Below are positions 1-64,000 of a stretch of 64,000 nt of DNA, in pieces. Both the position numbers and the translations under genes were made by a program. Source of the stretch: Falsirhodobacter algicola (GTDB taxonomy: Bacteria; Pseudomonadota; Alphaproteobacteria; Rhodobacterales; Rhodobacteraceae); contig NZ_CP047289.1 in NCBI RefSeq assembly GCF_018279165.1, positions 1,929,001 to 1,993,000 on the forward strand, read 5' to 3'. How positions within the stretch are numbered: position 1 is the stretch's first letter; every line of letters begins with the position of its first letter. The notes beneath the pieces are model-generated. The model worked only from the letters and a program-made list of their open reading frames with translations, had not been told where the DNA came from and did not search any database.

Positions 1-1
1 G

Positions 2-991
2 ATCACGGGCGAGCGGACCGTTCTCGTCGCCGCGGTGGAGGCGCTGGGCCCGGACCGGCTGGAGCAGATGCGCGCCCTCGGCCCGCTGGTCCTTGCCATC
101 ACGCCGCGCCGCGCCGAAACGCTGAAGGCCCGCGCCTATGACGGCGATGTGGCGCGCATCGCGGTGGGGACGGCGCCGCTGTCGTGGCTGACGGCGGCGG
201 CGGACCCGGCCGGGGATCTCGCCTCGCCGATGAAGGGCCCGTTCGAGACGCTGCGCGGCGGGGATGCTGCGGCCCACCGCGTGGGCGTCGCGCTGGCGAA
301 AACGGCGCAGCTTCTGCCCGCCATCGTCGCCGTGGAGGCCGCCTCTTGCGAGGGGCTGACCACGCTGCCGGCCGCCGCCGCGTTGGACGCGCTGGCGCGC
401 GAGCCGCTTCTGGCCCCCGTGGTGTCGGCGCGCCTTCCCATGGCCGCCTCCGAAGCCGGGCGCGTGCACATCTTCCGCCCCGAGGACGACACCGCCGAGC
501 ATTACGCCATCGAGATCGGACGCCCCGACCGCGATGCGCCGGTTCTGGCGCGGCTGCATTCGGCTTGCTTCACCGGGGATGTGCTGGGCAGCCTGAAATG
601 CGACTGCGGCCCCCAGCTTCGGGCCGCGCTGGCCGAGATGGGGGCACAGGGGGCGGGCGTGCTCCTCTACCTCAATCAGGAAGGGCGGGGGATCGGGCTG
701 GCGAACAAGATGCGCGCCTATGCCCTGCAGGATCAGGGATTCGACACGGTGGAGGCCAATCACCGGCTGGGCTTCGAGGATGACGAGCGCGATTTCCGCA
801 TCGGAGCGGGCATCCTGCGCGAGATGGGGTTCGGCGCCGTCCGGCTGCTGACCAACAACCCCGCCAAGATCCGCATGATGGAGACGCATGGCGTCAAGGT
901 CGTGGAGCGCGTGCCCCTCAAGGTCGGGCAGACGGCGCAGAATGCAGGATACCTTGCGACGAAGGCCCTGAAATCGGGGCATCTGCTGTGA
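2..991 (+). CDS. ribA: GTP cyclohydrolase II (5'-truncated by window edge)
   Basis: Opens riboflavin synthesis by converting GTP to 2,5-diamino-6-ribosylamino-4-pyrimidinone phosphate, formate and pyrophosphate in the cytoplasm. The C-terminal part is textbook: HSACFTGDVLGSLKCDCG holds the three zinc-binding Cys, followed by QEGRGIGLANKMRAYALQDQ and NHRLGFEDDERDF. About 150 residues precede this catalytic domain and show no DHBP-synthase signature I can see. The frame is open back to base 2, before the first GTG at 35, so the true start is probably outside the window. Its TGA overlaps the GTG of the next gene (GTGA), suggesting coupling. Confidence 0.95.
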   Translation: MTGERTVLVAAVEALGPDRLEQMRALGPLVLAITPRRAETLKARAYDGDVARIAVGTAPLSWLTAAADPAGDLASPMKGPFETLRGGDAAAHRVGVALAKTAQLLPAIVAVEAASCEGLTTLPAAAALDALAREPLLAPVVSARLPMAASEAGRVHIFRPEDDTAEHYAIEIGRPDRDAPVLARLHSACFTGDVLGSLKCDCGPQLRAALAEMGAQGAGVLLYLNQEGRGIGLANKMRAYALQDQGFDTVEANHRLGFEDDERDFRIGAGILREMGFGAVRLLTNNPAKIRMMETHGVKVVERVPLKVGQTAQNAGYLATKALKSGHLL

Positions 992-1485
992 CGGCACCCC
1001 GTGCGGTGATGCGGGTGACGAAAGCGGGCGTCCTCTTTGCGGGGCGGCGGCTTGCCTGCAGCATCGGGCGCGGCGGCGTGACGGGCGCAAAGCGCGAGGG
1101 CGACATGGCAACGCCGCGCGGCGATCACCGGATCATCGGGATGCTCTATCGCGCGGACCGGCTTGCGGGCCTTCCGGCTTGGGCGCGGCCCATCGGGCCG
1201 GGGGATCTGTGGTCGGACGATCCGGCGGACCCGGCCTATAACCGCCTCGTGCGCCGTCCGCACCCGTTCCGGCACGAATCGCTGCGGCGGGCCGATCCGA
1301 TGTACGATCTGATTCTGGTGACGGATTGGAACACGCCCGCGCGACCGGGGCATGGATCGGCGATCTTCGTGCACACATGGCGGCGGCGGGGCGCACCGAC
1401 GGCGGGCTGCGTCGCGCTGGCGCGCAAGGATATTCTGTGGCTTGCCCGGCGCATCCGGCCGGGCTGCGTCTTGCGCGTACGCTAG
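988..1485 (+). CDS. L,D-transpeptidase (YkuD/ErfK-type) family protein
   Basis: A 165-residue protein resembling the catalytic core of the YkuD/ErfK L,D-transpeptidase family, whose members make 3-3 peptidoglycan cross-links or attach proteins to peptidoglycan. The end carries the family's His and Cys: H129 in FVHTW and C141 in PTAGCVAL, a variant of the usual SHGC motif. No signal peptide or LysM domain is visible, so it would act in the cytoplasm or be exported by an unseen route. It starts at a GTG inside the ribA stop codon and is convergent with yggS, overlapping it by 4 bases. Confidence 0.8.
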   Translation: MTAPRAVMRVTKAGVLFAGRRLACSIGRGGVTGAKREGDMATPRGDHRIIGMLYRADRLAGLPAWARPIGPGDLWSDDPADPAYNRLVRRPHPFRHESLRRADPMYDLILVTDWNTPARPGHGSAIFVHTWRRRGAPTAGCVALARKDILWLARRIRPGCVLRVR

Positions 1486-2129
1486 GCGCGCGCGCCGAAG
1501 ATCGCGCTGCCGACGCGCACATGGGTCGCGCCTTGAGCGATAGCATCTTCGAAATCGCCGCTCATCCCCATCGAGAGGCCCCCAAGGCCGTTGCGCTCCG
1601 CGATGCGGGCCAGATGGGCGAAATGCGGCACCGGGTCGGCCCCCTCGGGCGGGATGCACATCGCGCCCACCACCGGCAGATCCAGCGCGCGGGCGGCGGC
1701 GATGAAGGTGTCCGCCTCATTGGGCAGGATGCCGGCCTTTTGCGGCTCGGCCCCGGTGTTCACTTGCACGAAGAGATCGGGGCAGTGCCCGGCCTCCTGC
1801 GCCAGCCGGGCCAGGCGGTTGGCAAGGCTCGGTCGGTCGAGGGTGTGGATCGCATCGAACAGATGAAGCGCCGCCTTGGCCTTGTTGGTCTGAAGCGGGC
1901 CGATCAGATGCACGGTGACGGGGCCGAAGCGGTCGCGTAAGGCGGGCCATTTCCCCTGCGCTTCCTGCACGTAATTTTCGCCGAACAGGCGGTGGCCACT
2001 GTCTAGAACCGCCTCCACCCGGGCGTCCGGTTGCAGCTTCGACACGGCGACGAGCTGAACCGACCCTGCGGGCCGGCCATGAGCCGCCTCGGCGGCGCGG
2101 ATGCGGTGAAGGATGTCCGTATATGCCAT
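1482..2129 (-). CDS. yggS: YggS-family pyridoxal-phosphate homeostasis protein
   Basis: PLP-binding protein of the alanine racemase N-terminal fold (PLPBP/YggS). The family has no racemase activity and buffers vitamin B6 and amino-acid pools. Seen motifs: LVAVSKLQP with the PLP lysine, FGENYVQEAQGKW, HLIGPLQTNKAK, and GLSMGMSGDFEDAIAQGATHVRVGSAIFG near the C-terminus (quoted in parts: LSMGMSGDFEDAI, VRVGSAIFG). The start chosen is the ATG at 2129 (MAYTDILHRI). An in-frame ATG at 2156 would abut the upstream terminator and leave no leader. Length 215 residues is normal. Confidence 0.92.
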   Translation of the reverse strand: MAYTDILHRIRAAEAAHGRPAGSVQLVAVSKLQPDARVEAVLDSGHRLFGENYVQEAQGKWPALRDRFGPVTVHLIGPLQTNKAKAALHLFDAIHTLDRPSLANRLARLAQEAGHCPDLFVQVNTGAEPQKAGILPNEADTFIAAARALDLPVVGAMCIPPEGADPVPHFAHLARIAERNGLGGLSMGMSGDFEDAIAQGATHVRVGSAIFGARA

Positions 2130-2156
2130 GGAATCAGGCGTAGCGGGACGGCGCAT

Positions 2157-2191
2157 AAAAGAAAAGAGCGGGCTTTCGCCCGCTCTTTCCG
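2157..2191 (-). terminator. Intrinsic terminator of the porin gene
   Basis: Read on the minus strand, a perfect GAGCGGGC/GCCCGCTC stem with a short loop is followed by a T-rich tail. It lies 19 bases after the porin stop. Confidence 0.85.
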
Positions 2192-2209
2192 CCGAATGAT
2201 CCGTGTGGA

Positions 2210-3217
2210 TCAGAAGGCCAGCTTGATGCCGATGTCGGCCAGCGTTTCGCCGTCGCCGTCTTCGTCCGTGTAACGGTCGGTGTTCACGACGCCGCCGTTG
2301 ATGGTCGCGCCACCGCCGAGGTCGTAGATCGCGCCGATGCCGAACGTGTCCAGCTTGTCGTCGCCGTTGACTTCGTTGTCGAGGTCGTCACGACGGGCGA
2401 AGCCGCGGACGGTCGTCGCGCCGAAGGTGTAGGAGACGCCCAGACCGATCGTGTGGTCCAGTTCCGGGTCCACGTCGGAGCCGTAGCCGTCCAGTTCGTC
2501 GAGCACGCCGTCGAAGCTGGCGTAGTAGGCTTTGACCGCGAAGCCAGCCACGTCGGTTTCACCCGACAGGATGACTTGGCTGCCGCCGTAGTTGCCGTCG
2601 TTCTCGTCGTACTCGCCGTTGTCGAGGTAGCCGAGGCCGACTTTGTAGTTGTCGCCTTGGTAGGCAACGGCAACAGCGTAAGCGGTCGTACGCTCATCGC
2701 TGTCTTCGTCGCTGCCATAACCGAGGTTGCCGTCGGTCATGCTGAGGTGGAACTCAAAGCCGGACATCGTGTAGGAGTACAGAGCGCCCGGGCCTTGTTC
2801 GATCGCGGTCGAACCGTCGCCGTTGATGTACGGGATGTCCGAGTAGTCGTTCAGGCCGGAGAAGCCGACGCCGTCGAGGTCACCGATCGCTTCTTCGGCA
2901 GCCGAGGCCACGTCGCCCATTTCCAGCTGACCGAAGGCGCCGGAGATCCAGACGGTGCTCTCACGGTCTTCAACGTCGCTGGCGAAGCCGCCCGTCTGCG
3001 AGTCGTTGGCTTCGTGCGCACGGAAGGCTGCGCCGAATTCCAGACCGGTGTCCGTTTGACCCGACAGGTTGAAGCGAACGCGAGCGCGCTCGGAGAACTG
3101 CACGTCTTCGCCATCGAAGACGACGCCCATACGTGCGTCACCCGTCAGGGAGACTTCGGCAGCGGCGTATCCCGTCGTCGCGGCGAGGATCGACGTCGCA
3201 AGAAGAATCTTTTTCAT
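2210..3217 (-). CDS. Outer-membrane porin (general diffusion, Rhodobacter type)
   Basis: A 335-residue exported beta-barrel. The signal peptide MKKILLATSILAATTGYAAA is cleaved before EVSLTGDAR. The mature protein is acidic, rich in Gly, Asp and aromatic residues, and shows repeating amphipathic strands such as LEFGAAFRA and VGLGYLDNG. It ends in ADIGIKLAF with the C-terminal Phe typical for BAM recognition. This matches trimeric porins of Rhodobacter and Paracoccus. The open frame extends far upstream, but the ATG at 3217 has a signal peptide behind it and GAGGG five bases before it. Codon use is more biased than in neighbours, as expected of a highly expressed gene. It has its own terminator. 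Confidence 0.93.
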   Translation of the reverse strand: MKKILLATSILAATTGYAAAEVSLTGDARMGVVFDGEDVQFSERARVRFNLSGQTDTGLEFGAAFRAHEANDSQTGGFASDVEDRESTVWISGAFGQLEMGDVASAAEEAIGDLDGVGFSGLNDYSDIPYINGDGSTAIEQGPGALYSYTMSGFEFHLSMTDGNLGYGSDEDSDERTTAYAVAVAYQGDNYKVGLGYLDNGEYDENDGNYGGSQVILSGETDVAGFAVKAYYASFDGVLDELDGYGSDVDPELDHTIGLGVSYTFGATTVRGFARRDDLDNEVNGDDKLDTFGIGAIYDLGGGATINGGVVNTDRYTDEDGDGETLADIGIKLAF

Positions 3218-3440
3218 TGTTTCCCTCGTTGTACCTAGAAAGGCCGGCCCAACCCTTTTGCGGATCAGGACTGCATATGTTTTCCGCCCGGTTGCCCAGT
3301 AAAGCAACGATAACGGTTGCGTGTTCCAACTTGTAGGATGATGTGATGCAATGGTGCAACAGTGCCCCCACGGGGGAAAACGCTTGTTCCAGTGGCCCCC
3401 CTCCGATAGGAAAACCCAAGGATTGCAGTATGAGGATCGC
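3218..3440. promoter_or_regulatory. Divergent intergenic region, porin / DUF3576 lipoprotein
   Basis: Holds the control regions of both divergent genes. It is less GC-rich than the coding DNA around it. On the + side TTGTTC (3384-3389), a 17-base spacer and TAGGAA (3407-3412) could be a sigma-70-like promoter for the lipoprotein. A short GC hairpin CCCCCACGGGGG lies at about 3366-3377. I could not assign a convincing porin promoter. Confidence 0.4.
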
Positions 3441-3941
3441 ATGACCTTGAACCGCTTCGCGCGCGCCGCCTCCCTTGGCGGAATTGTCCTGCTGGTCGCG
3501 GCCTGCGGCAGCAAGGAAGCTGCGGATCGCCAGCGCGAGCAGCTTGCCGCGGCTGAGCCCTATCACAGCGACACGATCGGCGGGCAGCGCGGCGACGGCA
3601 GTATCTGGCAGTTGTTCGGCAAGAACAACGACACGAACACCCGTATTGCAGTGAACCGCTATATCTGGACGGCGGCGCTGGATGTGCTCAGCTTCTTGCC
3701 GGTGCAGTCGGTCGATCCCTTCTCGGGGGTGTTCACGACGGGCTACGGCACGCCGCCCGGCGGCGGGCGCGCCTATCGGGCCACGGTCTATGTGCAGGAT
3801 GCGGCGCTGGATGCGCGGTCGCTGCATGTCGCGCTTCAGACCAGCGGCGGCAGCGCCGTCTCCGCCGAGACGACGCGCGCGATCGAGGATGCGATCCTGA
3901 CCCGCGCGCGCCAGCTGCGGACCGAGGACGGCCGCCGCTAG
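3441..3941 (+). CDS. DUF3576 lipoprotein
   Basis: A 166-residue predicted outer-membrane lipoprotein. The lipobox LVAACG puts the lipidated Cys at residue 22, after a hydrophobic signal (LGGIVLLVAA). The body (IWQLFGKNNDTNTRIAVNRY, WTAALDVLSFLPV, DPFSGVFTTGYGTPP) matches the DUF3576 family found in Alphaproteobacteria; its function is unknown to me. The ATG at 3441 is preferred over an earlier in-frame ATG at 3351 because GAGGA precedes it and the signal peptide begins directly there. Its end overlaps folC by 4 bases, tail to tail. Confidence 0.88.
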   Translation: MTLNRFARAASLGGIVLLVAACGSKEAADRQREQLAAAEPYHSDTIGGQRGDGSIWQLFGKNNDTNTRIAVNRYIWTAALDVLSFLPVQSVDPFSGVFTTGYGTPPGGGRAYRATVYVQDAALDARSLHVALQTSGGSAVSAETTRAIEDAILTRARQLRTEDGRR

Positions 3942-5206
3942 GCGTTCTCGCGCAGGATCGCCCCGGCAAGGTAGAGCGATCCGCAGATCAGAACCCGCGC
4001 CTGCGGCTCGCGCCGCAGGATCGCCCGCAGCGCCTCCGTCACCGATTCGGCCGTCTGCGCCGCGATGCCCACATCGAGGGCCGCGTCGCGAGTGGCTTCG
4101 GCAGGCAGGGTGTTCGGCTCGTTCGGGATGGTGATGGCGGTCAGCGATTCGGTTACCGCCGAGAGCGGGCGCATATAGCCGCGCACATCCTTGGTGTTCA
4201 GCATGCCGCAGATCAGATGCGTCGGGCGCGGGGGCATCGCGGCCAGCGTCGCCGCCACGGCCTGTCCGCCCGCCGGATTGTGCCCGCCATCGAGCCAAAG
4301 CTCCGCCCCCGCCGCCAGATCGGCCAGAGGTCCGCTGCGCAGCCGCTGCATCCGGGCGGGCCAGAAGGCGCGGGTGACCGCAGCCTCGCAGGCGGTCTCG
4401 TCATGGCCAAGAAGCCGCAGGGCGGCGAGGGCGGCCCCGGCATTCTGGATCTGATGCGGGCCGGGCAGATTCGGCAGCGGCAGATCCAGAAGCCCATCCT
4501 CGTCCTGAAACACGAGGCGGCCGTGTTCCGCCTGCACATGCCAGTGCTGCCCATGGACACGCAGCGGAACGCCCAGCCGTGCGGCCCGCGCCTCGATCAC
4601 CTCCAACCCCTCGGGGGCTTGGGGACCGACGATGCAGGGCACGCCGCGCTTCAGGATGCCGGCCTTTTCGCCCGCGATCTCGGCCAGCGTGTCGCCCAGA
4701 TATTGCTGATGGTCGATCGAGACCGGGGTGATCACCGTCAACCGCGGGCTGTCCACGACGTTGGTCGCATCCAGCCGCCCGCCGAGGCCCACCTCCAGCA
4801 GCGTCGCATCCGCAGGGGTGCGCGCAAAGGCCAAGAGGGCGGCGGCGGTGGTGATCTCGAAGAAGGTGATCGCCTCGGGGCCGTTGGCGGCGGCGCATTC
4901 GTCCAGCAGGGCCGTCAGATCCGCCTCGGAGATCAGATCGCCGGCAAGGCGGATCCGTTCGTGGAAGCGCGCCAGATGCGGCGAGGTATAGGCGTGGACC
5001 CGCAGGCCCGCCGCCTCCAGTCCCGCCCGGATCATCGCCTGGGTGGAGCCTTTGCCGTTCGTGCCCGCCAGATGGATCACCGGCGGCAGGCGCCGTTCCG
5101 GATGGCCCAGCGTTTCCAGAAGCCGGTGCATCCGGTCCAGCGTCAGGTCGATGACCTTGGGGTGCAGCGCCATCATGCGCTGCAGGATGGCGTCCGAACC
5201 GCTCAC
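3938..5206 (-). CDS. folC: Bifunctional folylpolyglutamate synthase / dihydrofolate synthase
   Basis: A 422-residue cytoplasmic Mur-ligase-fold enzyme that adds glutamate to dihydropteroate and folates. The P-loop [11 protein letters not shown] lies near residue 47, followed by [17 protein letters not shown] and [29 protein letters not shown] and [17 protein letters not shown] are the folate/ATP signatures, and [13 protein letters not shown] is in the C-terminal domain. The start is a GTG overlapping the accD stop (GTGA), so accD-folC form a coupled unit, a common arrangement. Confidence 0.97.
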
Positions 5207-6126
5207 GCGTCTGGCGCGGGCGGGGTGACGGGGGCCGGTTCCGGCGTGGGGGCGGGCAGGTCGGCGCGCACGGCCGGGGGCTGACCCGTCAGCATGCGCA
5301 GGATCGTCACCAACTCCTCGCGCAGCGCCTTGCGGTGCGTCACGCGGTCCAGCATGCCGTGATCCAGCAGGTATTCGGCGCGCTGGAAGCCTTCGGGCAG
5401 CTTTTCGCGGATCGTCTGTTCGATCACGCGGGGGCCGGCGAAGCAGATCAGGGCGTTCGGCTCCGAGATGTGCACATCGCCCAGCATCGCATAGGAAGCC
5501 GTGACCCCGCCCGTCGTCGGGTGCGTCAGCACGACGATATAGGGCAGGCCCGCATCCTTCAGCATCTGCACGGCAACGGTGGTGCGCGGCATCTGCATCA
5601 GCGACAGGATGCCTTCCTGCATCCGCGCCCCGCCCGCAGCCGAGAACAGCACCAGCGGACGTTTCAGCGCCACGGCGCGTTCGGCGGCGGCCACGATGGC
5701 GTTGCCGACATACATGCCCATGGAGCCGGCCATGAAGGCGAAGTCCTGCCCGGCGGCGACCACGGGCGTGCGGGCGATCTCACCCTCCACGACCAGCATG
5801 GCCTCTTTCTCGCCGGTGGATTTCTGCGCCGCCTTCAGGCGGTCGGGATATTTCTTCTGGTCCCGGAACTGCAGCGGGTCCGCCACGGGTTCGGGCACCG
5901 CGACCTCGGTGAAGATGCCGCCGTCGAACAGCGCCTGAAAACGCTTGCGGGGGCTGATCGCCATGTGATGGTCGCAATTGGTGCAGACGTTCAGATTGTC
6001 GGCCAGCTCCCGGTGGAACAGCATGGTCCCGCATTCGGGGCACTTGGTCCACAGGTTCTCCGGCACCTCCCGGCGCGAGAAGAGCGAGTTGATCTTCGGG
6101 CGGACGTAATTCGAGATCCAGTTCAT
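5203..6126 (-). CDS. accD: Acetyl-CoA carboxylase, carboxyltransferase subunit beta
   Basis: Half of the carboxyltransferase that makes malonyl-CoA for fatty-acid synthesis; partner AccA is not in this window. The N-terminal zinc finger CPECG...CTNCDHH sits around residues 29-52. The crotonase-like core shows [30 protein letters not shown] and [18 protein letters not shown]. The last about 25 residues are a Pro/Ala-rich tail. No strong ribosome-binding site precedes the ATG. folC follows directly. Confidence 0.97.
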
Positions 6127-6196
6127 GAGGGTCGGAGTGCCTTTCCGGTCGCGTCTGACCGAACCGAGATAGCCCCACCCGCCACGGATTGCAATT

Positions 6197-7198
6197 CTAG
6201 TGGTGCAGGGACACGAGACGGATCGACGCCGCGTCGAAACCGCTGACGCCGCGCAGCACCGCCAGATCGGTGCCGTCGACCACGATGCGCTGGCCGGTCT
6301 CGTGGTCCAGCACCTCCACCACGGGGGCGTGTCCGGGTTCGTGGGTAATCTCGATCACGTCGGTCTTGGGGTCGAAATCCATCAGCGTCGCCGGATGGCC
6401 GGACACGCCTTCGCCCAGAATGAAGGTGTCCGCGCCGTCGCCGCCCGTGGCGACATCCTTCGCGCCGACATGCAGGACATCCTCGCCGCGCCCGCCATTG
6501 AGGTAGTCCACGGCCCGATCCTCGCCGCCGAACAGCGTGTCGTTCCCCGCGCCGCCATCCAGCGTGTCGGCGCCGCGCCCCCCGAACAGCCGGTCATCGC
6601 CGTCGTCGCCCGACAGCCAGTCCTTGCCGCCCTGACCGTGCAGACGATCCTGCCCGGCGCCGCCGATCAGCGAATCGTCCCCCACGCCGCCACGCAACGT
6701 GTCATCGCCCATCTGGCCGTACATCTGGTCGTTGCCCGTGCCGCCGAACAGCCGGTCATCGCCGCCACCGGCATAGAGCGCGTCATCGCCATCCCCGCCG
6801 AAGAGCGTATCGCGCCCATCGCCGGAATAGAGGTAATCCTGCCCGCCATCGCCCATCACGCGGTTGTCGCCGTCCCGCGCGACAAGGATATCGGTGCCGT
6901 CGCCGCCCGACAGGGTGTCGTCGCCGTCGCCCGTCGCAAGGCGGTCGTCGCCATCGGTGCCGACCACGTTCTCCGCCGGGTCGGGCGGTTCGGGGATGTC
7001 GCTGGAACGGGGCATGCCGTCGAAGCGGACCTCGTCCAGCAGATCGCCCTGCGAATCCTGCGTCTCCCCCTCGGTGCCCTCGGGGGCGGCCTCCGCGTCA
7101 TCGTCGGCGTCGTGGCCGGGATCGGCCTTCAGGCCCATGAACATGTCCGCGGCGGCACCCGCCATGACCGCACCGACGAGGCCGATGATTCCGAACAT
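6197..7198 (-). CDS. RTX-type calcium-binding repeat protein
   Basis: A 333-residue protein starting with one hydrophobic helix (residues 1-22, [20 protein letters not shown]), then a very acidic linker (DADDDAEAA). About a dozen GGxGxDxLxG nonapeptide repeats run from residue ~78 to ~230, for example GGDGDDALY and [10 protein letters not shown]. Such repeats form calcium-bound beta-rolls. A non-repetitive C-terminal tail ([17 protein letters not shown]) resembles domains ending Rhodobacteraceae RTX proteins. The ATG at 7198 is preferred over GTG at 7204 because AGAGGG lies about six bases upstream. No type I secretion genes are adjacent, so localisation is open. Function unknown. Confidence 0.82.
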
Positions 7199-7289
7199 AC
7201 CCACCCTCTACGCTTGTTCGCCTTTCGGTCTAGCGCGCGGACCGGGGGCGGTCTGCCGGGATCTTTCCATGTGGTTAACGCAACAACGC

Positions 7290-7318
7290 TTCCCTTTCGG
7301 GCCGATTTCCCCTATATG
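7290..7318 (+). promoter_or_regulatory. Candidate promoter for rpsO
   Basis: TTCCCT (7290-7295), a 17-base spacer and TATATG (7313-7318), about 85 bases before rpsO. The -10 element is good and the -35 weak. A small CCCCG/CGGGG hairpin follows at about 7325-7339. Confidence 0.4.
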
Positions 7319-7401
7319 CGCGTATCCCCGCATGTCGGGGCGGGCCCTGCTGGACGACATCCTGGCTTGCGCCGTCACCACCCAATTGAAGGAGACATCC
7401 G

Positions 7402-7671
7402 ATGTCGATCACCGTCGAAGAAAAGAACCGCCTCATCAAAGAATACGCGACGAAGGAAGGCGACACCGGTTCGCCCGAAGTTCAGGTCGCCGTTCTGTCG
7501 TCGCGGATCGCCACGCTGACCGAGCACTTCAAGACCCATAAGAAAGACAACCACTCCCGTCGTGGTCTTCTCATGATGGTCGCGCAACGCCGCAAGCTGC
7601 TCGATTACCTCAAAGCCAAGGATGAAGGCCGTTACACGTCCCTGATCGGACGTCTGGGCCTGCGCCGCTAA
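7402..7671 (+). CDS. rpsO: 30S ribosomal protein S15
   Basis: An 89-residue protein of the small subunit that binds the central domain of 16S rRNA with S6/S18. The sequence is canonical: the [21 protein letters not shown] helix, [20 protein letters not shown] (the RNA-binding core) and [12 protein letters not shown] at the end. GAAGGAGA precedes the ATG. It is followed by a terminator and pnp, the conserved rpsO-pnp order. Confidence 0.98.
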
Positions 7672-7679
7672 CGCTTTTC

Positions 7680-7714
7680 CGACGCGCCCTCCGGGGCGCG
7701 TCGCCGTTTTCGCA
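7680..7714 (+). terminator. Terminator-like hairpin after rpsO
   Basis: GACGCGCC/GGCGCGTC stem with loop CTCC, followed by GCCGTTTT. It sits in the rpsO-pnp gap and may partly separate the two genes. Confidence 0.65.
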
Positions 7715-7755
7715 TCGCGCGGCAGGGTCCGGCCGCTCGGCAGAAGATCAGGACC

Positions 7756-7802
7756 CCGGACGAACGCCGTCCGGATGCCAAGCCGGGGGAGGGACCCCCG
7801 GC
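7756..7802 (+). promoter_or_regulatory. pnp leader with two consecutive perfect hairpins
   Basis: First hairpin: CCGGACG (7756-7762) pairs with CGTCCGG (7768-7774), loop AACGC. Second: GCCGGGGG (7782-7789) pairs with CCCCCGGC (7795-7802), loop AGGGA. The second ends 16 bases before the pnp ATG. In E. coli the pnp leader is an RNase III-cleaved hairpin used for PNPase autoregulation. A similar role here is an inference. Confidence 0.5.
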
Positions 7803-7818
7803 CAGAACAGGAAAACAC

Positions 7819-9957
7819 ATGTTCAACGTTACGAAAAAGTCGATCGAGTGGGGCGGCGAGACGCTGACGCTCGAGACCGGCAAGGTGGCCCGTCAGGCCG
7901 ACGGCACCGTGATCGCCACGCTGGGCGAAACCTCGGTCATGGCCAACGTGACCTTCGCCAAGGAGCAGAAGCCCGGACAGGACTTCTTCCCGCTGACGGT
8001 CCACTACCAAGAGAAATACTACGCCGCCGGCAAGATCCCGGGTGGCTTCTTCAAACGCGAGGCCCGGCCGAGCGAGAAGGAGACGCTGACCTCCCGGCTG
8101 ATCGACCGTCCTTGCCGTCCGCTCTTCGTGCCGGGCTTCAAGAACGAAGTGCTGGTGATGTGCACCGTGCTGTCGCACGACCTCGAGAACGAGCCCGACA
8201 TCGTTGCGATGATCGCGGCCTCGGCGGCGCTCACGCTGTCGGGCGTGCCCTTCATGGGCCCGATCGGTGCGGCGCGCGTCGGCTTCGTCGATGGCGAATA
8301 CGTGCTGAACCCGGCGGTCGATGACATGCAGGGCCTGCGCAACAACCCCGAGCAGCGGCTCGACCTCGTCGTCGCGGGCACCAAAGACGCCGTGATGATG
8401 GTGGAATCGGAAGCCTACGAGCTGTCCGAAGCCGAGATGCTGGGCGCCGTGAAGTTCGGCCATGATGCGATGCAGCCGGTGATCGACCTGATCATCGACC
8501 TCGCCGAAGCGGCCGCGAAGGAACCCTTCGACTTCACCCCGCCCGACTACTCCGCGCTCTATGCCAAGGTGAAGAAGGCCGGCGAATCGCAGATGCGCGC
8601 CGCCTATGCCATCAAGGACAAGGGCGAGCGTCACGACGCCGTCGAAGCCGCGAAGGCCGCCGTCAAGGCCAGCCTGAGCGACGAGGAACTGGCCGATGCC
8701 AACCTCGGTTCCGCGCTGAAGAAGCTGGAATCCGAAGTGCTGCGCGGCGACATCATCTCGGGCGGTGCCCGGATCGATGGCCGCGACACCAAGACGGTCC
8801 GCCCGATCGTGTCGGAAACCGGCATCCTGCCGCGCACGCATGGTTCGGCGCTGTTCACCCGCGGCGAGACGCAGGCGCTGGTCGTGACCACGCTCGGCAC
8901 CGGCGAGGATGAGCAGATCATCGACGCGCTGCACGGCAACTCGCGCTCCAACTTCCTGCTGCACTACAACTTCCCGCCCTATTCGGTCGGCGAAGTGGGC
9001 CGCGTCGGTTCCCCCGGGCGCCGCGAGATCGGTCACGGCAAACTGGCATGGCGCGCCCTTCAGGCCGTTCTGCCGAGCGCGACCGACTTCCCCTACACGA
9101 TCCGCGTCGTGTCGGAGATCACGGAATCCAACGGTTCCTCCTCGATGGCGTCCGTCTGCGGCGGTTCGCTGGCGATGATGGATGCGGGCGTTCCGCTGAA
9201 GGCCCCGGTGGCCGGCGTCGCCATGGGCCTCATCCTCGAGGGTGACAAATGGGCCGTGCTGACCGACATCCTCGGCGACGAGGATCACCTCGGCGACATG
9301 GACTTCAAGGTCGCAGGCACCGAGAACGGCATCACCTCGCTCCAGATGGACATCAAGGTGGCCGGCATCACGCCCGCGATCATGGAGCAGGCGCTGGCAC
9401 AGGCCAAGGACGGCCGGATGCACATCCTGGACGAGATGGCGAAGGCCCTGACCTCGGCCAACGCATTCTCGGCCTATGCCCCCAAGATCGAAACGCTGAC
9501 GATCCCCACCGACAAGATCCGCGAAGTGATCGGTTCGGGCGGCAAGGTCATCCGCGAGATCGTGGAAACCTCGGGTGCCAAGGTCGACATCAACGACGAC
9601 GGCATGATCAAGATCGCGTCCAACGACGCCGATGCGATCAAGCGCGCCTATGACATGATCTGGTCCATCGTGGCCGAGCCGGAAGAAGGCAAGATCTACA
9701 CCGGCCGCGTCGTGAAGTTGGTCGATTTCGGCGCCTTCGTGAACTTCTTCGGCAAGCGTGACGGCCTCGTGCACGTCTCGCAGATCTCGGGCAAGCGTCT
9801 GCAGCACCCGAACGAAGTGCTGAAGGAAGGTCAGGAAGTGAAGGTCAAGCTTCTGGGCTTCGACGATCGCGGCAAGGTGCGCCTTGGCATGAAGATGGTC
9901 GATCAGACCACCGGCGAAGAAATCGCGCCCGACGCGAAATCCGACGCCGAAGCGTGA
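7819..9957 (+). CDS. pnp: Polyribonucleotide nucleotidyltransferase (PNPase)
   Basis: A 712-residue 3'-5' phosphorolytic exoribonuclease, degradosome component and mRNA turnover enzyme. Two RNase PH-like domains are seen: N-terminal [20 protein letters not shown] and, from about residue 320, [20 protein letters not shown]. Next come a helical linker and a KH domain ([20 protein letters not shown]). An S1 domain ([18 protein letters not shown], then [12 protein letters not shown]) ends the protein. Length is typical. AGGAAAACAC precedes the ATG. Confidence 0.98.
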
Positions 9958-9963
9958 TGACAG

Positions 9964-9990
9964 AAAGGCCCCGCATTGCGGGGCCTTTTT
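9964..9990 (+). terminator. Intrinsic terminator between pnp and aminotransferase
   Basis: AAAGGCCCCGC/GCGGGGCCTTT stem with a 3-base loop and T run; A-rich on the other side, so it can serve both convergent genes. Confidence 0.9.
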
Positions 9991-9997
9991 CATTGGG

Positions 9998-11158
9998 TCA
10001 GCCGGTCGCCGCGACCGCCTCTGCCAGACGGGGCACATCCTCGGCCCGCAGGCCCGCGATGTTGATGCGGCTGTCGCCCAGCATGTAGACGCCGTGATCG
10101 CGCCGCAGCGCCTCCACCTGCGCCGGGGGCAGGCCGAGGCGCGAGAACATGCCCCGATGCCGCGCCACGAAGGCGAAACGGTCCGTCCCGCAGGCCGCGG
10201 TCAGCGCGCCCGCCAGCGCCTCGCGCGTGCGGATCATGCCAAGGCGGATCGCCTCCAGTTCGGCCCGCCATTCGGCATTCAGCCCCGGATCGTCGAGGAT
10301 GGTCGCCACCACCCGCGCCCCATGATCGGGCGGGAAGGAGATCGTCATCCGGTTCAGCGCGGCCAGATTGTCCTGCACCAGCGCGCGCACGCCCCCCAGC
10401 ACCAGAAGCGCGCCCGCCCGCTCGCGGTAGATGCCGAAGGATTTGGAGCAGGAGGCCGCGATCATCGCCTGCGGCAGCTGCGCGGCAAGGCGCCGGGTGG
10501 CGGCGGCATCCGCCTCCACCCCGTCGCCGAATCCCTGATAGGCCAGATCGATCAGCGGGATCGCCCCCGCGCGCTCCAGAAGGGCGGCGATGATGCCCCA
10601 TTCCTCCTCGGTGGGATTGGCGCCGGTGGGGTTGTGGCAGCAGCCGTGCAGCAGCACGATGTCGCCCGGTGCGACGCGGCCCAGATCCTCCATCAGGCCG
10701 GGCAGGTCGATCCCGCCGGTGGCTGGATCGAGATAGCGGTACTCCGCCCGCCGCAGCCCGGCATGGTCGATCAGCGCCGGATGGTTCGGCCATGTCGGCG
10801 CCGAGAGCCAGACGGTCGCCTCGGGCGTCGTTCCCCGCACGAGGTCCAGCGCCTGACGCAGCGCCCCGGTGCCGCCGACGGTGGCGATCGCCGCCCCGTC
10901 CGTCCGCCCAAGGATCATGCGGCGCATCGCATCGAGGAAGGCGGCATCCCCGGCCATGGAGGTGTAGGTCTTGGTCTCCTCTTCCTCCCAGATGCGGCGC
11001 TCGGCGCGGCGGACGGCGGCCATGACGGGCGTGCGCCCCGCGGCATCCTTGTAGACGCCGACGCCAAGGTCGATCCGGCCGGGCCGCGGATCGTCGCGGA
11101 AGGCTTGCATCAGGTGCAGGATCGCATCCGCAGGTTGCGGTTTCAGCCGCTCAAGCAT
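9998..11158 (-). CDS. Aromatic amino-acid aminotransferase (AspC/TyrB family)
   Basis: A 386-residue class I PLP aminotransferase likely exchanging amino groups between aromatic or acidic amino acids and 2-oxo acids. Seen: [18 protein letters not shown] near the N-terminus, [34 protein letters not shown] and the PLP lysine in [14 protein letters not shown]. These patterns fit AspC/TyrB rather than type I-gamma enzymes. Substrate preference cannot be set from sequence alone. The ATG at 11158 is within the last codons of sseA (overlap 8 bases), so the two are probably co-transcribed. Confidence 0.9.
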
Positions 11159-11990
11159 GTCCCGTCTCCACCGGAAGATCGTGCCGCGCGCCCCATTCGG
11201 CCCAAGAGCCGTCGTAGAGCGCGTGATCGGGATGCCCCAGACGTTCCAGCGCAAGGCTAAGGATCGCCGCCGTGACGCCCGACCCGCACGAGGTGACGAT
11301 GGGGCGCTCCAGATCGACACCCGCCGCGACGAAGGCATCGCGCAGCGCCGCAATCGGTTTCAGGGTGCCGTCCGCGTTCAGCAGCCGGTCGAAGGGCAGG
11401 TTGCGTGCGCCGGGAATATGGCCCGCCCGGAGGCCGGGGCGGGGTTCGGCCACCTCCCCGGCAAAGCGCGGCGCGGCGCGGGCATCCACCACCTGCGCGG
11501 AACCGGCGGCCACCTCTTCGGCGGTGCGCACGCGCTGGGGCTGCGGGATCGGGGTGATCCGGCGCGGCTGCGGGGCGGGGGCCTCATCCGTGACGGGCCG
11601 GCCCTCGGCCTGCCATTTGGGCAGGCCGCCATCCAGCACCGCCACCGCGTCATGGCCCATCAGGCGGAACATCCACCACACCCGCGCGGCCGAAAAGAGG
11701 CCTGTGGTGTCGTAGATGACCACCTGCGTCGCCCCGCCGATGCCGAGTGCGCCTACGGCGGATGCGAACGTCTCGGCATCCGGGGCCATATGCGGCAGGG
11801 GGCTGTCGGCGCGGATCGTCTCGATGTCGAAGAAACCGGCGCCGGGAATATGTGCCTGCGCATGATCGGCCCGCGCATCGCGGCCCGCCGCCGGCATATG
11901 CCACGAGCCGTCGAGCACGACGACATCATCGAGATGGTCGGCCAGCCATGCGGTGGAGACAAGGGTTCGGGGATCGTTCAGGGCGTTCAT
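11151..11990 (-). CDS. sseA: 3-mercaptopyruvate sulfurtransferase
   Basis: A 279-residue two-domain rhodanese. The N-terminal domain has [10 protein letters not shown] and [12 protein letters not shown]. The C-terminal catalytic domain has [21 protein letters not shown] and the active loop CGSGVTA. The CG[ST]GVT loop is the mark of mercaptopyruvate rather than thiosulfate preference. Its neighbour aminotransferase could supply mercaptopyruvate from cysteine, an inference from position. Confidence 0.93.
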
Positions 11991-12038
11991 GGGGGCACCT
12001 CCGCCCCCCGGATACGCCGCGCCCGTCCGCGCTTCAAG

Positions 12039-12506
12039 TCAGCCCTGCTTCAGCAGCCGGGCCTTCTGGCGGTTCCAGTCGCGCTTGGCCGACGTCTCGC
12101 GCTTGTCGCTGATCTTCTTGCCCTTGGCGATGCCGATGCGGATCTTCACCATGCCGCGGTCGTTGAAATACATCCGCAGCGGCACCAGCGTCATGCCCTC
12201 GCGCTTGGTCGCGCTCCACATGCGGGCCAGTTCGCGCCGGTTCACCAGAAGCTTGCGCTTGCGCCGTTCCTCATGGCCCCAGGTCTTGGCCTGAAGATAG
12301 GGCGCGATATAGCCGTTGATCAGCCACAGTTCCCCATCCTCGACGCTGGCATAGCTGTCGGCGATGTTGGAGCCGCCCTGCCGCAAGCTCTTCACCTCGG
12401 AGCCGAGCAGCATGATGCCTGCCTCGATGTCGTCCTCGATCGCGTAGTCGAACCGCGCGCGGCGGTTTTCGGCGATCAGCTTGCTGTTGGGATCGGATTT
12501 CTTCAT
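12039..12506 (-). CDS. smpB: SsrA-binding protein
   Basis: A 155-residue tmRNA partner needed for trans-translation and rescue of stalled ribosomes. Canonical blocks are present: [58 protein letters not shown], and the basic C-terminal tail [10 protein letters not shown] followed by [11 protein letters not shown] that enters the decoding centre. Lies 37 bases after dapA on the same strand. Confidence 0.97.
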
Positions 12507-12543
12507 CGGGGAAAGATAGGGGGCGTGGCCGCCCCCGTCCAGA

Positions 12544-13419
12544 TCAGGCCAGCAGCCCGGCGTGGCGCAGGGCCGCGTCGATCCGCGCCTTCACCCCATC
12601 GCTGACCGGCAGCAGCGGCAGGCGGACCTCCGGTTCGCACCGGCCAAGGCGCGACAACGCGTATTTCGCCCCCGCCAGACCCGGTTCGAGGAAGATCGCC
12701 TCGTGCAGCGGCATCAGGCGGTCCTGATAGGACAGCGCGGTGGCGTAATCGCCCGCCAGCGTCGCGGCTTGGAATTCGGCGCACAGGCGCGGGGCGACGT
12801 TCGCCGTGACGCTGATGCAGCCGACACCGCCATGCGCGTTGAAGCCGAGCGCGGTCGCATCCTCGCCCGAAAGCTGCACGAAATCCGGCCCGCAGGTGAT
12901 GCGCTGCTGGCTGACGCGTTCCAGCTTTCCGGTCGCGTCCTTCACGCCGACGATGCGCGGCAGGCGGGCCAGTTCGCCCATGGTCTCGGGGCTCATATCC
13001 ACGACCGAGCGGCCGGGGATGTTGTAGATGATGATCGGCAGATCGCAGCTGTCGTGCAGCGCGCGGTAATGCGCGATCATGCCCGCCTGCGTCGGCTTGT
13101 TGTAATAGGGGGTGACGATCAGCGCCGCATCGGCCCCCGCCTCTTGGGCGTGACGGATGAGGCCGATCCCCTCGGCGGTGGAATTGGAGCCTGCGCCCGC
13201 GATGACCGGCACGCGGCCGGCGGCATATTCGATCACCGCCGCGACGACGATCTTGTGCTCTTCATGGGTCAGGGTGGGGCTTTCGCCCGTCGTGCCCACC
13301 GGCACCAGCGCCGAGGAGCCTTCCTCGATCTGCCAATCCACCAGCTTCTTCAGCGTGTCCAGATCCAGGGCGCCGTCCTTGAACGGCGTCACGAGGGCGG
13401 GAATGGACCCCTTGATCAT
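12544..13419 (-). CDS. dapA: 4-hydroxy-tetrahydrodipicolinate synthase
   Basis: First committed enzyme of the lysine/meso-diaminopimelate branch, condensing pyruvate with aspartate semialdehyde. The 291-residue TIM barrel carries [25 protein letters not shown], the proton-relay Tyr in IIIYNIPGR and the Schiff-base Lys in [13 protein letters not shown]. The ATG at 13419 has AAGGAG nine bases upstream and is preferred over in-frame starts further out. It diverges from the lytic transglycosylase and leads into smpB. Confidence 0.97.
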
Positions 13420-13549
13420 GACACGCTTCTCCTTCATCGGCGGATTCGTCCGCATTCAAACGAGCCTGTCTTACGCGGCCCGCAAGGCTTTGCCAAGCTG
13501 GCGGCTTCGTGTGTTGCCGCGGGGCGGGGGCTTTGGCAGGATGCGCCCC

Positions 13550-15448
13550 ATGAAAGCACTTCTCGTGTCCGCATGCCTGCTGCTGCCTTTGCCCGCCTTG
13601 GCCGAAGATGGGCTGGCCGCAGCCCTTCAGGCCGCGGATCGGAAGGACTGGCCCGCCGCCTTCGGCGCGGTGCAGGACGACATCGCCCGCGACATCATCG
13701 AATGGCAGCGCCTGCGCAGCGGCGAGGGAACCGCCGCCGAATACGAGGCCTTCTTGCTGCGCCGCCCCGACTGGCCGGGCCTTCCGCTGCTGCAACGGAG
13801 GGGCGAGGAGGCGATCGTGGCCACGGGGGATGCGGATCGCATCGTCGCCTTCTTCGCCGCCGATCCGCCGCAGACGGGCGCGGGCGCGATCGGGCTGGCG
13901 CGGGCGTGGCTGGCCCTTGGCCGGCGCGATGCCTCGCAGGCCGAGGCGCTGCGCGCGTGGAACACCCTGCCCCTCTCGGCCGAAGAGCAGGACGAATTGG
14001 GGCGCATGTATCCCGATGCCCTGACCGCCGCCGATACGGCGCGGGCCGATCATTTCCTCTGGGCGGGGGACGGGGCGCAGGTGCGCCAGATGCTGCCGCG
14101 CCTTCCCGAAGGCTGGCAGGCGCTGGCCCTTGCCCGCCTTGCCCTGCGCGAGGATGCCGCCGGGGTCGATGCCCTGATCGAGGCGGTGCCTGCCAGCCTC
14201 TCGGCCGATCCGGGGCTTGCCTATGAGCGGTTCGCGTGGCGCATGCGCAAGGGCCGCTTCGACGAGGCGGCCGCGCTTCTGCTGGCGCAGGGCGCCGATC
14301 TGGGCCGCCCCGAGGCATGGGCCGATGGCCGCATCTACCTCGTGCGGGAATACGAGACGAGCAATCCGGACCTCGCCTATCGCCTCGCCTCTGGGCACGG
14401 GCTGACCGAGGGCGGGGATTTCGCCGATCTGGAGTTTCTGGCCGGGCATGTGGCCTTGCGCAAGCTCAACCGTCCGGACGACGCGCTGGAGCATTTCCGC
14501 CATTTGCAGGAGGGGGTCGGCACCGCCATCAGCCTGTCCCGCGCGCTGTATTGGCAGGGCCGCGCAGAGGAGGCGCTGGGCGATTACGACGCCGCCATGG
14601 CCACCTTCCGGCAGGCGGCGGAACATTCCTCGGCCTATTACGGGCTGCTGGCCGCCGAAAGGCTGGGCCTCGATACCGATCCTGCGATGCTGGCGGGGGA
14701 TGCCGCGCCCGACTGGCACGGGGCGGAGTTCATGTCCTCCTCGGTGCTGCATGCGGCGCAGATGCTCTTGGCCTCGGGGGATTGGCAGTTGGGGCGGCGC
14801 TTCATCCTGCATCTGGCCGAATCGCGGGATGCCACGGGGCTGGCGCAGCTGGCGGACATGGCGCTGGATCAGGGGGAGCCGAACATCGCCCTTGGGGTTG
14901 CGAAGATGGCCGCCTATCGCGGGATCATCCTGCCGGCGGCCTATTACCCGGTGCCGGACCTCGTGCCCGACGGGCTGCCGGTGACGCGGGCCTTCGCGCT
15001 CGCTATCTCGCGCCGGGAATCGGAGTTCGATCCGGCCGTCGTCAGCCCCGCCGGGGCGCGGGGCCTGATGCAGGTCATGCCCGACACGGCGCGGCGGCTG
15101 TCGGCCGATCTCGGGGATGATTTCAGCGTGGGGCGTCTGACCTCGGACCCGGCGTTCAACGTGCGGCTCGGCTCCACCTATCTGGCGCAGATGATCGAGG
15201 AGTTCGGCCCCTCGGTCGCGCTGGTGGCGTCGGGGTACAATGCCGGGCCGGGGCGTCCGCGCGACTGGATCGAACGGATGGGCGATCCGCGCGATCCGTC
15301 GGTGGACGTGGTCGACTGGGTGGAGGACATCCCCTATGCCGAAACGCGCGCCTATGTGCAGCGCGTGGTGGAATCGCTGGTGATCTACCGCGCCAAGCTG
15401 GCGGGAACTCCGATCCCGGTCCGCGTCACGGACGAGTTACGGGGGTAG
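13550..15448 (+). CDS. Soluble lytic murein transglycosylase
   Basis: A 632-residue periplasmic enzyme that cuts glycan strands to 1,6-anhydro-muropeptides. Signal peptide MKALLVSACLLLPLPALA. A long alpha-helical TPR-like superhelix (residues ~20-450) forms the ring seen in Slt70. The C-terminal catalytic domain has the Glu in ISRRESEFDPAVVSPAGARG, then GLMQVMPDTA, GSTYLAQMI, VASGYNAGPGR and IPYAETRAYVQRV. The ATG at 13550 is preferred to one at 13541 because GGCAGG sits nine bases upstream. Its end overlaps the convergent permease by 23 bases. Confidence 0.93.
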   Translation: MKALLVSACLLLPLPALAEDGLAAALQAADRKDWPAAFGAVQDDIARDIIEWQRLRSGEGTAAEYEAFLLRRPDWPGLPLLQRRGEEAIVATGDADRIVAFFAADPPQTGAGAIGLARAWLALGRRDASQAEALRAWNTLPLSAEEQDELGRMYPDALTAADTARADHFLWAGDGAQVRQMLPRLPEGWQALALARLALREDAAGVDALIEAVPASLSADPGLAYERFAWRMRKGRFDEAAALLLAQGADLGRPEAWADGRIYLVREYETSNPDLAYRLASGHGLTEGGDFADLEFLAGHVALRKLNRPDDALEHFRHLQEGVGTAISLSRALYWQGRAEEALGDYDAAMATFRQAAEHSSAYYGLLAAERLGLDTDPAMLAGDAAPDWHGAEFMSSSVLHAAQMLLASGDWQLGRRFILHLAESRDATGLAQLADMALDQGEPNIALGVAKMAAYRGIILPAAYYPVPDLVPDGLPVTRAFALAISRRESEFDPAVVSPAGARGLMQVMPDTARRLSADLGDDFSVGRLTSDPAFNVRLGSTYLAQMIEEFGPSVALVASGYNAGPGRPRDWIERMGDPRDPSVDVVDWVEDIPYAETRAYVQRVVESLVIYRAKLAGTPIPVRVTDELRG

Positions 15449-16322
15449 GGGGTTCGCCCTTCTGTTCGGCGCGCCACAGCGTGAACAGCCCCGCCATCAC
15501 CACGATCGCCGCGCCGATCACCACGTTCGGGGTCAGCGTTTCGCCGAAGAAGGCGACACCGATGATCGCGATCCACATCAGTTGCAGGAACGAGAAGGGC
15601 TGCACCGCGCTTGCCTCGGCATAGTCATAGGCGCGGATCATGCACCAGTGGCCAAGGATCCCGGTGCAGCACAGAACCGCCATATAGGGCCAGTCGGCGC
15701 GCGGCATCGGCTGCCAGAACCACAGGCCCAGCACCGTGATCGCCGCCGCCCCCGTGACCCCGGCCCAGAAGAAGCTGACCGTCGCCCCGTCCTTTTCCGC
15801 GACATAGCGGGTCAGCAGGCCGTAAAGGGCGAAGACGAACGCGCCGAGGATCGGCAGGATCATCCATGGCGACAGGATCTGCTCGCCCAATGGGTTCAGG
15901 ATCACCAACACACCCACCGCGCCGACCGCGATCGCCGTCCAGCGCCGCCATCCCACATGCTCGCCCAGAACCGGCCCCGACAGGGCGGCCACCAACAGCG
16001 GGAAGCAGGTGAAGATCGAATGCGTGGCCACCAGCCCCAGCTTCACGAAGGCCAGCAGCAGGATGCAGATCTGCGACACGAGGATGAGGCCCCGCGCGAT
16101 CTGGATCAGTAGGTGGTGCGGGCGCAGCACCCGCCGCAGCCCGCCGGGGCTGCGCAGCGCCAGCGCGACGACGAAGGCGGCAAAGAACCAGTAGCGGATC
16201 ATCACGATGACGAAGACGTTGTTGCCCTCGCCCAGATGACGCGACACGGCATCCTGCGCCGCAAAGACCAGCGTGGCGGTGACCATGCAGGCGATGCCCT
16301 TGCGCAGATCGGGTTGGGTCAC
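15426..16322 (-). CDS. EamA-family (DMT) transporter
   Basis: A 298-residue inner-membrane protein with about ten hydrophobic helices in two EamA halves. The first half contains IRYWFFAAFVVALALR and TCFPLLVAALSGPVLGE. The second has WAGVTGAAAITVLGLWFW, then QPFSFLQLMWIAIIGVAFFG and GAAIVVMAGLFTLWR. DMT carriers export or import metabolites; the substrate is not predictable. The start is a GTG with AGGAGG four bases upstream. It overlaps mnmD by 4 bases. Confidence 0.9.
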   Translation of the reverse strand: MTQPDLRKGIACMVTATLVFAAQDAVSRHLGEGNNVFVIVMIRYWFFAAFVVALALRSPGGLRRVLRPHHLLIQIARGLILVSQICILLLAFVKLGLVATHSIFTCFPLLVAALSGPVLGEHVGWRRWTAIAVGAVGVLVILNPLGEQILSPWMILPILGAFVFALYGLLTRYVAEKDGATVSFFWAGVTGAAAITVLGLWFWQPMPRADWPYMAVLCCTGILGHWCMIRAYDYAEASAVQPFSFLQLMWIAIIGVAFFGETLTPNVVIGAAIVVMAGLFTLWRAEQKGEPPTPVTRP

Positions 16323-17002
16323 GATGCCTCCTGTCGCCGGGTTCCGGCCGTCATGTGTCGTTTCGTTCCAAAGCCGGGGCGGCGTGCCACGTCGAAGCCG
16401 GCCGCATCCAGCGCGCGGCGCACATGCCCCGCAGCGGTATAGGTGGCGAAGGTGCCGCCGGGCGCGGTATGGCGGCCCACCTCGGCCATCAGATCGTCCG
16501 ACCAGAGCTCGGCGTTCTTGGCCGGGGCGAAACCGTCGAGGAACCACGCATCCGCCGTGCCCTCCCATTGGGGAAGGGTCTCGCGCGCATCGCCGAGGAT
16601 GACCTCCGCCTCCAGATCGCCCAGATGGATGCGGCGTCGCGGCCCCGTCCCGGCGGCCCATGCGTGCAGCACCGGATCCGCGATCGCCCGCAATTCGGGG
16701 AACGCCTCCAGCGCGCGGGCCATGTCGTCGGCGGTCATGGGAAACGCCTCGAACGAGGTGAAGCGCAGACGCCCCGGCAGGCCCGTCCGCCGCCATGCGA
16801 TCAGGCTGACCAGCAGGTTCAGCCCGGTGCCGAAGCCGAGTTCCGCGATGTGGAACCCCGCCCGCAGCCGTTCGGGCAGCCCGTTGCCAGAAAGGAAGAC
16901 ATGGCGCGTCTCCTCCATGCCGCCGGTCAGCGAGAAATAGGGATCGTCAAAGCGGGTGGATACCGGGATCGTCCCGTCCAACCAGTCGAGTTCTGCCTGC
17001 AT
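16319..17002 (-). CDS. mnmD: tRNA (5-methylaminomethyl-2-thiouridine)-methyltransferase
   Basis: A 227-residue SAM enzyme equal to the N-terminal half of E. coli MnmC; it methylates nm5s2U to mnm5s2U at tRNA wobble 34. Seen: an N-terminal STRFDDPYFS, the SAM loop HIAELGFGTGLNLL, FTSFEAFPMT, and DAWFLDGFAPAKN with the family's DGFAPxxNP-like signature (here the last Pro is absent). The ATG at 17002 follows GGAGGTGCGG. The FAD half of MnmC is a separate divergent gene 98 bases away. Confidence 0.92.
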   Translation of the reverse strand: MQAELDWLDGTIPVSTRFDDPYFSLTGGMEETRHVFLSGNGLPERLRAGFHIAELGFGTGLNLLVSLIAWRRTGLPGRLRFTSFEAFPMTADDMARALEAFPELRAIADPVLHAWAAGTGPRRRIHLGDLEAEVILGDARETLPQWEGTADAWFLDGFAPAKNAELWSDDLMAEVGRHTAPGGTFATYTAAGHVRRALDAAGFDVARRPGFGTKRHMTAGTRRQEAS

Positions 17003-17099
17003 CCGCACCTCCGGCCTTCTTGATGCGCCTCCGGGGCGCGGAGCGCAATGGCCCCGGTGCGCGCTGGTCAGCCGCCCCGCCGCCGCATAGAAGGGGCGG

Positions 17100-18128
17100 A
17101 TGAGGACCGATCTAGTCATACGCGGCGCCGGCATCTTCGGCCTGTCCATCGCTTGGGAGGCGGCGCGCCGCGGTGCCCGTGTCACCGTGGTGGATCCGGG
17201 GGGCATCGGGGCGGGTGCCTCGGGCGGGGTGGTGGGCGCGCTGGCGCCGCATGTCCCCGAAAACTGGAACGCCAAGAAGCAGTTTCAACTCGACAGCCTG
17301 TTGCACGCCGCCGATTTCTGGGCCGGGGTGGCGGCGGCGGGGGGCGCCGATCCCGGCTATGCCCGCACCGGTCGTCTGCAACCCGTGACCGATGAGGACG
17401 CCGCCGCGCTGGCGCGGGGGCGGGCGGTGTCGGCCGGAACGCTTTGGCAGGGGCGGGCGCGCTGGGATGTGCGGCCCGCGACCGGGGCTGCGTGGGAGCC
17501 GCCCTCGCCGACGGGGCTGTTGGTGGAGGATACGCTCTCGGGCCGCATCCATCCGCGCATGGCGCTGGGCGCGCTGGCGGCGGCGATCCGTGCGGCGGGC
17601 GGTGCGATCGTGCCGGAATGGGAGGGCGCGGCCCCCGAGGTTCATGCAACGGGCGCAGCGGGCCTTCACGATCTGTCGCGCGCGCTGGGCCGCACCGTCG
17701 GGACGGGGATCAAGGGGCAGGCGCTGGTTCTGCGCCACGAGGCGCGAACCCTTCCGCAACTGTTCGTAGACGGGCTGCACATCATTCCCCATGCGGACGG
17801 CACCGTGGCCATCGGCTCCACGACCGAGCGGGAGGCGGCGGATCTGCGCACCGATGCGCAGCTCGATGCGCTGCTGGCCCGCGCGGTGGCGGCGGTGCCG
17901 GTGCTGGCGGGCGCCGAGGTCGTGGAGCGGTGGGCCGGGCTGCGCCCGCGCGCCCGTTCGCGCGCGCCGATGCTGGGGCCATGGCCAGACCGGCCGGGGC
18001 ATTTCATCGCCAATGGCGGTTTCAAGATCGGGTTCGGCATGGCCCCCGGCGTGGCGCGGGTGATGGTGGATCTGGTGCTGGAGGGGCGCGACGCCATTCC
18101 CGCAGGCTTTCGCGTCACCGACAATTAG
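17100..18128 (+). CDS. FAD-dependent oxidoreductase, MnmC C-terminal-like
   Basis: A 342-residue D-amino-acid-oxidase-fold flavoprotein. The FAD-binding Rossmann motif GAGIFGLSIAWEAARRG starts at residue 9, and GASGGVVGALAPHVPENW, then RPRARSRAPMLGPWP and GGFKIGFGMAPGVARV follow. It is probably the second half of MnmC, which removes the carboxymethyl group of cmnm5U to give nm5U for MnmD. That assignment rests on family resemblance and on standing head to head with mnmD. Another amine oxidase role cannot be excluded. Confidence 0.8.
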   Translation: MRTDLVIRGAGIFGLSIAWEAARRGARVTVVDPGGIGAGASGGVVGALAPHVPENWNAKKQFQLDSLLHAADFWAGVAAAGGADPGYARTGRLQPVTDEDAAALARGRAVSAGTLWQGRARWDVRPATGAAWEPPSPTGLLVEDTLSGRIHPRMALGALAAAIRAAGGAIVPEWEGAAPEVHATGAAGLHDLSRALGRTVGTGIKGQALVLRHEARTLPQLFVDGLHIIPHADGTVAIGSTTEREAADLRTDAQLDALLARAVAAVPVLAGAEVVERWAGLRPRARSRAPMLGPWPDRPGHFIANGGFKIGFGMAPGVARVMVDLVLEGRDAIPAGFRVTDN

Positions 18129-19090
18129 GGCAGGTCCAGATCGACCCAGACCGGGCGATGCGGCGCGCCGTCCCCCATGCCCGCCCCGATGATCCGCAGC
18201 CCGGCCATGGGCAGCACATAATCGAGGCGCAGCGGCCCGGTGGCGGGATAGTCGGCGCTGGCGGTGCCGGGCAACGGATCCTGCACCGCCGGATCGGCGA
18301 GCAGCGCAGCGATGCCGTCATGCCGCCCGTCGCCCGCATCCGGGTCGGCATTGGCATCCCCAAGGATCACCCAAGGCGGCGCGGGCGGCGCAAACGGCAG
18401 CCGCCCCGCGATCAGGGCGGGCCAGAAGGCGATCTCGTCATGATTGCGGCGGCCGTTGCGATCCTCCGGCCCGTCGAAGACGGGGGGCGTGGCGTGAAAG
18501 GCCAGAAGGCGCAGCACCGTGCCGCCGGGCAGTTCCAGCGGCACCTCCCAATGCCCGGTGGAGGAGAGGCGCTGCACCGCCTTCGCCCCTTCGCTCATGC
18601 CGTCGAACAGCAGCGCCCCCGGCAGCGCCGCCCAAAGAAACCCCGAGAAATCGCGGACCTGATCCGTCAGCACCGGAAAGCGCGACAGCACCGCCATCCC
18701 CCCATCGCCCGCGAAAAAGCCGAATCCCTGCGCATCGCCCGGCCCGCCCAGCCGTCCATCGCCATCCAGATCGAGGCCGGTGGCCATGCCCGTATTGGGC
18801 CGCAGCGCAAAGCGGTAGGGATACTCGGTGGTCAGCAGCGCAGCGAAGGCCGCAAGGCCCATGCCCGCCGCATCGTAATCCACGTCCTGCAGCAGCACGA
18901 CATCGGCCCCAATGGCATCGAGCCGCGCCGCCGCCTCCAGCATCGCCGGATCGCGCGCAAGGATGTCCCGCAGCATCAGGCCCGGCCCCTTGCGCGACAG
19001 ATCGGCATGAAAGGTCGCAACCCGCAGCGGGCCGGCCGGCACCGCCATCGGCCAGAGCAGCAGCAGACAAAGGAAAACCCGGACACGCAT
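18125..19090 (-). CDS. Secreted endonuclease/exonuclease/phosphatase-family protein
   Basis: A 321-residue protein with a signal peptide (MRVRVFLCLLLLWPMAVPAG) and an EEP fold. Seen: RVATFHADLSRKGPG, the metal-ligand-like region DVVLLQDVDYDAAG (Gln-Asp where nucleases usually have Gln-Glu), GMAVLSRFPV, LLAFHATPPVF, WVILGDANADPD and LRLDYVLP near the end. DNA, RNA or phospho-ester substrate is unknown. It begins 35 bases after leuD on the same strand, so read-through is possible. Confidence 0.85.
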   Translation of the reverse strand: MRVRVFLCLLLLWPMAVPAGPLRVATFHADLSRKGPGLMLRDILARDPAMLEAAARLDAIGADVVLLQDVDYDAAGMGLAAFAALLTTEYPYRFALRPNTGMATGLDLDGDGRLGGPGDAQGFGFFAGDGGMAVLSRFPVLTDQVRDFSGFLWAALPGALLFDGMSEGAKAVQRLSSTGHWEVPLELPGGTVLRLLAFHATPPVFDGPEDRNGRRNHDEIAFWPALIAGRLPFAPPAPPWVILGDANADPDAGDGRHDGIAALLADPAVQDPLPGTASADYPATGPLRLDYVLPMAGLRIIGAGMGDGAPHRPVWVDLDLP

Positions 19091-19125
19091 GGCGTCCGGG
19101 TTCGCATATCGTGCTTAAGATCGGG

Positions 19126-19731
19126 TTAAACCCAAGGGCGGGAGGTGGCGAGCCCTGCCTCGAAGGTTTGGATCGCGGCGGCCTTTTCCATGGTCAGGCC
19201 GATATCGTCCAGACCGTTCAGCAGGCAGTGCCGCCGGAAGGGGTCCACCTCGAACGCGAAGTCCTTCCCGTCCGAGGTCGTGACGACCTGACGTTCCAGA
19301 TCCACCGTGATGCGCGCATTGGCCCCGCGGCCCGCATCCTCCATCAGCACATCCACCACATCCTGCGGCAGCGCGATCGGCAGGATGCCGTTCTTGAAGC
19401 AGTTGTTGAAGAAGATGTCGGCAAAGCTGGTGGAGATCACGCAGCGGATGCCGAAATCCAACAGCGCCCAGGGCGCATGCTCGCGCGAGGAGCCGCAGCC
19501 GAAATTGTCCCCCGCCACGAGGATCTCCGCCGAGCGGTAGGCGGGCTGGTTCAGCACGAAATCGGGCTTTTCGGTGCCGTCGGCCTCGTAGCGCAGTTCG
19601 TCGAACAGGTTCCGGCCAAGGCCGGAACGCTGGATCGTCTTCAGGAACTGCTTGGGGATGATCATGTCCGTGTCGATATTGACGAGCGGCATGGGCGCGG
19701 CGATGCCCGTAAGCGTCGTGAACTTGTCCAT
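19126..19731 (-). CDS. leuD: 3-isopropylmalate dehydratase small subunit
   Basis: A 201-residue swivelling-domain partner of LeuC in leucine synthesis (2- to 3-isopropylmalate). Seen: [18 protein letters not shown], the hinge [34 protein letters not shown]. The ATG overlaps the leuC stop by one base (TGATG), so translation is coupled. Confidence 0.97.
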
Positions 19732-21155
19732 CACACGGCCTCCTGCGCCGCAAAGGCGCGCACATCGGTCAGACGGCCCGTCACGGCGGCGGCGGCGGCC
19801 ATGGCCGGGCTCATCAAATGGGTACGCCCCCCGCGGCCCTGCCGCCCCTCGAAGTTGCGGTTGGAGGTGGCGGCGCAGCGATCCCCGGGGTTCAGCTGAT
19901 CGTCGTTCATGCCAAGGCACATGGAGCAGCCCGACAGCCGCCATTCGAAGCCCGCATCGATGAAGACCTGCGCGATGCCTTCCTGTTCGGCCTGATGGCG
20001 CACGAGGCCGGAGCCGGGCACGACCATCGCCCGGATGCCCGGCGCGATGCGGCGCCCGCGCAGGATCTCGGCGGCGGCGCGCAGATCCTCGATCCGGCCG
20101 TTCGTGCACGATCCGATGAAGACGGTGTTCACTTCGATGTCCTGCAGGCGGGTTCCCGGCGTCAGGCCCATGTAATCGAGGGCGCGGCGCGCCGCCGCCA
20201 CCTTGCCGCCCGAGAAGCTTTCGGGTTCGGGCACGGTGCCGGTGATCGGCAGCACATCCTCGGGCGAGGTGCCCCATGTCACGACCGGGGCGATATCCTC
20301 GGCGCGCAGGGTGACGACCTTGTCGTAATGCGCGCCTTCGTCGGAGAAGAGCGTCTTCCAATAGGCGACGGCGGCATCCCATTGTTCGCCCTTGGGGGCG
20401 TTCGGGCGGCCCTTGCAATAGGCGAAGGTGGTCTCGTCGGGGGCGATCAGACCGGCGCGGGCGCCGCCTTCGATCGCCATGTTGCAGACCGTCATGCGGC
20501 CTTCCATCGTCAACTCGCGGATGGCCTGCCCGCAATATTCGATCACATGGCCGGTGCCGCCGGCGGTGCCGGTCAGGCCGATCACGGACAGGGTGATGTC
20601 CTTGGCCGTCACCCCGGGGGGCAGCGAGCCGGTGATCTCCACCTTCATGTTCTTCGATTTCTTTTGGATCAGCGTCTGGGTGGCAAGCACATGCTCCACC
20701 TCGGACGTGCCGATGCCATGCGCCAGCGCGCCGAAGGCGCCATGCGTCGCGGTATGGCTATCGCCGCAGACCACGGTCATGCCCGGCAACGTCCAGCCCT
20801 GTTCGGGCCCGACGATGTGCACGATCCCCTGACGGATGTCGTCGATGGGATAGTAATGCACCCCCGAGGCGCGGGCATTGGTGTCGAGCGCGCCGACCTG
20901 AATGCGGCCCTCTTCGTTTTCGATATGCAGCTCGCGCCCCTTGGTGGTGGGCACGTTGTGGTCCGGCACGGCGATCGTCTTGCCGGGCGCGTGCACGGCG
21001 CGTCCGGCCATGCGCAGCCCTTCGAAGGCCTGCGGGCTCGTCACCTCATGGACGAGGTGGCGGTCGATATAGAGGAGGCAGGTGCCGTCGGCATCCTGCT
21101 GGACGACGTGGTCGTCCCAGATCTTGTCATAGAGCGTGCGTGCTTGAGCGGTCAT
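19731..21155 (-). CDS. leuC: 3-isopropylmalate dehydratase large subunit
   Basis: A 474-residue aconitase-family enzyme. The [4Fe-4S] cysteines are in FIGSCTNGR and [10 protein letters not shown]. Substrate motifs are [30 protein letters not shown] and [16 protein letters not shown]. The ATG at 21155 ([10 protein letters not shown]) is preceded by AGGGACGAGCC; an in-frame ATG further upstream lies within the leader hairpin and is rejected. Heads leuC-leuD. Confidence 0.97.
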
Positions 21156-21178
21156 GGCTCGTCCCTGCGGTCGGATGG

Positions 21179-21236
21179 CTTTGATGCGGAAAACAGCGGC
21201 GTCTGGGATGCACAAGGGCACCCCGCCGCATCAAAG
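21179..21236 (-). promoter_or_regulatory. Structured leuC leader (11-bp inverted repeat)
   Basis: CTTTGATGCGG (21179-21189) and CCGCATCAAAG (21226-21236) are perfect complements separated by 36 bases. The structure lies between a 30-residue open frame and the leuC start and overlaps that frame's stop codon. No T run follows, so it is not a plain terminator. Confidence 0.45.
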
Positions 21237-21323
21237 GCGCGCGAGGACGTTGCGGGTCGCACCGAAGAACCGCGCCGGAAGGCGGGCATGGTCGGTGATG
21301 TTGAAGTAGATGAACCCTTGCAT
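21231..21323 (-). CDS. Possible 30-residue leader ORF upstream of leuC
   Basis: ATG-initiated frame of 30 codons on the leuC strand, beginning MQGFIYFNITDHARL and ending NVLARL-stop. Its stop TGA lies inside the left arm of the leader hairpin. Leu codons are not densely clustered, so a classical leu attenuator is doubtful. No good ribosome-binding site is visible. It could be a conserved micro-protein or chance. Confidence 0.3.
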   Translation of the reverse strand: MQGFIYFNITDHARLPARFFGATRNVLARL

Positions 21324-21426
21324 GGGGCAGAGTGTAGGCCCCCGGACGGATTCGCGCAAGAGGCGCTGCGGACTTGCGTGCGCGCGGCCGCGCCATATAC
21401 CAATGCGGAAGCAGAAGGACGATGCC

Positions 21427-22149
21427 ATGCCCAATCCCACCGCCGCCATGATCGTCATCGGGGACGAGATCCTTTCGGGTCGCACCCGGGACAGCAACGC
21501 CCACCATCTGGCGAACGAGCTGACCTTGGTGGGGATCGACCTGCGCGAGGTGCGCTTCATCGCGGACGATCACGAGGGCATCGTCGCGGCGGTCAATGCG
21601 CTGCGGGGCGCGCATGATCACGTCTTCACCTCGGGCGGGATCGGGCCGACCCATGACGACATCACCGCCGATGCCGTGGCCGCGGCGTTCGGTGTGCCGA
21701 TCGACGTGCGGGCCGATGCGGCCGCGCTCTTGGGCGCGCATTACGAACGCACGGGGCGCGAGTTCAACGACAGCCGCAAGCGCATGGCCCGCATCCCGGA
21801 CACGGCGGTGCTGATCGACAACCCGGTATCCATCGCGCCGGGCTTCACGCTGGGGAATGTGCATGTCATGGCCGGGGTGCCGGACGTGTTTCAGGCGATG
21901 CTGGCGGGGGTGCTGGCGCCGCTGGCCAAGGGGGCGCCGCTTCTGTCGCAGACCCTGCGGGTGGAGCGGGGGGAGGGCGACATCGCCGCGCCCTTCGGCG
22001 CGCTCGCGGCCGAGTTCCCGGACCTGTCGATGGGCAGCTATCCCTTCGTTCTGAACGGGGCGGTGGGCACCAACCTCGTGATCCGCGGCACGGATGCGGC
22101 GCGTGTGAATGCGGCGATGGCACGGCTGGCCGATCTTTTTCCGGGATGA
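21427..22149 (+). CDS. CinA/MoaB-type molybdopterin-binding domain protein
   Basis: A 240-residue protein equal to the N-terminal half of CinA (competence/damage-inducible protein A). Seen: AAMIVIGDEILSGRTRDSN, FTSGGIGPTHDDITADAVAA and PGFTLGNVHVMAGVPDVFQ. The C-terminal PncC-type nicotinamide-nucleotide amidase domain is absent. Family members bind nucleotide-like substrates and have been linked to ADP-ribose pyrophosphatase activity; the role here is unknown. The ATG at 21427 has AAGGA eight bases upstream. ATGA overlap with the next gene. Confidence 0.88.
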   Translation: MPNPTAAMIVIGDEILSGRTRDSNAHHLANELTLVGIDLREVRFIADDHEGIVAAVNALRGAHDHVFTSGGIGPTHDDITADAVAAAFGVPIDVRADAAALLGAHYERTGREFNDSRKRMARIPDTAVLIDNPVSIAPGFTLGNVHVMAGVPDVFQAMLAGVLAPLAKGAPLLSQTLRVERGEGDIAAPFGALAAEFPDLSMGSYPFVLNGAVGTNLVIRGTDAARVNAAMARLADLFPG

Positions 22150-22796
22150 CACGCGCACTTCTGGCCGAGATGGAGCCGACATGGCCCCCCGCCCGGCAGT
22201 GGCGGCAGGGGCCGTGGGTGCTGCGCGATGGGGCGGGCGGGGGTGGCCGGGTGTCGGCCGCGACGCTCGAAGGGCCCTATGACGGCGCGCCGCCCCCCTT
22301 CGTGATGGTCCGCGAGGGCGAGGAGGCGCTGGACCGCGCGCTTGTCGCTGCAGGCTATGGACAGGAGGATGAGGTCACGCTCTATCTGGCACCAGTGGCG
22401 GATCTCGCGGCCCCGGCGGCGGTTCGGGCCGAATGGCCGCCCGGGCCGGATGCGGTGGCGATGTGGGCGGCTTCGGGGCGGATCACCGCGCCGCGGCTTG
22501 CGGTCATGGCGCGCTGCGGCTGCCCCCGCACGATCATCGCCTGCGAGGGCGGTGCGGTCTTTGCCGCTGTGAACGGCGATCTGGCCGTGCTGCATGCGCT
22601 GGAGGTCGCGCCCCAGCAGCGTCGCCGCGGCCTTGCCCGCCGCCTCGTCCAAGGGGCCGCGCAGTGGGCGGCGGATCGGGGCGCGGCGCGGCTGGGCCTC
22701 GTCGTCTCGGCGGACAATGCCCCGGCCCGCGCGCTCTATGCCGCGCTCGGCATGGCGGAGGTCGGACGTTATCATTACCGCCGGGCGCCTCGGTGA
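22146..22796 (+). CDS. GNAT-family N-acetyltransferase
   Basis: A 216-residue protein with a C-terminal GNAT domain. The acetyl-CoA loop is LEVAPQQRRRGLARRLVQ, and VVSADNAPARALYAALGM is the last conserved block. The N-terminal ~100 residues (WRQGPWVLRDGAGGGGRVSA) look like the extra domain in Rhodobacteraceae GNATs. Target unknown. It is coupled to its neighbours by ATGA and GTGA overlaps. Confidence 0.87.
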   Translation: MTRALLAEMEPTWPPARQWRQGPWVLRDGAGGGGRVSAATLEGPYDGAPPPFVMVREGEEALDRALVAAGYGQEDEVTLYLAPVADLAAPAAVRAEWPPGPDAVAMWAASGRITAPRLAVMARCGCPRTIIACEGGAVFAAVNGDLAVLHALEVAPQQRRRGLARRLVQGAAQWAADRGAARLGLVVSADNAPARALYAALGMAEVGRYHYRRAPR

Positions 22797-23647
22797 TCCG
22801 CCGTCTGTATCTGTGCCTGTGCCTCGGCCTTGCCGCCGCCCCGGCCTCCGCCTTCACCCCGCCCTTTCCCGGCCCCGCCACCCTGACGCGCGAGGAGGCG
22901 GCCGATCCCGGCAGCACCGCCATTCCCACCGCCCCATGGACCGAAGAGGGCGCCCCCCCGCCGGTGGCCGAAGGCGCGGTGCTGCGCAGCGCATGGCAGA
23001 TGACCCCGCCCGAGGGGTTCACCACGCTGTCGATCCTGCAACCGATCCGCGCGGCGATCGTGGCCGACGGGTGGGAGATCCTGCTCGATTGCGACACCGA
23101 TCGCTGCGGCGGCTATGATTTCCGCTATGCGCTCGATCTGTTCCCCGAGCCGGAGATGCATGTCGATCTGGGCGATTTCCGCTTCATCTCGGCCCAGCGC
23201 GGTGCGGCGCGGCTGGCGGTGACGGTCAGCCGTTCGGGGGTGGAGGCGTTCGTGCAGCGCACCGAGGTCACGCCCGATGCGCCCACGCCCTTGCCGCAGG
23301 CGGGCTTTGGCGCGCAGGCCGTCGTGCTGGAGGGGCTGGATTTCGCCAGCGGCGAATCCGCGCTTCAGGGCGCGCAACCGGCGCTGGAACCGCTGCTCGA
23401 TTGGCTGCGCCGAACGCCGCAGGCGCGCGTCATGCTGGTGGGGCATACCGATCGCAGCGGCGATGCGGCGGCGAACCTCGCCTTGTCGCGCAGCCGGGCG
23501 GAGGCGGTGCGCGATTGGCTGATTACGCAGGGGATCGCGGCGGAGCGGCTTCGGGCCGACGGGGTCGGCGGCCTGGCCCCGCGCGACACCGACGCCACCG
23601 AAGCCGGCCGCGCCCGCAACCGCCGCGTGGAGGTGCTGCCCGATTAG
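22793..23647 (+). CDS. OmpA-family outer-membrane/peptidoglycan-binding protein
   Basis: A 284-residue exported protein: signal peptide (RRLYLCLCLGLAAAPASA) from a GTG start overlapping the upstream stop. A middle domain contains the possible disulfide pair in LDCDTDRCGGYDF. The C-terminal OmpA domain (LEGLDFASGESALQ, VMLVGHTDRSGDAAANLALS, RNRRVEVLP) binds diaminopimelate of peptidoglycan. The N-terminal part is not a recognisable beta-barrel, so it is likely periplasmic and wall-bound. Confidence 0.87.
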   Translation: MIRRLYLCLCLGLAAAPASAFTPPFPGPATLTREEAADPGSTAIPTAPWTEEGAPPPVAEGAVLRSAWQMTPPEGFTTLSILQPIRAAIVADGWEILLDCDTDRCGGYDFRYALDLFPEPEMHVDLGDFRFISAQRGAARLAVTVSRSGVEAFVQRTEVTPDAPTPLPQAGFGAQAVVLEGLDFASGESALQGAQPALEPLLDWLRRTPQARVMLVGHTDRSGDAAANLALSRSRAEAVRDWLITQGIAAERLRADGVGGLAPRDTDATEAGRARNRRVEVLPD

Positions 23648-23743
23648 GGCGGCGCCCCCGCCTTGCATCCGCCGCCGCCGCGTGGAACCTTGCCCGCGAT
23701 GCGCCGAGGCGCGTCCATTTCACCATGCGGACGGAGGATGACG

Positions 23744-24574
23744 ATGAAGACGCTGGCCGAGAACCGTGCCTTTGGCGGCGTGCAGGGGGTCTATTCCCAC
23801 GCCGCCCGGACCACCGGCTGCGACATGACCTTCGGCCTGTTCCTGCCGGCCGAGGCGGAGGAAGGCCCGGTGCCCGTCCTGTGGTTCCTGTCCGGCCTGA
23901 CCTGCACCCATGAAAATGCGATGGTGAAGGCCGGTGCGCAGCAATGGGCCGCCGCCGAGGGGATCGCCCTCGTCTTTCCCGACACCTCGCCGCGCGGGGC
24001 GGACGTGGCCGATGACGCGGCCTATGATCTGGGGCAGGGCGCGGGCTTTTATGTGAATGCGGCGCAGGCCCCGTGGGTGCCGCATTTCCGCATGTGGGAC
24101 TATGTGACGACCGAACTGCCCGAGGCGCTGTTCAAGGCCTTTCCCTTGGATGAGGGGCGGCAGGCGATCAGCGGCCATTCGATGGGCGGGCACGGCGCGC
24201 TGACCATCGCCATGAGCATTCCGGGCCGGTTCCGCTCCGTCTCGGCCTTTGCGCCGATTGCGCATCCCACGGCCTCGGAATGGGGGCGCAAGCAGTTCGC
24301 GGCCTATCTCGGCCCGGACGAAAGCGCATGGGCGGCGCATGATGCGACGCTTTTGATGCGCAAGCGCGGCTTCGACGGGCCGGTTCTGGTGGATCAGGGC
24401 AGTTCGGATCAGTTCCTCGATCTGCTGCGCCCCGAGGCCTTGGCCGAAGCCATGGCCGCTCGGCGGCAGGAGGGGGCGTTCCGTATGCAGCGCGGCTACG
24501 ATCACAGCTATTTCTTCATCTCCACCTTCATGGAGGAGCATGTGACCTTCCACAGCCGGGCGCTCTATGACTGA
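23744..24574 (+). CDS. fghA: S-formylglutathione hydrolase
   Basis: A 276-residue esterase-D family alpha/beta-hydrolase releasing formate and glutathione, the last step of glutathione-dependent formaldehyde oxidation. Catalytic Ser in [24 protein letters not shown] carries the Asp and [15 protein letters not shown] the His. [12 protein letters not shown] and DTSPRGADV are family blocks. The ATG at 23744 has GGAGG six bases upstream; a closer ATG at 23738 abuts it. No alcohol dehydrogenase partner is adjacent. Confidence 0.95.
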
Positions 24575-25016
24575 GGTCTATGTCGATGCCGATGCCTGCC
24601 CGGTGAAGGCCGAGGTGGAGCGTGTGGCCCTGCGGCACGGGGTGCGGGTGCTCATGGTGTCCAATGGCGGGATCCGCCCGTCGGCCCATCCGCTGATCGA
24701 AAGCGTGTTCGTCGCCTCCGGCCCCGACGAGGCGGATAAGTGGATCGCCGATCATGCAGGCGCGGGCGATGTCGTGGTGACGAACGACATCCCGCTGGCC
24801 GCCCGCTGCGTGGAGGCGGGGGCCGCCGTGCTGCGCCCGAACGGCGAGGCGCTGACCACCGCCAATATCGGCAACGTGCTGGCGACGCGCGATCTGATGG
24901 CGGATCTGCGGTCCGCCGATCCGTTCCGGCAGGGCGGCGGGCGGGCCTTTTCCAAGGCCGACCGCTCGCGCTTTCTCGACGCGCTGGACCGCGCGATCCG
25001 CAAGGCGCGCGGTTAG
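24567..25016 (+). CDS. YaiI/YqxD family protein (DUF188)
   Basis: A 149-residue PIN-like-fold protein of unknown function. It opens with [18 protein letters not shown] and contains [13 protein letters not shown] and [12 protein letters not shown], the family signatures with conserved Asp. It overlaps fghA by 8 bases and ends tail to tail with the glycosyltransferase-like gene. Confidence 0.92.
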
Positions 25017-25879
25017 AGCCGGGCCGCCTTGCGCGCCAGATCGAGCTCTGCTTCGATCAGCAGACCGTCCGCCGCCAGCGCGGCGCGGGCGGGCGGGGGC
25101 GGATTCATGACGGCGTCGTAGAAGGCGGCCCGCTCGGCCTCGGTCGCGTGGGTCAGCACATCCGCCAGCACGAGGTTGTTGCGATAGGCCCCGCGCGTCA
25201 GGCGGAAGGGCAGCCGTGCGAGCCATGCCGCCCGGTCCTCGGCGTGGAAATGCAAAAGCGGCAGGGCGTCCGTGAAGGGGATGCCGTCGATCCTGTCCTT
25301 GTTCAGAAAGCCGCCATGCAGGCGCGGCTCCAGCCCCGGCACGCCGGTGCGGAAGAAGGACTTGCCGACGGCATGGCTTAGCGCGCCGCTGGGCAGCGCC
25401 TCGGCCCAGTCGCCCAAATGGCGGTCCCGCTCGGCGGCGCGGCGCAGCGGCGCGCGGAACTGGCGGGCGGTGAAGATGTCGGGCGGCAGGTCCGCATCGT
25501 GCAGCGCCTCCCATGGGCGCATCCGCACGAGGACCGTGTCCGCGGCGTCCAGCACCTCGGATACGGGGCGAGCGGGGTGGATGAACTCGTCCACATCCAG
25601 ATGCGCGATCCATGGCAGCGGGGCCGCGGCATAAAGCCGCTGCATGTTCCACGTCTGGCGGTTCTGGTGGCGTCCGGGGCGTTTCGGCCCCCACCAATCG
25701 GCATCGCAGCGGATGGTGCTGACGCGGTCCAGCCCGGCCAGCGCCTCGGCGGCGGCATCTTCGGGATCGTCCAGATGCAACCAGATATGGGCCGCGCCCA
25801 GCCCGAGGTGATGCGCAACGAAGGCGCGCATCTGGTCGATCGGCGCCATGGCCGTGATGCAGATGCCCCAATCCGTCAT
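25013..25879 (-). CDS. Glycosyltransferase family 2-like protein
   Basis: A 288-residue protein resembling the GT-A-fold Glyco_tranf_2_4 group. It begins [21 protein letters not shown], with [13 protein letters not shown] and the nucleotide/metal motif [13 protein letters not shown] (DVDEF in place of DxD). The C-terminal half ([20 protein letters not shown]) is family-like. It is probably cytoplasmic; acceptor sugar unknown. The ATG at 25879 follows GGGGGAACG. Isolated, with no polysaccharide cluster beside it. Confidence 0.75.
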
Positions 25880-25967
25880 GTCGTTCCCCCATGCGCGCGT
25901 CTTCGCCGACTCACTTGATTTTCCGCCGGCATGAACGACACTTGTGACATGAGCGATGGAGGCCGTC

Positions 25968-26318
25968 ATGCTGGAATACCTGCCCGATGATCTGCGCGAA
26001 GAAATGCGTCAGGCTGCCATCCGAAAGCGCCGGCGCGGATCGCGGCTGCACATCCAGCTGGGCCCGGATGTGTTCCCCCTGACGCGGCTGTGGGACAGGG
26101 GCCTGTCGATCGAGGCGGCGCGCCTGACCCATCTGCGCGGCGTGGTCGATCTGTTCGACGGGCCGCGGCATATCGGGCACTGCCTGATCGTCGCCTCGGT
26201 GATCGACGGGGATGAGCTGGTCTGCGAGTTCAAATCCTTCCAGCCCATCTGCGACGGCCCGCCCGTGGATTTCGAACGCACGGCCGAACCTGTGGCGGGT
26301 TTCCTGCCCGCCTATTGA
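25968..26318 (+). CDS. Conserved hypothetical protein, possibly PilZ-like
   Basis: A 116-residue protein I cannot place with certainty. Seen: a basic stretch RKRRRGSRLHI at residues ~19-29 and LWDRGLSIEA at ~40. The spacing and order resemble the RxxxR and D/NxSxxG motifs of c-di-GMP-binding PilZ domains, but the second motif is degenerate. The rest is beta-rich (GHCLIVASVIDGDELVCEFK). GGAGG lies five bases before the ATG at 25968, which favours it over the ATG at 25956. Divergent from the glycosyltransferase gene and convergent with the MalY-type gene. Confidence 0.7.
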   Translation: MLEYLPDDLREEMRQAAIRKRRRGSRLHIQLGPDVFPLTRLWDRGLSIEAARLTHLRGVVDLFDGPRHIGHCLIVASVIDGDELVCEFKSFQPICDGPPVDFERTAEPVAGFLPAY

Positions 26319-27484
26319 AGATCGGCGAAGGCCTCGCCCAGACGGGTGCAGGCCTCTTCGATCATCGCGCGCGGCATGGCGATGTTGAAACGCAGGAACG
26401 TCTCGCCGCCGGTGCCGAAGCTGGGGCCGTGATTGGCGGCGATTCCGGCCTGCCCCTCGACGCGGGCCAGGATTTCCTCTTGGGTCATGCCGGTGCCGGA
26501 GAAATCGACCCATGCCAGATAGGTCGCCTCCAGCGGCATGGAGGTAAGGCCCGGGATCGCGTTGATCGCGGCATCGAACAGGCGGCGGTTCTCGTCCAGA
26601 TAGTGCATCAGCGCATCGACCCATGCCGCGCCTTCGGGGGTATAGGCGGCCGTGGCCATGCGCAGCCCGAAGCTGTTGGGCGAAATGCCGAGCGCGGCGA
26701 CACGCGCCGCGAACCGCGCGCGCAACGCCTCATCGTGGATGATGACGTTGCCGGTATGGCCGCCCGCGATGTTGAAGGTCTTGCTGGCGGAGGTCATCAT
26801 CACCAGCCGGTCCGCGATGTCCGGCGCGGCGATCGGCATCGGGACATGGCGCTGACCGGGATGCACGAGGTCGTGGTGAATCTCGTCCGAGACGAGGATC
26901 AGATCGTGGCGGCGGCAGAAATCGGCGATGGCGCGCAGTTCCTCGGCGGTCCAGACGCGGCCCCCGGGATTGTGCGGCGAGCAGAGGATCAGCATCCGCT
27001 CCGCCCCGGTCATCCGCGCCTCCCACGCCTCCAGATCCAGCACATAGCGCCCGCCCGACAGCGCCAGCGGACATTCGACGACCTGCCGCCCCGCCGCCCG
27101 GATCACCCGCGCGAAGGCGTGATAGACGGGCGTCATCAGCACGACGCCGTCGCCCGGCTGCGTGAAGGCATCGACGCACAGCGCGGTGCCGTTCACCAGC
27201 CCATGCGTGGTGAAGATCGCCTCGCGCTGCACCTCCCAGCCGTGGCGCGTGCGCATCCACCAGCAGATCGCATCGAGATAGGCGCGGTCATCGCCGAAAT
27301 AGCCGTAGATGCCATGCGCGGTCATCGCCTCCAGCTCGGCCTGAACGGTGGTGGGGGGGCGGAATTCCATATCGGCCACCCACATCGGAAGCCCCCGGCC
27401 TTCGGGTACGTCATACAGCGTGTCCATCATGTCCCATTTCACCGAATGGGTGCCGATGCGGTCGATCTGTTCGTCAAAGCTCAT
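26312..27484 (-). CDS. MalY/PatB-type PLP C-S lyase / aminotransferase
   Basis: A 390-residue class I-fold PLP enzyme. Its start IDRIGTHSVKWDMMD and LPMWVADMEFRPPTTV are typical for MalY/PatB cystathionine beta-lyases. LCSPHNPGGRVWTAEEL, ILVSDEIHHDLVHPG and the PLP Lys in TSASKTFNIAGGHTGNV follow, and the end GETFLRFNIAMPR holds the carboxylate-binding Arg. Likely cleaves cystathionine or cysteine conjugates to pyruvate, ammonia and thiol. A strong AGGAGG precedes the ATG. Confidence 0.9.
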   Translation of the reverse strand: MSFDEQIDRIGTHSVKWDMMDTLYDVPEGRGLPMWVADMEFRPPTTVQAELEAMTAHGIYGYFGDDRAYLDAICWWMRTRHGWEVQREAIFTTHGLVNGTALCVDAFTQPGDGVVLMTPVYHAFARVIRAAGRQVVECPLALSGGRYVLDLEAWEARMTGAERMLILCSPHNPGGRVWTAEELRAIADFCRRHDLILVSDEIHHDLVHPGQRHVPMPIAAPDIADRLVMMTSASKTFNIAGGHTGNVIIHDEALRARFAARVAALGISPNSFGLRMATAAYTPEGAAWVDALMHYLDENRRLFDAAINAIPGLTSMPLEATYLAWVDFSGTGMTQEEILARVEGQAGIAANHGPSFGTGGETFLRFNIAMPRAMIEEACTRLGEAFADLQ

Positions 27485-27560
27485 GGGGAGGCCTCCTGGA
27501 ATGCGGCGAGCTTAGAGCGGAAGGATTGCGGCGGCAACGCGCTTGGCCTAGATCAGGGAC

Positions 27561-28085
27561 ATGATACGCCCCATTCTGATCCATCCCGACCCGCGTCTGA
27601 AGAAGGTCTGCCCGCCGGTGGCGGCGGTGACGGACGATATCCGCGATCTGGCCCGCGACATGCTGGAGACGATGTACGACGCGCCCGGCGTCGGCCTCGC
27701 CGGCCCGCAGATCGGGGTGATGCTGCGGATCCTGACGATGGACTGCACCAAGGACCCGGAGGCCGAGCCTCGGCCCATGGTGCTGATCAACCCCGAGATC
27801 CTGTGGTCCTCGGAGGATCGCAGCACCTATGAGGAAGGGTGCCTGTCCATCCCCGAGCAATATGCCGAGGTGGAGCGCCCGGCACGGGTGCGCGTGCGCT
27901 GGCTGGGCCTCGATGGGGCCGAGCATGAAGAGGAGTTCGCGGACCTCTGGGCGACCTGCGTGCAGCACGAGATCGACCATCTCGACGGCAAGCTGTTCAT
28001 CGACCATATCGGGCCGCTGAAACGCCAGATGATCACCCGCAAGATGCAGAAGCTGAAACGCGACCGCGCGCGGGAGAAGGCATGA
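27561..28085 (+). CDS. def: Peptide deformylase
   Basis: A 174-residue metalloenzyme that removes the N-formyl group from new proteins. All three motifs are intact: [10 protein letters not shown] (43-52), EGCLSIP (92-98, metal Cys 94) and HEIDH (136-140). It overlaps the paralogous second gene by 4 bases and sits upstream of fmt, so formylation and deformylation genes are together. Confidence 0.97.
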   Translation: MIRPILIHPDPRLKKVCPPVAAVTDDIRDLARDMLETMYDAPGVGLAGPQIGVMLRILTMDCTKDPEAEPRPMVLINPEILWSSEDRSTYEEGCLSIPEQYAEVERPARVRVRWLGLDGAEHEEEFADLWATCVQHEIDHLDGKLFIDHIGPLKRQMITRKMQKLKRDRAREKA

Positions 28086-28579
28086 TCCGTCCCTTCCTGT
28101 CATGGCCCGATCCGCGTCTGCGCAGCCCCGCCGCGCCGGTGGAGGCCGTCACGGACGAGGTGCGCGCGATCTGGCGCGACATGGTGGAGACGATGGACGC
28201 CATGCCCGGCTATGGCCTTGCCGGGCCGCAGATCGGCGTGATGCTGCGGCTGGCCGTGGTCGATTGCTCCGAAGAGCGGGGGCAGGCCGTGCTGATGGCC
28301 AACCCCGAGATACTGCACGCCTCCGTTCAGCCGCGCGAGCATGAGGAGGCGAGCCCGAACCTGCCGGGGGTGCATGCCGCCATCTCGCGCCCCCGTGCCG
28401 TGACGGTGCGCTTTGTGAACGTGGAGGGCGCGGTGGAGGAGCGGGATTTCGTCCATCTCTGGGCGACCTCGGTGCAGCACCAGATCGACCATCTGAACGG
28501 GCGGATGTATTTCGACCATCTCTCGCCGCTGAAGCGCAAGATGCTGATCGCGCGGGCGCAAAAGCGGGGGCGGCGGTAG
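28082..28579 (+). CDS. Degenerate peptide deformylase paralogue (probably inactive)
   Basis: A 165-residue tandem duplicate of the preceding def; the two share the MIRP...DPRL start and the first motif ([10 protein letters not shown], 43-52). Motif 2 reads EASPNLPG: the metal-binding Cys of EGCLS is missing. Motif 3 reads HQIDH: the catalytic Glu is Gln (residue 134). Zinc/iron binding and catalysis should therefore fail, though both histidines remain. The reading frame is intact and GC bias is normal, so it is kept under selection. A structural, ribosome- or substrate-binding role is possible. Confidence 0.9.
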
Positions 28580-28580
28580 G

Positions 28581-29501
28581 ATGCGCGTCGTCTTCATGGG
28601 CACGCCCGATTTCTCGGTCCCGGCGTTGGAGGCGCTGCACGCCGCCCATGAGGTGGTCTGCGTCTATACCCAGCCGCCGCGCCCCGCGGGCCGCGGCAAG
28701 AAGGAACGCCCCGGCCCCGTCCATCGCCGCGCGCTGGAACTGGGGCTGACGGTGCGCCACCCGGCGCGCCTGCGTTCGGCCGAGGATCAGGCCGAGTTCG
28801 CCGCCCTCGGGGCGGATGTGGCGGTGGTGGCGGCCTATGGGCTGATCCTGCCGCAGCCGATCCTCGATGCGCCGCGCCTTGGCTGTCTGAACATCCACGC
28901 CTCGCTTTTGCCGCGCTGGCGGGGGGCGGCGCCGATCCACCGGGCGATTCTGGCCGGGGATGCGGAAACCGGCATCTGCATCATGCGCATGGAGGCCGGG
29001 CTCGATACCGGGCCGGTCATCGCCTGCGAGGCGACGCCCATCGGCCCCGAGGATACGACCGCCACCGTGCATGACCGGCTGGCCGCCATGGGCGCGGCGG
29101 GGATCGTGGCGGCGCTGGAGGGCGATCTGGCCGCCGTGCCGCAGCCCGACGCGGGCGTGACCTATGCCGCCAAGATCGACAAGGCGGAGGCGGGGATCGA
29201 CTGGACCCGCCCGGCCGTCGAGGTGGATCGCCAGATCCGCGGCCTCTCGCCGTTCCCCGGCGCATGGTGCCTCGTGGAGGGGGAGCGCGTGAAGCTGCTG
29301 CACAGCCGCCTTGCCGACGGCCAAGGCGCGCCCGGCGAGGTGCTGGAGGGGTTCACCATCGCCTGCGGCCAAGGGGCCGTCACCATCACGCTGGCCCAGC
29401 GCGAAGGCAAGCGCCCGGTCGGTGCCGAAGATCTGCTGCGCGGGCTGACCCTGCCGAAACGGCTGGACTCGGGTTCTGGGGCCGTTATCACGAAAGCATG
29501 A
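28581..29501 (+). CDS. fmt: Methionyl-tRNA formyltransferase
   Basis: A 306-residue enzyme that formylates initiator Met-tRNA using 10-formyl-tetrahydrofolate. Seen: [35 protein letters not shown], the catalytic [17 protein letters not shown], and [12 protein letters not shown]. The C-terminal tRNA-binding domain starts near [11 protein letters not shown]. Follows the two deformylase genes by 1 base and leads, through a 31-codon frame, to the Nramp-like gene. Confidence 0.97.
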
Positions 29502-29593
29502 CGGAACGCCCCGTTTGGGGCCGACCGGAGGAGGCGCGTCCCGGACCGGTATCCGCGACGGTATGCGCGGTGCTGGAGGGAGCCTATGGCTGA
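29498..29593 (+). CDS. Possible 31-residue coupled ORF between fmt and the Nramp-like gene
   Basis: Its ATG overlaps the fmt stop (ATGA) and its TGA lies inside the start region of the next gene (ATGGCTGA). This is a perfect relay for translational coupling. The peptide ([18 protein letters not shown]...) has no recognised domain. GGAGG lies inside the frame, but at about 29527 it is too far upstream to serve the next start. It may be a real micro-protein or only a coupling device. Confidence 0.35.
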
Positions 29594-30863
29594 CATGAAC
29601 GACCATTCGAAGCCGCGGGACGCAGGCATGCCGCCGCGCACCGGGCATTGGAAACTGATCGGGCCGGGGATCGTCGCGGCCGCGACGGGCGTGGGGGCGG
29701 GCGATCTCGTCGCGACGCTGATCGCGGGATCGCGCTTCGGATATGCCCTGCTCTGGGCGGCGGTGATCGGCTGCATCGTGAAGATCGCGCTGGCCGAAGG
29801 GGCGGCGCGGTATCACCTCGCCACCGGAACGACGATGCTGGACGGCTGGCGCTCGCTCGGTCGGTGGACCAGTTGGTATTTCGGCATCTACATCCTGATC
29901 TGGGGCTTCGTCTACGGCGCCACGGCCATGAGCGCGACGGCCCTGCCGCTGGCGGCGCTGTTCCCGTTCCTGCCGCTGTGGGGTTGGGCGATCATCTCGG
30001 GCCTCGTCTGCGCAGGCTTCGTCTGGGCCAACAAATACGAAGTGTTCGAGAGCACGATGAAAGTGCTGATCGGGCTGATGTTCCTGATCGTGGTGGGTGT
30101 GGCGCTTCTGGTGGTGCCGGATGTGGGCGCGGCGCTGACCGGCCTGATCCCGACCGTTCCGCCGGGGGCGACGATCTACACGCTGGGCCTGATCGGCGGC
30201 GTGGGGGGCACCATCACCATGGCCGCCTATGGCTATTGGGTAAACGCCAAAGGCTGGCGCAGCCCGGCTTGGATGGGGGTCATGCGGCTCGACAACCGCG
30301 TGTCCTATGCCGTGACGGGGATCTTCGTGATCGCGATGCTCGTGATCGGGGCGGAGATGCTCTATTCGGCGCAGATCGCGCTGTCCTCGGGGGATCGGGG
30401 CCTTCTGGATCTGGACGAGGTTCTGCGCGACCGCTTCGGTCCGATCGTCTCCAAGCTGTTCCTGATCGGGTTCTGCGCCACGGCGCTGTCCTCGATCCTC
30501 GGCGTCTGGCACGGGGTGTCGCTGCTCTTTGCCGATTTCTGGCGCAACCACGTCAAGGGCGAGGTGGCCGACACCCGCGAGGGGCTGGACCGTACCCCGG
30601 CCTTCCGCTTCTTCATCTTCTGGCTGACGATTCCGCCGATGGTGCTGCTGGCCTTCGGCCGTCCCTTCGCGCTGGTCGTGCTCTATGGGGCGCTCGGGGC
30701 GTTCTTCATGCCCTTCCTTGCGCTGACGCTGATCTGGCTCTTGAACTCGTCGCGGGTGCCGAAGGAATGGCGCAGCGGCTGGCTGTCGAACGGGCTTCTG
30801 GGAATTGCGGCGGCCCTGTTCGTCGTGCTGTGCCTGAACGAGATCTGGGGCCTCTTGTCCTGA
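29586..30863 (+). CDS. Nramp-family-like membrane transporter, non-canonical metal site
   Basis: A 425-residue inner-membrane protein with about 11 helices of the LeuT-like Nramp fold. Helix 1 is GPGIVAAATGVGAGD (residues 26-40) where manganese/iron Nramps have DPGN; helix 6 is GGTITMAAYGYW (~208-219) where they have MPH. Only the Met is kept. The overall fold and length fit the family, but the substrate may not be Mn or Fe. GGAGG and a coupled 31-codon frame precede the start. Confidence 0.83.
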   Translation: MADMNDHSKPRDAGMPPRTGHWKLIGPGIVAAATGVGAGDLVATLIAGSRFGYALLWAAVIGCIVKIALAEGAARYHLATGTTMLDGWRSLGRWTSWYFGIYILIWGFVYGATAMSATALPLAALFPFLPLWGWAIISGLVCAGFVWANKYEVFESTMKVLIGLMFLIVVGVALLVVPDVGAALTGLIPTVPPGATIYTLGLIGGVGGTITMAAYGYWVNAKGWRSPAWMGVMRLDNRVSYAVTGIFVIAMLVIGAEMLYSAQIALSSGDRGLLDLDEVLRDRFGPIVSKLFLIGFCATALSSILGVWHGVSLLFADFWRNHVKGEVADTREGLDRTPAFRFFIFWLTIPPMVLLAFGRPFALVVLYGALGAFFMPFLALTLIWLLNSSRVPKEWRSGWLSNGLLGIAAALFVVLCLNEIWGLLS

Positions 30864-30869
30864 TCCCGA

Positions 30870-30899
30870 AGGCCCGTCCCGTCAGGGGGCGGGCTTTTT
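30870..30899 (+). terminator. Intrinsic terminator after the Nramp-like gene
   Basis: GCCCGTCCC / GGGGGCGGGC stem (one G-U pair), loop GTCA, then TTTTT. It overlaps the 3' end of the convergent rnhA, so its second arm encodes rnhA's last codons. Confidence 0.85.
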
Positions 30900-31346
30900 C
30901 TTGAACGGGGCCATCCCGGCGCGGGCCAATTCGTCCGCGCGTTCATTTTCGGCATGGCCGGCATGGCCCTTGATCCAGCGCCATTCCACCTTGTGGCGAA
31001 CCTGCGCCAGATCAAGGCGCTGCCACAGATCGGCGTTCTTCACCGGCTTGCGATCCGCCGTTTTCCAGCCGTTGCGCTTCCAGCCGTGGATCCAGCTGGT
31101 CACGCCATTCTTCACATAGGCCGAATCGGTCACGATGATGATCGTGCTGTCGCGCGTCAGCGCCTCCAGCGCCGAGATCGCGGCCAGAAGCTCCATCCGG
31201 TTGTTGGTGGTCAGCGGCTCGCCCCCTTGCAGGGTGCGTTCCTTCACGACGGCATCGCCGTCCTTGGCAAGCATGAGCACACCCCAGCCGCCGGGGCCGG
31301 GATTTCCGCTGCATGCGCCGTCCGTATAGGCATAAAGATCAGGCAT
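30882..31346 (-). CDS. rnhA: Ribonuclease HI
   Basis: A 154-residue enzyme degrading RNA in RNA-DNA hybrids. The carboxylates are in [16 protein letters not shown] (first Asp), [13 protein letters not shown] (Glu), [14 protein letters not shown] (Asp) and [15 protein letters not shown] (last His/Asp). Length is typical. It follows a 33-residue small gene and ispH on the same strand. Confidence 0.97.
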
Positions 31347-31385
31347 GATCGCGGGCTATCCCAGCCGGGACCGCCGCGCAAGCGG

Positions 31386-31487
31386 TCAGCGGCGCGCCTT
31401 GGCCGCGACGCGCACCCGCGCAGGTTCCGGCCGCAGCGCAAGCGCCAGACCGGCAAGGACGGACATCGTGGCGATCAGGGAAATCAT
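31386..31487 (-). CDS. Small 33-residue membrane protein candidate
   Basis: ATG preceded by GGAGGAG at an 8-base spacing, the strongest ribosome-binding site in the neighbourhood. The peptide begins MISLIATMSVLAGLALALR, a short hydrophobic helix, and ends in an Arg/Lys-rich tail (VRVAAKARR). It lies 40 bases upstream of rnhA and 50 bases after ispH on the same strand. Function unknown; a single-span inner-membrane peptide is the natural reading. Confidence 0.6.
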   Translation of the reverse strand: MISLIATMSVLAGLALALRPEPARVRVAAKARR

Positions 31488-31537
31488 GCGTCTTACTCCT
31501 CCGTTGCCACGCAGCGTTTCACCGGCGGCGACGGATG

Positions 31538-32500
31538 TCAAATGGTGTGTCGCACGGGTTCCCGCAAGACGCGGGGGACCTTGAATTCCACATGTTCCTG
31601 CGCGGTTTCCACCAGTTCCACCGTGGTGTCGAACCGGGCGCGGAAGGCGTCCACGACCTCGTTCACCAGCACTTCGGGGGCCGAGGCCCCGGCGGTGATT
31701 CCCACGCTGGCGATTCCCTCCAGCGCGCGCCAGTCGATGTCGGTGGCGCGCTGCACCAGTTGGGCATAGGCGCAGCCCGCGGTGCGGCCCACCTCTACCA
31801 GACGGCGCGAGTTGGAGGAGTTCGGCGCCCCGATCACCAGCAGCGCGTCGATCCGGTCCGCGATGGCCTTCACCGACATCTGCCGGTTGGTGGTGGCATA
31901 GCAGATGTCTTCCTTGTGCGGCCCGACGATGGCCGGAAAGCGCGCGCGCAGCGCCTCCACGATGCCGATGGTGTCATCGACCGACAGTGTGGTCTGCGTG
32001 ATGAAGGCCAGACGTTCGGGATCGCGGACCTCGAGCCCCGCGACATCGGCCGCCGTTTCCACCAGCAGCACCTCGCCGGGGGGAAGCTGGCCCATGGTGC
32101 CGATCGTTTCGGGATGGCCGGCATGGCCGATCATCACCATCTGCAGGCCGTCCTGATGATGGCGTTCCGCCTCGATATGGACCTTGGAGACGAGGGGGCA
32201 GGTCGCATCGACATAGACCATCTCGCGGCGCGCGGCCTCGGCCGGGACGGCCTTGGGCACGCCATGGGCCGAAAAGATCACCGGCCGGTCGCCCGGAACC
32301 TCGTCCAGTTCCTCGACGAAGATGGCGCCTTGGGCGCGCAGGCTGTCCACGACGAACTTGTTGTGCACGATCTCGTGGCGAACATAGACGGGCGCGCCCC
32401 ATTTCTGCAGGGCCATTTCCACGATCTTGATGGCGCGATCGACACCGGCGCAGAAGCCGCGCGGGGCGGCGAGGTACAGCATCAGCGGGGGCAGGGACAT
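31538..32500 (-). CDS. ispH: 4-hydroxy-3-methylbut-2-enyl diphosphate reductase
   Basis: A 320-residue iron-sulfur enzyme of the MEP pathway, giving IPP and DMAPP. Cluster Cys are in [26 protein letters not shown] and the C-terminal AGCAYAQL region. [11 protein letters not shown], the catalytic Glu context ([16 protein letters not shown]) and [14 protein letters not shown] are clear. AAGGAA lies nine bases before the ATG. Co-oriented with the upstream NYN gene (31 bases). Confidence 0.96.
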
Positions 32501-32531
32501 GCGGGCGTTCCTTACATCGACCGCCCCGAAC

Positions 32532-33098
32532 CTAAGGTGCCGGCACCCGCAGGTCCAGCCCCGGCCGCGTCCGCGGCTCGCGCATGACCGACTGGCGCAG
32601 TTCGGTCAGGTCGAGGAAGGTGTCGGCCTGACGGCGCAGGTCGTCGGCCACGGCGGGCGGCTGCGTCTGCATCGAGGAGGCGACCGTGACCCGCACGCCC
32701 TGCCGCTGCAGCCCTTCGACCAGCGCGCGCAGATCGCCGTCGCCGGAGAAGATCACCGCATGATCGATCCGGGGCGCGAGCTCCATCGCCAGCACGGCCA
32801 TTTCCACGTCCATGTTGCCCTTGACGCGGCGGATGCCGTTCGCATCGATATGTTCGCGGGCCGGTTTCGTCGCCACCACGAAGCCGTTGTATTGCAACCA
32901 GTCCACCAGCGGCCGGATCGGGGAATGTTCCTCGCTGTCCAGAATGGCGGTGAAATAGAGGGCGCGCACGAGGCGGCCGCGCGTGGCGAAGGTGTCGCGC
33001 AGGCGGCGGAAGTCGATGTCGAAGCCAAGCTGACGGGTCGTCGCATAGAGGTTGGCGCCGTCGATGAACAATGCCAGACGTTCCTGCTGATATGGCAT
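32532..33098 (-). CDS. NYN-domain (LabA/DUF88) putative RNase
   Basis: A 188-residue PIN-like protein. [17 protein letters not shown] holds the first Asp; [16 protein letters not shown] and [19 protein letters not shown] give the other carboxylates of the NYN active site. Family members are proposed metal-dependent RNases. The ATG at 33098 is preferred because AAGGAAGG precedes it. Divergent from folK, with 76 bases between the starts. Confidence 0.87.
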
Positions 33099-33174
33099 TC
33101 GGACCTTCCTTGGGGCGATGGCTGCATGATCATCGCTCTTATTGGGGGGGAATACAACTGGAGGTTGACGACTC

Positions 33175-33732
33175 ATGTTCCAGCAGACGGCGTTCGTCGC
33201 CCTTGGCAGCAACCTTTCAACCGAAACGGGGCAGGCGCCAGATGTCATATTGGAGGAGGCGATCGCCCGTCTTCCGGTTGCGGCGCGCAGCCGCAGCTAC
33301 CGCTCCCCGGCGTTTCCGGCGGGGAGCGGGCCCGATTATGTGAATGCGGTGGTGGCGGTTCGGCTGCCCGGCGATATGGCGCCCGACGCGTTCCTTCACC
33401 GGCTTCACGGGATCGAGGCTGCGGCCGGGCGGGTGCGGAACGCCCGCTGGGGCGCGCGTACGCTGGATCTGGATCTGCTGGCGATGGGGGATCGGCTGCT
33501 GCCGGATGCCGCGACATGGCGGCACTGGGCCGGGCTTGCGCCCGAGCGTCAGCGGTCCGAGGCGCCGGACCGTTTGATCCTGCCCCATCCACGCCTGCAG
33601 GACCGCGCCTTCGTGCTGGAGCCGTGGGCCGAGATCGCGCCGGACTGGCGCCATCCGGTCACGGGGCGGACGGTGGCGCAGATGCTGGCGGCGCTGCCTT
33701 CCGCCGATCGCGCGGCGCTGCGCCCCTTGTGA
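33175..33732 (+). CDS. folK: 2-amino-4-hydroxy-6-hydroxymethyldihydropteridine pyrophosphokinase
   Basis: A 185-residue kinase transferring pyrophosphate from ATP to hydroxymethyl-dihydropterin in folate synthesis. Seen: [37 protein letters not shown], the HPPK signature [13 protein letters not shown] and [17 protein letters not shown]. An insertion of about 20 residues ([15 protein letters not shown]) lies before the ILPHPR block. SD GGAGG is ten bases upstream. Confidence 0.95.
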
Positions 33733-33805
33733 TGTGGCGGCCCTTGTCAAGACCCCTGATTCTCTTTAGATAGGCCGTTCCACGCCCCCACGAATGGAGA
33801 GACCG

Positions 33806-34159
33806 ATGGCCCGCGTAACGGTCGAAGACTGCGTCGACAAGGTTCCGAACCGTTTCGAGCTCGTGATGCTTGCAGCGCACCGCGCCCGTGAGATCGCGAC
33901 CGGCTCCCCCATCTCCGTGGACCGCGACAACGACAAGAACCCCGTCGTGTCCCTGCGCGAGATCGCCGAAGAAACGCAGCCCGCCGATGATCTGCGCGAG
34001 CGTCTGATCGCCTCGCATCAGACCCAGATCGAGGTGGACGAGCCCGAGGAAGACCGCATGGCTGCCCTGATGGGTGCGGAATCGGATCGCCCCGCACAGG
34101 ACGACATGTCCGAAGAAAAACTGCTGCGCGCCCTTATGGAAGCGCAGGGTCAGAACTGA
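33806..34159 (+). CDS. rpoZ: RNA polymerase omega subunit
   Basis: A 117-residue subunit that helps assemble beta-prime and, in proteobacteria, forms part of a ppGpp site. [20 protein letters not shown] and [13 protein letters not shown] are conserved; [15 protein letters not shown] follows. The acidic tail is longer than in E. coli. GGAGAGACC precedes the ATG at 33806. It is directly upstream of the ppGpp synthase. Confidence 0.97.
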
Positions 34160-34178
34160 TCGGCAGGATGCGGCAGGG

Positions 34179-36290
<2,112 letters not shown>

Positions 36291-36303
36291 AAGGGTCGCG
36301 ATC

Positions 36304-36936
36304 GTGTTCAAGCGGCGCACGCCGCGCAGCCTCTCGGGCTGGGCGCGGGAACTGATCTATCCGCGCGGCGGCTTCCGGCGGGCCGTGCGATACGTCTTGC
36401 ACCGGATGCGCCGCCTGCCCGATCAGCCCGAACGGGTGGCGCGCGGTTTCGCCGCCGGGGTCTTCATCAGCTTCACGCCGTTCTTCGGGCTGCATTTCCT
36501 TGGGGCGATCGCGATCGCATGGGCGATCCGGGGCAATATCCTTGCGGCGCTGCTGGGCACCTTCATCGGCAATCCGGTGACGACGCCCTTCATCGCCATC
36601 ACCTCGGTCGGTCTGGGCCACTGGATGCTGGGCATGCCCGGCGCCCTCGATCTGCCGGAGATCGGCCATGCCTTCGCGCGGGCCGGCACCCAGCTTTGGC
36701 TGAACACCAGCGCCATCTTCACCCCGCGCCAGATGCATTGGGACCGGCTGGTGATGTTCTTCCGCGAGATCTATTTCCCCTACATGATCGGGGGGATCGT
36801 TCCGGGCCTCGTGGCGGGGGCGGCCTTCTATTGGCTGACGCTGCCTTTGGTGCGGGCCTATCACAAGTTGCGCGCCAGTCGGGCCGAGGAACGGGCCGAA
36901 CGTCGACGCCTCGTCCGGGAGGAGCCGCGCGAATAG
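36304..36936 (+). CDS. DUF2062 membrane protein (first of a tandem pair)
   Basis: A 210-residue integral protein of unknown function. After a basic N-terminus (FKRRTPRSLSGWARELI) it has a hydrophobic core: GVFISFTPFFGLHFLGAIAI, AWAIRGNILAALLGTFIGNP (the DUF2062 signature), and MIGGIVPGLVAGAAFYWLTL. The C-terminus is highly charged. GTG start. It is 51 bases from its paralogue and follows rsh by 13 bases. Confidence 0.88.
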   Translation: MFKRRTPRSLSGWARELIYPRGGFRRAVRYVLHRMRRLPDQPERVARGFAAGVFISFTPFFGLHFLGAIAIAWAIRGNILAALLGTFIGNPVTTPFIAITSVGLGHWMLGMPGALDLPEIGHAFARAGTQLWLNTSAIFTPRQMHWDRLVMFFREIYFPYMIGGIVPGLVAGAAFYWLTLPLVRAYHKLRASRAEERAERRRLVREEPRE

Positions 36937-36987
36937 CTTGCGCGCCGCGCCGCGCGATCCTATGCCGGATCGAGCGAAAGGACGGTC

Positions 36988-37617
36988 ATGGTCTTCCGGC
37001 GACGGCAGGAGCACACGTTTTGGCAGAAGCTGCGGCAGACGGTCTGGCCCCGGTCGGGTTGGGCGCGGGCCGGGCAGTACCTGTGGCATCGCGTCATCCG
37101 CCTGCCCGACGATCCGCGCCGGGTGGCGCGCGGCGTCTTTGCCGGGATCTTCGCCTGCTTCGGGCCCTATCTTTTCCATGATTACGTCATCGCGGTGGGC
37201 CTTGCATGGCTGATCCGGGGCAACATCTTCGCCGCGCTCGTGGCGTCCTGCGTGAACAATCCGCTGACGCTGCCCTTCTTTGCAGTCATGTCGGTTTCGC
37301 TCGGTCAGCACCTTCTGGGGGTGGGGCAGGGGCTGCCGTCCTGGCAGATCATCGGTTTCTTCGCGCGGGCGCTGTCGGATATCGGCCATAACCTCTGGGC
37401 GCTGTTTTCGGCGGCGGACATGCATTGGGCGGGGCTGAAGCTGTTTTTCCGGCAGATCTATCTGCCCTATCTGCTGGGCGGCACGCTGATCGGGGTGCCG
37501 GCGGGCCTTGGGGCCTATGCGGGGGTGCTGTGGCTGGTGCGGGCCTATCGCGGCTTGCGCACCGCGCGCCTTCGCGCCAGAAACGAGGCATTGCGCAAAA
37601 GCGGGGGCAAGGGATGA
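36988..37617 (+). CDS. DUF2062 membrane protein (second of a tandem pair)
   Basis: A 209-residue paralogue of the preceding protein: [20 protein letters not shown] matches RLPDQPERVARGFAAGVFIS, and [20 protein letters not shown] matches the first's RGNILAALLGTFIGNP. The C-terminus KGG is basic. AAGGA precedes the ATG. ATGA overlap with pdxJ ties it to the vitamin B6 gene, but no functional link is known to me. Confidence 0.88.
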
Positions 37618-38375
37618 CGAAGCTGCGTCTGGGCGTCAACATCGACCATGTGGCGACGGTGCGCAACGCCCGCGGCGGCGCATGGCCCGATCCGCTGCGC
37701 GCGGCCCTTCTGGCCGAAGCCGCCGGCGCGGACGGCATCACCGCCCATCTGCGCGAAGATCGCCGCCACATCCGCGACGCCGATATCGAGGCGCTGATGG
37801 CCGGCCTGACGGTCCCGCTCAACTTCGAGATGGCCGCCACCGCCGAGATGCAGGCCATCGCCCTGCGCCATCGCCCCCATGCCTGCTGCATCGTGCCCGA
37901 AAAGCGCGAGGAGCGCACGACCGAGGGCGGGCTCGATGTGGCGGGCGATGCCGCACGGCTGGCCGATTTCATCGCCCCGCTGCGCGAGGCCGGAAGCCGG
38001 GTGTCCATGTTCATCGGCCACGAACCGGCTCAGATCGAGGCGTCGGCCCGGATCGGGGCGGCGGTGGTGGAACTGCATACCGGCCGCTACTGCGATCTTC
38101 TGTCCGAGGGCCGCGAGGATGAGGCCGCCGAGGAACTCTCGGCGCTGCGCCGCGGCGCCGCCCATGCCCATCAGCTGGGGCTGGAGGTGCATGCGGGCCA
38201 CGGGATCAGCTATGACACGGTGGCCGCGCTCGCGGCCTTCCCGCAGGTGGTGGAACTGAACATCGGCCATTTCCTGATCGGCGAGGCGGTGTTCCGCGGC
38301 CTCGGCCCTGCGATCGAGGAGATGCGCCGCCGCATGGATGCTGCCCGCGCGCCCTTGGGGCAGGCCGGGGCATGA
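37614..38375 (+). CDS. pdxJ: Pyridoxine 5'-phosphate synthase
   Basis: A 253-residue TIM-barrel enzyme joining 1-deoxy-xylulose 5-phosphate with 3-amino-1-hydroxyacetone phosphate. Seen: [72 protein letters not shown] and [14 protein letters not shown]. Starts inside the DUF2062 stop (ATGA) and ends inside the acpS start (ATGA). Confidence 0.97.
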
Positions 38376-38785
38376 TCCTCGGCATCGGCACCGATCTTGC
38401 CAATATCGAACGGGTGGAGCGGACGCTGGCCCGGTTCGGCGACCGTTTCCGCACCCGCTGCTTCACCCCCACCGAACAGGCCAAGGCCGAACGCCGGGCG
38501 GATGTGGCGGGCACCTATGCCAAGCGGTGGGCGGCGAAGGAGGCGTGCTCCAAGGCGCTCGGCACTGGGCTGCGGATGGGCATCGCATGGAAGGACATGG
38601 CGGTGACGAACCTGCCGACCGGTCAGCCGGTGATGCATCTGACGGGCTGGGCCGCCGCGCGGCTGGCCGAGATGACGCCGCCGGGGCATGAGGCGGTCGT
38701 ACATGTCACGCTGACCGACGATCATCCATGGGCGCAGGCCTTCGTCGTGATCGAGGCGCGCCCCGCTCACGGCACCGAAACTTGA
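38372..38785 (+). CDS. acpS: Holo-[acyl-carrier-protein] synthase
   Basis: A 137-residue 4'-phosphopantetheinyl transferase that activates acyl-carrier protein. Seen: [21 protein letters not shown] (first metal Asp), [32 protein letters not shown] (metal Glu) and [19 protein letters not shown]. pdxJ-acpS is a conserved pair. Confidence 0.96.
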
Positions 38786-38788
38786 CTT

Positions 38789-38807
38789 ATGCGCGGTCCC
38801 CGCGCAT
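38789..38807. promoter_or_regulatory. Perfect 8-bp inverted repeat upstream of lepB
   Basis: ATGCGCGG / CCGCGCAT with loop TCC, 27 bases before the lepB ATG and just after acpS. Without a T run it is not a terminator; it may tune lepB expression or be incidental. Confidence 0.3.
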
Positions 38808-38834
38808 GAAGCCCGCGATCACAAGGGGCCATCC

Positions 38835-39632
38835 ATGTTCGCACGCAGGAAGAAGACCGAGGAAAAGGGCGGTATCGTGGAGACGATCAAGACGATCGTC
38901 TATGCGCTGCTGATCGCGGCCGTGTTCCGGACGCTGTTCTTCCAGCCGTTCTGGATCCCCTCCGGGTCGATGAAGGACACGCTGCTGATCGGCGATTTCC
39001 TGTTCGTCAACAAGATGGCCTATGGCTATTCGCGCTATTCCTGCCCCTTCGCGATCTGCCCGATCTCGGGCCGGATCTTCGCCTCCGAACCCAAGCGCGG
39101 CGACGTGGTCGTCTTCCGCCATCCGGTGAACGGCAGCGATTTCATCAAGCGTCTGATCGGCCTTCCGGGCGATACGGTGCAGGTGCGGGGCGGTGTGCTC
39201 TATATCAACGGCACGGAAGTGCCGCAGGCCGATGCGGGCACCTTCGACGAGACGCTGGCCCCGCAGGGCCCGATGGGCAGCCTGCCGCGCTGCGCCAATT
39301 CCCCGGTCGGTCAGGGCGGCACCTGCGAAAAGCGCCGCCTGCGCGAGACGCTGCCCAACGGCGTGACGCATGACGTGCTGGACATCGACCCGAACGGCTT
39401 TGCCGACAACACCGATGTCTATACCGTGCCCGAGGGGCATTACTTCTTCATGGGCGACAACCGCGACAATTCCGAAGACAGCCGCTTCTCGCAGGCTGTG
39501 GGCGGGGTCGGGATGGTTCCGGCCGAATACCTCGTGGGCCGCGCGGACCGGATCATGTTCTCCTCGGCGGGGCGCTCGCTGCTGTATTTCTGGACATGGC
39601 GTCCGGATCGCTTCTTCAAGGCGGTTGAGTGA
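38835..39632 (+). CDS. lepB: Signal peptidase I
   Basis: A 265-residue membrane protease cleaving signal peptides in the periplasm. One N-terminal helix ([19 protein letters not shown]), then the Ser in [11 protein letters not shown] and the Lys in [37 protein letters not shown] is the last signature. [16 protein letters not shown] is the alphaproteobacterial insertion, with two Cys. AAGGGG is seven bases upstream. GTGA overlap with rnc. Confidence 0.96.
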
Positions 39633-40309
39633 AGATTTCTGCCGATCTCCGCCTGCTCCAGTCCCGTCTGGGGCATGAATTCCAGCGCCCCGAACTTCTG
39701 GTTCGGGCGCTGACGCATTCGTCCATCGCCTCGCCGACCCGCCCCTCAAACGAGCGGCTGGAGTTTCTGGGCGACCGGGTGCTGGGCCTTGCGATGGCCG
39801 ATGCGCTGGTGCGGGCCGACCGCACGGCGGCCGAGGGCCAGCTTGCCCCCCGCTTCAACGCGCTGGTCCGCAAGGAGACCTGCGCCGATGTCGCCCGCGA
39901 GACGGGCGTCGGCGAGGCGCTGAAGTTGGGCCGGTCCGAGATGATGTCGGGCGGGCGCCGCAAGGAGGCGCTTCTGGGCGATGCGATGGAGGCGGTGATC
40001 GCCGCCGTCTATATGGATGCCGGGTTCGAGGCGGCGCGGGACATGGTCCTGCGTCTTTGGGGCGCGCGCATCGCCGCCGCCGAGATCGACGCCCGCGATC
40101 CCAAAACGGCATTGCAGGAATGGGCGCAGGCTCGTTCCCAGCAACCGCCGCGCTATGTCGAACTGGAACGGTCCGGCCCCGATCATGAACCGGTCTTCAC
40201 CGTGGAGGTCCGACTGGATTCGGGCGAAACGGAGCAGGCCCGTGCCCGCACCAAACGGGCCGCCGAACAGGCGGCCGCCAAGGCGCTTCTGGCGCGGATG
40301 GAGAATTGA
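39629..40309 (+). CDS. rnc: Ribonuclease III
   Basis: A 226-residue double-stranded RNA endonuclease for rRNA and mRNA processing. [19 protein letters not shown] and [16 protein letters not shown] are the catalytic blocks; the C-terminal dsRNA-binding domain starts at [20 protein letters not shown]. It begins with GTG in the lepB stop. The lepB-rnc-era order is conserved. Confidence 0.97.
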
Positions 40310-40310
40310 G

Positions 40311-41219
40311 ATGACACGCGCAGGTTTCGTTGCCCTGATCGGAGAGCCGAACGCCGGCAAGTCCACCCTGCTGAACCGCATGGTCGGGGCGAAGGTGTCC
40401 ATCGTCACGCACAAGGTGCAGACGACGCGCGCCCGCATCCGCGGCGTCGCCATGGAGGGCGAGGCGCAGATCGTCTTCGTCGACACGCCCGGCCTGTTCC
40501 GCCCGCGCCGCCGGCTGGACCGCGCCATGGTCGCCGCCGCATGGGGCGGGGCCGCCGATGCCGATCTGATCGTCCTGCTGGTGGAGGCGCATCGCGGCCT
40601 GACCGACGGCGCCGCCGCCATCATCGACGCGCTGAAGGACCGGGTGCCGCAGGGCGTGCGCGTGGCGCTGGCCATCAACAAGATCGACCGCGTGAAGGCC
40701 GAGGCGCTTCTGGGCCTTGCCAAGGAGTTGAACGATTCCTTCCCCTTCGTGGAGACGTTCATGATCTCGGCCGAGAAGGGGCATGGGGTGGACCGGCTGA
40801 AGCAATGGCTGGCCGCCCAGATGCCCGAGGGGGAGTGGTTCTATCCCGAGGATCAGATCGCCGACCTGCCGATGCGCGTCATCGCGGCCGAGATCACCCG
40901 CGAGAAGCTGACGCTGCGCCTGCACGAGGAGCTGCCCTATCAGCTGACCGTGGAGACCGAGAAATGGGAGGACCGTCCCGACGGCTCCACCCGCATCGAC
41001 CAGATCGTCTATGTCGCCCGCGACGGGCACAAGGGCATCGTGCTCGGCAACAAGGGTGAGACGATCAAGGCCATCGGACAGGCGGCCCGGATCGACCTGA
41101 CCGAATTCCTCGGCCGTCCGGCGCATCTGTTCCTGCAGGTGAAGGTGCGCCCGAACTGGCTCGAAGAGCCGGAACGCTATTCCGAGATGGGTCTCGATTT
41201 CAAAGACGGCAACGCTTGA
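40311..41219 (+). CDS. era: GTPase Era
   Basis: A 302-residue GTPase that helps 16S rRNA maturation and 30S assembly. G1 is ALIGEPNAGKSTLLNRMVG; VDTPGLF and AINKIDRVK follow. The C-terminal KH domain contains GHKGIVLGNKGETIKAIGQ. Start is the ATG just after the rnc stop. Confidence 0.97.
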   Translation: MTRAGFVALIGEPNAGKSTLLNRMVGAKVSIVTHKVQTTRARIRGVAMEGEAQIVFVDTPGLFRPRRRLDRAMVAAAWGGAADADLIVLLVEAHRGLTDGAAAIIDALKDRVPQGVRVALAINKIDRVKAEALLGLAKELNDSFPFVETFMISAEKGHGVDRLKQWLAAQMPEGEWFYPEDQIADLPMRVIAAEITREKLTLRLHEELPYQLTVETEKWEDRPDGSTRIDQIVYVARDGHKGIVLGNKGETIKAIGQAARIDLTEFLGRPAHLFLQVKVRPNWLEEPERYSEMGLDFKDGNA

Positions 41220-41551
41220 GCCGTCTGACCGCCGATTTCTGGGTCCGCGCCTATCTGGCGCGGCTCCGGCAGGAGGCGATCCCCGCCTTCGTCACCGCCC
41301 GCGGGGATGAAACGGCAGGCGCGGTGATGGTGAAGCTCGCCACTCTCGATGGGCAGGCGCGCGTCTATCAGCGCAGCTTCGATCTGATGACGGGCGCACG
41401 GGCATGGATCGTGCTGGCCGAAGGGGCCGAATCCGACATGGACGCGCTGATCGTGCGCCAGCGCGCGGGCGATCCCGACCTCTGGGTGATCGAGGTGGAG
41501 GATCGCCATGGCCGGACATTGCTGGACGCGCCGGGACTTTCCGATACTTGA
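41216..41551 (+). CDS. DUF1491 family protein
   Basis: A 111-residue protein of an alphaproteobacterial family of unknown function. RLTADFWVRAYLARLRQEA, AVMVKLATLDGQARVYQRS and DLWVIEVEDRHGR are typical. It starts with TTG inside the era stop codon (TTGA), so it depends on coupling for translation. The neighbouring recO follows by six bases. Confidence 0.88.
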   Translation: MSRLTADFWVRAYLARLRQEAIPAFVTARGDETAGAVMVKLATLDGQARVYQRSFDLMTGARAWIVLAEGAESDMDALIVRQRAGDPDLWVIEVEDRHGRTLLDAPGLSDT

Positions 41552-41557
41552 TACCGC

Positions 41558-42265
41558 ATGGAATGGCGGGATGAGGGCGTTCTTCTGTCCGTGCGTCGGC
41601 ACGGGGAAAGCGCCGCGATCATAGAGGTGTTCACGGCGGCCCATGGCCGGCATGCCGGGCTGGTGCATGGCGGCGGCGCGCGGCGCATGGCGCCGGTGCT
41701 GCAGCCGGGCAATCAACTCGCGCTTGCGTGGCGCGCGCGGCTGGACGATCAGCTGGGCACCTTTCATGCCGAACCGATCCGCAGCCGGAACGTCCTGTCC
41801 GACCGGTTGGCGTTGGCCGGGCTGAACGCCGTCTGCGCCATGCTGCGGCTCGCGCTGCCGGAACGCGCGCCGCATCCCGCGCTGTTCGCGGCGACGCTGC
41901 CGCTTCTCGATACGCTGGGCGCGCCCGATTGGGGCACGGCCTATCTGGGGTGGGAATTGCGTCTGCTGGAGGAGACGGGCTTCGCCCTCGATCTGACGCG
42001 CTGCGCCGTGACGGGCAGCGCCGACGATCTGGCCTTCGTCAGCCCGCGCACCGGGCGGGCGGTGTCGCGGCAGGGGGCCGGAGCGTGGGCCGACCGGCTC
42101 TTGCCCCTGCCGCAGGCGCTCTTGGGGCAGGGCGGCGGGGCCGAGGGCTGGCGCGACGGGTTCGCCCTGACGGGGCATTTCCTGACGCGCGCCTTGGACC
42201 GGCCCCTGCCCGAGGCGCGGGCCCGCCTGATCGACCTTCTGCTGCGGCTTGCATCTTCGCCCTGA
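41558..42265 (+). CDS. recO: DNA repair protein RecO
   Basis: A 235-residue RecFOR recombination mediator with an N-terminal OB fold. WRDEGVLLSVRRHGESAAII and HAGLVHGGGARR lie at the start; the C-terminal region is helical (LLPLPQALLGQG, GHFLTRALDRPLPEARARLI). The zinc-binding Cys of some RecO proteins are not evident here. The era-recO linkage fits. Confidence 0.93.
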   Translation: MEWRDEGVLLSVRRHGESAAIIEVFTAAHGRHAGLVHGGGARRMAPVLQPGNQLALAWRARLDDQLGTFHAEPIRSRNVLSDRLALAGLNAVCAMLRLALPERAPHPALFAATLPLLDTLGAPDWGTAYLGWELRLLEETGFALDLTRCAVTGSADDLAFVSPRTGRAVSRQGAGAWADRLLPLPQALLGQGGGAEGWRDGFALTGHFLTRALDRPLPEARARLIDLLLRLASSP

Positions 42266-42302
42266 CAGGCGGATGGATATCCGCGCAGCAGGGAGGTGCC
42301 GC

Positions 42303-43067
42303 ATGGATCAGATCGTGGGATTGCCGCAATGGGCCTTCTGGGCCGCGATGGGGGTGACGCTCGCCTCCGGGGTCATCAAGGGGGCGGTGGGCTTTGCCAT
42401 GCCGATCGTGATGATCTCGCTCTTCTCGACGTTCCTGCCGCCGGAATATGCGCTGGCGGGGCTGATCCTGCCGGTCCTGAGCACGAACATCCACCAGACG
42501 CTGCGCGACGGCCCCCGCCCGGCACTGGAGGCGGGGCTGGGCCTGTGGCGCTTCATCGTGGCGACGGTGGTCTTCATCTTCGTCTCCGCGCCCTTTGCCG
42601 AGGATATTCCCCATGTCGCGTTCCTGCTGCTCTTGGGGGTGCCGCTGACGGCCTATGCCCTGCTTCAGCTGTCGGGGCGGCATCTGACGATCCGGCCCGA
42701 GCGGGCGAACATCGCGCAATGGGGGCTAGGTGCGGCGGCGGGTCTCTATGGCGGGGTCTCGGGCATCTGGGGGCCGCCGCTGATCCTGTATCTCTTGGCG
42801 ATGGATTACCCCAAGGCGATGAACATGCGGATGCAGGGGGTGGTGTTCCTGATCGGCGCCGTCTCGCTCTTGTGCGCGCATCTGGGGACGGGGCTGATGA
42901 CGGGCGACCGGCTTCTCTTCTCGGCGGTGCTGATCGTGCCGGCCTTCTTCGGGATGCTGCTGGGCTACCGGTTGCAGGACAGCCTCGATCAGCAGCGTTT
43001 CCGTTGGTGGACGCAGGTGCTGTTGGTGCTGACGGGCGTGAACCTGATCCGTCAGGCGCTGATGTAG
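42303..43067 (+). CDS. TauE/SafE-family membrane protein (sulfite exporter-like)
   Basis: A 254-residue protein with about 8 hydrophobic helices in two TauE halves: GVIKGAVGFAMPIVMISLFS near the start and AGLYGGVSGIWGPPLILYLL in the second half, the family's paired GxxxGxxG blocks. Such proteins move sulfite, sulfoacetate or other anions. No sulfur genes are adjacent. GGGAGG precedes the ATG. Confidence 0.86.
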   Translation: MDQIVGLPQWAFWAAMGVTLASGVIKGAVGFAMPIVMISLFSTFLPPEYALAGLILPVLSTNIHQTLRDGPRPALEAGLGLWRFIVATVVFIFVSAPFAEDIPHVAFLLLLGVPLTAYALLQLSGRHLTIRPERANIAQWGLGAAAGLYGGVSGIWGPPLILYLLAMDYPKAMNMRMQGVVFLIGAVSLLCAHLGTGLMTGDRLLFSAVLIVPAFFGMLLGYRLQDSLDQQRFRWWTQVLLVLTGVNLIRQALM

Positions 43068-43087
43068 GGGGCGGCGCGCGCCGCCCC
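43068..43087. terminator. GC-rich hairpin between convergent TauE/SafE and pckA
   Basis: GGGGGCGGC / GCCGCCCC stem with loop GCGC, directly after the TauE/SafE stop. No T run is present, so termination may need Rho. Confidence 0.4.
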
Positions 43088-43097
43088 GCGCGGGCGG

Positions 43098-44696
<1,599 letters not shown>

Positions 44697-44960
44697 GGTG
44701 ATGCTCCCCCCTCAGTGTGCCGCGATCGGCACCTTCATTGCCGTCGCGCCCCGATGGCGCGGCCATCAGAGCATAGGAGCGGTATGTTCCAAATAACAGC
44801 GCAAAAACAGTATGTTAGCGCAATCATCCGGGGTTAGCGCAATCAGTCGCACCGGGGGCGGGTGCTGGCGGGGTCTTGGATTCTCTGTTGTCACGGCAGA
44901 TGCCAGATGGAAGAAGGAGCCAAGGATCGCCGCTGCGGACGAAGGTTGGAAAGGTCATCT
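44697..44960. promoter_or_regulatory. pckA-chvI divergent control region with three AGCGCAA repeats
   Basis: AGCGCAA occurs at 44798-44804, 44817-44823 and 44836-44842, exactly 19 bases apart and all on the same strand. The last two share a longer core, GTTAGCGCAATCA (44814-44826, 44833-44845). The first copy is embedded in ATAACAGCGCAAAA. GCGC-centred sites of this kind recall LacI/GalR-family operators; PckR/CceR-type regulators control pckA in other Alphaproteobacteria. ChvI itself is another candidate. No promoter boxes could be set with confidence. Confidence 0.65.
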
Positions 44961-45659
44961 ATGTCACGGATCGCCCTTGTGGATGATGACAGGAACATTC
45001 TCACCTCGCTGACCATCACGCTGGAGGCGGAGGGCTTTCACGTCGATGCCTTCTCGGACAGCCATGCCGCGCTGGAGGCGTTTCGGCGCACCCCGCCCGA
45101 TATCGCGATTCTCGACATCAAGATGCCGCGCCTCGACGGGATCGAACTCTTGCAGAAGCTGCGGCAGTTCTCGGCGATTCCGGTGATCTTCCTCACCTCC
45201 AAGGACGACGAGATCGACGAGATCCTCGGCCTGCGGATGGGGGCGGACGATTATGTGCGCAAACCCTTCTCGCAGCGGCTTCTGGTGGAACGGGCGCGGG
45301 TGCTGCTGCGGCGGCAAAAGGCCCTCACCTCGGACGAGGGCGCGGCCGAAGGGGCGCAGATGATGGAGCGGGGGCATCTGCGGATGGACCCGCTGCGCCA
45401 TTCCGTGACGTGGAAGGGCGAGGATGTTGGCCTGACCATGACCGAATTCCTGCTGCTGCGGACGATGGCGCAGCATCCGGGCTTCGTGAAGACGCGCGAG
45501 CAGTTGATGCAGGCCGCCTATCAGGATCAGGTCTTCGTCGATGATCGCACCATCGACAGCCACATCAAGCGTCTGCGCAAGAAACTGCGCCATCTGGACC
45601 CCGACTTCGCCGCGATCGAGACGCTCTACGGCATCGGCTACCGCTACAACGAGGCGTGA
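44961..45659 (+). CDS. chvI: ChvI-type response regulator
   Basis: A 232-residue OmpR/PhoB-class regulator. The receiver domain has [11 protein letters not shown], the phospho-acceptor Asp in [12 protein letters not shown] (residue 52), the Thr/Lys switch in FLTSKDD and KPFSQRL. The DNA-binding winged helix ends in [14 protein letters not shown] and LYGIGYRY. In Agrobacterium and Sinorhizobium, ChvG-ChvI respond to acid and envelope cues and regulate pckA. The ATG at 44961 follows GGAAAGG. Confidence 0.94.
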
Positions 45660-46669
45660 TGGCGTCTCAGGGCTCCACCGCGACGGGATGTTCGCGCCTG
45701 TGGTGGCGCATGCTGGCGCTGCATCTGGCCGCGACGGGGCTGACCTGTGCGGCGGTCGCGGCGATGGGGCATCTGCCATGGGGGGCGATTCCGGCGGCGC
45801 TGCTGATCGCGGTCGGCTCCAGCCTCGTGCTGGCGCGGATGATCGGGCGGCCGCTGCGGGATCTGACGCAGGCCGCCCGCCACCGCGAGGACGCGGCCGA
45901 GCCGGGGCGCATCTCCTTTCCCGACATGACCGATCGCAGCGACGAGATCGGCCGCCTCTCCGAGGCGCTGCGCGACATGGTGGCGGCGCTCTACGACCGG
46001 ATCGACGCGAATGAACAATTCGCGGCCGATGTCGCGCATGAGGTGAAGAACCCGCTCGCCTCGTTACGCTCGGCAGTGGAGACGCTGCGCATCGCGCGCG
46101 AGGATCAGCGCCCGGTGCTGATGGAGATCATCGAAACGGATGTGCGGCGGCTGGACCGGCTGGTCAGCGACATCTCCGCCGCCTCGCGGTTGGACAGCGA
46201 GCTGGTGAAGGAGGGGGAGGAGCCGCTGGATCTGACGCTTCTTCTGGGTCAGATCTGCGAGCATCTGGCCCCGCGCATGGCCGACCGGGGCGTGGCGCTG
46301 ACGGCGCGGCTGCCCACCGTCCCGGTGCGGCTGACGGGGCTGGAGGACCGGCTGGCGCAGGTCTTCGTGAACCTCATCGACAATGCCGCCTCGTTCAGTC
46401 AGCCCGGCGACGAGGTGGCGGTCGCGCTCTCCACGCGCGACGGCACGGCGGTCGTGGTGGTGGAGGATGCCGGCCCTGGCATTCCCGAAGAGGCGCTGAC
46501 CCGGGTGTTCGACCGTTTCTACAGCCAGCGCCCCCAGCGCCAGTTCGGGATGCATTCGGGCCTTGGCCTTGCCATCTCGCGGCAGATCGTCACCGCGCAT
46601 GGCGGCGCGATCTGGGCCGAGAACCGGGCCGAGGGCGGCGCGCGTCTCGTCGTGGTGCTTCCGGCATGA
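45659..46669 (+). CDS. ChvG-like sensor histidine kinase with minimal periplasmic domain
   Basis: A 336-residue inner-membrane kinase, much shorter than usual ChvG (about 550-600). Two helices (residues ~14-36, LWWRMLALHLAATGLTCAAV; ~42-63, GAIPAALLIAVGSSLVLA) are joined by a loop of about five residues, so the large sensor domain is missing. A HAMP region, the H-box FAADVAHEVKNPLASLRS (His 127), an N-box LIDNAASFS and G-boxes EDAGPGIPEE and HSGLGLAIS are all present. GTG-ATG occurs at the start; ATG at 45659 overlaps the chvI stop. Confidence 0.87.
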   Translation: MASQGSTATGCSRLWWRMLALHLAATGLTCAAVAAMGHLPWGAIPAALLIAVGSSLVLARMIGRPLRDLTQAARHREDAAEPGRISFPDMTDRSDEIGRLSEALRDMVAALYDRIDANEQFAADVAHEVKNPLASLRSAVETLRIAREDQRPVLMEIIETDVRRLDRLVSDISAASRLDSELVKEGEEPLDLTLLLGQICEHLAPRMADRGVALTARLPTVPVRLTGLEDRLAQVFVNLIDNAASFSQPGDEVAVALSTRDGTAVVVVEDAGPGIPEEALTRVFDRFYSQRPQRQFGMHSGLGLAISRQIVTAHGGAIWAENRAEGGARLVVVLPA

Positions 46670-47073
46670 CGGTCCATGCCTCGGCCGTGGCGGTGGATGG
46701 GCGGGGGGTGCTGATCCTCGGCCCCTCGGGCAGCGGCAAATCGGCGCTGGCGCTGCGGCTGATGGCGGCGGGGGCGGTGCTGATCGCCGATGATCGCGTG
46801 GTGCTGCGCTGCGATGACGGCACCCTTCTGGCCGATGCGCCCGCCGCGCTGGCCGGGCGGATCGAGGCGCGGGGCATCGGCATCCTGAACGCGGCCCATG
46901 CGCCCGCGCCGCTGCATCTGGCGGTCGATCTGGGCCGGGATGAGCCGCAGCGTCTGCCGGTGCGGCATCATACCATCGTGTGCGGGGTCCGCTTGCCCCT
47001 TGTGCTCGGTCCGTTTGGCGATCACCTTGCATGGGGAATTCTTCAGTATCTGAAGGCGGGGCGGGCCGAGTGA
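46666..47073 (+). CDS. hprK: HPr kinase/phosphorylase, short alphaproteobacterial form
   Basis: A 135-residue protein equal to the C-terminal catalytic half of Gram-positive HprK. The Walker A loop [15 protein letters not shown] is at residues 16-30; DDRVVLRC and AARGIGILN-like [10 protein letters not shown] follow. It should phosphorylate HPr on Ser46, and the HPr encoded three genes downstream has that Ser. ATGA junctions link it with chvG and rapZ. Confidence 0.93.
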
Positions 47074-47984
47074 CCGAACATGCTGCAACAGAAGGGCCGC
47101 GAACGCCGGGAAGCCATCAGCTCGTGCTGGTGACGGGCCCGTCCGGGGCTGGCCGGTCCACCGCGATCAACGCGCTGGAGGATCTGGGCTACGAGGTGAT
47201 CGACAACCTGCCGCTCAGCCTCGTGCCGCGTTTGGTGGAAGGCGCGCCGGTGGGGCCGATCGCCCTCGGCCTCGATATCCGCAACCGGGATTTCAACGCG
47301 ACCTCGCTGATCGAACTGATCGACCGGCTGACGCGCAATCCCGACACCGCGCTGGATGTCGTCTATGTCGACTGCTCTACCGATGAACTGGTGCACCGCT
47401 ACAACCAGACCCGCCGCCGCCACCCCTTGGGCGAGGCCCCCGAAGAGGCGATCGCGAGCGAGATCGACCTTCTGGCCCCCGTGCGGGTGCGGGCGGATGT
47501 GCTGATCGACACCACGGCCATGTCCCCCCATGATCTGAAGGCCGAAATCGGGCGCTGGTTCGGGCGCGCGTCCGCCGCGCCCATGTCGGTGCAGATCCAG
47601 TCCTTCTCCTACAAGCGGGGGGCGCCGCGCGGCGTGGACATGATCTTCGATTGCCGCTTCCTGTCGAACCCGCATTGGGTGCCGGGCCTGCGCGAGAAGG
47701 ACGGGCGCGATGCGGATGTGGTCGCCCATATCAGCGCCGATCCACGGTTCGAGGAGTTCTTCCGCCGGGTGTCGGACCTCGTGCTGTTCCTGCTTCCTGC
47801 ACAGCTGGATGAGGGCAAGGCGCATCTGACCATCGGCTTTGGGTGCACCGGCGGGCAACACCGATCGGTCGCACTGGCCGAGATGCTCGGCAATCTGCTT
47901 GCACAGCGCGGCTGGCCGGTGTCAAAACGGCATCGAGAACTGGAACGCAGGGTGGTGGAGCGCCATCCAACGCAGGCGGGATGA
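47070..47984 (+). CDS. rapZ: RNase adapter protein RapZ
   Basis: A 304-residue P-loop protein; in enterics it binds small RNAs and controls GlmS, and in Alphaproteobacteria it lies in the PTS-Ntr cluster. N-terminal [20 protein letters not shown] has Arg in the Walker A position usually held by Lys. [21 protein letters not shown], then [39 protein letters not shown] are conserved. GTG start in the hprK stop. Confidence 0.95.
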
Positions 47985-47988
47985 ACGC

Positions 47989-48387
47989 GTGATCGGAATC
48001 GTGATCGTGGCACATGGCGGATTGGCGCGGGAGTACCTCTCGGCGGTGGAGCATGTCGTGGGCAAACAGTCTGCCATGACCGCCATCACGATAGAGGACG
48101 AACATGACCGAATCGCGAAACAGGCCGAAATCTGCGCGGCTGCGGAAGCCGTGGACAGCGGCGGCGGAGTCGTGCTCGTGACGGATATGTTCGGCGGATC
48201 GCCCTCCAACCTGTCGCTGCCGGCCTGCGCGGTGCGCAACCGGCGCATCGTCTATGGCGCGAATCTTCCCATGCTGATCAAGCTGGCGAAATCGCGCGAT
48301 CTGTCGGTCGGCGATGCGGTCGAACTCGCGCTCGATGCCGGGCGCAAATACATCAACAGCCTCGATCTCGGCGAGGCTGCGACGTGA
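47989..48387 (+). CDS. PTS sugar transporter subunit IIA (mannose-type)
   Basis: A 132-residue EIIA-Man-like protein. The active His is residue 9 in GIVIVAHGGLAREYL, followed by VLVTDMFGGSPSNLSLPAC. No EIIB/EIIC is nearby, so it is likely a regulatory phosphocarrier rather than a sugar carrier. GTG start; coupled to the HPr gene by a GTGA overlap. Confidence 0.93.
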   Translation: MIGIVIVAHGGLAREYLSAVEHVVGKQSAMTAITIEDEHDRIAKQAEICAAAEAVDSGGGVVLVTDMFGGSPSNLSLPACAVRNRRIVYGANLPMLIKLAKSRDLSVGDAVELALDAGRKYINSLDLGEAAT

Positions 48388-48653
48388 TCCAACGTACCTT
48401 GCGCATCGTGAACGAAAAGGGGCTGCATGCCCGCGCCTCGGCCAAGTTCGTGGAGGTGGTGGAGGAGTTCGACGCCGCCGCCACCGTCTCCAAGGACGGG
48501 ATGGACGTGTCGGGGGATTCCATCATGGGGCTGCTGATGCTCGCCGCCTCGCGCGGGACGAGCATCGGGGTCGTGACGACCGGGCCGGAGGCCGAAGCGC
48601 TGGCCGACGCGCTGGAGGCGCTGGTGGCACGGCGCTTCGGCGAGGAGCATTAG
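48384..48653 (+). CDS. Phosphocarrier protein HPr (NPr-type)
   Basis: An 89-residue phosphocarrier. The phospho-His is residue 15 in NEKGLHARASAKF; Ser46 lies in SGDSIMGLLMLAAS. Both sites are conserved, so it can take phosphate from EI and from HprK. The EI gene (ptsP) is not in this window. GTG start; convergent 4-base overlap with etfA. Confidence 0.94.
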   Translation: MIQRTLRIVNEKGLHARASAKFVEVVEEFDAAATVSKDGMDVSGDSIMGLLMLAASRGTSIGVVTTGPEAEALADALEALVARRFGEEH

Positions 48654-49534
48654 AGCTTCGCCGTCAGCTCCGGGATCAGCTCGAAGATGTCGCCGACGAG
48701 GCCGTAATCGGCGACTTGGAAGATCGGCGCCTCTTCGTCCTTGTTGATCGCGACGATGACCTTGCTGTCCTTCATGCCCGCAAGGTGCTGGATCGCGCCC
48801 GAGATGCCGCAGGCGATATAGAGGTCCGGCGCCACGACCTTGCCGGTCTGGCCCACCTGCCAATCGTTCGGGGCATAGCCCGCATCCACGGCCGCGCGCG
48901 ATGCGCCCACCGCCGCGCCCAGCTTGTCGGCCAGCGCCTCGACGATGCGGAAGTTTTCTTCGGAGCCGATGCCGCGCCCGCCCGCAACCACGATGCCGGC
49001 CGAGGTCAGTTCCGGCCGGTCCGAGGCCGAGACGTGATCGGCAACCCATGTCGAGAGGCCCGCATCCGTCAGCGCGACCGTTTCCACCGGAACGCCGTCC
49101 TGCGCCGTAGCCGGCTCGAAGGCCGTCGTGCGCACGGTCAGCACCTTCACCGGATCGGAGGAGCGGACGGTCTGCACCGCGTTGCCGGCATAGACGCCGC
49201 GCTGGAAGGTGTCCGGCCCCTCCACCGACAGCACGTCGGGGATGATCATCACATCCAGAAGCGCCGCCACGCGCGGCAGCACGTTGCGCGCCATCGCCGT
49301 GGAAGGGGCCGCGATCACGTCGAACCCGCCAAGGCCCGCGATCAGCGTGGCCAGCGGTTCGGCCAGCGGATGTTCCGCATCGGCGTGCAGCACCCGCGCG
49401 GCACCCGAAAGCTGCGCCACATCCGCCGAGGGGCCTGCGACGAGGATCGTCACCTCGCCCAGATCTTTCACCGCCGTCAGCGCACGCGCCGTCGCATCGC
49501 GGCTTCCCGCTTCTGCCAGAAGAAGAACGGCCAT
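48650..49534 (-). CDS. etfA: Electron transfer flavoprotein subunit alpha
   Basis: A 294-residue FAD-binding half of ETF, taking electrons from acyl-CoA and other dehydrogenases. The C-terminal FAD domain is clear: [54 protein letters not shown] and [20 protein letters not shown]. Its ATG overlaps the etfB stop by one base. Confidence 0.97.
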
Positions 49535-50280
49535 CAGAGCGCCCCCGTTTCCTTGAGTTTCGTCAGAAGTTCGTCCACCGAACCGACCTTGATCCCCGCC
49601 TGACGGCCCGCAGGTTCGGCGGTGTGGGTCACGGTCAGCCGCGGCGTCAGATCCACGCCCAGATCGGCTGCGGTCCGTTCCTCCAGTGGTTTCTTCTTGG
49701 CCTTCATGATGTTCGGCAGGCTGGCATAGCGCGGCTCGTTCAGGCGCAGATCGGCCGTGACGATCGCGGGCAGGGCCACGCGCAGCGTCTGCATCCCGCC
49801 ATCGACTTCGCGCGTGACGGTGGCGGCATCGCCCTCCACCTCCAGCTTGGAGGCGAAGGTCGCCTGACCCCAGCCAAGGAGCGCCGAGAGCATCTGACCG
49901 ACCGCGTTCATGTCGTTGTCGATCGCCTGCTTGCCGGTGATCACCAATTGCGGGGCCTCGTCGCGGACGATGGCGGCAAGGATCTTGGCCACAGCCAACG
50001 GCTCAGGATCGTTCTCAACGGTCACGAGGATGGCGCGGTCCGCCCCCATCGCCATGCCGGTGCGCAGCGTATCGCCGGCCTGCTTCACGCCTACGGACAC
50101 GACCACCACTTCGGTCGCGATCCCCTTCTCCTTCAGACGAACCGCCTCCTCGACGGCGATTTCGTCGAAGGGGTTCATCGACATCTTCACATTCGCCAGA
50201 TCGACACCCGTGCCGTCCGCCTTCACGCGAACCTTCACGTTGTAGTCGATCACGCGTTTGATCGGGACAAGGATTTTCAT
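49534..50280 (-). CDS. etfB: Electron transfer flavoprotein subunit beta
   Basis: A 248-residue AMP-binding ETF subunit. [58 protein letters not shown], and [20 protein letters not shown] are diagnostic. The ATG at 50280 has GGAGA six bases upstream; two earlier in-frame ATGs are less likely. Confidence 0.97.
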
Positions 50281-50392
50281 CCGCTTCTCCATCTTCGCCC
50301 CCGAAGGGGCATCGTTATTCTTGCTGGCCTGCATAGCTGGCGGTCGGGCGCGACTACAAACCGAAAGGCGCCGGAAGGCAACCGCCCGCGCA

Positions 50393-50599
50393 TCAGGCCG
50401 TTCGGACGAGCCATGCGATCAGCAGAACGACCGCCGCCGCCAGCGCCTGCATCCCCGCGCGGGCCCAGAGCAGCCAGCGCCGTCGCCGCCGGTCCACCTG
50501 CGGCAGCAGCCCCCCCAGCAGGATCGACGCGATCACCAGAAAGGCGATGGCCGTCACGCAGCCAAGGATCAACATCGCACGGGTGGAAACGCCGTCCAT
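50393..50599 (-). CDS. Small two-helix membrane protein after SDR gene
   Basis: A 68-residue protein with two hydrophobic segments ([20 protein letters not shown] and [14 protein letters not shown]) separated by RRRRR, so the loop should stay in the cytoplasm. Its ATG overlaps the SDR stop by one base (TGATG). No family recognised. Confidence 0.75.
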
Positions 50600-51426
50600 C
50601 ACGCCCTCGTCAGCAATTGGTCGAGCATGCGCGTCGACAAAAGACGCCGCGCCACGGCCATGGCCTTGGTCGGCACGGTGATGCGGTAGCGGGCACGGGG
50701 GCGCTCGGCCTCCAGCGCGCGCAGGATGGCGTCCGTCACCGCCGAGGCCGGAAGCTCCCAACGGTCGGCGCCCTTGTCTTCATAAAGGCGGTGCATCAGG
50801 CCGCGATATTCCTCCACCCGGGCCGAGGCGCGCCAGTCGATCCAGCGTTCGAAATGCGGGATGGCCTTGCGCCGCAAATCCGAAGTGATGGGGCCGGGCT
50901 GGATCAGGACCACATGGATGCCCGTGCCCGCCATCTCCATCCGCAGGATGTCGGTCAGCCCTTCCATCGCGAATTTGCTGGCAGCATAGGCGCCGCGCCA
51001 TTTCGCGCCGACGAAGCCCAGCACGGACGAACAGTTGAGGATGCGGCCATGCCCTTGTTTGCGCATCACCGCGATCACGCGGCGCGTCAGATCGTGGGTG
51101 CCGAAGAGGTTCGTCTCGAACACGGCGCGCAGGGCGTCGCGCGGAATGTCCTCCACGGCGCCGGGGCAGGCGAAGGCCCCGTTGTTGTAGAGCGCATCCA
51201 GCGTGCCGCCGGTCCGGGTCAGCACCTCGTCCAGCGCGGCCTGAATGGAGGCGGGGCTGTCGAGATCGAGCGGCAGGCTCTCCAGCCCCTCGGCGGCGAG
51301 GCGTTCGCAGTCTTCGGCGCTGCGGCAGGTGGCGAAGACGCGCCACCCGCGTGCCCGAAGCCCGCGCGCCGCATCGAGCCCGATGCCGGAGGAACAACCC
51401 GTGATGAGGATGGAACGCTGTGTCAT
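50599..51426 (-). CDS. Short-chain dehydrogenase/reductase
   Basis: A 275-residue classical SDR. The NAD(P) loop [35 protein letters not shown], and the catalytic Ser ([12 protein letters not shown]), Tyr and Lys ([11 protein letters not shown]) are all present; [11 protein letters not shown] follows. Family substrates range from retinoids to lipids. The ATG at 51426 is used rather than an upstream one. Confidence 0.9.
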
Positions 51427-51466
51427 GGCGCCCGTTATGGGGCCGGCGCGCGGCAAAGACAAATGC

Positions 51467-51901
51467 CTAGTTGGAGGCCATGCGCAGGGCCGCGCCGCTC
51501 AGATAACGGGTGGCGACCCAGCCCTCGCCGCCGCCGCCTTCGAGGCGGACCTGCGTCCAGCCGCCCTCCGTCTGCAGGACGGAAACCTCCTCCCCCTCGC
51601 GCAGGCGGTCCAGCGCGGCATCGGAGGTGGACGGCCCGGCCCGCAGGTTCAGCGCCGTCGCGGTGACGAAGGCGGTGGGCAGCCGTTCCTCGGCCGCGGG
51701 CATCGGCGCGGCGGCCGCGGCGGGGGAGGTGACCTGCATCACGGCGGCGGTCGCCTCGGGGACGGGGATGTAGCGATAGGTCTGCATGGCGGGGGCGGCC
51801 TTCGCCTCCATCAGTCCGGCGCGGACGGCGCCATCCGGCTGGCCCGCGATCAGCAGCGTCAGATAGACGGCGGCGCTCAGCGCGACGGTCATGCGGATCA
51901 T
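51467..51901 (-). CDS. SH3b-domain exported protein
   Basis: A 144-residue protein with an N-terminal hydrophobic export signal ([20 protein letters not shown]), an Ala/Pro-rich linker, and one bacterial SH3 domain ([46 protein letters not shown]). Such domains often bind peptidoglycan in the periplasm. GGGAGGACATCACC precedes the ATG. Divergent from parC. Confidence 0.87.
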
Positions 51902-52015
51902 GGTGATGTCCTCCCGGGGGTCGGCAAAAATTCGCTTAGATACGGTCACAATCGCGTCGGGGGTAAAAAGGTTCCGCCTCTGGACCGCTTCGGGCTGGGC
52001 GGCTACAGGAGAGGC

Positions 52016-54310
52016 ATGACCGAAGACGCCCCCGCCCCCGAATCCGCCCTGAGCTTCGAGCCGCTGTCGCGCGCCATCGGCGAGCGGTATCTGACCTATG
52101 CGCTGTCCACGATCATGAACCGGGCGCTGCCCGATGCGCGCGACGGGTTGAAGCCGGTGCATCGGCGCATCTTGTTCGCCATGCGCGAGCTGCGCCTGTC
52201 GCCCAGCGGCGGCTTCCGCAAATCGGCCAAGATCTCGGGCGATGTGATGGGCAACTATCACCCGCATGGTGATGCCGCGATCTATGACGCGATGGCGCGG
52301 CTGGCGCAGGATTTCAACGTCCGCTATCCGCTGGTGGACGGGCAGGGGAACTTCGGCAACATCGACGGCGACAACCCCGCCGCCTCCCGCTACACCGAGG
52401 CGCGGCTGACGCCCATCGCCGAGACGCTGATGGAAGGGCTGGCCGAGAACGCCGTCGATTTCCGCGCGAACTACGACGGCACGCTGGAAGAGCCGGTGGT
52501 GATGCCGGCGGCGTTCCCGAACCTTCTGGCCAATGGGGCCAGCGGGATCGCGGTGGGGATGGCGACGAACATCCCGCCGCACAACCTGCACGAATTGATC
52601 GACGCCTGTCAGGCGATGATCCGCACGCCGGACGTGTCCGACGAGGCGCTGATCGATCTGGTGCCCGGCCCCGATTTCCCGACCGGCGGCATCATCGTGG
52701 AGCCGCGCCAGCAGATCCTCGAGGCCTATCGCACCGGGCGGGGCGCCTTCCGCATCCGCGCCCGCTGGGAGCGGGAGGATCTGGGCCGCGGCAACTGGCA
52801 GATCGTCGTCACCGAGATCCCCTATCAGGTGCAGAAATCCAAGCTGATCGAGCGGCTGGCCGAACTGATCCAGACCCGCAAGGTGCCGCTGCTGGCCGAT
52901 GTGCGCGACGAATCGGCCGACGATATCCGCATCGTGCTGGAGCCGCGCGCCCGGACGGTGGAGCCGGACATGCTGATGGGCATGCTGTTCAAGAACTCGG
53001 ACCTCGAGACGCGGTTCAGCCTGAACATGAACGTGCTGATCGACGGGCGCACGCCGCGCGTCTGTTCGTTGAAGGAGGTGCTGCGCGCCTTCCTCGATCA
53101 TCGCCGCGACGTGCTGGTGCGCCGGTCGGAGCATCGGCTGGCCCGGATCGATCATCAACTGGAGGTGCTGGAGGGGCTGATCACCGCCTTCCTGAACCTC
53201 GACCGGGTGATCGACATCATCCGCTACGACGACAATCCCAAGCGCGCCCTGATGGCCGAGGATTGGGGCGGCCGTCATCCCAAGGCGACGTCGGAGGCCG
53301 ATTACGTCTCCCCCTCGGGGCAGGGCACGCTGAGCGATGTGCAGGCCGAGGCGATCCTGAACCTGCGCCTGCGCTCGCTCCGCCGTCTGGAGGAGTTGGA
53401 GCTTCTGTCCGAACGCGACGCGCTGACCGCCGAGAAGGCCGAGTTGCAGGCGCTGCTGGACAGCGAGACGCGCCAGTGGAAGGCCATCGGCAAGGAACTG
53501 TCGGGCATCCAGAAATCCTTCGGCAAGGCCACCCCGCTGGGCGCGCGCCGCTCCTCCTTCGCCGAGGCGGGCGTTCATGAGGACGTGCCCTTCGAGGCGA
53601 TGATCGAGCGCGAGCCGATCACGGTCATCTGCTCGCGCATGGGGTGGATCCGGGCAATGAAGGGCCATGTCGCGCTGGATCAGGACGTGAAGTTCAAGGA
53701 TGGCGACGGCCCGCGCTTCATCTTCCACGCCGAGACGACGGACAAGATCGTGCTCGTCGGGTCGAACGGGCGATTCTACACGCTGATCGGGGCGAACCTG
53801 CCCGGTGGGCGCGGCATGGGGGAGCCGGTGCGCCTGATGGTGGACCTGCCGAACGAGGCCGAGATTTCGGACCTGATCGTCTGGAAACCAGGCGAACGCT
53901 GGCTGATCGCCTCCACCGCGGGGGACGGGTTCATCCTGCCCTCGGACGAGGCGGTAGCGCAGACGCGGGCCGGCAAGGCGGTGCTGACGGTGCGGGACGG
54001 GGTGCGGACCGCGCTGGTGCGGCCGGTGACGGGCGATCATGTCGCCGTGGTGGGGGACAACCGGAAGATGCTGGTCTTCCCCGTAGCCGAGCTGCCGGAA
54101 ATGGGCAAGGGCAAGGGCGTGCGCCTTCAGAAATACAAGGATGGCGGGCTGTCGGATGCGATCAGCTTCGCGCTGGCGGATGGCATCTCGTGGCGGCTCG
54201 ATGGCGGCCGAACCCGGCGGGAGACGGATTTGTCGGAATGGCTGGGCGCCCGCGCCACCGCCGGCCGCATGGCCCCGCGCGGTTTCCCCCGCAACAACCG
54301 TTTCGCCTGA
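52016..54310 (+). CDS. parC: DNA topoisomerase IV subunit A
   Basis: A 764-residue type II topoisomerase subunit for decatenating chromosomes. [20 protein letters not shown] leads the winged helix; [20 protein letters not shown] and [13 protein letters not shown] (catalytic Tyr) are canonical. Position 80-equivalent Ser (quinolone site) appears as Asp-Val-Met in [12 protein letters not shown], the usual form for alphaproteobacterial ParC to my knowledge, not certain. The C-terminal blades ([29 protein letters not shown]) are ParC-like. ACAGGAGAGGC precedes the ATG. Confidence 0.96.
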
Positions 54311-54390
54311 GGGGGCGGCCTGCGGCGGCCCGTCGCTTGCCGCATCGGGCCGGGCGCGCTATGCCTGTTGCACGCAAGGACGGAGACCAG

Positions 54391-54966
54391 ATGCTGCGCG
54401 CGATCTTTCTTTCACTCGGCCTGCTGGCGCTGACGGCCTGCGGGCGCAGCGATCTGGAGGAGCCGCCCGTCGATCTGGGCAATTTCCGTCTGGGCCTGAA
54501 CATCGCCGTGGCCGACAATGCAGAGAAGGTGCCGATCAGCCGCACCGCCACGCCCGACGAATGGGAAGAGGCGATGCGCAAGGCGGTGGATGACCGCTTC
54601 GGGCGCTATCGCGGCTCCAAGCTCTATAACATCGGGATCAGCGTCGACGGGTATGCGCTGGCGCCTCCGGGCATTCCGGTCATCGCCGCGCCGAAATCGG
54701 TGCTGGTGATCACGGCCAATGTCTGGGACGACGCGGCGCAGCAGAAGTTGAACACCGAAGGGCGGCAGATCACGGTCTGGGAAGATGCGGGGGCGAACAT
54801 CCTCGGATCGGGCCTGATCCGTGGCCGCGACCGCCAGATGGAACGTCTGGCCTACAACGCCGCCAAGAAGGTGGAGGAGTGGTTCCAGCAGAACCCGGAC
54901 TGGTTCGACATCCCCCAGAACGCGGTGCCCGCACCCGCCGATATGGCCGAGGATACGCTCAACTGA
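54391..54966 (+). CDS. Rhodobacteraceae lipoprotein of unknown function
   Basis: A 191-residue predicted lipoprotein. The lipobox LTAC places Cys at residue 17 after MLRAIFLSLGLLALTA. The body contains FRLGLNIAVADNAEKVPISR, WEEAMRKAVDDRFGRYRGSK, YNIGISVDGYALAPPGIP and WDDAAQQKLNTEGRQITVW. No known domain recognised. The region ends 87 bases before tuf. GGAGACC lies before the ATG. Confidence 0.85.
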   Translation: MLRAIFLSLGLLALTACGRSDLEEPPVDLGNFRLGLNIAVADNAEKVPISRTATPDEWEEAMRKAVDDRFGRYRGSKLYNIGISVDGYALAPPGIPVIAAPKSVLVITANVWDDAAQQKLNTEGRQITVWEDAGANILGSGLIRGRDRQMERLAYNAAKKVEEWFQQNPDWFDIPQNAVPAPADMAEDTLN

Positions 54967-54969
54967 GAC

Positions 54970-54998
54970 TTGATTTTCCGCGCGCTGACGGATATTTG
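54970..54998 (+). promoter_or_regulatory. Candidate promoter of tuf
   Basis: TTGATT (54970-54975), a 17-base spacer and TATTTG (54993-54998) lie 56 bases before the tuf ATG, just after the lipoprotein stop. A GGGCCCC/GGGGCCC hairpin (55015-55031) follows in the leader. Confidence 0.6.
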
Positions 54999-55053
54999 CC
55001 GCGCGGAGGAAACCGGGCCCCGTGGGGGCCCCCGAAGCATCGAGGTCCCCGCC

Positions 55054-56229
<1,176 letters not shown>

Positions 56230-56255
56230 TAGGTCCCTTCAGGACCGACGGCATG

Positions 56256-56286
56256 GGCCGCTTCCCCCCGGGGAGGCGGCCTTTTT
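56256..56286 (+). terminator. Intrinsic terminator of tuf
   Basis: GGCCGCTTCCCC pairs with GGGGAGGCGGCC (one T-G), followed by TTTTT. Confidence 0.9.
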
Positions 56287-56512
56287 CGTATTCAAGCGGT
56301 TCGTGCATCACTGCATATCCGCCATGCAAAAACGCCAGGTCTGTGCACGTAGCCATAAGGCACTGACATAGTTAGAATTTTCGAAAATAACGGCCGCGTC
56401 ACGTTTTTGTAACTGTGCGACAGGGCAAATTGGCCTTCAAAATTCGAAACGAGTGCGCAAATACGCAGAGCCGACACGAAGTCGACATAGATCGATACAA
56501 AGGAACATGATC
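56287..56512. promoter_or_regulatory. AT-richer intergenic region upstream of small exported protein
   Basis: Clearly more AT-rich than the surrounding DNA. It contains a 12-base perfect palindrome ATTTTCGAAAAT (56377-56388) and a further TTCGAAA near 56440. It presumably carries the promoter of the 72-residue protein. I see no convincing -35/-10 pair. Confidence 0.4.
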
Positions 56513-56731
56513 ATGAAACGCATCGCTCTCGCTACTGCTGCACTCGTTGTTTTTGCAGGTATGGCTTCCGCCACCACGCTCTCCTCGCAAGCCCAAGTGA
56601 CGCTTGATACCCTGGCGCCCTCCGTTCAGGCTTCCGATCTCTCGCCGATCCAGGCGAAACTGATCAACCGCGCGGTCAACTCGAACGAAGGCCTGACCAG
56701 CTCGGACCTGGCGACGATCCTGCACAACTGA
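56513..56731 (+). CDS. Small exported protein, first of a related pair
   Basis: A 72-residue protein with signal peptide MKRIALATAALVVFAGMASA. The mature part (52 residues) contains LDTLAPSVQASDLSPIQAKL, a Leu/Pro motif also found in the following gene (LETLEPNLDISTLTPIQINE). The ATG at 56513 is eight bases after AGGA; an ATG at 56507 is too close. No domain recognised. Likely a periplasmic helical peptide. It has its own terminator. Confidence 0.75.
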   Translation: MKRIALATAALVVFAGMASATTLSSQAQVTLDTLAPSVQASDLSPIQAKLINRAVNSNEGLTSSDLATILHN

Positions 56732-56755
56732 TCGGATCTCGTCCCCGACGATGCG

Positions 56756-56779
56756 AGCCGCCCCACTCGGGCGGCTTTT
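56756..56779 (+). terminator. Terminator after the first small exported protein
   Basis: AGCCGCCC / GGGCGGCT stem followed by TTTT. Confidence 0.8.
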
Positions 56780-56874
56780 GCATGTCCGGTGGGAACCGTT
56801 TCCAAGGATCGGGTGTTGGGACGCCGTGACCGCTGACGAAGCGGAGAACGTGACACAGTGTTTGGAGTATGAAG

Positions 56875-57117
56875 ATGAAGACGATCATGACGACGACCGC
56901 CGCCGCCCTTATCGCTCTCGCCGGTGCCGCCTCGGCGCAGACCGCCGCACCGGGCGACCTTCAACTGTCCTCCGGCGCGATCGAGCAGCTGGAGACGCTG
57001 GAGCCGAACCTCGACATCTCGACCCTGACGCCGATTCAGATCAACGAGATCAATGAGGAAGTGAACGGCGACGGCCTCGACCAAGGCGAGCTGATCACGA
57101 TCCTTGAAGATATGTGA
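56875..57117 (+). CDS. Small exported protein, second of a related pair
   Basis: An 80-residue protein with signal peptide MKTIMTTTAAALIALAGAASA. The mature part has LETLEPNLDISTLTPIQINE then NEEVNGDGLDQGELITILED, which vaguely recalls an EF-hand loop (NGDGLDQGE) but has no full second hand. It shares the Leu-x-Pro...L-[ST]-P-I-Q core with the preceding protein, so the two are diverged duplicates. GGAG lies seven bases before ATG 56875. Function unknown. Confidence 0.75.
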   Translation: MKTIMTTTAAALIALAGAASAQTAAPGDLQLSSGAIEQLETLEPNLDISTLTPIQINEINEEVNGDGLDQGELITILEDM

Positions 57118-57140
57118 TCGCCTCGGCATCGCGCCGATCG

Positions 57141-57174
57141 AGGGCCGCCCCAACCGGGGCGGCCCTTTCCTTTT
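57141..57174 (+). terminator. Terminator after the second small exported protein
   Basis: AGGGCCGCCCC / GGGGCGGCCCT stem, short AACC loop, then TTCCTTTT. Confidence 0.85.
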
Positions 57175-57178
57175 GGTC

Positions 57179-57207
57179 TTGCATCCGGCGCTACGATGTC
57201 GTAGCCA
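57179..57207 (+). promoter_or_regulatory. Candidate promoter of tRNA-Trp (and secE)
   Basis: TTGCAT (57179-57184), 17 bases, TAGCCA (57202-57207). Transcription would start a few bases before the mature tRNA. A 6-2-6 inverted repeat CTACGATGTCGTAG (57191-57204) overlaps the spacer. Confidence 0.45.
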
Positions 57208-57217
57208 CCGCCTCGAC

Positions 57218-57293
57218 AGGAGTTTAGCTCAGTTGGTAGAGCATCGGTCTCCAAAACCGAGGGTCGTGGGTTCGAGTCCCTCAACTCCTGCCA
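57218..57293 (+). tRNA. tRNA-Trp (anticodon CCA)
   Basis: A 76-base cloverleaf. AGGAGTT pairs with AACTCCT (acceptor), GCTCAGTTGGTAGAGC is the D arm, and the anticodon stem TCGGT/ACCGA encloses loop CTCCAAA with CCA anticodon. The T arm has GGGTTCGAGTCCC; 3' CCA is encoded. Follows a terminator and precedes secE. Confidence 0.97.
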
Positions 57294-57358
57294 GTTCCCG
57301 CCCTTGATCCAACCCGCCGAAGCGTGTATCAGCGCGCGAGCGTTTGAAGGACGAGATC

Positions 57359-57547
57359 ATGGCAAATCCGATGCAGTTCATCCAGCAGGTCCGCACCGAG
57401 GTGGGCAAGGTCGTCTGGCCGACGCGCCGCGAGGTGACGCTGACCACGGTGATGGTGCTGGTCCTTGCCGCACTGACGGCGACCTTCTTCTCGCTGATGG
57501 ATGTGGGCATCCGCACGGCGCTGTCGGCGATTCTGGCGGCGTTCTGA
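57359..57547 (+). CDS. secE: Preprotein translocase subunit SecE
   Basis: A 62-residue single-span form. The amphipathic helix FIQQVRTEVGKVVWPTRREV is followed by the transmembrane segment LTTVMVLVLAALTATFFSLM. It clamps SecY in the inner membrane. The start at 57359 has GAAGGA nine bases upstream. Confidence 0.96.
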   Translation: MANPMQFIQQVRTEVGKVVWPTRREVTLTTVMVLVLAALTATFFSLMDVGIRTALSAILAAF

Positions 57548-57602
57548 ATCGACTTGTCATCGAGGTGCGGGGCCGGTATTCCGCGCTGGATGACCAAAGA
57601 GG

Positions 57603-57635
57603 GCGCGCAGCGATTCGGTTGCGCGCTGTTTTTTG
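57603..57635 (+). terminator. Intrinsic terminator between secE and nusG
   Basis: GCGCGCA (57603-57609) pairs with TGCGCGC (57620-57626), then TGTTTTTTG. It would separate tRNA-Trp/secE transcripts from nusG, or act as an attenuator. Confidence 0.8.
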
Positions 57636-57676
57636 TTCCCGGCGGTACCCCCGCCCGAGATTGGAGATAGGCTGGC

Positions 57677-58216
57677 ATGGCGAAGCGTTGGTATTCGGTG
57701 AGCGTCCTCTCGAACTTCGAGAAGAAGATTGCCGAGCAGATCAAGCAAGCCGTGGTGGAAGCCGGCCTCGAGGATGAGATCGAGGAGGTCGTCGTCCCGA
57801 CCGAGGACGTGATCGAGGTCCGTCGCGGCAAGAAGGTGACGAGCGAGCGGCGCTTCATGCCCGGCTATGTGCTGGTGCGCATGGAGATGACGAATCGCGG
57901 CTATCACCTCATCACCTCCATCAACCGGGTGACGGGGTTCCTCGGTCCGCAGGGGCGCCCGATGCCCATGCGCGACGCCGAGGTGAACGACATCCTGAAC
58001 CGCACCGATGTAACGGGCGAGGCGGCGGCGCCGCGGAACCTGATCCGCTATCAGGTCGGCGAAACGGTGAACGTCACCGACGGCCCGTTCGAGGGCTTCG
58101 CCGGTCAGGTCGAGGATGTGGACGACGACAACTCGCGCCTGAAGGTGACGGTGTCGATCTTCGGCCGCGCGACGCCGGTCGAATTGGAATTCACTCAGGT
58201 GTCGAAAGTCAGCTGA
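57677..58216 (+). CDS. nusG: Transcription termination/antitermination protein NusG
   Basis: A 179-residue factor with an N-terminal NGN domain that binds RNA polymerase (RWYSVSVLSNFEKKIAEQIK, FMPGYVLVRMEMTNRGYHLI, FLGPQGRP) and a C-terminal KOW domain (VNVTDGPFEGFAGQVEDVDD). It couples RNAP to Rho or to S10. The stretch between secE and nusG has its own terminator. Confidence 0.97.
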   Translation: MAKRWYSVSVLSNFEKKIAEQIKQAVVEAGLEDEIEEVVVPTEDVIEVRRGKKVTSERRFMPGYVLVRMEMTNRGYHLITSINRVTGFLGPQGRPMPMRDAEVNDILNRTDVTGEAAAPRNLIRYQVGETVNVTDGPFEGFAGQVEDVDDDNSRLKVTVSIFGRATPVELEFTQVSKVS

Positions 58217-58289
58217 GCGATCTTGTGGGAGGCGGAAGCGCCGGACCACTAAACCGCGCCTTCGGGCGCTGTGAAAAAGGAGAGGCCAC

Positions 58290-58742
58290 ATGGCCAAGAA
58301 GATCATTGGGCAGCTGAAGCTGCAAGTCAAAGCGGGGCAAGCCAACCCGTCCCCGCCCGTCGGCCCGGCACTGGGTCAGCGCGGTCTGAACATCATGGCC
58401 TTCGTGAAGGAATTCAACGCGAAGACCGCCGATATCGAGCCGGGCACGCCCACGCCGACCATCATCACCTACTACCAGGACAAGTCGTTCAGCCTCGAGC
58501 TGAAGACGGCGCCGGCGTCGTACATGCTGAAGAAGGCCGCTGGCCTTCCGTCGGTGGGCAAGCGCAACCGTCCGAAAGGTTCGGAAAAGCCGGGCCGCGA
58601 GACCGCGGGCAGCGTGACCGTTGCGCAGATCCGCACGATCGCCGAAGCGAAGATGAAGGACCTGAACGCCAACTCCGTGGAAGCTGCGATGCAGATCATC
58701 CTCGGTTCGGCCAAGTCCTGCGGCATCGAGGTCAAGGGGTAA
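58290..58742 (+). CDS. rplK: 50S ribosomal protein L11
   Basis: A 150-residue protein of the GTPase-associated centre, which binds 23S rRNA with L10-L12. [36 protein letters not shown] and [14 protein letters not shown]-like [15 protein letters not shown] are typical, with [12 protein letters not shown] at the end. AAAGGAGAGG precedes the ATG. Confidence 0.97.
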
Positions 58743-58745
58743 GTC

Positions 58746-59441
58746 ATGGCCATTGGTAAACGTACGAAAGCCGCTCGCACCGCCTTTGACGGCAAGGACA
58801 TGATCTCCGTCGAGGATGCGGTGAAGCTGATCAAGGGCACGGCTACGGCCAAGTTCGACGAGACGCTGGAAATCGCGATGAACCTCGGTGTCGATCCGCG
58901 TCACGCCGACCAGATGGTCCGCGGCGTGGTCACGCTGCCGAACGGCACGGGCAAGACCGTCCGCGTCGCCGTGTTCGCGCGCGGCGCGAAAGCGGACGAA
59001 GCGAAAGCCGCTGGTGCCGACATCGTGGGCGCCGAAGACCTGATGGAATCCATCCAGTCCGGCAACATCGACTTCGACCGTTGCATCGCGACGCCGGACA
59101 TGATGCCGCTGGTCGGTCGTCTGGGTAAGATCCTCGGCCCGCGCAACCTGATGCCGAACCCCAAGGTCGGCACGGTGACGATGGACGTGGCGACCGCCGT
59201 GGGCAACGCCAAAGGCGGCGAAGTTCAGTTCAAGGTCGAAAAGGCCGGCGTCATCCATGCCGGTATCGGCAAGGTGTCGTTCGACGAGGCCAAGCTGGCC
59301 GAGAACGTCCGCGCCTTCGTGGAAGCCGTGTCGCGCGCGAAACCCGCGGGCGCCAAGGGCACCTATGTCAAGAAGGTCTCGCTCTCCTCGACCATGGGTC
59401 CGGGCGTGTCGCTGGATCTGGCATCGGCCACGGGCAACTGA
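58746..59441 (+). CDS. rplA: 50S ribosomal protein L1
   Basis: A 231-residue protein of the L1 stalk that also controls its own operon by binding m[63 protein letters not shown] and [19 protein letters not shown] are conserved. Starts three bases after rplK. Confidence 0.97.
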
Positions 59442-59459
59442 TCCTGCCGGAATGATGCG

Positions 59460-59494
59460 AAGGCCGCCGCCCCTCGGGGTCGGCGGCCTTTTTC
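59460..59494 (+). terminator. Terminator after rplA
   Basis: AAGGCCGCCG / CGGCGGCCTT stem followed by TTTCGTTCTT. Only four bases separate it from the next promoter. Confidence 0.85.
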
Positions 59495-59498
59495 GTTC

Positions 59499-59527
59499 TT
59501 GATCGGGGCCGGGGGAGGGGCTATAGC
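59499..59527 (+). promoter_or_regulatory. Promoter of the rplJL-rpoB operon
   Basis: TTGATC (59499-59504), a 17-base spacer and TATAGC (59522-59527), the best promoter in the window. It directly follows the rplKA terminator. Confidence 0.7.
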
Positions 59528-59755
59528 AAGCCCCTACAGCTTCCGCGCGATTCGTCGCGGGGTGCTGTATTCGTCCTAGACGGTGGGTGCGGAGCGATCC
59601 GCTTAATTTCCTGCCTGAGATGGGTTGTCGAGACTGACTTCCGGGGAATTTCCTCGGGCGATCATGGCCTCGGGACCCTTTGGGACCCGACGTTTCCGCC
59701 CCCGGGTGGAAGCACAATTGAGCCGGGGGGAAACCCCCATACTTGGAGTGAACCT
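59528..59755 (+). promoter_or_regulatory. rplJ mRNA leader (L10-type autoregulatory candidate)
   Basis: A 230-base non-coding leader. It holds a clear hairpin: ACAGC TT CCGCG / CGCGG GGT GCTGT (59536-59568), with further GC-rich foldable segments downstream. In other bacteria L10-L12 bind such a leader and repress translation. No ORF is supported in this stretch. Confidence 0.55.
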
Positions 59756-60271
59756 GTGGATAGAGCCCAGAAAGAGCAAGTGGTCGAGGAACTCGGCCAG
59801 ATCTTCGAAAGCTCTGGCGTGGTGGTCGTTGCACACTATGCAGGTCTGACGGTTGCACAGATGCAGGATCTGCGCGCGCGTATGCGCGAAGTTGGCGGAT
59901 CCGTACGCGTTGCCAAGAACAAGCTCGCCAAGATCGCCCTTGAAGGGAAACCCGCCGCTGCGATGGGTGACCTGCTTACGGGCATGACCGTTCTGACCTA
60001 TTCCGAGGATCCTGTCGCTGCTGCGAAGGTCGCGGATGCCTATGCCAAGACGACGGACAAGTTCGTCATTCTTGGTGGCGCCATGGGGGAGACGGTTCTG
60101 GATCCGGCCGGTGTGAAAGCCGTGGCCGCTATGCCGTCGCGTGAGGAGCTCATTGCTTCGATCGTCGGCTGCATCGGCGCGCCCGCCTCGAACATCGCTG
60201 GTGCCATCGGCGCGCCTGCTTCGAACATCGCCGGCATCCTCTCCACCCTGGAGGAGCGGGAAGCCGCCTGA
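59756..60271 (+). CDS. rplJ: 50S ribosomal protein L10
   Basis: A 171-residue stalk-base protein that carries L7/L12 dimers. [20 protein letters not shown] and [14 protein letters not shown] are conserved. The C-terminus repeats [10 protein letters not shown] twice back to back, where other L10 proteins have a single or varied copy. GTG start with GGAG eight bases upstream. Confidence 0.96.
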
Positions 60272-60337
60272 GCAACTCTTGGCCTGCGTGGTTGATTACA
60301 CCCACGTTGGAACCCATCTTAACGAACGGAACAGAAC

Positions 60338-60715
60338 ATGGCTGATCTGAAAGCACTCGCTGAGCAAATCGTGAACCTCACGCTGCTCGAAGCCCAAGAA
60401 CTGAAAACGATCCTCAAGGACGAATACGGCATCGAGCCGGCTGCCGGTGGCGCCGTCATGATGGCCGGTCCGGCTGCTGGCGCTGCTGCTCCGGCCGAGG
60501 AAGAGAAAACCGAATTCGACGTCGTCCTGACCGACGCCGGCGCCAACAAGATCAACGTGATCAAAGAAGTGCGCGGCATCACCGGTCTTGGCCTGAAAGA
60601 AGCCAAGGACCTGGTCGAAGCCGGTGGCAAGATCAAAGAAGGCGTGGCGAAAGCCGAAGCCGAAGACATGAAGAAAAAGCTGGAAGCAGCCGGCGCGAAA
60701 GCCGAACTGCGCTGA
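60338..60715 (+). CDS. rplL: 50S ribosomal protein L7/L12
   Basis: A 125-residue stalk protein recruiting GTPase factors. N-terminal [20 protein letters not shown], an Ala-rich hinge ([15 protein letters not shown]), and C-terminal [20 protein letters not shown], then [20 protein letters not shown] are typical. Confidence 0.98.
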
Positions 60716-60752
60716 TCCGGCCGGTGCCTTCTGGCATCGCCGCATGAACGAA

Positions 60753-60781
60753 GGCTGGGTCCGAATTTTTCGGGCCCAGCC
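60753..60781 (+). promoter_or_regulatory. Hairpin in the rplL-rpoB spacer
   Basis: GGCTGGGTCCGA pairs with TCGGGCCCAGCC (one T-G), loop ATTTT. No T run follows. It resembles the attenuator/RNase III-processing hairpin found before rpoB in enterics. The rest of the 242-base gap (60716-60957) shows no ORF. Confidence 0.5.
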
Positions 60782-60957
60782 GAACCTGTCTTGGAGGGGG
60801 CTTTCGCGAAAGTCCCGCCCAAGGCGCGGTTCAAGGTTCGGGAGCCTGCCGGTGGGACGGCGGGCATGAATGGAACCTCAACCCCCTGCTTCGCAAGCGG
60901 CGCGCGCCCGGTCCCCGACGGTCGCACGCCCGCGAGACACGAAAGGTGACCTTGAGC

Positions 60958-63900
60958 ATGGCTCAGAGCTACGTTGGCCAGAAGCGCATCCGCCGTTACT
61001 TCGGAAAAATCCGTGAAGTTCTGGAAATGCCGAACCTCATCGAGGTTCAGAAATCCTCCTACGATCTTTTCCTGAAGTCGGGTGAAGGCCCGAAGGCGTC
61101 CGATGGCGAGGGGATCCAAGGCGTCTTCCAGTCGGTCTTCCCGATCAAGGACTTCAACGAGACGGCGGTCCTCGAATTCGTGAAATACGAACTTGAGAAG
61201 CCCAAATACGACGTGGACGAGTGCCAGCAGCGCGACATGACCTATGCCGCGCCGCTGAAGGTCACGCTGCGTCTGATCGTCTTCGATGTCGATGAAACCT
61301 CGGGCAACCGCTCGGTCAAGGACATCAAGGAGCAGGACGTCTACATGGGCGACATGCCCCTGATGACGTCGAACGGCACGTTCATCGTCAACGGGACCGA
61401 ACGGGTGATCGTGTCCCAGATGCACCGCTCGCCGGGTGTGTTCTTCGACCACGACAAGGGCAAGACCCACTCCTCGGGCAAGCTGCTCTTCGCCTGCCGC
61501 ATCATTCCCTATCGCGGCTCGTGGCTCGATTTCGAATTCGACGCCAAGGATATCGTGTTCGCACGCATCGACCGTCGCCGCAAACTGCCGGTGACGACGC
61601 TGCTCTATGCCCTGGGCCTCGACCAGGAAGCGATCATGTCGCAGTATTACGACACGGTCAGCTACACCTACGAGAAGAACAAGGGCTGGGTCACGCGCTT
61701 CTTCCCCGAACGTGTGCGCGGCACGCGTCCGGCGTTCGATCTGGTGGATGCCGCCACGGGCGAAGTGATCTGCAAGGCCGGCGACAAGATGACGCCGCGC
61801 ATGGTCAAGAAGCTGATCGACGACGGCGACGTGAAGGAGCTGCTGCTGCCCTTCGACCGCATCATCGGTCGCTATGTCGCGCAGGACATCATCAACGAAG
61901 AAACCGGTGAGATCTACGTCGAAGCCGGTGACGAGCTGACGATGGAATACGATCGCAGCGGCGAAGTGAAGGGCGGCACCCTGAAGGTGCTGCTGGATCA
62001 GGGCATCACCGAGATCCCGGTCCTCGACATCGACGGCGTCAATGTCGGCCCCTACATCCGCAACACGATGGCGGCGGACAAGAACATGAACCGCGACAGC
62101 GCGCTCATGGACATCTACCGCGTCATGCGTCCGGGCGAACCGCCCACCGTCGAAGCCGCCTCGAACCTGTTCGAGACGCTGTTCTTCGACGCCGAGCGTT
62201 ACGATCTTTCCGCGGTGGGCCGCGTGAAGATGAACATGCGCCTGAACCTCGACAAGCCGGACACGCAGCGGACGCTGGACCGCGACGACATCATCTCCTG
62301 CATCAAGGCGCTGACGGAACTGCGCGACGGCAAGGGTGAGATCGACGACATCGACCACCTCGGCAACCGCCGCGTCCGTTCGGTCGGCGAGCTGATGGAG
62401 AACCAGTACCGCGTCGGGCTGCTCCGGATGGAGCGCGCGATCAAGGAACGCATGTCCTCGGTCGAGATCGACACGATCATGCCGCAGGATCTGATCAACG
62501 CGAAGCCCGCGGCAGCGGCGGTGCGTGAATTCTTCGGCTCCTCGCAGCTGTCGCAGTTCATGGACCAAACGAACCCGCTGTCGGAAGTGACGCACAAGCG
62601 GCGTCTGTCGGCGCTCGGGCCGGGGGGTCTGACGCGGGAGCGTGCGGGCTTCGAGGTTCGCGACGTTCACCCGACTCACTATGGCCGGATGTGCCCGATC
62701 GAGACGCCCGAAGGTCAGAACATCGGTCTGATCAACTCGCTGGCCACCTTCGCGCGGGTGAACAAGTACGGCTTCATCGAAACGCCCTACCGCAAGGTGG
62801 TGGACGGCCAAGTCACCGACGAGGTGGTCTACATCTCCGCGACCGAGGAGATGCGCCACACCGTCGCGCAGGCCAACGCCACGATCGACGCCGATGGCCG
62901 CTTCACCAGCGATCTCATCTCCACCCGCCGCGCGGGCGAGTTCATGCTGAACCCGCCGGAGGCCGTGGACCTGATCGACGTGTCGCCGAAACAGCTGGTC
63001 TCGGTTGCGGCCTCGCTGATTCCGTTCCTCGAAAACGACGACGCCAACCGTGCTCTGATGGGTTCGAACATGCAGCGTCAGGCGGTTCCGCTGCTGCAGT
63101 CGGACGCTCCCTTCGTCGGCACGGGGATCGAGGCGGTCGTCGCCCGCGATTCCGGTGCGGCCATCATGGCCCGCCGCGCCGGTGTGATCGACCAAGTGGA
63201 CGCGACCCGTATCGTCGTCCGCGCGACCGAGATGCTGGAGCCGGGCGAGCCGGGCGTGGACATCTACCGTCTGCGCAAGTTCAAACGCTCGAACCAGTCG
63301 TCCTGCATCAACCAGCGTCCGCTGGTGAAGGTGGGCGAACAGGTGGTGCGCGGTCAGGTCGTCGCCGACGGCCCGAACACCGACATGGGCGAACTGGCCC
63401 TCGGCCGGAACGTGATCGTCGCGTTCATGCCGTGGAACGGTTACAACTACGAGGACTCGATCCTGATCTCGGAGCGCATCCTGAAGGATGACGTCTTCAC
63501 CTCGATCCACATCGAGGAATACGAGGTCGCGGCCCGCGATACCAAGCTCGGGCCGGAAGAGATCACGCGCGACATCCCGAACGTCGGCGAGGAAGCCCTG
63601 CGCAACCTCGACGAGGCCGGCATCGTCTATATCGGCGCCGAAGTGCAGCCGGGCGACATTCTGGTCGGCAAGATCACCCCGAAGGGCGAAAGCCCGATGA
63701 CGCCGGAGGAGAAACTGCTCCGCGCCATCTTCGGTGAGAAGGCTTCGGACGTGCGCGACACCTCGCTGCGTCTGCCCCCGGGCGCCTATGGCACGATCGT
63801 CGAGGTCCGCGTCTTCAACCGTCACGGTGTGGACAAGGACGAACGCGCGCTGCAGATCGAGCGCGAGGAAGTGGAACGTCTGTCGCGCGACCGCGACGAC

Positions 63901-64000
63901 GAACTCGCGATCCTCGACCGCAACATCTACTCGCGTCTGCGCACGCTGCTGCTGGGCAAGACCGCGGTGAAGGGTCCGAAGGGCATCAAGTCCGGCTCGA
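60958..64000 (+). CDS. rpoB: RNA polymerase beta subunit (3'-truncated by window edge)
   Basis: About 1014 of ~1380 codons are present. It is the catalytic subunit of RNA polymerase. [20 protein letters not shown] begins it; the rifampicin-pocket segment [18 protein letters not shown] then [20 protein letters not shown] is wild-type in its key Asp, His and Ser positions, so rifampicin sensitivity is expected. [20 protein letters not shown] and [15 protein letters not shown] follow. GAAAGGTGACC precedes the ATG by a few bases. Confidence 0.98.

Follow-up and report, generated by a model that had tools for sequence, protein, structure and literature searches.

Two divergent genes bound the region studied here, which lies in a 64,000-nucleotide stretch of Falsirhodobacter algicola DNA (hereafter the window, meaning the whole stretch that was analyzed).

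43098-44696, minus strand: pckA, ATP-dependent phosphoenolpyruvate carboxykinase, 532 aa; NCBIfam models NF006822 (973 bits) and TIGR00224 (653 bits), both above cut-off.
44961-45659, plus strand: chvI-like gene for an OmpR-type response regulator, the divergent neighbour of pckA; Response_reg and Trans_reg_C domains.

These domain and family matches bear out the identities given to both genes in a preliminary description of this DNA, and the upstream region that they share is 264 bp long. A ChvG-like kinase is encoded at 45656-46669 on the plus strand; its conserved VAHE box is preceded by only about 130 residues, compared with 353 to 374 in five relatives (5 of 8 relatives gave a reading), and it seems to lack the periplasmic sensor region.

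The shared region contains AGCGCAA on the plus strand at 44798, 44817, and 44836, exactly where the preliminary description had placed three copies, with both steps being 19 bp. The 13-base identity reported for two of the copies was also found, as GTTAGCGCAATCA is common to the second and third. When the genome (2.78 Mb) was scanned for this shared repeat, as had been proposed, exact matches were confined to these two places, but five places, two of them exact, were obtained with one mismatch allowed. The heptamer is not enriched in the window as a whole (13 observed versus 9.83 expected). Its clustering in the pckA-chvI region is not due to chance: among 20,000 dinucleotide shuffles of 44697-44960, three or more copies appeared in one shuffle and two or more in 16.

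For comparison, one pckA per genus was sampled from 120 genomes of the family, including the window's own, and all 120 upstream stretches were read. A symmetric search across the 120 genera yielded the motif TGGTTGCGCTAAC in the sense of pckA. The initial scan used a crude symmetric score, which gave a spurious additional match in the window at -69; it was superseded by a profile trained on crude-score matches from all genomes except the window's, with a median score of 23.3 for the training sites. With this profile, two sites were predicted in the window, corresponding to the second and third repeats.

44813-44826, minus strand: predicted pckA-proximal CceR-type operator, TGATTGCGCTAACA in pckA sense and TGTTAGCGCAATCA on the plus strand; score 22.7 (22.3 with the 50-genome profile); position conserved in relatives.
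44832-44845, minus strand: predicted pckA-distal CceR-type operator, TGATTGCGCTAACC in pckA sense and GGTTAGCGCAATCA on the plus strand; score 23.0 (23.5 with the held-out profile); start 19 bp from the proximal site.

Conservation upstream of pckA, which the preliminary description had left to be checked, proved strong across the family. A profile built from 50 genomes found the motif at -260 to -60 in 50 of 51 held-out genomes, and the same profile found it at -560 to -360 in 0 of 51. Over the 120 genomes, the pckA region held two strong sites in 79, one in 17, three in 7, and none in 17. Among 14 named genomes picked out of 80 loci, Rhodobacter capsulatus SP108 included, all had a strong pckA site and 13 had a pair 20 to 21 bp apart. 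The window sites have the form GAT-N6-AAC and match five of the six bases of the published GTT-N6-8-AAC (PMC4344238; this and the other papers cited are drawn on in part), and the zwf site of this genome matches it in full.

The spacing of the pair was less constant than the window had suggested. The step between 93 neighbouring site pairs was 20 bp in 52, 21 bp in 26, and 19 bp in 3, and the remaining pairs were separated by 22 (1), 23 (2), 30 to 33 (6), or 12 to 13 bp (3). The step in the window is thus a rare variant of the two-turn spacing, and exact 19-bp phasing was rejected as a defining feature. The 19-bp spacing emphasized earlier is exact in the window but is not supported as a meaningful value, since relatives use 20 to 21 bp.

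The window's genome encodes four LacI-type proteins, one of which was followed across the sample.

Contig C1, approximately 1564338-1565345: regulator gene with LacI and Peripla_BP domains, by domain match.

Orthologs of this regulator at 62% identity or more occur in 102 of the 120 genomes, its own included; five other genomes have only relatives at 41% identity or less, 12 have none at 1e-40, and one (G109) has an intermediate at 54%. By the profile, a strong pckA site was present in 100 of the 102 genomes with the ortholog versus 2 of the 17 with none or with distant relatives (99/102 versus 5/17 by the crude score); G109, with one site of score 14.4, was omitted from both groups. The Fisher test gave p = 4e-15, a value that treats genomes as independent and ignores their relatedness. 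The two genomes with strong pairs and no ortholog (G018 and G039) are draft assemblies (about 210 and 100 contigs, respectively); no ortholog emerged in either even when the search was relaxed to E 1e-10, only distant LacI proteins in G018 and zero in G039. Conversely, G007 and G118 have the regulator and no strong pckA site. The pckA of G118 is only 61% identical, and that of G007 (C7:95090-96423) is broken by several stops. The closest named orthologs carry labels that are mostly Rhodobacteraceae or member genera, including R. capsulatus SP108 at 76%. The C1 protein is probably a regulator of the GapR/CceR group, with RSP_1663 of Rhodobacter sphaeroides matched by regulon and motif rather than by sequence. 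The preliminary description had named CceR, a LacI-type protein, among candidate binders; motif conservation together with the tracking of the regulator favours this candidate, and pckA is the probable target of the operator pair.

In the window's genome, zwf, edd, and two gap genes are likewise preceded by the motif, which also lies in the interval between pgk and the class I fba gene; these instances came from pattern searches and chosen stretches rather than from a genome-wide profile count. In relatives, a site lies upstream of zwf in 24 of 30 loci and of edd in 28 of 30, versus 1 of 30 for each coding-interior control; each set comprised the best 30 matching loci of the 61 genomes searched, the window's own included. 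This set of genes matches the published GapR/CceR regulon of Rhodobacteraceae: the regulon of GapR (RSP_1663), which includes pckA, zwf, edd, gapA, gapB, and fba, was found in 13 of 13 members studied (PMC4052901), and for RSP_1663 both binding to GTT-N6-8-AAC and regulation of PckA have been predicted (PMC4344238). Other matches to the pattern at one mismatch in the genome are mostly noise (66 forward versus 92 control), and two further stretches, L299 and L300, were not counted as targets (best scores 7.8 and 10.7).

Three additional observations were made in the other chosen stretches. A 19-bp step recurs at the gap gene downstream of tkt, where the second of two CceR-type sites is in the opposite orientation (L303:2117-2149, which is C1 1072616-1072648). 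A strong CceR-type site, TGATAGCGCTAACT (score 19.8, L301:2045-2058, C1 approximately 508344), lies just upstream of a gene for a small DUF1127 protein (L301:2069-2305), a possible unrecorded CceR target. Upstream of zwf, a 225-aa ORF (L304:2091-2768) shows a weak, sub-cut-off match to models of IscB-type nucleases over about 60 residues, perhaps an HNH domain.

Downstream of the pair, toward pckA, two promoter-like elements are found, the first of which overlaps the remaining AGCGCAA copy.

44793-44799, minus strand: -35-like element CTGTTAT of a putative pckA promoter; CTGTT at 44795-44799, at offset 27 as in relatives.
44770-44775, minus strand: -10-like element TATGCT of a putative pckA promoter; at most one base from the conserved -10-like stretch of relatives.
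44798-44804, plus strand: third AGCGCAA copy, a look-alike; score -2.5, without an AAC half, overlapping the conserved -35-like element.

Counted from the start of the proximal site in the 103 genomes with a strong site, CTGTT first occurs at offset 27 in 58 and TGNTA first occurs at offset 49 in 66. From this register, CTGTT and TATGCT are presumed to be the -35 and -10 elements of pckA; if the assignment holds, the operator centres would lie at approximately -57 and -76 from the presumed start. The three repeats had been taken as equivalent, but only two are alike: real sites have a median score of about 23, far above that of the copy at 44798. This copy is a chance look-alike and not an operator of the CceR family, and it owes its sequence to the overlap with the conserved CTGTT element. 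One could instead regard it as a weak extra CceR site that completes an array of three dimers or, at high CceR levels, occludes the -35 region, given that it keeps the 19-bp step and that some pckA regions do hold three strong sites. We consider this improbable, because the copy lacks the AAC half, CTGTT accounts for its sequence, and a site at this place is rare in relatives, with only five matches above score 2 at offsets 20 to 21 on the downstream side of the proximal site, over those of 119 genomes that have a site.

The position of the pair between divergent genes raises a different alternative, namely, that CceR controls pckA and chvI together and thereby also sets the level of ChvG/ChvI. 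Joint control of gluconeogenesis and ChvI had been suggested in the preliminary description, and the shared region, together with the divergent arrangement of the two genes in at least 102 of the 120 genomes, is in its favour. By a simple test, 18 genomes had no divergent chvI, although in three of these (G026, G040, and G112) chvI in fact adjoins pckA. Nine of the 18 are without ChvI at 1e-50: the four that have the regulator (G020, G087, G093, and G100) keep strong pckA sites, whereas the five that do not have it have none. Where chvI lies elsewhere, the sites of G019 and G073 remain at pckA, and the 1500 bp upstream of chvI hold none; G118, G049, and G004 have no strong pckA site and are therefore uninformative on joint control. 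The sites thus stay with pckA where chvI is elsewhere or not found, so that joint control of chvI is not supported, and both the conserved -35/-10-like stretch and the intact half-sites are oriented toward pckA. G007 points the other way: its broken pckA is 2.4 kb away, yet a site (score 15.5) persists 286 bp upstream of chvI, and this counter-case leaves an effect on chvI unproven. Distance favours neither gene, since the spread from the site to the starts of pckA and chvI is about equal (sd 24.0 and 21.7, respectively, in 94 genomes). Findings from another order also count for joint control: in Agrobacterium, pckA is under ChvG/ChvI regulation (cited in PMC3687685), and the targets of Brucella BvrR include pckA and bvrR (PMC9491525); the two systems thus meet at pckA there. 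Taken together, joint control is unlikely, and chvI is probably not a target of the sites.

Far less likely still is that ChvI binds the repeats, combining autoregulation with control of pckA. The chvI gene adjoins them, and the Caulobacter ChvI motif TTGC-N3-GCAA and TTGCGCTAAC have the half TTGC in common (PMC9731502), but the sites persist in genomes without detectable ChvI. The published ChvI motifs, TTGC-N3-GCAA and, for Sinorhizobium, GCC-N8-GCC (PMC9731502), do not fit: on neither strand of 44697-44960 was there a TTGC-N3-GCAA at one mismatch or fewer or an exact GCC-N8-GCC, and ChvI was rejected on motif as the binder of the window repeats. Over the 120 regions, TTGC-N3-GCAA occurred 19 times versus 12.0 expected at one mismatch or fewer, and 4 versus 0.6 in exact form; this excess indicates that a few regions may hold ChvI sites, at a lower rate than the CceR-type motif.

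The element is very probably a GapR/CceR operator pair that activates pckA in gluconeogenesis and is released by 6-phosphogluconate, with the third AGCGCAA being no site. The observations behind this reading are the sequence itself, its conservation, the tracking of the regulator, the motif shared among targets, and the fixed register with a promoter-like stretch; from them we infer binding, activation, the response to the effector, and the transcription start of pckA. Each operator would be one imperfect palindrome for one dimer, and the pair would stand just upstream of the -35 region of pckA. On gluconeogenic carbon, the regulator may occupy both sites and aid RNA polymerase at pckA in a class I-like arrangement. 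Sugars would raise 6-phosphogluconate, CceR would then release the DNA, and pckA expression would fall; the same CceR would repress zwf, edd, and other genes of sugar catabolism from sites near their starts. In agreement with such a scheme, Paracoccus denitrificans CceR represses glycolytic enzymes and activates gluconeogenic ones (PMC11323563), and gluconate-6P is sensed by CceR (PMC5507952).

The sites at pckA and at zwf and edd differ in form. Counting only sites with an intact GCGC core, 122 of 141 pckA sites combine a perfect AAC half toward pckA with one mismatch in the GTT half, the reverse holds in 7, and both halves are perfect in 12; both halves are perfect in 40 of 45 zwf and edd sites. 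They also differ in number, since two or three strong sites are present in 86 of the 120 pckA regions, and exactly one in 50 of the 52 site-bearing regions of zwf and edd; of the other two, one edd region has two sites 20 bp apart and one zwf region has a distant weak second match. With the sign of regulation taken from the literature (pckA activated; zwf and edd repressed), we tentatively propose that CceR might use a two-part site code, in which activated pckA has a phased pair (20 to 21, sometimes approximately 31 bp) of asymmetric sites with the intact half nearly always facing the promoter, and repressed zwf and edd have a single symmetric site near the start. If true, the LacI-type CceR would owe its activator role to the pairing and the weakened outer half, which would also let pckA answer 6-phosphogluconate at a different threshold, and the contrast of asymmetric pair and symmetric single site would offer a simple, testable sequence rule for whether CceR activates or represses a gene. 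We found no description of such a code in the GapR/CceR literature, a weak negative because the search was partial and the main CceR study lay outside its scope. The contrast between paired asymmetric and single symmetric sites may be the most useful result of this study.

In the LacI family an operator can be symmetric, like Osym, or asymmetric with a single good half, like lac O1. The likeness to the window pair is an analogy only; a tandem activator arrangement is not known for the lac operators. Cra/FruR of enterobacteria, also of the LacI family, is an activator of gluconeogenesis and a repressor of sugar catabolism (PMC4052901), but it belongs to another protein group and has another effector and motif. 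PckR of Rhizobiales is likewise a LacI-family regulator with a dual mode and has pckA among its most conserved targets, but it is not orthologous to GapR and recognizes another DNA motif, according to the same source. The closest correspondence is with GapR/CceR of Rhodobacteraceae (RSP_1663), whose published role is to activate gluconeogenesis and repress sugar catabolism: the window's genome has the LacI-family regulator and the motif at pckA, zwf, edd, gap, and pgk/fba, although its pckA sites are asymmetric, differ by one base from the published palindrome, and are spaced by 19 bp versus 20 to 21 bp in most relatives. The analysis establishes how pckA, which stands at the entry to gluconeogenesis, is probably controlled in a large bacterial family, with the switch conserved in most genera sampled. 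The odd-looking triple repeat consists of an ordinary conserved pair and a look-alike; the switch is very probably that of the known GapR/CceR system, and the pair in the window is a further member of it.

Follow-up and report, generated by a model that had tools for sequence, protein, structure and literature searches.

An undescribed Rhodobacteraceae family of small exported proteins at the tuf/tRNA-Trp/secE locus

A pair of small exported paralogs in Falsirhodobacter

The window (the whole 64,000-nucleotide stretch of Falsirhodobacter algicola DNA that was analyzed) carries two adjacent small genes, P1 and P2, followed by the gene for tRNA-Trp and by secE (Table 1). Each is preceded by a Shine-Dalgarno sequence located 7 to 9 nt 5' of the ATG codon (AAGGA in P1, GGAG in P2). 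On direct reading, the n-region is basic in both, a hydrophobic stretch follows, and an AxA site is present as well; both products are predicted to be Sec-type exported proteins. The P1 terminator was missed by the terminator scan because its T-run is too short; similar hairpins are found in most congeners. In a BLASTP comparison, P1 and P2 share 23 of 50 residues (46% identity over 50 aa, E = 1e-10 for this single comparison), with the common pattern LSSxA...LxTLxP...L[ST]PIQ...IN..VN...GL...L.TIL. The first-pass annotation of this DNA had described two small exported paralogs of 72 and 80 aa with separate terminators between tuf and tRNA-Trp, which agrees with the alignment and with the coordinates in Table 1. 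It had also considered them otherwise diverged, which is not the case, because the similarity extends through the entire mature domain to the C-terminus.

Table 1. Features of the P1/P2 locus (positions in the window)
Feature	Position	Strand	Details
tuf	55054..56229	+	Upstream landmark
Candidate OmpR-family (CenR-like) site upstream of P1	56399..56413	+	TCACGTTTTTGTAAC; CenR matrix score 11.5; tentative
P1	56513..56731	+	72-aa exported single-module protein; ORF MKRIALATAALVVF...ILHN
P1 predicted signal peptide	~56513-56572	+	
P1 mature domain	56573-56728	+	
P1 intrinsic terminator	56757..56779	+	GCCGCCC-CACTC-GGGCGGC-TTTT; by eye
Sigma-EcfG-like promoter of P2	56792..56817	+	GGAAC...GTT (GAAC-N18-GTT; GGAAC-N17-TGTT); 82 nt 5' of ATG
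P2	56875..57117	+	80-aa exported single-module protein; ORF MKTIMTTTAAALIA...LEDM
P2 predicted signal peptide	~56875-56937	+	
P2 mature domain	56938-57114	+	
P2 intrinsic terminator	57140..57167	+	Terminator scan
tRNA-Trp(CCA)	57218..57293	+	Downstream landmark; adjoins the family across Rhodobacteraceae

The tandem of a P1-type and a P2-type gene is present in 7/7 Falsirhodobacter genomes, at the same site and co-directional with tRNA-Trp; in Falsirhodobacter sp. alg1 (L095), the locus comprises five genes, arranged P1-P2-P1-P1-P2. P2-type genes group together in a single clade (support 0.995). The dN and dS values of ortholog pairs are 0.05 versus 0.41 and 0.08 versus 0.36 (the closest pairs) and 0.15 versus 1.0; dN/dS is ∼0.1 to 0.4 between orthologs and often <0.1 between array copies. 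With dN far below dS in ortholog pairs, P1 and P2 encode proteins under purifying selection, and their retention in all seven genomes, together with these values, marks them as real genes.

The mature proteins are of unusual composition. Neither contains any aromatic residue or cysteine, and mature P2, with a net charge of -13, is also devoid of Lys, Arg, and His. Their per-residue cost is below that of all 52 (crudely called) window genes compared, and their codon bias ranks with that of nusG and secE, the reference genes in this case being neighbors. Such cheap composition and codon bias fit exported proteins that are probably abundant. Trypsin has no Lys or Arg to cleave at in mature P2, so that tryptic proteomics would overlook the protein; this may be one reason why no report of it was found.

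The module family and its home locus in Rhodobacteraceae

A contig search with P0002 as the sole query gave no match; a later one with profile A3 retrieved five named congeners. A profile built from the 17 sequences of the genus detected three copies in tandem in a related genus (G388, E = 7e-25), along with numerous weaker matches in Rhodobacteraceae. Matches of profile A2 that rested on signal peptides only were discarded, and A2 was replaced by the signal-free profile A4; cytochrome-like L012 and L021 and the substrate-binding protein L013, matched in the P0002 search by their signal peptides only, were discarded as well. Removal of the signal peptides and iteration of the alignment yielded a module of ∼52 residues with the consensus STLTSAAEAELQTYAPNVDVSTLTDAQVNELNNAVHSGDSEGEKRAQIRAILRN and the pattern A-x-x-x-L-x-x-[YL]-[AV]-P-x-x-D-x-x-x-L-[ST]-x-x-Q ... 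I-L, located behind a signal peptide and Cys-free (0 Cys in 2,715 family residues from 53 non-redundant modules). P1 (E = 1.6e-14) and P2 (E = 5.6e-15) both match A4, a profile that includes the two sequences.

At E ≤ 1e-3, A4 recognizes family members in 48 of 197 near-complete Rhodobacteraceae genomes, about a quarter. In an order-level draw, 43 of 196 genomes carry matches, every one of them within Rhodobacteraceae, and a class-level draw of 193 Alphaproteobacteria contained only one genome with a match outside the family, a marginal one (E = 5.5e-4). The profile search of Alphaproteobacteria suggested in the first-pass annotation thus did find relatives, the clear ones being confined to Rhodobacteraceae. 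Its remark that no known family came to mind also stood up, as comparisons with Pfam, NCBIfam, PHROGs, PADLOC, and PDB sequences returned nothing significant, and no description of the family was found in literature searches. There were no matches among phages, plasmids, and viral contigs, and therefore no sign of phage or plasmid origin. Judging by their sequences, P1 and P2 belong to a family of exported Rhodobacteraceae proteins that consist of ∼52-residue modules; this family is undescribed and is absent from the databases searched.

The first 18 genomes outside the genus were picked purely by sequence match, and in 12 of them tRNA-Trp lies inside the fetched stretch (∼2.5 kb on each side). 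Of the 20 genomes whose best A4 match had E below 1e-10, 16 have a family member within 4 kb of tRNA-Trp, a count subject to bias in that A4 holds three modules from loci fetched for their nearness to nusG; the chance of a random place being that close is ∼0.2%. The exceptions are G150, G197, and G256, plus G132, whose array ends at a contig end. In most genera, the single-module genes are located between tuf and tRNA-Trp on the strand opposite to tRNA-Trp, often as tandem arrays of sometimes near-identical copies, and an exported protein of 2 to 4 modules is often encoded between tRNA-Trp and secE, also opposite to tRNA-Trp. Falsirhodobacter, G388, and G250 differ in that their single-module genes point the same way as tRNA-Trp; a multi-module gene was not found in them. 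The region between tuf and tRNA-Trp had been called a very conserved place; it is not, because the interval varies from ∼250 bp to ∼5 kb across Rhodobacteraceae. The tuf/tRNA-Trp/secE interval is the variable home locus of the module family across Rhodobacteraceae, which allows finding its members in any genome of this group.

Tandem arrays of near-identical genes include at least 6 neighboring copies in G122, four each in G031 and G303, and three each in G295 and G132; proteins of 2 to 4 modules were found in L073, L147, L127, L123, L170, L176, L119, and L129. Several arrays are close to contig ends (L182, L069, and L070 in G122; L071 in G132; L072 in G295; L175 in G031; L178 in G109). Near-identical tandem copies therefore probably break short-read assemblies, so that the true copy numbers are under-counted. 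G416 carries a three-gene array in two nearly identical versions (L170, 5349-6042; L171, 3761-4454), one beside tRNA-Trp and the other away from tuf and tRNA-Trp, which is suggestive of a recent duplication or gene conversion. Several diverged members with altered N-termini or locations away from tRNA-Trp (L185, 7032-7742; L177, 5085-5612; L189, 7364-8012) possibly represent further subfamilies.

AlphaFold2 models, for which the window proteins were aligned with their counterparts from the five named congeners, consist of three helices in both mature P1 (pLDDT 94, pTM 0.77) and mature P2 (pLDDT 85, pTM 0.69), and the module is predicted to be a compact three-helix domain. Fold searches with both models against PDB and with P1 against BFVD gave no match with E < 1; the best Z, 4.6 (VIA), may reflect no more than a common helical arrangement. 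Neither solved nor viral structures supplied a convincing relative. For a predicted bundle as small as this one, a missing structural relative marks the fold neither as new nor as known.

Two groups of well-known periplasmic proteins invite comparison. HdeA and HdeB are likewise small (precursors of ∼80 to 110 aa), Sec-exported, helical, stress-linked, and encoded by neighboring paralogs. However, HdeA/B have a conserved disulfide, whereas the module family is free of Cys and has no sequence match to them: P1 and P2 did not match the Pfam and NCBIfam HdeA/HdeB models, one distant member matched NCBIfam HdeA (NF007576) in the signal peptide only (E = 0.2), and the Foldseek match to HdeB (4xvv) is noise (E = 3.7 to 5.9). 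Spy and CpxP are also small, exported, all-helical, and induced by envelope stress. These proteins of about 140 aa form a cradle-like dimer and carry LTxxQ motifs, to which the S-P-I-Q/T-x-x-Q string of the module family bears a superficial resemblance; the Pfam LTXXQ (Spy/CpxP) model gave no match, and the Foldseek match to the Spy-complex entry 6owz (E = 2.4) is at noise level.

Promoter signals upstream of the module genes

The site upstream of P2 (Table 1) resembles the EcfG motif published for Sphingomonas, GGAAC-N17-20-GTT (PMC6599016). The GAAC-N17/18-GTT signal precedes 8/10 multi-module genes and, with the window counted, 6/8 P2-type genes. The corresponding counts are 4/88 for single-module genes and 6/254 for the regions 5' of secE, nusG, tuf, and tRNA-Trp (Fisher p = 1e-7 and 6e-6). 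At 5 of the 6 P2-type sites found, TGAAC replaces GGAAC, which leaves room for a different ECF sigma factor; in two congeners the P2-type site is degenerate (GGAAC...CTT). In most congeners, the GTT of the P2-type promoter is followed after ∼6 nt by a conserved block, CCGTAGCCG (∼56823-56833 in the window), which may be the transcription start or a 5'UTR element.

NepR is the anti-sigma factor of the PhyR-NepR-EcfG cascade. It scored above the cut-off in all 16 genomes tested, including that of the window (G000), and, judged by NepR, the cascade appears to be present in this genome. In a positive control, GGAAC-N16/17-CGTT was detected in 15 of 16 nepR loci (L190-L205), usually at the expected nepR intergenic position. 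In the nepR intergenic regions of L192, L194, L196, L197, and L201, overlapping GGAAC...CGTT sites are found on both strands and are presumably face-to-face EcfG-like promoters for nepR-ecfG and phyR. The multi-module genes and P2 of the window share the promoter GGAAC-N16/17-NGTT with the EcfG regulon and may be under EcfG control; none of the papers found reports the module family as part of this regulon, and its membership is proposed here from the promoter sequences. In Rhodobacter sphaeroides, the PhyR homolog and the PhyR/EcfG cascade have a role in defense against membrane stress (PMC5830050), which fits a periplasmic product. The link to stress that was guessed in the first-pass annotation thus gains support from promoter motifs.

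Array genes outside the genus carry a different element, centered at CGTGATTTC and comprising two or three GTGA half-sites, ∼100 to 130 nt upstream. Of 63 non-redundant upstreams, 10 contain a pair of GTGA half-sites at spacing 21 and 11 contain one at spacing 22 (∼0.2 expected for each), and spacings 10 to 12 are represented in 4 to 5 upstreams each; P1 of the window has no clear triple GTGA repeat. Repeats phased in this way are typically seen with OmpR-family regulators, and the array genes could well be controlled by an OmpR-type response regulator. The CenKR/CenR envelope regulon of R. sphaeroides likewise shows phased TGA direct repeats (TGA-N8-TGA) upstream of genes for exported proteins (PMC9275681). 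A CenR matrix built from 31 sites in that work is enriched upstream of the multi-module genes (8.8 versus 4.9, sd 0.65) and weakly enriched upstream of P1-type genes, whereas the array genes show no enrichment (5.7 versus 5.5). On this basis, CenR was set aside as the array regulator. The two promoter signatures make regulation of the module family testable.

Possible roles of the module proteins

Few marine bacteria are as abundant as Rhodobacteraceae, and little of their envelope stress response has been mapped. What is new here is the protein family, together with its unusual locus; small, stress-induced periplasmic proteins as a kind are already known. The observations to be accommodated are the paralogy, the family, its fixed location, the tandem copies, the selection, the predicted fold, and the promoter motifs. 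A reading that accommodates them, held at somewhat below an even chance, is that P1 and P2 are cheap, abundant periplasmic proteins of the envelope stress response with a holdase or buffering role, controlled by EcfG and an OmpR-type regulator and adjusted in dosage by tandem duplication. Following Sec export and removal of the signal peptides, they would work as small soluble proteins, probably abundant, in the periplasm or extracellularly. EcfG would switch on P2 as well as the multi-module protein that relatives encode between tRNA-Trp and secE, and the OmpR-type response regulator would switch on the single-module array genes. Single-module proteins would provide many soluble copies, with tandem duplication in place raising the dosage, and the multi-module protein would provide linked copies of the module. 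As a first guess, held with modest confidence, the module would most likely bind exposed components of the envelope in the manner of a holdase or a ligand buffer; a chaperone, a buffer, and a binding bead are indistinguishable from sequence. More tentatively, the positionally fixed tuf-tRNA-Trp-secE region may constitute an envelope stress locus throughout Rhodobacteraceae, in which arrays of single modules under a response regulator are combined with an EcfG-controlled multi-module protein. These would form a new class of periplasmic chaperones or binding proteins, the quantity of which is set by tandem amplification at the locus.

A similar set of data could be produced by secreted adhesion or matrix modules, where the three-helix domain, single or in strings of 2 to 4, would be a binding bead holding envelope or extracellular polymers, with stress control reflecting the timing of matrix formation. 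Reuse of the module in one to four copies, the acidic, aromatic-poor composition, and the very rapid sequence divergence between genera at a fixed locus would all suit such a role. However, the genes are not accompanied by a dedicated secretion system, nor by a lipobox, an anchor, or an LPXTG-like motif, and the signal peptides indicate the periplasm only. Adhesion is unlikely, if still a serious competitor.

Calcium binding through a divergent EF-hand-like loop, GDGLDQGEL in P2, is improbable. The NGDGL...EL segment of P2-type proteins resembles an EF-hand or dockerin loop, and the strongly negative charge of P2 would be in keeping with it, but the register is wrong. The EF-hand loop has 12 residues, D-x-D-x-[DN]-G-x-[ILV]-x-x-x-E; that of P2 is one residue short, with the hydrophobic residue at G+1 rather than G+2 and the acidic one at G+5 rather than G+6. 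P1-type proteins and most family members lack the acidic positions, no EF-hand Pfam match was obtained, and this assignment was rejected.

Being small, exported, tandem, taxonomically restricted, and rapidly diverging, the module proteins could also be taken for bacteriocin-like antagonists that diversify among strains. This is quite improbable, given that the copies of an array remain nearly identical to one another in any one genome and show dN well under dS, that the interval contains no immunity gene or transporter, that PADLOC, phage, and plasmid matches are absent, and that the proteins have no C-terminal hydrophobic or cysteine-rich toxin features. Hardly credible is the notion that the array, tandem, variable in copy number, adjoining tuf, and missing from most Rhodobacteraceae genomes at the sensitivity of A4, is a selfish or neutral recombination product of the tuf region that brings no benefit, as the low dN/dS ratios between orthologs and between array copies and the conserved promoters, ribosome-binding sites, and terminators all speak against it.

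Two other elements were noted in the vicinity of P1 and P2. A lipoprotein-like ORF is located immediately 5' of tuf (window ∼54420-54966, plus strand), and proteins of this type (CAR...PPVxLGDFxLGFxVVVAxxxQKVPISR...) are encoded at the same position in many Rhodobacteraceae genera. Further downstream, the window contains a Rhodo-rpoB cis-regulatory RNA (RF03074; 60835-60928, plus strand, 72.6 bits), a known family that is expected there, presumably upstream of rpoB.
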